Shown: positions 1 to 36,501 of the stretch, in pieces
Layout: every line of letters begins with the position of its first letter
How positions within the stretch are numbered: position 1 is the first letter of the stretch
NCBI GenBank assembly: GCA_903821905.1
Contig: CAIJMQ010000026.1
Coordinates: 1-36,501, forward strand
Direction of reading: 5' to 3'
Length of the DNA stretch: 36,501 nucleotides
Source of the DNA: an uncultured bacterium
GTDB lineage: Bacteria; CAIJMQ01
The notes under the pieces: generated by a model
What the model was told of the DNA's origin: nothing
The model's database searches: none
Seen by the model: the letters and a program-made list of their open reading frames with translations, nothing else
Made by a program: the position numbers and the translations under genes

Positions 1-241
1 TACAGTTCTCTGGTCCATTCTCAGATTTTACCGTAAGGTGTTTACCTGTCCAACTTAACTCTGTGTCAGTATAGGTTCCATCAGCCACCAATACGATATC
101 TCCATCAAATGCTGCATCAATTGCTGCCTTAATTGTTGCATATTGTGATGGTACATACCGTGTTGCTGCAAATATTGTATTAGAAAAACATAAAATTAAA
201 GCAATAAAAATAACAAAAAGCCACTGCTTATTTAACCGCAT
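1..241 (-). CDS. Secreted right-handed parallel beta-helix repeat protein, N-terminal part only (runs off the window edge)
   Basis: Reverse-strand ATG at 241..239 preceded by GGAGGTAAA. Translates MRLNKQWLFVIFIALILCFSNTIFAATRYVPSQYATIKAAIDAAFDGDIVLVADGTYTDTELSWTGKHLTVKSENGPENC: signal peptide plus the 'VPS-Y-TI-AAIDAA-DGD-V-V-DGTYT' signature of pectate-lyase-like beta-helix proteins. Not in the ORF track. Confidence 0.85.
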   Translation of the reverse strand, partial: MRLNKQWLFVIFIALILCFSNTIFAATRYVPSQYATIKAAIDAAFDGDIVLVADGTYTDTELSWTGKHLTVKSENGPENC

Positions 242-343
242 TTTACCTCCTTTTGCTTTTTTATCGATTCTCTTGAAATTTCCCTGAAAAGTTTTTTGGC
301 TAGGTTTTGATATATTGACATAAAAAGTGTTTATTTGTGGAGC

Positions 344-373
344 ATTCTATACTACTACCATTTTGATTGTCAA
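344..373 (-). promoter_or_regulatory. Sigma70-like promoter for the beta-helix protein gene
   Basis: Minus strand TTGACA (373..368), 18-nt spacer, TAGAAT (349..344); overlapping TATAGA is an alternative -10. Confidence 0.6.
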
Positions 374-394
374 GACTATTTTTTTGCTTCGCAT

Positions 395-1393
395 TCAAAA
401 TAATCGGCTCATTTTTACAGCTAATTTTATTGCCTCATCCATACTTTTAGAATTTGCAATACCCTTTCCCGCAATATCGTAAGCTGTTCCATGGTCAGGT
501 GAAGTTCTGATAAAAGGCAGTCCCAAAGTTACATTTACTCCTTCGTCAAAATAGAGCGTTTTTAAAGGGATGAGTCCCTGGTCATGATACATAGCAATAA
601 TAAAATCATGTTTTCCTTTTAACGCTTGATAAAAAATAGTGTCAGAAGCATACGGACCAGATACGTTTATTCCTGCTTCTTTAGATTTTTTAATTGCTGG
701 CATAATAGTTTGAATCTCTTCTTTGCCCATAGTCCCACCCTCACCGCTATGAGGATTAAGACCACAGACGACTATCTTTGGATTTGGAATATTAAAGTAT
801 TTACCTGCATCGTGGGCAAGTTCTATAGCTGCAAGTACTTTCTCTTCGGTTAATTCCTTCGCTACATCTTTTAAAGGAATATGCCTTGTTACTAACACAA
901 CTCTTAAACTTCCACCTACAAGCATCATCGCAAATTTTTCCGTCTTTGTAAGTTGAGCTAACATTTCTGTATGACCCGTATAAGGAACCTTAGCTTTAGA
1001 GAAACTCTCTTTATTAATAGGAGCCGTAACCAATGCATTAATAATACCGGAAGAAGCTAATTCTATCCCCTTGGCTATATACTGAAAAGAAGCTCTTCCG
1101 TAATCAGCATTACATACACCAAATTTCACTGGTGAATCTTTTAAGTTTTTTATATCGAATACAGAAACTACATCAGAAGATAGAGGTTTTTTATCTTTAA
1201 TCTCGGATATACTGGTTATCTTTAAGGGGAAAGAAAACTTCTTGATAAGAAATTTGAGATATTTATAGTCACCAATTATTATTGGATAGCATTTGGAATG
1301 TATGGATTTCTGTTGAAGAGATTTTATAATAACTTCACCGCCAATGCCGGCAGGGTCTCCAATTGTTATACCTATAATGGGAAGAGTAGACAT
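395..1393 (-). CDS. pdxA: 4-hydroxythreonine-4-phosphate dehydrogenase
   Basis: 332 aa; GDPAGIGGEV N-terminus, VTAPINKE, YTGHTEMLA, CGLNPHSGEGG, MYHDQGLIPLK, RTSPDHGTAYDIAGKG motifs. Confidence 0.97.
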   Translation of the reverse strand: MSTLPIIGITIGDPAGIGGEVIIKSLQQKSIHSKCYPIIIGDYKYLKFLIKKFSFPLKITSISEIKDKKPLSSDVVSVFDIKNLKDSPVKFGVCNADYGRASFQYIAKGIELASSGIINALVTAPINKESFSKAKVPYTGHTEMLAQLTKTEKFAMMLVGGSLRVVLVTRHIPLKDVAKELTEEKVLAAIELAHDAGKYFNIPNPKIVVCGLNPHSGEGGTMGKEEIQTIMPAIKKSKEAGINVSGPYASDTIFYQALKGKHDFIIAMYHDQGLIPLKTLYFDEGVNVTLGLPFIRTSPDHGTAYDIAGKGIANSKSMDEAIKLAVKMSRLF

Positions 1394-1417
1394 TTATATA
1401 TTTTACCTTATTGAATA

Positions 1418-1738
1418 TTAAACGGTGGGAATTTTATCGAGAAGTCTATCTATCTTCTCCTGCAAATTTTCATCTCCTCTTAGATGTTGTTTCTTTCCCT
1501 TTTCCAGTTCGTCTGCAAGGTCAAGACATACCAAGATAACCGCTTTCAGAGAAGACATGACGCCTGAATCAATCATACAACGTTTTATTCTACTCTCTAC
1601 ATCTTCTGCCAACTTCTGAATATAAACCGAACCTGCTTCTGTTCTTAGTCTAATTTCATTGCCGAGGATATTAATGGTTACAACTTCCCCTTTACCGTTT
1701 GGAGTACTGGGGACTTTTACGGGCTTTTCTTCTGCCAT
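1418..1738 (-). CDS. zapA: Cell division protein ZapA-like
   Basis: 106 aa; 'VTINILGNEIRLRTEAGSVYIQKLAEDVESRI' resembles the ZapA N-terminal domain; position after rpsI. Start overlaps the rpsI 3' end by 47 nt; AGAGGAA upstream could be an SD. Confidence 0.75.
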   Translation of the reverse strand: MAEEKPVKVPSTPNGKGEVVTINILGNEIRLRTEAGSVYIQKLAEDVESRIKRCMIDSGVMSSLKAVILVCLDLADELEKGKKQHLRGDENLQEKIDRLLDKIPTV

Positions 1739-2081
1739 ATTTCTTCCTCTCTACCATTCGAGAGTCTCTCTTCAAGAATCCCTTTTTCTTGAGTACAGTC
1801 CTCAATTTACCATCAGCTTCCACCAAAGCACGAGCAATTCCAAGTGCTACTGCACCGGCTTGTCCCGATATACCACCTCCGTGTACAGTAACTTTTACGT
1901 CATAGCGCTTAAGATTCTCCGTGATTTCAAGTGGTGCTGTAACTCTAGACTGTAGACCCATAAGGGGGAAATATTCATCTAATCTTCTGCCGTTTACAAC
2001 AATATTTCCTTTCCCTAAAGAAAGCCATACTTTTGCAACTCCTTCTTTTCTTCTTCCGGTAGCATTAACCTTCTTTTCCAT
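1692..2081 (-). CDS. rpsI: 30S ribosomal protein S9
   Basis: 129 aa; ATGRRKEGVAKVWL ... GGGISGQAGAVALGIARAL ... KKYGRRKARKSPQYSKR canonical C-terminus. Confidence 0.98.
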   Translation of the reverse strand: MEKKVNATGRRKEGVAKVWLSLGKGNIVVNGRRLDEYFPLMGLQSRVTAPLEITENLKRYDVKVTVHGGGISGQAGAVALGIARALVEADGKLRTVLKKKGFLKRDSRMVERKKYGRRKARKSPQYSKR

Positions 2082-2102
2082 AAAATAAAATTCTCCTATA
2101 TT

Positions 2103-2537
2103 CTATTTTGTAAGATTTATAAGTTCCAGTTTCACATTTTTATGCGGATGTTCGGAACCTTTGTATACTTTTAACTTTTTCATTCGTCTGGCTCTCAGCT
2201 TATTGAAAGGCAACATTGTCTTTACCGCCCTCATCATTACATCTTCGGGTTTTGTCTGCATCAATTTTTCAAGGCTTTTAACTTTTAAACCTCTTGGATA
2301 CAACGAATGGCTTTCATATACCTTGCTTTCTAATTTCTTACCCGTGATTTTTATCTTTTCTGCATTTATAACTACTACAAAATCTCCCATATCAATATGA
2401 GGTGAGTAAGATGGCTTATGTTTGCCTTGTAAAACTAGAGAGATTCTGGAAGCTAATCTACCAAGAACTTTATCCGTAGCATCTACTAAATACCACTTTC
2501 TTACAACTGTTTCCTTTTTAGGTATAAATGTTTTCAT
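2103..2537 (-). CDS. rplM: 50S ribosomal protein L13
   Basis: 144 aa; [51 protein letters not shown]; followed by rpsI. Confidence 0.98.
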
Positions 2538-3169
2538 TTTTTAGCAGTCTCCTCACTGCCTTCCGATTTAACATCGAAACGGGCATGTTTTTTAGAATAA
2601 ATAATTTCATCTATGATACCATATTTTTTTGCTTCTGCGGGATCCATAAAGAAATCTCTTTCCGTATCTTTCTCAATTTTCTCCAAAGATTGACCAGTAT
2701 GTTTAGAAATAATGACATTCATCTTTTTTCTTAAACTAAGAATTTCTTTGGCATGGATTCCAATATCAGTAGCTTGTCCTTGAACACTGCCTGAAGGCTG
2801 ATGAATTAAAATTCTGCTATGGGGCAAAGATAATCTCTTGCCCTTGGCTCCAGCAGCAAGAAGCAATGCAGCAGCTGAAGATGCCTGGCCTAAACATATT
2901 GTAGATACATCACATTTAATAAATTGCATAGTATCATATATGGCCAACCCAGCGGTTGCATAACCTCCGGGAGAATTTATATAGAGAAAAATATCTTTTT
3001 TGGAATCTTCTGATTCCAGATATAACAGTTGCGCTATAACCACATTAGCAATATTGTCATCTATGGGAACTCCAAGCATTATTATCCTGTCTTTTAAAAG
3101 TCTTGAATATATATCATAAGCTCTTTCCATCCTGCCCGTCTGTTCTATCACAATAGGAATTAGAGCCAT
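2534..3169 (-). CDS. clpP: ATP-dependent Clp protease proteolytic subunit
   Basis: 211 aa; [36 protein letters not shown] (catalytic Ser), [13 protein letters not shown] (catalytic His), [19 protein letters not shown]. 4-nt overlap with rplM. Confidence 0.98.
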
Positions 3170-3270
3170 TTTAATTATTAAGGAGTTACGATTTTACCTT
3201 CTGACGGTGAAGAAACTTTCTTTTTAGAAGAAAGTTTACTTGCCTCTTCAGGGGTTAGAATCACCCTTTT

Positions 3271-4434
3271 CTACTTGTTTTTTATTTTTGCATTCTCAAT
3301 AATAAATTTCATAACTTTTTCTTTCCTCAAATCTTCCTTCAAATCTTCTTCATTGCTTTCTCTTGATGCAATTTCCCGTTTTCTCTTATTAAATTCCTCG
3401 TCGGTCACTGTTATTTTTTCCTTTTTGGCAATCTCATCTATTATTAACTGTTTCTTAATGTTTTCTTGGGCTAATTTTTTGCTTTCTTCTTCACTCATTT
3501 CTTTGTTAAATGACTTATAGTATTCGGAGAACTTTTTAACCATAGAAGAAGGCACTTCTATATCGGATTCTTTAAGCATTTTATCAATAACTGCTTTTTT
3601 TAGATTTTCTTCATCATAAAGACGTGCCATCTCCTCTAACTCCGCTTTAATTTTTTCTCTTACTTTGGCTAAACTATCAAAATCTCCTAATTTTTTAGCA
3701 AAATCATCGGTCAAAACCAGAAGTTTTCTTTCCTCAACATCTTGAATGGTAAATTTATATATTACCTCTTTACTCTTTTCCCCTTTAGCTTTTGCGCTGA
3801 TTATCTTAACATCGCCCTTTTTAACCCCGATTAATTCTTGCTCCCATTCTTTAGGAACAGGGGTTACGCCCAATATCAATTTCTGATCTTTTAACTCTCT
3901 TGCTACCTTTTTGTCTATCTGTATCTGGTAATCAACCGTTAGAAGGTCACCTTTTTGGGCGGGACGATTTCTAACGGGAATGAGCTCTGCATGTTCTTCT
4001 CGTTTCCTCTCAAGCACAGCTTCAATATCATCATTAGTAACTTCTATTTTTTCTTTTTCAACCTCTATACCCTTATATTCTCCTATTTTGAATTTAGGAA
4101 AAGTTTCAACTACAACTTCAAATTTCAGTGGTTTGCCTTCTTCCAATTCCACCTTTTTAATTTCCGGCTCTAAAGCTACTTTTAAATCTTTTTCATAAAT
4201 TGCTTTCTTGTAATATTCCTCTATTAGTTCTTCTCCAACCTGCCCTTTTACTTCCTTGCCGTAATAAAGTTTTAATATTTTAATAGGGGCTTTCCCTTTT
4301 CTAAAGCCTGGGACAAAAGCACTGCCGGAAATTTTTTCGTATGCTTCTGCCAATTTTTTTTCTACTTCTTCTTTTGGTACTTCAATAGACAGCGATTTTT
4401 TATATTCTTTCAAATCTTTGACTTCAACTTGCAT
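3271..4434 (-). CDS. tig: Trigger factor
   Basis: 387 aa; ribosome-binding motif GFRKGKAPIKIL, PPIase and C-terminal chaperone regions; upstream of clpP. Confidence 0.95.
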   Translation of the reverse strand: MQVEVKDLKEYKKSLSIEVPKEEVEKKLAEAYEKISGSAFVPGFRKGKAPIKILKLYYGKEVKGQVGEELIEEYYKKAIYEKDLKVALEPEIKKVELEEGKPLKFEVVVETFPKFKIGEYKGIEVEKEKIEVTNDDIEAVLERKREEHAELIPVRNRPAQKGDLLTVDYQIQIDKKVARELKDQKLILGVTPVPKEWEQELIGVKKGDVKIISAKAKGEKSKEVIYKFTIQDVEERKLLVLTDDFAKKLGDFDSLAKVREKIKAELEEMARLYDEENLKKAVIDKMLKESDIEVPSSMVKKFSEYYKSFNKEMSEEESKKLAQENIKKQLIIDEIAKKEKITVTDEEFNKRKREIASRESNEEDLKEDLRKEKVMKFIIENAKIKNK

Positions 4435-4453
4435 TTTTTCTCTTCCTTTTTAA

Positions 4454-4528
4454 TGGAGCGGGCGACGAGAGTTGAACTCGCGACCCTCACGTTGGCAACG
4501 TGATGCTCTGCCACTGAGCTACACCCGC
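4454..4528 (-). tRNA. tRNA-Gly(GCC), 3' CCA encoded
   Basis: Reverse complement GCGGGTGTAGCTCAGTGGCAGAGCATCACGTTGCCAACGTGAGGGTCGCGAGTTCAACTCTCGTCGCCCGCTCCA; acceptor, D, anticodon and T stems fold. Confidence 0.93.
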
Positions 4529-4609
4529 AAAACCCTAAAAGAATACAATCCTTTCAGAGCCATGAATTGCAGATTATAAACGAATTGCTTTTTTATTTCC
4601 AGTACCTTG

Positions 4610-4692
4610 TGGGCGGAAGAGGATTTGAACCTCCATCCTTGTTCATGACTGGATCCTAAGTCCAGCGCGTCTGCCAGTTTCGCCATCCGCCC
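4610..4692 (-). tRNA. tRNA-Leu(TAG), CCA not encoded
   Basis: Reverse complement GGGCGGATGGCGAAACTGGCAGACGCGCTGGACTTAGGATCCAGTCATGAACAAGGATGGAGGTTCAAATCCTCTTCCGCCCA; type II tRNA with variable arm, anticodon loop CTTAGGA. Confidence 0.93.
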
Positions 4693-4765
4693 TCATTCAC
4701 CTTCAGTAAATAGACCAAAGACCACAGACTAAAATTTTCTAAAGTCTTATGTCTAATATTATTAG

Positions 4766-4839
4766 TGGGCCATGCAGGACTTGAACCTGCAACCAATGGA
4801 TTAAGAGTCCACTGCTCTACCAGATTGAGCTAATGGCCC
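4766..4839 (-). tRNA. tRNA-Lys(CTT), CCA not encoded
   Basis: Reverse complement GGGCCATTAGCTCAATCTGGTAGAGCAGTGGACTCTTAATCCATTGGTTGCAGGTTCAAGTCCTGCATGGCCCA; anticodon loop CTCTTAA. Confidence 0.93.
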
Positions 4840-4851
4840 AAAACGGGTTTT

Positions 4852-4880
4852 ATTATAAGCGGTTTCCGAGAATGAGTCAA
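4852..4880 (-). promoter_or_regulatory. Strong sigma70-like promoter for the tRNA-Lys/Leu/Gly cluster, possibly reading into tig
   Basis: Minus strand TTGACT (4880..4875), 17-nt spacer, TATAAT (4857..4852); predicted start a few nt upstream of tRNA-Lys. Confidence 0.75.
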
Positions 4881-5048
4881 TTTTCTGTAAGCATCTATCA
4901 CATATTGGAAAAATCGCAGTGATTTACAAAACATTTTTAAAAAGGTGTCTAATAATTCAATTGGCAACAGAACGCTGCTTAAACTTTAGCAATAATATAT
5001 CTACTTATTCCATTGGCAAAAAGTACTTTTGACCCAAATCTCAAGACA

Positions 5049-5093
5049 AAAAAACAGCCCTCATCAGTATTTATGATAAGGGCTGTTTTTTAT
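5049..5093 (-). terminator. Rho-independent terminator after the adhesin gene (T tracts on both sides)
   Basis: aaaaaaacagccctcatcagtatttatgataagggctgtttttt: AACAGCCCT/AGGGCTGTT stem with A tract left and T tract right. Confidence 0.85.
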
Positions 5094-5103
5094 TCTCTGC
5101 AAT

Positions 5104-8100
5104 TTAGAAACTGAAACCGACACCAGCACTTGCCGTATAATCGTTATCGCAGTAACCTACACCTCCGGTTAAGGATATAGGACTATCGGGTATAATATAT
5201 TTGACGCCGGCTGCAATTGCACTCTGTCCTTCATAATTTCCATAACCCACACCTATCGAAAGATTTTTACCGGGAACAGGGTCTGGAATTGCGCTCAAAG
5301 CCGCAGCGGAAGCAACACCGGCATAAGCTGTCTTTAACTGTCTATAATTTACTGCGTCATAATCGTGTGAACCGTCTTTTATACCTGTTACTCTTGTCGG
5401 ATCGCCCTTAGAATTTGCGAATGTTGCACTGTGGTCACTAAGAGTAAGCGACGTTGAGTGTATTCCACCAGTCAGGGTTGTTGTATGAGTTGTCTCATTA
5501 ACAGTCAAGCCATGACCGTCGTTTGTTAACACTGATGCCACATTAGCTGTAGTAGTAACTGCAGCACCACCTGTCACACCAAGAGAACTACTGGTTGTGC
5601 CGATAATTGTATTAGTTGCGCCTGTGACAAGATTGGTTGATGTTCCGACATTACCCATAGTATTCATTGAATTAGCCGTAGTACTACCTATATTATTGTT
5701 AAACCCTTGTATATTATTTGTACCCGTAGTGGCATTGGCTGTCAGGTTATTTATTCCGTTTAGGCCTGTAGCTGAAATGGTATTCGACTGATTGGCTGCA
5801 TTGGCGGTCATAGTGTTACTACCCAGCGTTGCAGCTATATTGTTATTACCCGTTGCTGCCGTGATTGCATTATTACCTGTAGTGGCTGTGACTGTGTTGC
5901 CTGTGCCACCGGTTAGAGCGTTTGTCGTGGCGGCGTTAATAACATTACTAGCCGCAGTTGATGTCATAGTATTGTTACCAGTAGTTGCCGTGATTATGTT
6001 GCCTGTGCCGCCGGTAATCTGATTTTGACCGGCTGTTGCTGCTATAGTGTTATTGCCTGTGGTTGCTGTGACTATGTTGCCCGTGCCGCCTGTCAGCTGA
6101 TTTTGAAGAGTGGCACCCACAATATTGTTTGTGCTAGCGGTAAGTGTATTAGTTGTGCCGGTAAGGGTGTTCACTGATGTTCCGGCATTACCCATAGTAT
6201 TCACTGAATTAGCCGTAGTACTACCTATATTATTGTTAAACCCTTGTATATTATTTGTACCCGATGTGGCATTGGCTGTAATGTTGTTTATTCCGTTTGT
6301 GCCTGTAGCCGAAATGGTATTTGATTGAGAAGCTGCATTGGCAGACATAGTATTACTTCCCACCGTTGCTGCTATAGTGTTATTACCTGTAGTTGCTGTG
6401 ACTATATTGCCTGTGTTGCCTGTAATCTGATTTTGACCGGCCGTTGCCGTCATCGTATTGTTGCCTGTAGTTGCCGTGATTATGTTACCTGTGCCACCGG
6501 TTAGAGTGTTTGTCGCAGTGGCTTGCATAAGGTTTGTGCCAGCTGTACCAGTTGCCAGCAGTTGATTTGATACATTGCTGCTCCCGCCGATAACTACAGA
6601 GGTTGCTGTTCCGCTATTGGTGGCATTAATAACAGTAATTTCAGGATTTGCTGCTGTGCCGACACCCAGAGTTGCCTGAGCATCCGCCATTGTCCAGGTG
6701 GAAGAATTGGTTCCACCCGTTAAGGTCGTAGTGGTCGCGCCAATGGTCAATCCATGACCCGATGTACCCACTGTATTAAGCAAACTCACAGTGTTGCCAT
6801 CCGCGCTGATGTCCAATCCAGCGCCACTGGTGTTGTTCATCAATGTAATAGCGCCACTGTTGTTGACGGTCAGGCCATTGCCATTGGACATCGCGGTCAA
6901 GGCTGTAGTTGTCGTGTTCAGACTGCCGCCGCCGGTCGTTGCAATGGTGTTGGATGTGGTACCAGTCATCGTGTTAGTTGCGCCGGTAAATGTGTTTACT
7001 GATGAACCGGCATTACCAACAGTATTCACTGAATTAGCCGTAGTATTACCTATATTATTGTTAAACCCTTGTATATTATTTGTACCTGTAGTGGCATTGG
7101 CTGTAATGTTGTTTGACTGGCTAGCTGCAAGAGCAGACATAGTATTACTTCCTGCCGTTGCTGCTATAGTGTTATTGCCTGTGGTTGCTGTGACTGTGTT
7201 ACCAGTGCCGCCGGTTAGAGCGTTTGTTGTGGCGGCGTTAATAACGTTAATAGCCGCAGTTGACGTTATAGTATTATTACCGGTAGTTGCTGTAACTACG
7301 TTACCTGTGCCACCGGTTAGAGTGTTTGTTGTAGCTGCGTTCATAGCGTTACTACCCAGCGTTGACGCTATAGTGTTATTACCCGTTGCTGCCGTCATCG
7401 CATTGTTGCCTGTAGTTGCCGTGATTGTGTTACCAGTGTTGCCGGTAAGCTGATTTTGACCTGCTGATGCAGCTATAGTATTGTTACCAGTAGTTGCTGT
7501 GACTGTGTTGCCAGTTCCACCGGTTAGAGCGTTTGTTGTGGCGGCGTTAATAACGTTACTAGCCACAGTTGACGTTATAGTATTATTACCGGTAGTTGCC
7601 GTGACTACGTTACCTGTGTTGCCTGTAATCTGATTTTGACCGGCTGATGCAGCTATGGTGTTGTTGCCTGTAGTTGCCGTGACTGTGTTACCAGTGCCGC
7701 CGGTTAGAGCGTTTGTTGTGGCGGCGTTCACAACGTTACTAGCCGCAGTTGATGTTATAGTATTATTACCGGTAGTTGCTGTGACTACGTTGCCTGTGCC
7801 ACCAGTAAGCTGATTTTGAAGAGTGGCATTCTCGATATTGTTGGTGCTAGCAGTAAGCGTATTAGTTGAGCCAGTGAGCGTGTTTGCCGATGAGCCCGCA
7901 GTGCCGATGGTATTGGTTGCTCCGCTGGCAGTAAGGTTTCCGGAAACGCCGAGAGTGCTACCGAGTATAGCTGCCCCACTAGTGTTTAGTGTAGTTACTC
8001 CTGACACCGCGCCCGCGTTTGTAATACCGCCACTATTAGCGTTCAAACTGCCTACACTTGCCGCTCCTGAAGCAGTAATTGTTGTGGCTCCGGATATTGC

Positions 8101-8676
8101 ACCAGCATTGGTAATGTTGCCACTATTAGCGTTCAAACCGCCTACACTTGCCACTCCTGAAGCAGTAATTGTTGTGGCTCCGGATATTGCACCAGCATTG
8201 GTAATGTTGCCACTATTAGCGTTCAAACCGCCTACACTTGCCACTCCCGAAGCAGTAATTGTTGTGGCCCCTGATATCACGCCAGCACTTGTAATGCCGC
8301 CGCTATTATTATTAATCCCATTTAAGGTAGAACTACCAGTTACATTCAGAGTACCGTTGACCGTGGTCGCATCGCCGCTATCGCCCAAGATCGTATTACC
8401 AGTCGTAGTTAATGTGGTGACTCCGCTCACTGCGCCGGCGTTTGTAATGCCGCCGCTATTATTATTTAATCCTCCGGTTACGCTGGCGCCGTTGGTTACG
8501 GTCAAACTGCCGTTGACCAAGGTCGTATCACTACTGGCATCGCCCAAGGTTGAATAACCGGTTACAGTCAGATGACCAGTGACATCCACATCAGCCGCCA
8601 TGACTTGTGTCTGCATCATAGCCATTCCAAGAATAAGTAAAAAAACACTCACTAAACATTTCATAAACACCTTCAT
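5104..8676 (-). CDS. YadA-type trimeric autotransporter adhesin with extensive Asn/Thr/Gly-rich repeats
   Basis: 1190 aa; signal peptide MKVFMKCLVSVFLLILGMAMMQTQVMA; passenger of GNTVTATTGNNTI-type repeats; C-terminus VTGIKDGSHDYDAVNYRQLKTAYAG...ALSAIPDPVPGKNLSIGVGYGNYEGQSAIAAGVKYIIPDSPISLTGGVGY...AGVGFSF matches the YadA anchor layout with terminal aromatic residue. Confidence 0.9.
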   Translation of the reverse strand: MKVFMKCLVSVFLLILGMAMMQTQVMAADVDVTGHLTVTGYSTLGDASSDTTLVNGSLTVTNGASVTGGLNNNSGGITNAGAVSGVTTLTTTGNTILGDSGDATTVNGTLNVTGSSTLNGINNNSGGITSAGVISGATTITASGVASVGGLNANSGNITNAGAISGATTITASGVASVGGLNANSGNITNAGAISGATTITASGAASVGSLNANSGGITNAGAVSGVTTLNTSGAAILGSTLGVSGNLTASGATNTIGTAGSSANTLTGSTNTLTASTNNIENATLQNQLTGGTGNVVTATTGNNTITSTAASNVVNAATTNALTGGTGNTVTATTGNNTIAASAGQNQITGNTGNVVTATTGNNTITSTVASNVINAATTNALTGGTGNTVTATTGNNTIAASAGQNQLTGNTGNTITATTGNNAMTAATGNNTIASTLGSNAMNAATTNTLTGGTGNVVTATTGNNTITSTAAINVINAATTNALTGGTGNTVTATTGNNTIAATAGSNTMSALAASQSNNITANATTGTNNIQGFNNNIGNTTANSVNTVGNAGSSVNTFTGATNTMTGTTSNTIATTGGGSLNTTTTALTAMSNGNGLTVNNSGAITLMNNTSGAGLDISADGNTVSLLNTVGTSGHGLTIGATTTTLTGGTNSSTWTMADAQATLGVGTAANPEITVINATNSGTATSVVIGGSSNVSNQLLATGTAGTNLMQATATNTLTGGTGNIITATTGNNTMTATAGQNQITGNTGNIVTATTGNNTIAATVGSNTMSANAASQSNTISATGTNGINNITANATSGTNNIQGFNNNIGSTTANSVNTMGNAGTSVNTLTGTTNTLTASTNNIVGATLQNQLTGGTGNIVTATTGNNTIAATAGQNQITGGTGNIITATTGNNTMTSTAASNVINAATTNALTGGTGNTVTATTGNNAITAATGNNNIAATLGSNTMTANAANQSNTISATGLNGINNLTANATTGTNNIQGFNNNIGSTTANSMNTMGNVGTSTNLVTGATNTIIGTTSSSLGVTGGAAVTTTANVASVLTNDGHGLTVNETTHTTTLTGGIHSTSLTLSDHSATFANSKGDPTRVTGIKDGSHDYDAVNYRQLKTAYAGVASAAALSAIPDPVPGKNLSIGVGYGNYEGQSAIAAGVKYIIPDSPISLTGGVGYCDNDYTASAGVGFSF
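5600..7880 (-). repeat. Coding long-period repeats in the adhesin passenger (GFNNNIG block plus GNNTI/TGGTGN arrays)
   Basis: Block containing attattgttaaacccttgtatattatttgtacc occurs three times (near 5690, 6230, 7060). Flanks align from 5639 and 6176 over about 200 nt, offset 537 bp (179 codons). Confidence 0.85.
8041..8280 (-). repeat. 90-bp (30-aa) tandem repeats within the adhesin N-terminal region
   Basis: agcagtaattgttgtggctccggatattgc begins at 8071 and 8161, with a variant at 8251. 8071-8160 and 8161-8250 differ at one base. Protein unit GATTITASGVASVGGLNANSGNITNAGAIS. Confidence 0.95.
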
Positions 8677-8713
8677 TTTTCCCTCCTTTTTTATTTCGAT
8701 TTATTTTAAATAA

Positions 8714-9373
8714 CTACTGAACTATTTCTTTTTTTATCACAATGCATCCGCTGCCGGCAGGCATCAGGAACACTTTTACTGCCCCGCCGTCAAGCATAAT
8801 AATATTATTTTTAAGCACACCGATGCGTTTTAAATTATTAAAAACGGTTTTCTCTACTTCCTCACATCCCATGTTTACATATTCAACCGTATCATATACG
8901 GCATCTTGATTAGGGAAAAAACTTGCGGTGGCATATAGTATTGAATTATTTGGTGCTATAAGCTCAAGCGAAGTAGAAAAAATGTGCTGGTCCGGCGGAT
9001 TTTGCACAGGAAAAATATAGGCTCCGCTCTGATTGTTTGCGGTAAGAAATGTTACAACCTGGTCAACCCGTTTAATAGAAGAAAGAACTCCTGCCTGGAC
9101 TGCGGCTTGTGTTATTGGATTAATCGCTGAGGCAGAAGATTGCGCCGGTTGAGGAGCAGGAGATTGTTCTGGTTGAGGGCGAGTTTGGGGGTTATTATTC
9201 TCTTGATTAGGAACTGCTTGTGATTCCTTAACCTTTTTGGGGGCTCCGGTAAGATTTGACACCAAAGATACGGAAATGCAACAAACAAACAATAAAAAGA
9301 TAATCGATGAAATGGGGTTTGATTTCCTTCTGAGTTTACTGCAAATTCCTTTAAACTTATTTTCCATTTTCAT
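8714..9373 (-). CDS. Uncharacterised membrane-anchored/secreted protein upstream of the adhesin
   Basis: 219 aa; N-terminal hydrophobic segment SSIIFLLFVCCISVSLVSNL, Pro/Gln-rich linker, globular C-terminal domain; AAGGAG SD upstream; 37 nt from the adhesin start on the same strand. Confidence 0.8.
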   Translation of the reverse strand: MKMENKFKGICSKLRRKSNPISSIIFLLFVCCISVSLVSNLTGAPKKVKESQAVPNQENNNPQTRPQPEQSPAPQPAQSSASAINPITQAAVQAGVLSSIKRVDQVVTFLTANNQSGAYIFPVQNPPDQHIFSTSLELIAPNNSILYATASFFPNQDAVYDTVEYVNMGCEEVEKTVFNNLKRIGVLKNNIIMLDGGAVKVFLMPAGSGCIVIKKEIVQ

Positions 9374-9450
9374 TTTCTATACTCCTTGTTAAATTGTTAA
9401 ATGATGACATTGTATTAGGTGAAAATAATAAATAAATTTTAATTGTTGAG

Positions 9451-9480
9451 AATATACACTCGTATATATAGGAATGTCAA
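9451..9480 (-). promoter_or_regulatory. Sigma70-like promoter for the 8714-9373/adhesin operon
   Basis: Minus strand TTGACA (9480..9475), 18-nt spacer, TATATT (9456..9451). Confidence 0.65.
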
Positions 9481-9564
9481 ACGTTTATTATATTGAAGAC
9501 ATTACCTAATATTTCCCGCCCCAAAAACGGTGGACGGGTGTGTTGGCAATTATTTAGAACTCCA

Positions 9565-10623
9565 TTACGGCGTAAAATCCATTCCTGGTTTTATTCTTTT
9601 TATCAACGCAATAATTAGACTTGCCGTATTATCAAGATCTTTTGTCGAGAGCATTTCAATAGGAGTATGCATATATCTTATAGGAACAGATACAAGAGCG
9701 GTAGCAACACCTTCTTTTGTTAGCTGCATTACATTGGTGTCAGTACCACTTCTCCCCGGTTCACCAAAAACCTGATAGGGGATTTTTTCTTTTTTAGCTG
9801 TATCTATCAAAAGACTAAATAATTTTGGATTTATATTTGCACCTCTGCTTATAACAGGGCCTGAACCAATTTTGTATTCTCCTATTTTTTTCTTATCGAT
9901 AGAAGGATGGTCGGTTGCCCAAATCACTTCAATACAAATACCTATATCAGGATCTACTCTGAAAGTAGAAGGGATGGCTCCTCTTAATCCCACTTCTTCT
10001 TGGACAGTAACAACTCCATATAAAGAAGGTGAAAATTTCTTATCTTTAAGCCCTTCCATGATTTCTACAATAAGATAAGCCCCCATTTTGTCATCAAAAG
10101 CTTTGGAAACCAGCAAATCATCTCTAAGCACTTCCAACCCTTCAGCAATAGTTACGGGGTCTCCTATATCAACTATTTTTTGTGCTTCTTTTTTATTTTT
10201 TGCACCAATATCTATCCACATCTCTTCTATCTTTAATACCTTTTTTCTCTCTTCCGGTTCCATCCAATGAATTGGTTTTTTACCTATTACTCCTAAAACT
10301 TTTCCGTTATCCGTATGAACATAAACTTTTCTCCCGGGGATTAGATGATTGTCAATTCCTCCAATCATTGTAAAATAAATGAATCCTTCATCGTCTATAT
10401 ATTTAACCATAAGCCCTATCTCATCACAGTGAGCCGCAAGCATGATTTTGGGTTTCCCCTCTTTGTTTAAAACTCCGGTGAGATTACCTATCACATCAAT
10501 AGAAACGTCTTTTGTTATTGTCTCCATTTTCTTTCTAATAACTTTCTGGACAGCAGTTTCAAAACCCGACGGAGAAGGCGTTTCCACGAGTTCTTTTAAG
10601 AATTCTAAAGATTCTTTACGCAT
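9565..10623 (-). CDS. M42 family metallopeptidase (glutamyl aminopeptidase / endoglucanase-like)
   Basis: 352 aa; AAHCDEIGLMV, KAFDDKMGAYL, VQEEVGLRGA, EPGRSGTDTNVMQ, PIRYMHTPIEM metal-binding/catalytic motifs of M42. Confidence 0.95.
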   Translation of the reverse strand: MRKESLEFLKELVETPSPSGFETAVQKVIRKKMETITKDVSIDVIGNLTGVLNKEGKPKIMLAAHCDEIGLMVKYIDDEGFIYFTMIGGIDNHLIPGRKVYVHTDNGKVLGVIGKKPIHWMEPEERKKVLKIEEMWIDIGAKNKKEAQKIVDIGDPVTIAEGLEVLRDDLLVSKAFDDKMGAYLIVEIMEGLKDKKFSPSLYGVVTVQEEVGLRGAIPSTFRVDPDIGICIEVIWATDHPSIDKKKIGEYKIGSGPVISRGANINPKLFSLLIDTAKKEKIPYQVFGEPGRSGTDTNVMQLTKEGVATALVSVPIRYMHTPIEMLSTKDLDNTASLIIALIKRIKPGMDFTP

Positions 10624-10757
10624 TTTTTACCTCCTTGTCCCCATAGTTTTATTAGGAAAATTGTAAACTACCCGTTTAATTTACCTATTCTATTGTATAT
10701 TACTATATCATTTTTATAGTAATCAATCATTTCGGTGTAATCTTTAAATTCTTAAAA

Positions 10758-10786
10758 TTGCAAAAGATAATATTATCATATATAAT
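10758..10786 (+). promoter_or_regulatory. Sigma70-like promoter upstream of acdA
   Basis: TTGCAA (10758-10763), 17-nt spacer, TATAAT (10781-10786). Confidence 0.6.
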
Positions 10787-10922
10787 TTACACCCAAAATT
10801 TAAACTTTGTTAAATTATGCGCAAGAATTCTTTGAACCGATAGGCTTGGCGGTTATAGGAACCATTGGAAATACAACAAAAGTTTAGTAAGGAACTTGGC
10901 GAAAAATTAAAAGATAAACAAA

Positions 10923-12356
10923 ATGCAAATTGATTTAGAGAAAAAACATTTGGAACTTAAGTGTTTCTTCGAGCCAGAAGGAGTAGCTGTAATCGGTGCT
11001 TCTCTTAATCCTGAAAAACTTGGATATCAGATAATCAAAAATTTAGTCGCCGGTGGTTCTTTTTCAATGCCACATCTTAAAGGATTTATCGGTAAGGTTT
11101 TTCCCGTAAATCCCCAGGCAAAAGAGATTTTAGGTCTAAAGTGTTATTCCTCCGTTAAAGAAATTCCGGAAAGAGTTGATTTAGCTATAATTTGTATCCC
11201 GTCCAAGTTTGTACCTCAAGCCGTCCAAGAATGCGCCGAAAAGAAAGTTAAGGGTATAAATATCATCTCGGCAGGTTTTGGTGAAGCAGGCGAAGAAGGT
11301 AAAAAACTTCAGGGTAAATTTTTGAGTATAGCCAAGAAATTCGGGATAAGGATAGTCGGTCCTAATTGTCTGGGAACACTCTACACACACACTCACTTAA
11401 ATGCGAGTTTTGGTCCTTTCCTTCCTTTTGATGGCGCAACAACTTTTATAAGTCAATCGGGAGCATTAGTAGATAGCGTTATCGACTGGTCGGTTAAGGA
11501 AAATTATGGATTTAGTGCAGTAGTAAGCTATGGCAACAAATCTGATTTAGATGCTCCGGATTTCATGGCATGGGCAGCTAATGACCCTTATACAAAAGCA
11601 ATTGCTCTTTATATCGAGGGGCTCAATGACGGCAGATATTTTTTAGAAGTAGCAAAAAGAGTAACTCCAATTAAACCGGTTATAGCTTTAAAAGCAGGTA
11701 AAACAGCCGCTGGGACTAAGGCAGCTGGTTCTCATACCGGTTCGCTTGCCGGCACATATCAAATCTATAAGGGAGCTTTTAAGCAATCAGGAGTAATTCT
11801 AGCTGAGACTCTAACTCAAATGTTTGATATGGCCAAAGCATTAGCTCTCCAGCCACCGGCTAAAGGAAATAAAGTGGCAATCGTTACTAACGGCGGCGGT
11901 AACGGGGTAATGACTGCTGATTATTGTGAAGAGTTAGGCATAGAACTACCACCTCCGCCAAAAGAGTTAATAGATAAGATCGATAAGAGCGGCAAAATGC
12001 ATCCCGCTTGGAGCAGAAGTAATCCCTTAGATATAATCGGAGATGCCGGACCGGAAAGATACAAAATTGCATTGGAAGCGGTGATAAGTTCCGATATTTA
12101 CGACGGAGTAATTGTAATCCAAACATTGCAGACAACAACTCAAACTGTAGAGGACGCTAAACTTGTAGTTGAATTGCAAAAAAAATATAAAAAACCAGTT
12201 ATTGCAGCTTTTATGGGTGGGCCGTTTACCGAACCGGGAGTTAAATATTTAGAAGAACACGGTATTCCTAATTACAATGATGTAGACAGAGCTGCAAAGG
12301 CAATGTGGGCTTTGATAGAACATGGAAGATATCTTAAGAAGAGAGGGAAATTATGA
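10923..12356 (+). CDS. acdA: Acetate/acyl-CoA ligase (ADP-forming), alpha subunit
   Basis: 477 aa; CoA-binding FFEPEGVAVIGASLNPEKLGYQI, GPNCLGTL, FISQSGALVDSVIDW, VTNGGGNGVMTADYCE. Confidence 0.93.
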   Translation: MQIDLEKKHLELKCFFEPEGVAVIGASLNPEKLGYQIIKNLVAGGSFSMPHLKGFIGKVFPVNPQAKEILGLKCYSSVKEIPERVDLAIICIPSKFVPQAVQECAEKKVKGINIISAGFGEAGEEGKKLQGKFLSIAKKFGIRIVGPNCLGTLYTHTHLNASFGPFLPFDGATTFISQSGALVDSVIDWSVKENYGFSAVVSYGNKSDLDAPDFMAWAANDPYTKAIALYIEGLNDGRYFLEVAKRVTPIKPVIALKAGKTAAGTKAAGSHTGSLAGTYQIYKGAFKQSGVILAETLTQMFDMAKALALQPPAKGNKVAIVTNGGGNGVMTADYCEELGIELPPPPKELIDKIDKSGKMHPAWSRSNPLDIIGDAGPERYKIALEAVISSDIYDGVIVIQTLQTTTQTVEDAKLVVELQKKYKKPVIAAFMGGPFTEPGVKYLEEHGIPNYNDVDRAAKAMWALIEHGRYLKKRGKL

Positions 12357-13054
12357 GAAAGGAAGAAATCTCAATTCAAATTGAGAACTTTCAAAAGCGA
12401 GGTGAAAAATTTCTTCCGGAGCCAATTTGTGAGGAAATATTAACTTCTTATAATATTCCTACTCCCACTGCTTATCTTGCTAAAAATAGAGAAGAGGCAG
12501 TAAAGTTTGCACAAAAAATAGAGTTTCCCGTCGTATTAAAGGTGGTCTCACCTCAAATTATTCATAAGTCCGATGCCGGCGGGGTAATAGTTGGAATAAA
12601 GAATGAGGAAGAAATCAAAACGGCATTCGATAAAATTCTGGAAAATGCTAGGGGCTATAATTCAAAGGCAAAAATTGAAGGGGTATACGTTCAGAAGATG
12701 GCTCCGCCTGGCCGAGAAGTAATAATTGGGTCAATCAAAGACAGACAGTTTGGGCAGGTAATTATGTTCGGTTTAGGAGGTATCTTTGTAGAAGTACTCA
12801 AAGATGTGGTATTCAGAGTAGCACCCATAGATAAGGAGGAAGCCCGAGAGATGATAAACGAGATAAAGGGTCTTCCAATCCTTAAAGGTGTAAGAGGAGA
12901 AAAGCAGATAGACTTTGATTCTCTAAGCGCAATACTTTCCAGCATTTCACAATTGGTGGTTGACTTTCCCAAAATCGGACAGTTGGATATAAATCCGATT
13001 CGCGTATATCCGAAAGGACTATACGCAGTAGATGCAAGAATTATCCTGGAATAA
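12353..13054 (+). CDS. acdB: Acetate/acyl-CoA ligase (ADP-forming), beta subunit (ATP-grasp)
   Basis: 233 aa; VVLKVVSPQIIHKSDAGGVIVGI, GREVIIGSIKDRQFGQVIMFGLGGIFVEVLKDVVFRVAPI, LDINPIRVYPKG; ATGA overlap with acdA. Confidence 0.93.
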   Translation: MRKEEISIQIENFQKRGEKFLPEPICEEILTSYNIPTPTAYLAKNREEAVKFAQKIEFPVVLKVVSPQIIHKSDAGGVIVGIKNEEEIKTAFDKILENARGYNSKAKIEGVYVQKMAPPGREVIIGSIKDRQFGQVIMFGLGGIFVEVLKDVVFRVAPIDKEEAREMINEIKGLPILKGVRGEKQIDFDSLSAILSSISQLVVDFPKIGQLDINPIRVYPKGLYAVDARIILE

Positions 13055-13139
13055 ATTATAGTTGAAAATTACAAGAAGAAAGTTCTAATCTTTTTCTTGC
13101 AATAAAACTTTTAACGAGGTAAACTTAAAAGGAGTCAAT

Positions 13140-13316
13140 ATGGGTGTACCAAAAAGAAAGGTTTCAAAATCAAAACAGGGAAAAAGAAAATCAAACAAGG
13201 CACTCAAACCCCCAACTCTGGTTAAATGTTCACAGTGTCATCATCTAAAACTTCCTCATAATATATGTCCTAATTGTGGTTATTATGGCAAGAGAAAAGT
13301 TATAGAAGTGGCATGA
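13140..13316 (+). CDS. rpmF: 50S ribosomal protein L32
   Basis: 58 aa, below the ORF track cutoff: MGVPKRKVSKSKQGKRKSNKALKPPTLVKCSQCHHLKLPHNICPNCGYYGKRKVIEVA; zinc-ribbon CxxC pairs; AAGGAG SD; followed by plsX. Confidence 0.96.
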   Translation: MGVPKRKVSKSKQGKRKSNKALKPPTLVKCSQCHHLKLPHNICPNCGYYGKRKVIEVA

Positions 13317-13373
13317 GCTGCAACAAAGAATAGAACATCTGAATTCACCTATTTAACAAAGTGAGGGATTAAA

Positions 13374-14360
13374 TTGAAAATAGCAGTCGATGCGATGGGA
13401 GGAGATAATGCCCCTCAAGCAGTTATAGACGGAGTTTTATCTGCACTTAAAGAAATTGAAGCAGAGATAGTTCTTGTTGGTGATGAAGAAAAGATAAAAC
13501 CTCTCATAAAAAAAGTCCCTTATAAACTTCCCATTTACCAAGCCTCTGAAGTAGTAGGTATGGAGGAATCTCCTTCCTTTGCTATAAGAAGAAAAAGAGA
13601 TTCTTCTATAGTTAAAGCTATTTCTCTGCTTAAAGACGGGGAAGTTGACACAGTAGTTACGGCCGGCAATACGGGAGCCTGCGTAGCAGCAGCTACCATA
13701 TACCTTAAAATGATACCCGGCATAGAACGTGCTGCTTTGGCCTGTCCAATGCCTACTCTAGATGGTGTATGTTTACTACTGGATGTTGGAGCAACTGTTG
13801 ACTCTTCGGCGGAAAATCTCTTCCAGTTTGCGATAATGGGCAATATTTATGTAAAGAAAATTATGGGAAAAGAAAATCCCAGAGTAGGACTACTTAATAT
13901 CGGAGAAGAGAGTTCTAAGGGTAATCAGATAGTCAAGAAAACATATGAACTTCTTAAAAACAGCAAACTTAATTTTGTAGGTAATATTGAAGGAAGAGAT
14001 ATATTTTCAGGGAAAGTTGATGTAGCAGTATGCGATGGTTTTGTAGGGAATATAGTTCTTAAATCAGTGGAAGGACTTGCTGAAACATTTGAAACATTAC
14101 TCAAAAGAGAGATAAAGAAAAGCTTACTCGCAAAACTGGGTGCCTGTTTTATAAAAAAAGCATATAAGGCATCCAAAGATAAACTTGATTATGCATCATA
14201 TGGAGGTGTCCCATTGTTAGGAATAAGAGGTTATTGCATCAAAGCACACGGAGCATCGTCTTCTAATGCTATAAAAAACAGCATCCTAGTGGCAGAAAAA
14301 GAAGTAAAAACAGGTATAAACGAAGAGATTCAAAGTTATTTTGAATCAAAAATATCATAA
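13374..14360 (+). CDS. plsX: Phosphate acyltransferase PlsX
   Basis: 328 aa, TTG start with GAGGG SD; MKIAVDAMGGDNAPQAVIDG, TAGNTGACVAAA, LLDVGATVD, VCDGFVGNIVLKS, YGGVPLLGI; rpmF-plsX-fabH order. Confidence 0.97.
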   Translation: MKIAVDAMGGDNAPQAVIDGVLSALKEIEAEIVLVGDEEKIKPLIKKVPYKLPIYQASEVVGMEESPSFAIRRKRDSSIVKAISLLKDGEVDTVVTAGNTGACVAAATIYLKMIPGIERAALACPMPTLDGVCLLLDVGATVDSSAENLFQFAIMGNIYVKKIMGKENPRVGLLNIGEESSKGNQIVKKTYELLKNSKLNFVGNIEGRDIFSGKVDVAVCDGFVGNIVLKSVEGLAETFETLLKREIKKSLLAKLGACFIKKAYKASKDKLDYASYGGVPLLGIRGYCIKAHGASSSNAIKNSILVAEKEVKTGINEEIQSYFESKIS

Positions 14361-14364
14361 CAAT

Positions 14365-15351
14365 ATGCCAAAAAATTTTAAAATTGCTGGCCTAGGGTCA
14401 TACTTACCTGAAAAAATTCTTACTAATGCCGACCTTGAAAAAATGGTTGACACAAATGACAAGTGGATAACAGAAAGAACGGGAATCAAAGAAAGAAGGA
14501 TTGCAAAAGAAGGTCAGCCAAGTTCAGATTTAGCTGTGGAAGCCGCTAAAATTGCTCTTAAAAACGCTTCTTTAGACCCCAAAGAGATAGATTTAATTCT
14601 CGTGGCCACTATTACATCTGACATGTTGTGCCCTTCTACGGCATGCGTAGTTCAAGATAAGCTCGGCGCTACAAATGCAGCAGCTTTAGATATATCAGCT
14701 GCTTGTTCAGGTTTTGTTTACGGGTTGGTTGTTTGCCACTCACTAATATGTCAAGGACAATATAAAAAAGTGTTATTAATAGCTGCTGAAACACTATCTA
14801 AGATTACAGACTGGAAAGACCGCTCCACTTGTGTATTACTTGGTGACGGCGCAGGCGCAGCAGTTCTTATTCCATCCAATTCTGATAAAGAAGGGCTTTT
14901 AGCTTCTACGTTGGGAGCGATGGGTTCTGCAGGAAATTTAATATGTTTACCAGGCGGAGGTTCTCTTAATCCTGCAACACATAAGACAGTAGACGAGAGA
15001 TTACATTATTTAAAAATGCAGGGCAATGAACTATTCAAGTTAGCAGTCAAATCCTTAGTGGAAGCTGCTAAAACAGTAATGCAAAAAGCAAAAGTTAAAC
15101 CAGAGGATATAAATTTATTTATTCCCCATCAAGCTAATATGCGTATAATAAATGCATCAGCAACACGTCTTGGAGTGCCGATGGAAAAAGTATTCATAAA
15201 TATAGATAAATACGGCAATACCTCAGCCGCCACAATTCCCATAGCGTTAGATGAGGCATTCAGAGCAGGTAGAATAAAAAAGGGTGATTTGATTCTACTT
15301 GATGCTTTTGGAGGAGGACTAACCTGGGGAGCATGTCTTTTGAGATGGTAA
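14365..15351 (+). CDS. fabH: 3-oxoacyl-[ACP] synthase III
   Basis: GLGSYLPEKILTN, DISAACSGF (catalytic Cys), IPHQANMRI (His), GNTSAATIPIAL (Asn). MPKNFKIAG start at 14365 preferred over the track's TTG at 14341. Confidence 0.96.
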   Translation: MPKNFKIAGLGSYLPEKILTNADLEKMVDTNDKWITERTGIKERRIAKEGQPSSDLAVEAAKIALKNASLDPKEIDLILVATITSDMLCPSTACVVQDKLGATNAAALDISAACSGFVYGLVVCHSLICQGQYKKVLLIAAETLSKITDWKDRSTCVLLGDGAGAAVLIPSNSDKEGLLASTLGAMGSAGNLICLPGGGSLNPATHKTVDERLHYLKMQGNELFKLAVKSLVEAAKTVMQKAKVKPEDINLFIPHQANMRIINASATRLGVPMEKVFINIDKYGNTSAATIPIALDEAFRAGRIKKGDLILLDAFGGGLTWGACLLRW

Positions 15352-15382
15352 TAAAACCAATAAAAGGAACATAAAAAAATTC

Positions 15383-16747
15383 ATGAAAATAAATCCGCAA
15401 ATTTTCCGCCAATATGACATCAGAGGATTGGTTGGAAAAGATTTAACCAAAGCTACAGCAAAAGATATAGGAAAAGCGATAGGTACTTATCTTAAAAAAT
15501 ACGGTAAAGATATAGTAGTAGGCAGAGATAATCGCAAAAGTTCTCCTTTCTTAGGCGATGCACTCATTGAAGGTATTTTAGCTACCGGTTGTGATGTAAT
15601 AGATGTAGGAACACTTCCAACTCCTGTTCTTTATTTTTCTATACACCTATACTCTCAAACAGGCGGAGTAATGTTAACCGGAAGCCATAACCCGCCGGAA
15701 TATAACGGGTTCAAAATCTGTAAAGGGTTAAGTTCTATTTATTGAGATGAAATACAGAAATTAAGAGAAATTATTGAAAATAACAGTTTCCAAACAGGCA
15801 GTGGCAAGCTCATTAAAAGAGACCCGAAAAAAGATTATGTAGAATTTATTATTAAAAATATAAATATCAATCCAAACCTAAAAATCGTAATTGATTCAGG
15901 CAACGGTACAGCTGGTTTTATAATTCCTTCTTTAATGAAAAAATTAAATCTTAAACCTTCCTATATTTATTTGGAACCTGACGGTAATTTCCCAAACCAT
16001 CTGCCTGATCCAACTATACCCGAATATATGGAAGATCTGATAAATGAAGTTAAAAAGCAGAACGCAAATCTCGGTATTGGTTATGACGGTGACGCAGATA
16101 GAATAGGAGTAGTTGATGATAAGGGAAGAATGGCATGGGGAGACAAACTGCTTTGTTTATACGCAAGAGAAATACTCTCTCGACATCCTAAAGCTAAAAT
16201 AATCATGGACGTCAAATGTTCACAAGCAACTGTTGAATATATCGAGAAATATGGCGGTGAGGCAATAATGTGGAAAACGGGACATTCTTTAATCAAAGAG
16301 AAAATGAAAGAGACAGGAGCTTTACTTGCCGGAGAAATGAGTGGACACATGGTTTTTAAAGATAATTACTTGGGTTTTGATGATGCTATTTTTGCTTCCT
16401 TAAGACTTCTTGATATACTTTCAAAAAGTGATAAGAAACTGTCAGAACTATTTAATGAAATCCCTTCATATTACTCCACGCCTGAAATAAGAGTAGATTG
16501 CCCGGAAGAAAAAAAATTCGAAGTTGTAGAAGAATTAAAAAAATATTTCAAGAAAAGATACAAAACAATAGACATAGACGGCGTGAGGATTTTATTTGAA
16601 AATGGCTGGGGACTGATAAGAGCATCAAATACTCAACCTATTCTAGTTTTAAGGTTTGAAGCCAAGACAGAGAAAGAGCTAGAGAAAATAAAGAAAGAAG
16701 TAAAAGATAAACTAAAAGAATACCCATTTCTTACCTCTGAAATATAA
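15383..16747 (+). pseudogene. Phosphomannomutase/phosphoglucomutase (AlgC/ManB-like) interrupted by an in-frame TGA at 15743-15745
   Basis: ORFs 15383-15745 and 15935-16747 share one frame. Bridging sequence DEIQKLREIIENNSFQTGSGKLIKRDPKKDYVEFIIKNININPNLKIVIDSGNGTAGFIIPSLMKK is open and coding-like. TGSHNPPEYNGFK (phosphoserine loop), GYDGDADRIGVVD, GEMSGH, RASNTQPILVLRFE all present. Confidence 0.9.
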
Positions 16748-16788
16748 GTAATACTTTTCTTACTCCCTTTTATTATTTACTTCTTAAT

Positions 16789-19700
16789 ATGGACAAAATC
16801 CTGTTCGATAGAAATATAAATTTAGCTCTTTCAGCATCTGCCGGGACAGGGAAAACCCGCACTCTATCGCTTCGGTTTTTAGACCTATACCTAAAGCACC
16901 AAAACCTTTCTTCTATATATGCACTCACATTTACTAATAAAGCATCGCAGGAAATGAGAGAGCGGATAATCCGTTATCTTTCCCTATTAACAAGTACCGA
17001 AAAAGTTACAGAAGAAGAGAAAGATATTGTTAGAATATTCAGTTCCCGCTTTAAAGATATAACTAACAAAGCCCGTAATGCAAAACACCAATTACTTTCT
17101 AATTTTACAGATTTTAACGTTTCCACTATCCATTCCTTTCTTAACTATATACTAAAAACCATGCCTTTCCAGACAAATGTATTACCTGATTTTAGAGTAA
17201 TAGAATCAACCGAAGAAAATATAATCATTGATAAGGTTTTGGACGATTTTTTGAATGATGCCGTAAATAATGCGGGCTTGAAGATATTGATAAATAGAGC
17301 CTTAAATCCAAAGGAAACCAATGTAAAAGGCGTTGTAAAAGCTCTATTTTTATCACTTCTGCCAAGAATGTTGGAAATAGTAGAAATATCCGAGAGCTTA
17401 GAAGTTGAAAGAGAGAAGCTTTCTGAAAGTTTTGTATCATTAAAATCCAATTGCCTAAAGATCAATAATTCGTTGAAAAATGGGCAATATCATAAAAACA
17501 AAAACTTAGAAAAGAAAATAGATAGAATAGAAAACCTTCTAAAGCAAGAAGCAAAAGAAAAATTGGTAGTAGAAATAATAGATTTATTCAGCAAAAATTA
17601 TTTTAAAGAATTGGAAGAAAAGCAAGTATCGGGTTCCGAATTAAAACATTTAACTAATTCAGTAATTAACCAGGCAAAAAATTACACTTTATTGAATAAT
17701 CGTAAACTTCTCATTGATAATCTGCGTCTGCTTTTTGCTCTTCATGGAAAATTCCAAAATGCAAAGAGAGATATTAACGTTGTTACTTTTAATGACTTGG
17801 AAACATATGCCTTAAAAGCTCTATCAAATAACCAGATGAAAGAATATCTGTACTTTAAATCTTCAAGCCAAATTGAACATCTCTTAATAGATGAATTTCA
17901 AGATACATCAATAATTCAATGGAAAATACTGGAACCAATTATAGAAGAAATTACTGCCGGAGATAATCACAGTTTTTTCTATGTAGGCGACCCCAACCAA
18001 GCCATTTATCGTTTTAGGGGAGGAGAAAGCCGACTGTTTGAAATTGTCAAGAATAAATTCCCGGGTAAAATACAATCTGAATATCTTACAGAAAACTATC
18101 GTAGTAAAGAAAAAATAGTAAGTTTTGTTAATAGCGTATTCTCCTCTAATCCTGGATATAAACCTATGCAACCCATACAAAAGGAAGGTGGTTGGGTTAT
18201 AGTAGAAGACCTTGGGGAATACAAGCAAAAAGAAGGCGCGGAAGCGGTCCAATCAAAGGTAGTTAAAATAATCAAAAACTTAAAAAATAAAGATTATGAA
18301 TATTCTGACATCGCAATACTAGTACGCAGGAATAAAACGGGTATAAAACTATCTGAAACTCTAGAAGAAGCTGGTATACCAACAAGAAGCGAATCAAAAA
18401 CATCTCTTTTTTATCAGGAAGGAGTTCAAGATATTATAAATCTTCTTAGATGGGTAACAAATACACACGAAGACTTTTATTTTATCCTATTATTACTTTC
18501 TCCTCTATTTTCTGTCGGAGAAAAGGAGATAGAAAATCTTAATAGAGAAAAAAACACTACTCTTTTTAAACTTTTGCAAGAAAAACATTCTAGCTGGTCA
18601 GTTACCAAGCAACTAAAGAAAATATTAAATATATCAGACTCAGCTAGGCCTTATGAATTGATTTCTTTTATATATTCCGAGTTGAAGGTTATGGGAAAAT
18701 ACAAGTACTCTGAACCTTTTTTAAGCTTGTTAGAAACTGCTTACAAATTCGAGAATGAAAAAGGGATATCCCTTGCATCATTTATAGAGTATCTCAAGCA
18801 ATACGGTCCCGCCATAGAATTTACCGCAGGTGAATTGGACGGAGTGCAAATTTTAACTTGTCATAAAGCAAAGGGATTAGAGTTTCCAATTGTATTATTG
18901 CCGGAAACCGTATGGAATATGGAAGGGAGAGAGAACGATCAATTTGTCTTCCAATACAGCGAAACTGAACACGAATTAAAACTAAGTGATGCCTATTACA
19001 GGAAAGACCCTTTACTTAAATTATTTAATAAAGAAATATTTCAGGATGAGAAAAAACGCACATTTAAAGATGAACTAAACAATCTCTACGTGGCTATGAC
19101 TAGAGCAAAAGAAGGTTTATGGATAGCGGGGTACAAAAATACACGATTATCAAAATCCATTGAAAATCAAAGAAATGAATCTTTAAATATGTCTAATACT
19201 TGGTTTGATTTTATAACTAACCCCATAAAACTTAAAATGGAAAACGGAATATATACTTCCGGCGAAATAAAAAACTTCGAAATACTTCAGAAGAAAAAGA
19301 AAAGTCCATTAGTTAAACTACGAGGAGACATCCATTTACATCCAAAAGCAAAAAAGGTTATTACTCCTACGGGAAAAAGTTTAATTATATCCGGCACACA
19401 AAGAGAGGCATTCAGATGGGGAGAGATCTACCATTATGCCCTTTCAAAGATAAAAAAAGTAGATAAAAAGACCCTCCTAAAAATAATTCATTCCTCAATA
19501 GATATTACAAAGAAAATATATGGGCGTAGCAAAAGAGAACAGGAGGAAATTGGTGAAAGGCTAAATCATTTCTTAAAAGATATTCTCACTGACAAAGACC
19601 TGCAGTTTATCTTCTACACAAATAGCAAAGTAAATGTCAGAATAGAGATGCCTATCTACTTTAAAAACAATAGAACGGAAATTTCAGGAAGAATAGACAG

Positions 19701-19887
19701 GCTCCTTATAAAAAATAACTCTATAGAGATTATAGACTATAAAAAGGGCGAAAAAGATAAAAAGTATATTAAACAGATGAAATATTATAGAACAGGTATT
19801 TCTAAAGTTTATCCCAACAAAGAAATTAAGTGCTATTTTATATGGTTAGATAACCCTAGAGGGGAAAGAATAGAAAGGATCTTTTAA
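16789..19887 (+). CDS. UvrD-family helicase with C-terminal PD-(D/E)XK nuclease (AddA/RecB-like)
   Basis: 1032 aa; ASAGTGKTRTL (Walker A), YALTFTNKASQEMRERI, LLIDEFQDTS, VGDPNQAIYRFRGGE, LTENYRS, LTCHKAKGLEFPIVLL, LYVAMTRAKEGL, nuclease ISGRIDRLLIKNNSIEIIDYKKG. Confidence 0.93.
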   Translation: MDKILFDRNINLALSASAGTGKTRTLSLRFLDLYLKHQNLSSIYALTFTNKASQEMRERIIRYLSLLTSTEKVTEEEKDIVRIFSSRFKDITNKARNAKHQLLSNFTDFNVSTIHSFLNYILKTMPFQTNVLPDFRVIESTEENIIIDKVLDDFLNDAVNNAGLKILINRALNPKETNVKGVVKALFLSLLPRMLEIVEISESLEVEREKLSESFVSLKSNCLKINNSLKNGQYHKNKNLEKKIDRIENLLKQEAKEKLVVEIIDLFSKNYFKELEEKQVSGSELKHLTNSVINQAKNYTLLNNRKLLIDNLRLLFALHGKFQNAKRDINVVTFNDLETYALKALSNNQMKEYLYFKSSSQIEHLLIDEFQDTSIIQWKILEPIIEEITAGDNHSFFYVGDPNQAIYRFRGGESRLFEIVKNKFPGKIQSEYLTENYRSKEKIVSFVNSVFSSNPGYKPMQPIQKEGGWVIVEDLGEYKQKEGAEAVQSKVVKIIKNLKNKDYEYSDIAILVRRNKTGIKLSETLEEAGIPTRSESKTSLFYQEGVQDIINLLRWVTNTHEDFYFILLLLSPLFSVGEKEIENLNREKNTTLFKLLQEKHSSWSVTKQLKKILNISDSARPYELISFIYSELKVMGKYKYSEPFLSLLETAYKFENEKGISLASFIEYLKQYGPAIEFTAGELDGVQILTCHKAKGLEFPIVLLPETVWNMEGRENDQFVFQYSETEHELKLSDAYYRKDPLLKLFNKEIFQDEKKRTFKDELNNLYVAMTRAKEGLWIAGYKNTRLSKSIENQRNESLNMSNTWFDFITNPIKLKMENGIYTSGEIKNFEILQKKKKSPLVKLRGDIHLHPKAKKVITPTGKSLIISGTQREAFRWGEIYHYALSKIKKVDKKTLLKIIHSSIDITKKIYGRSKREQEEIGERLNHFLKDILTDKDLQFIFYTNSKVNVRIEMPIYFKNNRTEISGRIDRLLIKNNSIEIIDYKKGEKDKKYIKQMKYYRTGISKVYPNKEIKCYFIWLDNPRGERIERIF

Positions 19888-19921
19888 AACGAAAGATTTT
19901 CCTTCTTTTAAAAGTATATGG

Positions 19922-19927
19922 TATAAT
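19922..19927 (+). promoter_or_regulatory. Extended -10 element (TGGTATAAT) just upstream of the membrane cluster
   Basis: TATAAT at 19922-19927 preceded by TGG; no good -35; ATG of the first gene at 19936. Confidence 0.5.
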
Positions 19928-19935
19928 TTCGCTCT

Positions 19936-20880
19936 ATGCGCGCCTTACCAGCTTTAATACAAGTTTCGTTTCAAAATATAATAAGACAATCATTTTTCTA
20001 TCTTGCTATTCTAGGGGCATATCTATTTATAGTATCCACTCCTGCTTTTACAATGTTTACTTTTTTTGACGCTGAAAAGTTATTGTTAGACATGAGCATG
20101 GCTACTATTCTCCTTGTGGTATTATTATTAAGTGTTCTTGCTACTTCTTCTATAGTTGGTGGAGAAATAGAGGAAAAAACAACCACTTTGCTTTTGAGTA
20201 AACCTTTGTCCCGTTTTACCTTCCTATTAGCAAAATTTTTTGCAGTATCATTGGCATTAATTCTCACCTTCATACCTCTTACTTGCGCTCTTATAATGAC
20301 ATTAAAGATGGGAGTTCCAGAAGCAACTTGGAGTGATGTTAAATACTGGACGCTTTGGTTTGAATTCTTACCTTTAATAGGAGCAGCAATAGTAGCTGCT
20401 TTAGCAAATTACTATGCAGATAAAAATTTTGCTTCTAGTTTTATAATCTTGTTGAATATATTCATCATTATATCTTTGGTTGTTCTCAGCTTTATGGCAA
20501 AAGGAACACTGAAAATAAATCTATTTTACCCCACTACACTTATATGGATGGCTGGCATTCTTATATGTCCCGTTGCCTCACTCTTGGCATTGAAAGGCAA
20601 AGTGTTCTTCACATTAACATTTTCTTTCTTGATTTTTGCCCTAGGTCTTACATCTAACTGGCTTTTTAGCAATATATTACATAATGTCGGTATAAGAATA
20701 GTCTACTCAATCATACCTAATTTCCAGGTGTTCTGGATAGAAAATTTCTGGACAAAGAAAGAACCTGTCCCATTTTCTTACTTTTGGGATGTGTTAAAAT
20801 ATGTTGTCCTTTACTGTATGGGAATGATATTTTTAGCTTGGAGTATATTGGAAAAACGAGAGGTATCAGGTGGAAGATAA
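19936..20880 (+). CDS. ABC-2 type transporter permease
   Basis: 314 aa, about six hydrophobic segments; STPAFTMFTFFDAEKLLLDMSMATILLVVLLLSVLATSSIVGGEIEEKTTTLLLSKPLSRFTFLLAKF is typical of ABC-2 permeases. Confidence 0.85.
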   Translation: MRALPALIQVSFQNIIRQSFFYLAILGAYLFIVSTPAFTMFTFFDAEKLLLDMSMATILLVVLLLSVLATSSIVGGEIEEKTTTLLLSKPLSRFTFLLAKFFAVSLALILTFIPLTCALIMTLKMGVPEATWSDVKYWTLWFEFLPLIGAAIVAALANYYADKNFASSFIILLNIFIIISLVVLSFMAKGTLKINLFYPTTLIWMAGILICPVASLLALKGKVFFTLTFSFLIFALGLTSNWLFSNILHNVGIRIVYSIIPNFQVFWIENFWTKKEPVPFSYFWDVLKYVVLYCMGMIFLAWSILEKREVSGGR

Positions 20881-22780
20881 AAATAAATTAAAAAGAGGGT
20901 TCCAGTTAGCTTTAGGTGCTTCTCTATTTCAGATTGTCCTTACCCTTATATTTTATTTTCTATATACACGCTTAAACTCACCTCTGTTATTACTCCAAAC
21001 ATTCCACGTAGGACTCGGAGTGCCTATTTTTGCTATTCTCATGCTCCTTTTTCATCAAAGATACAGAGAAATCCTAGAGAAAGAGGAAGTAGAAGAAATT
21101 ACTAAAAGAGAAGGGAGAATCTTCCAAGGTGAAGAGAATACCATTCTTATATCCCGTATTAGATTATTACAAACCGAGAAATGGGTAATTCCCATTTTAG
21201 GCTTTATTATCTTATGTTCATTGGTTTATATTCCATTTCGAGCAATATATTATTTCCGCGGTAAACCAATAACCTACGGACCCAACCTAGCTATCTGTTT
21301 CCCGCTCATTGGGTTAACCTTCTTTATATTTTTGTTCTCTCGTTATATTTTAGGCATGTCACGCGAGAAACAACTAAATGACCTACGTGCTATAGGGACA
21401 TATCTGGGTGTTAATGCTCTTTTCACTCTTCTTATAGCTATCTCTATCGCTTTTAGATTCTTCGGGCTTGTTAGAATAGAATGGGTTGTATTCTACATTC
21501 TTAGTTTTATACTTATTGTCAGCGGACTGGAATACCTTCTTAATCTACTAATATCTTTCTACCGCACCATAGAAGTCCCAAAACGTCTAATATTTGATTC
21601 CAGAATCTACTACTTAATATCTACACCTGAGGAAGTCATACCATCTTTTTCAGAGATAATTGACTACCAATTTGGGTTCCATATCACTCAGACTTGGTTT
21701 TATCAATTCGTAAAGAACAGAATAATACCTTTGTTTATGCTTTGGGGATTTTTGCTCTATATTCTTACTTCTATTGTAATCGTGCAACCTTATGAAAGAG
21801 CATTTATAGAATTTTTAGGCAAGCCCATAGGAGAAGGTAAAATTTTTGGACCAGGATTACATATAAAATTTCCTTATCCCATAGGCAAAGTAAAAATCTA
21901 TGATGTTGATAGAATTAAAAATATTCGCGTAGGAGTAGCCGGGAAAGAAGGAGAAAGAATCTTGTGGACGGAAAAACATTATGAAGAAGAATTCAACTGG
22001 ATGATTGCCAGTCAAGAAACTACCACTCCTACATCTTTAGCTGCAACTTCCCGCTCCTCTTCATTAACAACAGGCGAAACAGTACCTGTAAACTTTTTAG
22101 CGGGAGCAATATGGGTTTATTATAAAATTAACCCTTCTCATTTATATGACTATGCATATAAACATTCTGAACCAGAAAAACTCCTTGAAGCAATTGTATA
22201 CAATCAGTTCACTAAGATGGTTATGAGTATCGACTTTTTTGACATAATGAATATAAAACGATTACCTCTGTCAAATGACCTCAAAGAAAAAGTCCAAGAG
22301 GAAATAGATAAAAAAGAGTTAGGGGTAGAAATAATCTTGGTCAGCTTAGAAGGTATCCATCCTCCCGTAGACGTAGCTTCCAGTTTTGAAAAAGTTGTTG
22401 GTTCTATGGAGAAAAAAGAAGCTTCTATCCTTGGAGCACAATCTTATTCTAACAAAGAATTAACTCTAGTAGACTATGAAGCATCAAATATAAAAGTTGA
22501 GGCAGAATCTTACAAGTTGGTCAGAACCTTAGAATCAGAAGCAAGAAGTGAAGAATTCTTGAAAAAACTTGAAGCTTATGAAAAAAACCCGCTTATTTTC
22601 AAGTATCGTTACTACCTTAAAGCTCTTGATGAAAGTTTAATCTCTCCAAAGAAATATATCGTTATATCTCCAGATAACGATAGAAATGTAACCATTTTAA
22701 ATATGGAAAAAGCTTCTTTACCAGATATTCTTTCCCTCGGGTTGGAAGCAGAAAAAGGGAAAAAGGAGATTGGAAAATGA
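20870..22780 (+). CDS. Polytopic SPFH/band-7 (HflK-like) protein
   Basis: 636 aa; about seven hydrophobic segments, then VIVQPYERAFIEFLGKPIGEGKIFGPGLHIKFPYPIGKVKIYDVDRI, an SPFH core start. GTG start overlaps the previous CDS by 11 nt. Confidence 0.85.
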   Translation: MEDKNKLKRGFQLALGASLFQIVLTLIFYFLYTRLNSPLLLLQTFHVGLGVPIFAILMLLFHQRYREILEKEEVEEITKREGRIFQGEENTILISRIRLLQTEKWVIPILGFIILCSLVYIPFRAIYYFRGKPITYGPNLAICFPLIGLTFFIFLFSRYILGMSREKQLNDLRAIGTYLGVNALFTLLIAISIAFRFFGLVRIEWVVFYILSFILIVSGLEYLLNLLISFYRTIEVPKRLIFDSRIYYLISTPEEVIPSFSEIIDYQFGFHITQTWFYQFVKNRIIPLFMLWGFLLYILTSIVIVQPYERAFIEFLGKPIGEGKIFGPGLHIKFPYPIGKVKIYDVDRIKNIRVGVAGKEGERILWTEKHYEEEFNWMIASQETTTPTSLAATSRSSSLTTGETVPVNFLAGAIWVYYKINPSHLYDYAYKHSEPEKLLEAIVYNQFTKMVMSIDFFDIMNIKRLPLSNDLKEKVQEEIDKKELGVEIILVSLEGIHPPVDVASSFEKVVGSMEKKEASILGAQSYSNKELTLVDYEASNIKVEAESYKLVRTLESEARSEEFLKKLEAYEKNPLIFKYRYYLKALDESLISPKKYIVISPDNDRNVTILNMEKASLPDILSLGLEAEKGKKEIGK

Positions 22781-23694
22781 AAGAAACAAGAATGTGGAAT
22801 CCTTATACTTTCTTTTTAGGTTTTATAATTTTTGCTTTACTTGTTCTGTATTTAGTTGCTTTTCAGATCCAGGTAGGAGAAATGGCAGTCGTAACTACTT
22901 TTGGCAATCCCGGAAGAGTTATAGATAAAGCTGGACTATATTGGAAAGCCCCAACGCCAATTCAGAAAGTTGACAGGTTTGACGGGAAAATACAGGTCCT
23001 GGAAAGTAAAATGGAGGAAACTTATACCCAAGATGGGAAAAACATAATACTCATAACTTCTACCTTCTGGAAAATAAAAGACCCATTAAAATTCTTTAAA
23101 GCCGTCGGGAATAACGATGAAGCAAAAAAGAAACTGATTTCAATCGTCAGAAATTATGAGAACGGTATCATTGGGACTTATGATCTTTCTAACTTGATAA
23201 ATGTAGACAAAAATTTACTGAAGCTGGACGAGATTCAGGGTAAAATCAAAAATTTATGTTCCAAAGAAGCTGAAGAAACTTACGGTATAGAGATACAAGA
23301 AGTAGTTTTTAAAAGAATGCAGTTTCCCCAAGAAGTTACTCAAGATGTATTTGAGAGAATGAAAAAAGAAAGAGAAAGAATTGCAGAAAAATACTTGTCC
23401 GAAGGAGAAGGTATGGCAAGCGATATAAAAGCTAAAGCTGATGCTGAAAAAGAAAAGATATTAGCTGAAGCTAAAGCAGAAGCCAAAAAAATAAAAGGGG
23501 AAGGAGATGCTGAAGCAGCCCAGTACTATAATGTCTTTTCTAAAAATGAAGACCTGGCAATTTTCTTGAGAAAATTGGAATCTTTAGAAACCACGCTGGC
23601 TAAGAACTCGACTGTAATTCTTGATTATCGTACACCGCCTTATGATTTGCTAATGGGCAAGTATTTAGAGAAAGGAACCGATAGTGGAAAATAA
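22777..23694 (+). CDS. HflC-like SPFH protein
   Basis: 305 aa; single N-terminal TM, VGEMAVVTTFGNPGRVIDKAGLYWKAPTPIQKVDRFDGKIQVLES, ERIAEKYLSEGEGMASDIKAKADAEKEKILAEAKAEAKKIKGEGDAEAAQYY; ATGA overlap. Confidence 0.92.
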   Translation: MKETRMWNPYTFFLGFIIFALLVLYLVAFQIQVGEMAVVTTFGNPGRVIDKAGLYWKAPTPIQKVDRFDGKIQVLESKMEETYTQDGKNIILITSTFWKIKDPLKFFKAVGNNDEAKKKLISIVRNYENGIIGTYDLSNLINVDKNLLKLDEIQGKIKNLCSKEAEETYGIEIQEVVFKRMQFPQEVTQDVFERMKKERERIAEKYLSEGEGMASDIKAKADAEKEKILAEAKAEAKKIKGEGDAEAAQYYNVFSKNEDLAIFLRKLESLETTLAKNSTVILDYRTPPYDLLMGKYLEKGTDSGK

Positions 23695-24727
23695 AGAATA
23701 TCAACCTGCTTTTGAATATTTTTCAAGAGCTCTGCGTTTGAGTTTCAGTGCCCTAAAAATTCTCGTAGGTGGCATTGCACTTTATTACCTCGTTTTCTCC
23801 GGGTTATTCACTGTAAAACAAGACGAGGTAGCTATTATTCTACGCTGGGGTGGAATTGCAGGAACAGGGGAAGAACGTATACTGAAACCAGGATTCCATT
23901 GGTCATTTCCAGAACCTATAGATAAAATAATTAGAATACCAGTCAAAAAAGTAAAATCCTTGGAAATAAAAGAATTCTGGAGTGCTGACTTGGACTTAGA
24001 CAGCACCCAAGTTCCACCTCCTGAATTTTTAATCCCTTACCTACATGGTTATTCTATTACAGGAGATAACAATCTAATTCACATTAACTTACAAGCCTCT
24101 TATAACATTACTGAACCTATATCTTATGTTACAAATGTAGAAGATGAAGAAAAACTCATCACATCGGTTGTTTCTAACGCTGTAATAGAAACCGTAAGTA
24201 ATTTCCAAGTTGATGAAGCACTGCGTACACAACTAGAAAAAATGAGTCGTTTAATTCTACAAAAAGCTCAAATTAAACTGGACACATTAAATTCAGGCAT
24301 AACGTTAAATGCTATTTATATAACCCGTTCGCTTCCGCCTCTTAAAGTAGCAGAAGCTTTCAAAAAAGTGATATCTGCCGAACAGACAAAGAGTTCTCGT
24401 ATCAATGAAGGAAAATCTTATGCAAATCGTGTTGTTAATACTGCCAAAGGTGATGCTTCAATAATATTGGCTGAAGCCGAGACATATAGGAGTAACGTCA
24501 TTAATGAAACAAGTGCCGATGCTAAGTATATACAGGAACTAACGCAAAAATTTGAAACAGGTAGTAAAGAATTAGATACTTATCTTGCTTATTTCTATCA
24601 GGAGAAAATGGAAGAGATCCTTATTAAATTAGAAGATAAATTTATTCTCCAAACACCAATTAGCGGAAAAGAAAATGAATTCAGAATAATCCTTGGAAAA
24701 GATACGAAATGGGAAGGTGCTCAATGA
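23684..24727 (+). CDS. HflK-like SPFH protein
   Basis: 347 aa; single TM then VKQDEVAIILRWGGIAGTGEERILKPGFHWSFPEPIDKIIRIPVKKVKSLEI; GTG start overlaps the previous gene by 11 nt. Confidence 0.9.
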   Translation: MENKEYQPAFEYFSRALRLSFSALKILVGGIALYYLVFSGLFTVKQDEVAIILRWGGIAGTGEERILKPGFHWSFPEPIDKIIRIPVKKVKSLEIKEFWSADLDLDSTQVPPPEFLIPYLHGYSITGDNNLIHINLQASYNITEPISYVTNVEDEEKLITSVVSNAVIETVSNFQVDEALRTQLEKMSRLILQKAQIKLDTLNSGITLNAIYITRSLPPLKVAEAFKKVISAEQTKSSRINEGKSYANRVVNTAKGDASIILAEAETYRSNVINETSADAKYIQELTQKFETGSKELDTYLAYFYQEKMEEILIKLEDKFILQTPISGKENEFRIILGKDTKWEGAQ

Positions 24728-26592
24728 ATGAAGTAGAACTCTATCACCCTCTTCATACCCACGAAGAAGAAGGCCAGTTAGTTAGACGTCTTTTAATTAC
24801 TCTTGCGGGTGGGATTTTAATTTTTAATGCATTTATTTCTATTCGCATTTTCCCCAATTCTCCCGCAATTAGCGAACTAAGCGCTTTAGCAGGGGCACTT
24901 CTGCTAGGACTCCCAATGATAGTCAAATCTTTTAAAGGCTTTTTTACAGGCAGGCTTGAACTGACTGAACTTGCAAGCATAGCAGTTTTGGCTTGTATTG
25001 CATTGGGAGATTATCGGACTGCTGGAGTAGTAGCTTTCATCCTAATATTAGGAGAGCTTCTAGAACACCGGACAGCTCTTGGAGCACAAGAAGCTATAGA
25101 ATCACTCTTGAAACTCACCCCTCCCATGGCACATCTTGTTAAAAACGGTGAGGAAGAAGATATTCTTGTAAAAGAATTAAAACAAAAAGACATAATCCGA
25201 ATAAAACCGGGAGAAAACGTACCAGCTGATGCTGCTATCACTCAAGGTGAAACAATAATAAACGAAGCTTCTATTACCGGAGAATCTTTACCTGTAGACA
25301 AAAGAAAAGGGGACCACATATTTGAAGGAACAAACAATATAACCGGAGCCATTTTAGCTCAAGTGGAAAAAGTCGGAGAAGATACGACATTGGGAAAAGT
25401 TAAACACTTAATCCTACAAGCTGAAAAAACACGTATCCCCATTATTTCTTTAATAGAGAAACATATTTACTGGTATATACCTGTTATACTTATGATTGCA
25501 GGTTTAATACTTTTCTTTACAAGAGATGTATCCCGTGCCATATCTTCAGTAATTATTGGTGTCCCGTGTGCTCTCCTTTTAGCCACCCCCACAGTTATCA
25601 TAGCTGTTCTTTCTGTGTCTGCTAGAATGGGAGTAATGATAAAAGAGACTCGTAAAATTGAAACGGCTGAAAGTATAAACGCTGTTATTTTTGATAAAAC
25701 GGGCACATTAACAACAGGAGAATTAAGAGTTACTTCTATTAATCCCATAAGAGAAATTTCACCTGATAAATTTATCTACTATGTCGCAACATTAGAAAAA
25801 CATTCTCTGCATCCTGTAGCAAAAGCCCTGAAAGAATTGGCCATTAAAGCACGTATAAAATTGTCTGAACCGGAAGAATTTAAAGAAACAGGCGGCAGAG
25901 GAGTAAAAGGGAAAGTAGATGGTAAAAAGCTTACAGTAGGAAGGCAATCATATCTTGAAGAAAATAACATAAAAGTACCTGTCCAAGAAAAAGAATCTGG
26001 GAGTATTCTACACATAGCTATGGACGGACAATATTACGGATGGATTCAGGTTGAAGACCAGATGCGCCTTGAAGCGAAAGAAACAACTGAGATGTTAAGA
26101 AAATTAGGGATAAAGAAACTTGTAATGCTCACCGGAGATAAAAAAGAAGTAGCGGAGAGGATCGCTAAAGAATCAGGATTTGAAGAAGTAATTGCCGAAT
26201 GCTTACCAGAAACCAAACTGGAAATTGTAGAAAGTCTACAAAAAAAAGGTTATCGTGTTTTAGTAATAGGAGACGGTATAAATGACGCACCTGCTCTTGC
26301 AGCAGGAGATATTGGAATAGCAATGGGAGCAATGGGTAGTGATGTGGCTATTAACAGTGCATCTGTTGCTTTAATGTCTAACGATCTTAGAAGAGTCCCA
26401 TTCTTCATATCTCTGTCTCGGCTTGCTCATCGTATAATTTACCAGAACTTAGCATTGGGTGGGGCATTTGTCTTGGTTGGTCTTACTCTGGCAAGTTTGG
26501 GTATTGTTAATCCCATTGTAGCAGCTCTTTATCATGAGATAGGTTCACTTGTTGTCATTCTGAATAGTGCCAGAATAGTGAAATTTGAATAG
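24724..26592 (+). CDS. P1B-type (heavy-metal-family) P-type ATPase with VPC instead of CPC motif
   Basis: ATG at 24724 (track start 24709); TGESLPVDK, VIIGVPCALLLATPT, FDKTGTLTTGE, HSLHPVAKAL, MLTGDKKEVAERIAKESG, VIGDGINDAPALAAGDIGIAMG; no N-terminal HMA domain. Confidence 0.93.
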   Translation: MNEVELYHPLHTHEEEGQLVRRLLITLAGGILIFNAFISIRIFPNSPAISELSALAGALLLGLPMIVKSFKGFFTGRLELTELASIAVLACIALGDYRTAGVVAFILILGELLEHRTALGAQEAIESLLKLTPPMAHLVKNGEEEDILVKELKQKDIIRIKPGENVPADAAITQGETIINEASITGESLPVDKRKGDHIFEGTNNITGAILAQVEKVGEDTTLGKVKHLILQAEKTRIPIISLIEKHIYWYIPVILMIAGLILFFTRDVSRAISSVIIGVPCALLLATPTVIIAVLSVSARMGVMIKETRKIETAESINAVIFDKTGTLTTGELRVTSINPIREISPDKFIYYVATLEKHSLHPVAKALKELAIKARIKLSEPEEFKETGGRGVKGKVDGKKLTVGRQSYLEENNIKVPVQEKESGSILHIAMDGQYYGWIQVEDQMRLEAKETTEMLRKLGIKKLVMLTGDKKEVAERIAKESGFEEVIAECLPETKLEIVESLQKKGYRVLVIGDGINDAPALAAGDIGIAMGAMGSDVAINSASVALMSNDLRRVPFFISLSRLAHRIIYQNLALGGAFVLVGLTLASLGIVNPIVAALYHEIGSLVVILNSARIVKFE

Positions 26593-26620
26593 GGAATTAA
26601 AAACCAACATATATTAAACT

Positions 26621-27481
26621 ATGGAAGAATTAGTTAAACTGCAAGAAGTAACCAAGGCTTTTAAAGACTTTTGGGGTAAATCAAAATCTTTAGCAGTCAA
26701 AAATCTATCACTATCCGTAGAAAAAGGTGAAATTTTCGGACTGCTAGGGCCTAACGGTAGCGGTAAATCCACTACACTCAAATTAATACTTGGACTTTTG
26801 TACCCTAACAGAGGAAGAATAGCTGTTTTGGGTAAACCCCCAGGAAACAATACTGCCAAACAATTCATTGGCTATCTGCCGGAAGAAGATTACCTTTATT
26901 CTTATCTTAATGGCAGGGAAACATTGGATTTTTATGGAAAAATATTCAATATCCCATCAAGAGCAAGAAGAGAAAGAATAGATTTTTTGATTGATTTATT
27001 AGGGATGAAAGCATACCAGAGACGCCCTGTAGGGGAATATTCAAAAGGTATGGCAAGAAGAATTGGGCTTGCTAGTGCTCTAATAAACGACCCAGACCTA
27101 CTAATTCTAGATGAACCAACCAACGGCATGGATCCAATAGGAACCAGAGAAATGAAAAATCTTCTTCTGGAACTCAAAACAAAAGGTAAAACAATAATCA
27201 TCTCTACGCACCTCTTATCAGACATAGAAAGTATCTGTGACCGTATTGGTATTCTATACCAGGGAGAATTTATAGCAATAGATAAAGTAGATAAATTACT
27301 TTTACCATACAAGGGTGAACATCATCCTCTAGAGAACTTCTTTATAGATAAAATACAACAAGAAAGAGAAAAAAGAGACAATAAGAAGAAATTGGAAATT
27401 TCAAAAGAAAAAGAAGAAACCGTTTCTGTAAAAAAGTCAGACATAGATCAGGAACTCCTTAATAAACTACTCAAAAAATGA
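26621..27481 (+). CDS. ABC transporter ATP-binding protein
   Basis: 286 aa; LLGPNGSGKSTTLKLILGLL (Walker A), GEYSKGMARRIGLASALINDPDLLILDEPTNGMDP (signature, Walker B), STHLLSDIESICDRI. Confidence 0.96.
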   Translation: MEELVKLQEVTKAFKDFWGKSKSLAVKNLSLSVEKGEIFGLLGPNGSGKSTTLKLILGLLYPNRGRIAVLGKPPGNNTAKQFIGYLPEEDYLYSYLNGRETLDFYGKIFNIPSRARRERIDFLIDLLGMKAYQRRPVGEYSKGMARRIGLASALINDPDLLILDEPTNGMDPIGTREMKNLLLELKTKGKTIIISTHLLSDIESICDRIGILYQGEFIAIDKVDKLLLPYKGEHHPLENFFIDKIQQEREKRDNKKKLEISKEKEETVSVKKSDIDQELLNKLLKK

Positions 27482-27541
27482 CAAATCCAACAGGATATAA
27501 AATTAATCTTTAATTCTTACTTAACACTGAAATCAAACACA

Positions 27542-28849
27542 ATGAACCGCAGGATTACCGCAGTAACTCTTAATACCTTCCGTGATTACTTTTTTACGCC
27601 AGCTATTATTACTCTTATTGTTTTTATGTTACTAATTCCTTTCTTATGCTTTAACATGTCGGGAGACGGCACAGCAGAAGGAAAATTTAAAGTATTTGTA
27701 ACTTATTCCTTTCTTATTAGTTCCATTATTTTAACAGTAACAAACATTTCTCTCTCCTGCTCTTCAATCAGCGGCGAATGGAAAAAGAGAACTCTTCTTA
27801 TTTTAGATGTTAAACCTATCAAACGATGGGAATTTATCTTAGGAAAATGGTTGGGTATATTAGCCATTAATGTAATACTTATTATATGTTTCCTTTTAGC
27901 CATGACATTTTCTTCTATTCTCATTTCACGTAATCTAACTAGAAATTTCCCAGAATATAGGAGTATATTCACAACTGAAGCAGAATTGTTTCCTATTCCA
28001 GCGGCTAAATCATCCCCCAAGAAAACTTCTGATTTTATGTCTTTCTTAAAAATGAGTCCTGAAGTTTCTGAAGGAGAAAAGGAAACCTATGCTATTCCTC
28101 CAAGAGAAAACATGGTATGGAATTTCAAAGGTATCCGTAAATCCTCAGGTAACTTATATCTCTCTTACCGTCCCCAAACTTCCGGACCAGAAGGACAAAA
28201 TATTGCAGGCTATTGGATTGCAGGAAATCCTTCTCTTCCTCAACCTTTTGAATTACAAATAAGTTTTCCTAAAGATAAAGTCCATCGTTTACAGCTTCCT
28301 TGGGAAGCCGTAAGTGTTGATGGGGAACTCAATATTGCCTACTTAAATTTTGATCCTGCAAATATGAGCATTTTATTCCCCAGATCTGATTTTAAGATAC
28401 TTTATCCTCGAGGCAATTATTGGATTAACCTCTTAAGGGGAGGTGCAAATCTCTTAATGTTGGTGACTCTTATTTGTTCAGTGGGTATTTTTTTCTCTTG
28501 TATAGTTTCAAACTTAACAGCAATTCTTTCAACATCTATTTTAATCTCTATGTCTTATATGCATGATTTTATTGAAATAATGATAAACTCTATTTCATCA
28601 CAAATACAAACAAAAGAAACAGCAGGAATTATCCCCCATCTTTCTTATCCTATGTTAAAATTTATTGCTTTTTTTCTTCCTCCTCTAGATAAAGCATTGC
28701 CACATTCTTATATTGGCAATTTTCTACTAATACCTTCTCAATACTTGGGTTTCCTTTTTATAAGAATAATCCTTTTGGGTGCTTTACCATTATTGATTTT
28801 AGCCATAATATATTTTTCACATAGAGAATTAGGAATCCCTAATGAATAG
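27542..28849 (+). CDS. ABC-2-like permease with large soluble insert
   Basis: 435 aa; N-terminal TMs with ISLSCSSISGEWKKRTLLILDVKPIKRWEFILGKWLGI (ABC-2 signature), about 150-aa extracytoplasmic insert, C-terminal TMs. Confidence 0.8.
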   Translation: MNRRITAVTLNTFRDYFFTPAIITLIVFMLLIPFLCFNMSGDGTAEGKFKVFVTYSFLISSIILTVTNISLSCSSISGEWKKRTLLILDVKPIKRWEFILGKWLGILAINVILIICFLLAMTFSSILISRNLTRNFPEYRSIFTTEAELFPIPAAKSSPKKTSDFMSFLKMSPEVSEGEKETYAIPPRENMVWNFKGIRKSSGNLYLSYRPQTSGPEGQNIAGYWIAGNPSLPQPFELQISFPKDKVHRLQLPWEAVSVDGELNIAYLNFDPANMSILFPRSDFKILYPRGNYWINLLRGGANLLMLVTLICSVGIFFSCIVSNLTAILSTSILISMSYMHDFIEIMINSISSQIQTKETAGIIPHLSYPMLKFIAFFLPPLDKALPHSYIGNFLLIPSQYLGFLFIRIILLGALPLLILAIIYFSHRELGIPNE

Positions 28850-30419
28850 AAAACAAAAAAGTATTATTATATTTATAATTTCCCTTTTATTGTTTTACTC
28901 TTGTACTTACCCGCTTTTCCAGATACGAGAAAGATTACATCTTACTTCATCCGAAGAAGAAACCGCTCTTAAAAAACTCCCTCCTGAGCTTGTTTTTACA
29001 ACAGTGTTACTCGGCGGCTTCAGAGGAATTCTGGTAGATCTCTTGTGGCTACGAGCACAAAAACTACAGGAAGATGGAAAATACTTTGAATTAGTGCAGC
29101 TTTCCGATTGGATAGGGCTTCTTGAACCATATATACCGGCAGTATGGAAATTTAATGCCTGGAATCTTTCTTATAATGTTTCAGTGGAATTTCCTACCGG
29201 GGAAGAAAGATGGAATTGGATATACCAGGGGATTAAACTTCTAAGAGATAAGGCATTGAAATACATTCCCAATTCCGGGGAAATTTATCAAGAACTCTCT
29301 TGGATACAATTCCATAAAATTTCCGACACTCTCGATGAATATAACGCATATTATAAAACAGCTTGGGCGAAGATAATGGAAGATGCGTTTGGGGATATGA
29401 CTTTAGAAGAAATAGTCTCAAACTCTTCTTATGAAGAACTAATAAAAGATAAAAGCGTAGAAACAATAATCTCCTCTTTCAAAGAGAAACAGATAGATAT
29501 TCTAAATAACTTGGCACAAATCTCCGGGGATAATTTCGCCAAACTACCAGAAAACTTAAAAGAACTTGTCAAGAGCCCTTCTTTTAGAAAAATAGAAGCA
29601 TACTTAAGAGGAAAAAGACTCCGCGAGGAATTTAAATTAGACCCCGCATTTATGCTGGAACTGGAAAAGAAATATTTCCCTTTGGACTGGAAATCAGCTC
29701 CTGCACATTCTTTATACTGGATAGAAGAAGGTAAGCGAAAAACAAGTGACATGGGAATATTAGACTACCACAGAATGGTATACTTTTCTCTCAATCATAT
29801 AATGAAATGGGGAAAAGTAAATATAAAGAAAGTTGGCAATGAAGAAGTGCTGATGCTTTCTCCGGAATTTCAGGCTGTCCCGATTTTAAATTCTTATTAT
29901 GAAGCAACTATACAAAGTTTAGAAAAGACAGGGGAACCAACCACGGGAATAAAAAGCTCACATCTTTATTTCTTAAGTGAAGTCATAGTTTTAGCCTATA
30001 CAATGAATAATCTTCCTCTTGCACAAAAGTATTATTTATATTTGAAAGATACTTATCCTGGGGAAGTAGGTAATCTCTCTTTCCCAGAATATGTTGCATC
30101 TAGGTTTGTAACGGATCTAACTGATGCATCTATTCCTGAAATTACAGACATTTTATTCGGAATCATGTATCAAAGTTATTGGTCACTGGCGACAGGAGAT
30201 GATGAACGTTACATAGGTCTACAAGCCCTTGCAAAAGCAGCTTACGAAAGAACAGCAAAAAATCTCTCGCGGTTTCAGAAAATTTTCCCTACTTTTGATG
30301 CATTGAAACAATCAAGTCTTGATGCTTCCTTTAATATGTTACCTTTACCAATTGCCTCTTCTCTCCGCAGTCGTTTAGGCATACCAGAACCAGCACCTGT
30401 CGAAGAAAAAAAAGAATAA
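28842..30419 (+). CDS. Uncharacterised membrane-anchored, probably helical-repeat protein of the SPFH/ABC cluster
   Basis: 525 aa; N-terminal TM; LLGGFRGILVDLLWLRAQKLQEDGKYFELVQLSDWIGLLEPYIPAVWKFNAWNLSYNVSVEFPTGEERWNWIYQGIKLLRDKALKYIPNSGEIYQELSWIQFHKI looks TPR-like. 8-nt overlap with the permease. Confidence 0.8.
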   Translation: MNRKQKSIIIFIISLLLFYSCTYPLFQIRERLHLTSSEEETALKKLPPELVFTTVLLGGFRGILVDLLWLRAQKLQEDGKYFELVQLSDWIGLLEPYIPAVWKFNAWNLSYNVSVEFPTGEERWNWIYQGIKLLRDKALKYIPNSGEIYQELSWIQFHKISDTLDEYNAYYKTAWAKIMEDAFGDMTLEEIVSNSSYEELIKDKSVETIISSFKEKQIDILNNLAQISGDNFAKLPENLKELVKSPSFRKIEAYLRGKRLREEFKLDPAFMLELEKKYFPLDWKSAPAHSLYWIEEGKRKTSDMGILDYHRMVYFSLNHIMKWGKVNIKKVGNEEVLMLSPEFQAVPILNSYYEATIQSLEKTGEPTTGIKSSHLYFLSEVIVLAYTMNNLPLAQKYYLYLKDTYPGEVGNLSFPEYVASRFVTDLTDASIPEITDILFGIMYQSYWSLATGDDERYIGLQALAKAAYERTAKNLSRFQKIFPTFDALKQSSLDASFNMLPLPIASSLRSRLGIPEPAPVEEKKE

Positions 30420-30437
30420 ACTGACAAGAGTTGGAAT

Positions 30438-31964
30438 TTAACCTAAAATTTTACTTAAATTCTTAAAGGAACCCTTCAGGTTAATGTAAATCTCCTTATA
30501 AATAGGATATGAATCTTTATAGACAGAAGAGTTTTCTTTATTCGGTTCCTGGACTATTCCCGTTTTAATTACTTTCGAAGCTTCTTCAACATTCTTATAA
30601 ATACCTACTCCAATTCCAGCCAAAAGCACTGCACCATAAGGAGAACCTTCTTCTACTGAAAGCGTATGTACTGGAAATTCAAATATATCCGCAAGTATAG
30701 TTCTCCACATTTTACTCTTTGCTCCACCTCCAACAAGACGAATCTCTTCTATCTTTATTCCTAAATCTTTCATAAGTTCCAATGAATCCTTTAAACCAAA
30801 ACCAACACCTTCCATAACTGACCTTATAAGATGCATCTTGTTGTGCCTTAAGCTTAAACCAAAGAAAACACCCTTTGCATTAGGGTCTTGGTGAGGTGTT
30901 CTTTCCCCGGTCAAATAAGGAAGAAAGATTAATCCTTCACTTCCGGCAGGAATTTGGGAAACCTTTTTAGTTATTGTATCGTAAAAATTAATTCCTTTTT
31001 CTTGTGCCTCTTTCTTTTCTTCAGCACCTAAGTTTTCGCATGCCCATTTAAAACTCCCGCCCGCATAAAGCACAACTCCCATAAGGTGCCATTTCCCCTT
31101 TACAGCGTGACAAAAAGAATGCAACTTACCTTCCGGTGCTATTTTTACGGTATCTGTGGAAGCAAAAACTACTCCCGATGTACCTAAAGTAACCGATATA
31201 ACTCCTTGTTTATAAATTCCGCAACTTATCCCGCTTGCTGCCTGGTCTCCGGCACCCGCCACAACAGGAATACCGATTTTAAGTCCGGTTAACTTCGCAG
31301 TTTCTTCATTAATTTTACCTACTATCTCTGAAGATTCATAAACAGGCGGGAAAAAATCCTTGTTAAGCTCTAACTTGTCTATAACTTCACTAGACCATTT
31401 CCTTCTCTTTACATCAAATACAGAAGTGCCTGAAGCATCAGATACATCTGCAGCAAATTCTCCGGTTAACTTAAACCTTATATAGTCCTTAGGAACAAGA
31501 ACTTTTCTCAACTTCTTGTAATTCCCAGGTTCATTTTCTTTTAGCCATAATATCTTGGGGAGAGTAAAACCGGTTAGAACAGGATTACAGGTCAACTCAA
31601 TAAATCTTTCTCTACCGAACAAATTATGAACCTCACCTACTTGTTTTTCCGTCCTGTTATCGCACCATAGTATCGCCGGCCTTATAACTTCAGATTTTTC
31701 ATCCAAGAATACCGAACTATGCATCTGTCCCGTTACACCAATTCCTACTATTGCTTCGCCTTTTATATTCCCCTTCTTTAGAGCTTCTCTTATGGACAAT
31801 AAAGCAGCTTCCCACCATTGTTTAGGATTTTGCTCAAACCATCCCGGCTGAGGAGAAAGAATCGGATATTCATTAAAAGACGAACTTACTATCTTCCCCT
31901 TTTCATCCGCAATTATGCATTTAGTTCCGGATGTTGCAACATCAATTCCCATCAAATATCCCAT
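30438..31964 (-). CDS. xylB: Xylulokinase (FGGY family)
   Basis: 508 aa; MGIDVATSGTKCIIAD, GVTGQMHSSVFLD, AILWCDNRTEKQ, AGAGDQAASGISCGI, PYLTGERTPHQDPNAKGVFFGLSLRH, RLVGGGAKSKMWRTILADI. Confidence 0.93.
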   Translation of the reverse strand: MGYLMGIDVATSGTKCIIADEKGKIVSSSFNEYPILSPQPGWFEQNPKQWWEAALLSIREALKKGNIKGEAIVGIGVTGQMHSSVFLDEKSEVIRPAILWCDNRTEKQVGEVHNLFGRERFIELTCNPVLTGFTLPKILWLKENEPGNYKKLRKVLVPKDYIRFKLTGEFAADVSDASGTSVFDVKRRKWSSEVIDKLELNKDFFPPVYESSEIVGKINEETAKLTGLKIGIPVVAGAGDQAASGISCGIYKQGVISVTLGTSGVVFASTDTVKIAPEGKLHSFCHAVKGKWHLMGVVLYAGGSFKWACENLGAEEKKEAQEKGINFYDTITKKVSQIPAGSEGLIFLPYLTGERTPHQDPNAKGVFFGLSLRHNKMHLIRSVMEGVGFGLKDSLELMKDLGIKIEEIRLVGGGAKSKMWRTILADIFEFPVHTLSVEEGSPYGAVLLAGIGVGIYKNVEEASKVIKTGIVQEPNKENSSVYKDSYPIYKEIYINLKGSFKNLSKILG

Positions 31965-32138
31965 AGTTTATCCTCCTTAACTAACTTATGATTTTCAAAC
32001 ATACACGAGTCAGCCCTCTTTTTCAAATTTAATTCTTATAAAAACTCAAAACTAAAATCTTTTCTTTTTTATGTTTAAGTCATTTGCCACTTTTATATAT
32101 GGTGTGATATAAATTAAGCACAGGAGTAAGCATCTAAA

Positions 32139-32870
32139 ATGAGCGAGATTATTAAGTTTATCATTGAGAATATTCGCAGTCTGACATCTTTTGATTACTT
32201 ACTGATTTTTACTTTTGTTTTACTGCTCACACTTGCTTGTTTTTTTGTTTTACGGTGGCTTTTCCAAGAGCGATTTAAATCTCAATCTGATGTTATCTCT
32301 CTTAAGGAACAAGCAATTTCTTCATACCAGAGAAATGTGGAGCTTCTTAACCAAGAGAATACGAAATTGGCCTCCCATATTTTACAACTCCGTAAAACTG
32401 AATTTGAGAAAGAGAAATTAGAGAAAGATGTAGATAAAATAAAACAATTCCTTATTAAATACTATTACCTTTATACTTATTCTCTTCAATTATTTAATAT
32501 TACCCTAATCCAACTCAATGTTGAAAACATGCTCTTTATCTATCTTGGTGTAAGAGCAGATAAGTTTGTCGCTGGTGCACCTTCAGTTATCAACCTGTAC
32601 AATAAACTTCATCTTGCCGAAAAAGAATTAACCAAAGTTTCTAGCGCTCTCTTTGATTCATGGCCTAACTCAAATGATAAATTGCTTGAAGTGCTTACAC
32701 TCTCTCCCATAATTACTGAGTTTAATTCCTCAAAGGTTCTTGAACCCATCAATCAAGTTAATGATACTATTACTCAAGTAATGAATAAATTCTTTAAAAT
32801 GAATATTCTTGAAATGGATGGGCAAGTATCTTCTGATTTTCATAGCTCATCAAAAAAACCGTTATCCTAG
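32139..32870 (+). CDS. Hypothetical membrane protein with N-terminal TM and coiled coil
   Basis: 243 aa; hydrophobic segment FDYLLIFTFVLLLTLACFFVLRWLF followed by a Glu/Lys/Leu-rich predicted coiled coil; no recognised family. Confidence 0.7.
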   Translation: MSEIIKFIIENIRSLTSFDYLLIFTFVLLLTLACFFVLRWLFQERFKSQSDVISLKEQAISSYQRNVELLNQENTKLASHILQLRKTEFEKEKLEKDVDKIKQFLIKYYYLYTYSLQLFNITLIQLNVENMLFIYLGVRADKFVAGAPSVINLYNKLHLAEKELTKVSSALFDSWPNSNDKLLEVLTLSPIITEFNSSKVLEPINQVNDTITQVMNKFFKMNILEMDGQVSSDFHSSSKKPLS

Positions 32871-32901
32871 CCGTTCCTACTTAGATTTATTCAGCCGAGT
32901 A

Positions 32902-34317
32902 TCACCAAGTCATTCTAACTCTATAACTTATCTTTTCTTCTCCGTCCTTGGGGACTTTGACAGTGTATTTTAAAGTATGAGCCTCTATCTTCTCGTATGG
33001 ATGAGAACTGCTCAATACAGTCCAGTCGCCTGGAATTGGTTCAATAATCTGAACCTCAGCATCTTCTTCCTTGTGGTTGCGGATAGATATTTCCCACGCT
33101 GTCTCATAAACATTACGGGCAATTTTCTTCCAATCCGTCTGTGTTCTAGTCCCAACAACATCAAATGCCTCACCCATCTTTATCTTTATTTTTTCGTCTT
33201 TAGGTGTATGGTCAATCTGGTCTTCACCCACAAATTGTAATCTGCCCGCATCGTCTGCCTTATATACTCTCACTATTCCCTTTGGTAAAGGCATTCCCAA
33301 GTTGTTTTCTTTCTTATTATCAATATCAATATAAACTCCAACCTTCTGATTGGAAATCGGTTCGCCGTAACTATTACGGTAGTAATACTCAGCACCGTAG
33401 AAGATTAAATTCTTCTTTATAGGAATATCGGATGCCTCCAGCAAACTTATCTGTTTGGTTTGATTTTCTTTGATAGTGGATTTTCTTCCAAGAGTATATA
33501 TGTGATATTCAAAGAAAGCTTTCTCTTCAAATCCTAGTTCCGCCTCTCTCGCCGTTCCAGCTTTATATAAACGGTCGACTCCTACCATAGGTTCTTCAAC
33601 TCTATTCACATCTCCTGCTATCAGCTGTATAGTAGCATCTTTATAAGCGGTACCACTCTTATTGTCTATAGTAACCCAACCTGTCAGATCTGCTTTTGTA
33701 TCGTCTTTGTTAAGAGTAGCAACATAATCTGCTTTCCAACCTATGCCATCCGTTAAATATGAGGCCTCCACTTTTTGTTTACCTTTGAGTGTATTATTTA
33801 GCATCCATACAAGAGTCGGTTTAGCAATCAGGTTTTCCGGTATCTTTGGTAGAATGACTCTGCCGCTTGGATTTATGTGAATCTCGTCGCCAATTTTATA
33901 AATAGTTCCTTCATTATTGCTTAAAAGAGTAGCATCATATATTTTCTCTTCACCTGTATAGTAATTCTTATCTATAAGTTTAACCTGCTGTCCTACATAC
34001 TTATCTAAAAGCTTTGTGGGGTTGAGTAAATCATATTCATAATTCTGCTCCAATACGGATAAACTGTTTGGGTCAACAAGTGATTTTATATGCACAGTCG
34101 TTGGGTTTATTCGTTCCGCTACATCCATAAACTGCAGTTCTGAAATTCCCTTTGCTAAAGATATTTCCCGAATATCCTTAACCAATCCCAAATTATTGTT
34201 ATATATGGTAATGTAGAGTTCCTTCTGGTCATCAAGTGTGCTTTTTGCCACTTCGTCTGCAAAACTTACACCGGCAATAATCAAACTCACTACCAGAAAA
34301 AGCATTATTCTTTTCAT
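32902..34317 (-). CDS. Secreted DUF4139-domain protein
   Basis: 471 aa; signal peptide MKRIMLFLVVSLIIAGVSFA; ITIYNNNLGLVKDIREISLAKGISELQFMDVAERINPTTVHIKS; VSYLTDGIGWKADYVATL-type core; C-terminal YTVKVPKDGEEKISYRVRMTW. Confidence 0.85.
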   Translation of the reverse strand: MKRIMLFLVVSLIIAGVSFADEVAKSTLDDQKELYITIYNNNLGLVKDIREISLAKGISELQFMDVAERINPTTVHIKSLVDPNSLSVLEQNYEYDLLNPTKLLDKYVGQQVKLIDKNYYTGEEKIYDATLLSNNEGTIYKIGDEIHINPSGRVILPKIPENLIAKPTLVWMLNNTLKGKQKVEASYLTDGIGWKADYVATLNKDDTKADLTGWVTIDNKSGTAYKDATIQLIAGDVNRVEEPMVGVDRLYKAGTAREAELGFEEKAFFEYHIYTLGRKSTIKENQTKQISLLEASDIPIKKNLIFYGAEYYYRNSYGEPISNQKVGVYIDIDNKKENNLGMPLPKGIVRVYKADDAGRLQFVGEDQIDHTPKDEKIKIKMGEAFDVVGTRTQTDWKKIARNVYETAWEISIRNHKEEDAEVQIIEPIPGDWTVLSSSHPYEKIEAHTLKYTVKVPKDGEEKISYRVRMTW

Positions 34318-34388
34318 CGTTTCACCCTCCTTATTAATTTTTATTATACATAGTTTTATTTTGAATTAAAAACTAACTTATTTTTAGT

Positions 34389-34417
34389 TTGATGAGTAAT
34401 TCTTTCTGCTATATAAT
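34389..34417 (+). promoter_or_regulatory. Sigma70-like promoter for pfkA
   Basis: TTGATG (34389-34394), 17-nt spacer, TATAAT (34412-34417). Confidence 0.65.
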
Positions 34418-34438
34418 TACCGTTAATTGGAGAAACAA

Positions 34439-35404
34439 ATGAAAAGAATAGGCGTTTTGACTTCAGGCGGTGATGCACCAGGCATGAACCCTGCCATAAG
34501 AGCAGTTGTAAGAACTGCTCTGGGGCTTGGGATGGAAGTATTCGGTATAAGAGGAGGTTATCGTGGACTGGCTGAAAACGATATCTTCCAGATGAATTCC
34601 AGAAACGTCAGCGGAATTATTGATGTAGGCGGAACAATACTCAAAAGTATAAGGTTCCCCGAATTTAAAGAAAAAAAGATAAGAGAACAAGCATATAAGA
34701 ACCTGAAAGGGAACAGGATAGAAGGTCTTGTAGTTATAGGCGGAGACGGTTCTGCTCAGGCAGCACATCTTTTACATTCAGAATTTAACCTACCGGTTGT
34801 CCTGATTCCTGCTTCTATTGATAATGACTTATATGGAACGGACTCAACAATAGGATTTGATACTGCCGTCAATACCGCAGTAGATGCAATCGATAGAATA
34901 AGAGACACTGCAACAAGCCACAATCGTACATTTATTGTTGAGGTAATGGGCAGAGAACACGGGAACCTCGCGCTTGAAGTAGGGCTTGCCTGCGGAGCAG
35001 AGATTGTCTTAATACCCGAGATGAAAATAGATTGGAATAAAATTGTTGAGGAATTGGAAAATCAGAAAATACAAGGCAAAGCAAGTTCTATAATAGTTCT
35101 TGCCGAAGGCGCAGGTAAAGCCGAAGATGTCGCAAAACTATTGCAAGCAAAACTACCCGAACAGGAAATCAGGATCTCTGTTTTGGGATATATTCAAAGA
35201 GGCGGGAAACCATCATCCGCCACCAGAAATCTTGCCACAAAATTCGGTGTAGAAGCAGTAAAAATGTTACATGAAGGACATTATGGTTCTATGGTAGGAA
35301 TAAAAGGCAGAGGAATAGTCCACGTGCCGTTAAAGGAAGTAATCTCCAAAACAGAATCTCCAGCACTGGAAAATCTTGAGATCGTTAAGCTAATGGATAT
35401 TTAA
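34439..35404 (+). CDS. pfkA: 6-phosphofructokinase (ATP-type signature)
   Basis: IGVLTSGGDAPGMNPAIRAVVRTAL, VIGGDGSAQAAH, PASIDNDLYGTDSTIGFDTAVNTAVDAIDRIRDTA, VEVMGREHGNLAL, LGYIQRGGKPSS. GGAG SD before ATG 34439 favours this start over track TTG 34427. Confidence 0.95.
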   Translation: MKRIGVLTSGGDAPGMNPAIRAVVRTALGLGMEVFGIRGGYRGLAENDIFQMNSRNVSGIIDVGGTILKSIRFPEFKEKKIREQAYKNLKGNRIEGLVVIGGDGSAQAAHLLHSEFNLPVVLIPASIDNDLYGTDSTIGFDTAVNTAVDAIDRIRDTATSHNRTFIVEVMGREHGNLALEVGLACGAEIVLIPEMKIDWNKIVEELENQKIQGKASSIIVLAEGAGKAEDVAKLLQAKLPEQEIRISVLGYIQRGGKPSSATRNLATKFGVEAVKMLHEGHYGSMVGIKGRGIVHVPLKEVISKTESPALENLEIVKLMDI

Positions 35405-35415
35405 TCCCGCAGAGT

Positions 35416-35452
35416 ATCGGAAAAATATCAAAGAGATTTTTCCGATGTTTTA
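35416..35452 (+). terminator. Rho-independent terminator downstream of pfkA
   Basis: ATCGGAAAAAT - ATCAAAGAG - ATTTTTCCGAT followed by GTTTTA; perfect 11-bp stem. Confidence 0.75.
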
Positions 35453-35505
35453 CGTTGAGGGATATACTTAAGAATAGATTTTGTTATAATAACGCCAATA
35501 AAAAC

Positions 35506-36312
35506 ATGAGCAAAAAAATAAAAGTTATAGTATCCGGCGCAGCCGGCAGAATGGGTATAGCCATTATCGGACTGATACCTTCATACGAAAATATCGTTTT
35601 TACCGGTGCTTTGGAACAACAAGGTCATCCGCTAATAGACCAAGATATCAGTACCATCTCACAAAATCTAAAAGGTGTAACCATACTTGATGATTTAAAA
35701 GATGACATAGGAAACGCAGATGTAATTATTGAATTCGCCACTGCTGAAACTGCATTAAAACATTTGGGAATTGCTGTCTCCTATCCCAATAAAGCTTTCG
35801 TAATAGGAATAACCGGCTTCACCAAAGAGCAGGAAGATAAAATAAAAGAATATTCAAAAAAAATTGCATGTATTAAAGCTCCTAACATGAGTACTGGTAT
35901 GAATATTCTGTTCAGTGTTGTTGAAAAATTAGCAAAAGCCTTGGGCGAAGATTATGATGCAGAAATTGTGGAAATTCATCACAAGGCAAAAGTTGACGCA
36001 CCTTCAGGAACAGCCAATAAATTAGGCGAAGCCATAGCCAAAGCTTATGGCAAAAATTACAATGACATCGCCAATTTCGGAAGAGTTTTGCCTGGACCCA
36101 GGCAAAAAGGGGAAATAGGTATTCACGCTGTAAGAGCCGGCAGCATTGTAGGCGAACATAGGGTGATATTTGCAGGCGGCGGAGAACACATAGAAATAAC
36201 CCATAGAGCAGAAAGCCGGGACGCATTCGCACACGGAGCACTAAAAGCAGCACAATGGATAGCAGGTAAAAAAGCAGGACTCTATGGGATGAATGATGTA
36301 TTGGGACTGTAA
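35506..36312 (+). CDS. dapB: 4-hydroxy-tetrahydrodipicolinate reductase
   Basis: MSKKIKVIVSGAAGRMG, VIIEFATAETALKHL, IGITGFTKEQ, APNMSTGMNILF, EIVEIHHKAKVDAPSGTA, THRAESRDAFAHGALKAAQWI. Start at 35506 preferred over track TTG 35455. Confidence 0.97.
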   Translation: MSKKIKVIVSGAAGRMGIAIIGLIPSYENIVFTGALEQQGHPLIDQDISTISQNLKGVTILDDLKDDIGNADVIIEFATAETALKHLGIAVSYPNKAFVIGITGFTKEQEDKIKEYSKKIACIKAPNMSTGMNILFSVVEKLAKALGEDYDAEIVEIHHKAKVDAPSGTANKLGEAIAKAYGKNYNDIANFGRVLPGPRQKGEIGIHAVRAGSIVGEHRVIFAGGGEHIEITHRAESRDAFAHGALKAAQWIAGKKAGLYGMNDVLGL

Positions 36313-36340
36313 GAAATACCTCCAATTTTCTTGAAGAATA

Positions 36341-36501
36341 ATGATTATCGAATCTTTCCGTTATTCTTATTCCCCACTTGATGTATTTAGAAACTTCAAG
36401 GATTTCCCATATTCATCGCTCCTTTTAAGCGGAATTAAAAATCCATCGTGGGGAAGATATTCGTTTCTAACTGCTTTCCCTTACGCGACATTCAAGGCAA
36501 A
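36341..36501 (+). CDS. pabB: Aminodeoxychorismate/anthranilate synthase component I, N-terminal part (runs off the window)
   Basis: MIIESFRYSYSPLDVFRNFKDFPYSSLLLSGIKNPSWGRYSFLTAFPYATFKAK; '-GRYSF---P' motif of the component I N-terminus. Not in ORF track. Confidence 0.7.
   Translation, partial: MIIESFRYSYSPLDVFRNFKDFPYSSLLLSGIKNPSWGRYSFLTAFPYATFKA

Follow-up and report, generated by a model that had tools for sequence, protein, structure and literature searches.

A clade of P1B-type ATPases linked to SPFH operons varies its M4 motif and probably carries a rewired metal site in the VPC-containing lineage

What could a P1B-type ATPase transport when the CPC motif of its M4 helix reads VPC? The question is raised by a gene of an uncultured bacterium (GenBank assembly GCA_903821905.1, contig CAIJMQ010000026.1); the whole stretch of 36,501 nucleotides that was analysed is called the window below. 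It is part of a 1.3-Mb draft genome; among named relatives, Ca. Ratteibacteria and a MAG carrying the label Omnitrophota are closest. The original prediction described the product as an active ATPase with an altered transport site, encoded inside an SPFH/ABC operon, that may move an atypical substrate or act as a regulator.

The pump is a protein of 622 amino acids. Its ORF was called mechanically from 24709, while the start of homologs (MQAELYHP...) agrees with the position given in the table. The translation contains SSVIIGVPCALLLATP and, near the C-terminus, ALYHEIGSLVVILNSARIVKFE, and the catalytic motifs TGES, DKTGT and GDGINDAPAL are all present in it, as had been predicted. Pfam recognised an E1-E2 ATPase domain and a hydrolase domain and returned no match to an HMA domain; this, together with the short His-containing N-terminus YHPLHTHEEEGQ, agrees with the earlier description. 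The NCBIfam model for heavy-metal translocating P-type ATPases (TIGR01525) was matched with 518 bits (cut-off 346), and in a Foldseek search CopA, ZntA and sCoaT were returned first (E-values 1e-42 to 4e-40). Catalytic motifs, family profile and fold thus all place the pump in the P1B superfamily. The M4 signature that marks P1B subclasses (CPC, CPH, SPC or TPC) is absent from it: M4 reads VPC, with the proline and one cysteine retained, and the IGVPCA codons, predicted at about 25555-25575, occupy 25555-25572. Position 81 in M1 is T or V in the phylum and D or E in most CPC pumps; with the loss of this acid, metal entry could be weaker.

Features of the pump locus in the window, with the evidence for each assignment
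Feature	Position	Strand	Basis
ABC-2 type permease (m1), first conserved operon gene	19936..20880	+	Pfam PF12730, E 7.6e-7; synteny
SPFH1: Band_7 at aa 304-521, N-terminal six-helix degenerate CDF domain (aa 1-231) without HxxxD	20870..22780	+	Band_7 E 3.6e-13
SPFH2, HflC-like	22777..23694	+	NCBIfam TIGR01932, 155 bits, above cut-off 134
SPFH3, HflK-like	23684..24727	+	TIGR01933, 141 bits, below cut-off 159; PF01145 8.9e-21
P1B-type ATPase of the SPFH-operon clade, 622 aa	24724..26592	+	Translation, Pfam, NCBIfam, tree, Foldseek
Short His-containing N-terminus, aa 7-18	24742..24777	+	YHPVHxHEEE in sister genomes
TGES of the A domain, T185-S188	25276..25287	+	Invariant in A4; 61/63 operon pumps, TGEA in 2
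VPC replacing CPC in M4, V280-P281-C282 (aa 280-282)	25561..25569	+	Translation, alignment
DKTGT phosphorylation motif	25693..25707	+	Invariant, 63/63 operon pumps
GDGIND hinge motif	26269..26286	+	GDG(I/V)ND in 63/63 operon pumps
HEIGS in M6, aa 604-608	26533..26547	+	H604/E605 align with H-E of P1B-4 HEGxT
ABC transporter ATPase	26621..27481	+	PF00005, E 5e-31
ABC-2 type permease (m2)	27542..28849	+	PF12679, E 9.8e-9
orf525, last conserved operon gene, family not assigned by profiles	28842..30419	+	Synteny in several phyla

The predicted SPFH/ABC surroundings of the pump were borne out: three Band_7 proteins are encoded upstream, the last of their genes overlapping that of the pump, and an ABC ATPase followed by an ABC-2 permease lies downstream. 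Because neighbouring genes overlap or are separated by short gaps, the arrangement suggests that 19936-30419 forms a single operon. Only SPFH2 exceeds the cut-off of its profile, that of HflC; SPFH1 and SPFH3 stay below the cut-off for HflK. For orf525, no match was found in Pfam or PHROGs.

Related operons were collected through a profile search with SPFH1 that included other phyla, and since the 97 loci examined were picked in this way, their counts are not unbiased frequencies. The common layout is ABC-2 permease, three SPFH genes, P1B pump, ABC ATPase, ABC-2 permease and the unknown protein orf525. Such operons are spread over other phyla, one named source being a rumen Clostridia MAG (L052). 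Three SPFH genes are present in 92 of the 97 loci; the P1B gene follows them in 54 of these 92 and sits elsewhere in the cluster in 12. At nine loci (L198, L199, L204, L209, L210, L211, L230, L232 and L190) ABC and orf525 genes are present and a P1B gene was not found in the stretch fetched; these loci keep SPFH1 (lacking HxxxD), SPFH2 and SPFH3 as well. As some clades thus retain the other operon genes without a pump, the pump is dispensable to the operon.

Within the phylum of the window the changed motif is fixed. An ortholog of the pump was found in all seven examined genomes of Ca. Ratteibacteria, the others being 68–85% identical to that of the window. M4 is VPC in six genomes and APC in one, and M6 reads HE(I/V/L)GS in every sequence with its C-terminus present. 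The orthologs sit in the same operon, which is conserved in full in L039 and L156. A sequencing error or one-off substitution was rejected, as independent genomes of the phylum share VPC and dN/dS is ~0.05 (estimated against less saturated orthologs). Close syntenic homologs with an ordinary CPC or SPC had been named as evidence against an altered site. None appeared among the close homologs, because the ortholog with V/A-PC and HE is fixed phylum-wide in the same operon; CPC is found in just over half of the distant syntenic homologs, and beyond the phylum the nearest syntenic rows (L163, L179, L220) are of this type.

The phylogeny proposed along with the original prediction was computed after the columns of the M4 and M6 motifs had been left out. 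It included paralogous P1B pumps extracted by best match from the surveyed genomes, with 60 other P1B pumps sampled. The 63 operon pumps and six further copies formed one clade (support 100), apart from pumps of the CPC/MxxSS, CPC/ADMG, CPH, SPC/HE and TPC/QE types, P1B-1, -2, -3 and -4 included. The window pump belongs to this operon-linked clade, and membership in P1B-4 is rejected by the tree. A survey of M4 variants in syntenic homologs, likewise proposed, gave VPC or APC throughout the phylum and nine motifs across the 63 operon pumps: CPC 36, CPT 6, CPS 5, CPG 5, VPC 5, TPC 2, CPV 2, APC 1 and CPL 1. Among the 60 other pumps only three lie outside known class signatures (YPD, GPS and GAC), and the YPD and GPS pumps fall in the operon clade. 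At least 12 changes of M4 state were counted in this clade; with the catalytic motifs near-invariant, the transport site thus changes and catalysis does not.

Two further sets of P1B-type pumps with unusual motifs were seen during the survey. In L018 and L249, M4 is GAC and an acid lies four residues past the M6 His (IHVSSE, IHVTSE); these pumps form a separate clade. Flavobacterium pumps at L047, L051 and L053 have SPA in M4 and HLLPD in M6, and the L047 pump sits among genes that resemble RND-type efflux genes by eye.

The loss of the first M4 cysteine is accompanied by a change in M6. Counted as alignment rows rather than events, an acid at position +1 or +4 from the M6 ligand occurs in 21 of 22 rows without the first Cys vs 5 of 133 rows with it. 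The acid is present in 18 of 18 rows of the xPC type, and all other xPC groups sampled have it beside the M6 ligand. The state of the first Cys changed at least seven times; among independent pairs the acid changed in the same way in four, in the opposite way in none (for nearly all pairings) and did not differ in two, so that with p = 0.125 the covariation of M4 and M6 is suggestive only. The M6 His was lost in 8 of 27 non-CPC vs 0 of 37 CPC rows, too few events for an independent-pairs test, and every such loss falls in clades without the second Cys. A His-rich N-terminus was scored in 5 of 5 Ratteibacteria pumps, 15 of 36 CPC rows and 0 of 19 rows without the second Cys.

The HEIGS element had been likened to the HEGGT of P1B-4, and at the level of individual residues this likeness stood: in the alignment, H604 and E605 fall on the H and E of sCoaT, a P1B-4 pump of solved structure, and VPC matches its SPC. 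In sCoaT, E658 has been proposed as a ligand of the metal, and H657 serves as a built-in counterion (PMC8880997). Since loss of the first Cys goes together with gain of the M6 acid, VPC and HE in the window probably form a metal site that was rewired, not one that is broken; as the tree gives the pump a separate clade, the pairing would be convergent with the SPC and HE of P1B-4. The window lineage looks rewired, while the CPG, CPT and CPV clades look more like dismantled sites, because all M6 His losses fall within clades without the second Cys, in which a His-rich N-terminus is never seen.

P1B-4 ATPases (CoaT, CtpD, PmtA; sCoaT, 7qbz) share with the pump the missing first and retained second Cys of CPC, His-Glu at the same M6 columns and the lack of a classical HMA domain; the pump differs from them in having V or A for S and HE(I/V/L)GS for HEGxT, in its separate clade and in its SPFH operon. 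P1B-5 ATPases (Nia) have the signature TPC with QExxD. Like the pump, they have lost the first Cys and carry Glu right after the M6 polar residue, and P1B-5-like paralogs occur in the surveyed genomes, but the polar residue is Gln where the pump has His, and they are distant in the tree. With P1B-2 (ZntA) and P1B-1 (CopA) the pump shares the fold, the catalytic motifs and the M4 proline; unlike them, it lacks CPC, the M6 Asp (ADMG) and MxxSS. In the alignment, neither the P1B-2 signature (CPC with M6 Asp, DxG), at whose Asp position H604 stands, nor that of P1B-1/P1B-3 (CPC or CPH with MxxSS/MxxST in M6) was found in the pump.

The neighbouring SPFH1 offers a second connection to metal export. 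Its N-terminus, when compared with CDF domains fused to SPFH proteins, gave a profile-profile (hhalign) E-value of 3e-11 vs 0.02–0.6 for three membrane-protein controls. The structure model of SPFH1 (pLDDT 83) returned SPFH structures first in Foldseek, then YiiP, ZnT1 and ZnT3; 3 of the 30 rows in the alignment behind the model were CDF-fused, which is a mild bias. Some sister SPFH1 proteins match the CDF HMM directly (best 1.6e-11, domain-only model); the SPFH1 sequence of the window alone reaches only E 0.078, and the CDF claim therefore rests on the family. An unrelated six-helix domain was rejected by the profile, HMM and structure tests with their negative controls. The HxxxD metal ligands of CDF TM2 and TM5 were found in none of the P1B-linked SPFH1 proteins. 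The N-terminus of SPFH1 is thus a degenerate CDF domain, with the fold and profile relation in place and the ligands missing.

In SPFH triads without P1B and ABC genes, a CDF exporter with intact HxxxD is fused to an SPFH protein (13 loci); no such intact fusion was seen at loci with P1B. With intact CDF fusions in pump-less triads and degenerate CDF domains in pump-containing ones, two unrelated exporters alternate around the SPFH triad, which suggests that a metal exporter is housed in an SPFH platform. The alternation gives a lead on the role of three-member HflK/C-like complexes. At L144, L148, L149, L152, L153, L154 and other loci, an intact CDF exporter is naturally fused to an HflK-like SPFH protein, and two more SPFH genes follow.

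The operon resembles HflK-HflC complexes in having SPFH proteins in series, in the match of SPFH2 to the HflC model and in that of the SPFH1 model to HflK/C cryo-EM structures; it differs from them in its three SPFH members, the CDF-like membrane domain of SPFH1 and the lack of ftsH. Mycobacterial CtpC-PacL1 platforms set a precedent for scaffolds encoded with P1B pumps, as the level of the pump depends on a scaffold from the same operon, but that scaffold is PacL1 (DUF1490), not an SPFH protein, and the foci of these P-ATPase efflux platforms in M. tuberculosis are flotillin-independent (PMC9374683). A literature search that covered a minority of subscription papers found none that connects SPFH proteins with either a CDF fusion or a P1B operon of this kind. 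Nor did we find a description of the operon-linked P1B clade; the pump itself belongs to none of P1B-1 to -4 yet probably works as they do.

On balance, we lean towards a working P1B cation pump that exports a divalent transition metal through the rewired site within an SPFH platform. The site would consist of Cys282 of VPC with His604 and Glu605 of M6 and would replace the pair of cysteines in CPC; a carboxylate gained in M6 would offset the soft thiolate that M4 lost. Because the same arrangement arose separately in P1B-4 (SPC...HEGxT), we infer a likely shift of cargo from Cu+ or thiolate-bound Zn/Cd to Co2+, Fe2+, Ni2+ or Zn2+. The pump probably works inside a membrane platform of the three HflK/C-like SPFH proteins, although operon linkage is no proof of a complex with them, and the dead CDF-exporter domain of SPFH1 may be a relic of an ancestral fusion between exporter and SPFH protein whose place the pump took.

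A change without effect on substrate, by which an ordinary Zn/Cu pump of the CPC type took up a neutral substitution, would fit the CPC of those nearest rows beyond the phylum and the tolerance of both Val and Ala. In CPC pumps both M4 cysteines are metal ligands, and VPC comes with a Glu beside the M6 ligand, an acid being found there in every other xPC group sampled, which makes this explanation improbable. We regard it as still less probable, indeed hardly credible, that the pump is simply a divergent P1B-4 ATPase: HE in the M6 columns of SPC-type pumps, xPC in M4 and the absent HMA domain speak for it, but the SPC rows lie elsewhere in the tree, the window pump is nested in the operon clade, alongside pumps most of which have CPC, and its motifs have no M4 Ser and read HExGS, not HEGxT.

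Loss of metal transport altogether, with M4 drifting, no metal bound and the pump acting as an ATP-driven regulator or mover of other cargo for the SPFH/ABC machinery, is unlikely in our estimate. It draws on the nine M4 motifs of one clade despite conserved catalysis, on the concentration of all M6 His losses in the clades lacking the second Cys and on the absence of His-rich N-termini there. The regulatory half of the original prediction is weak for the window lineage, since its pumps have the second Cys, the M6 His, the His-rich N-terminus and a new Glu at a position used by P1B-4, and V/A-PC with HE is fixed phylum-wide rather than drifting; a regulator is more plausible for the CPG, CPT and CPV sister clades. 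Its other half, an active ATPase with an altered site, agrees with the intact catalytic motifs, the changed and lineage-fixed transport site and the SPFH/ABC operon.

More broadly, the whole P1B clade might have been captured by the SPFH/ABC machine, its site rewired repeatedly (VPC/APC with HE, TPC with E) and dismantled in some lineages (CPG, CPT and CPV without the M6 His). The pump would then serve a membrane-microdomain complex as an ATP-driven module, with a cargo that is new or absent, and would parallel the dead CDF domain of its SPFH partner; we put this forward as a tentative possibility, itself rather doubtful. The exporting pump with a rewired site, our preferred reading, would belong to a large and unstudied group of P1B pumps that accompany SPFH triads in several bacterial phyla; within the group, the transport site varied often on a fixed catalytic frame and the cargo probably changed. 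It also yields a testable rule of P1B selectivity, by which loss of the first M4 Cys and gain of an M6 acid go together.

Two features of the window lie outside the operon. A phosphomannomutase/phosphoglucomutase gene is split into two ORFs (15383-15745 and 15935-16747, + strand) and is one long ORF in the sister genome L039 (139-1507); the split is one of a frameshift, decay or an assembly error. On the opposite strand, a 1190-aa ORF (5104-8676, - strand) has repeated TGGTGNTVTATTGNN units and an adhesin-like C-terminus, and by eye resembles a trimeric autotransporter.
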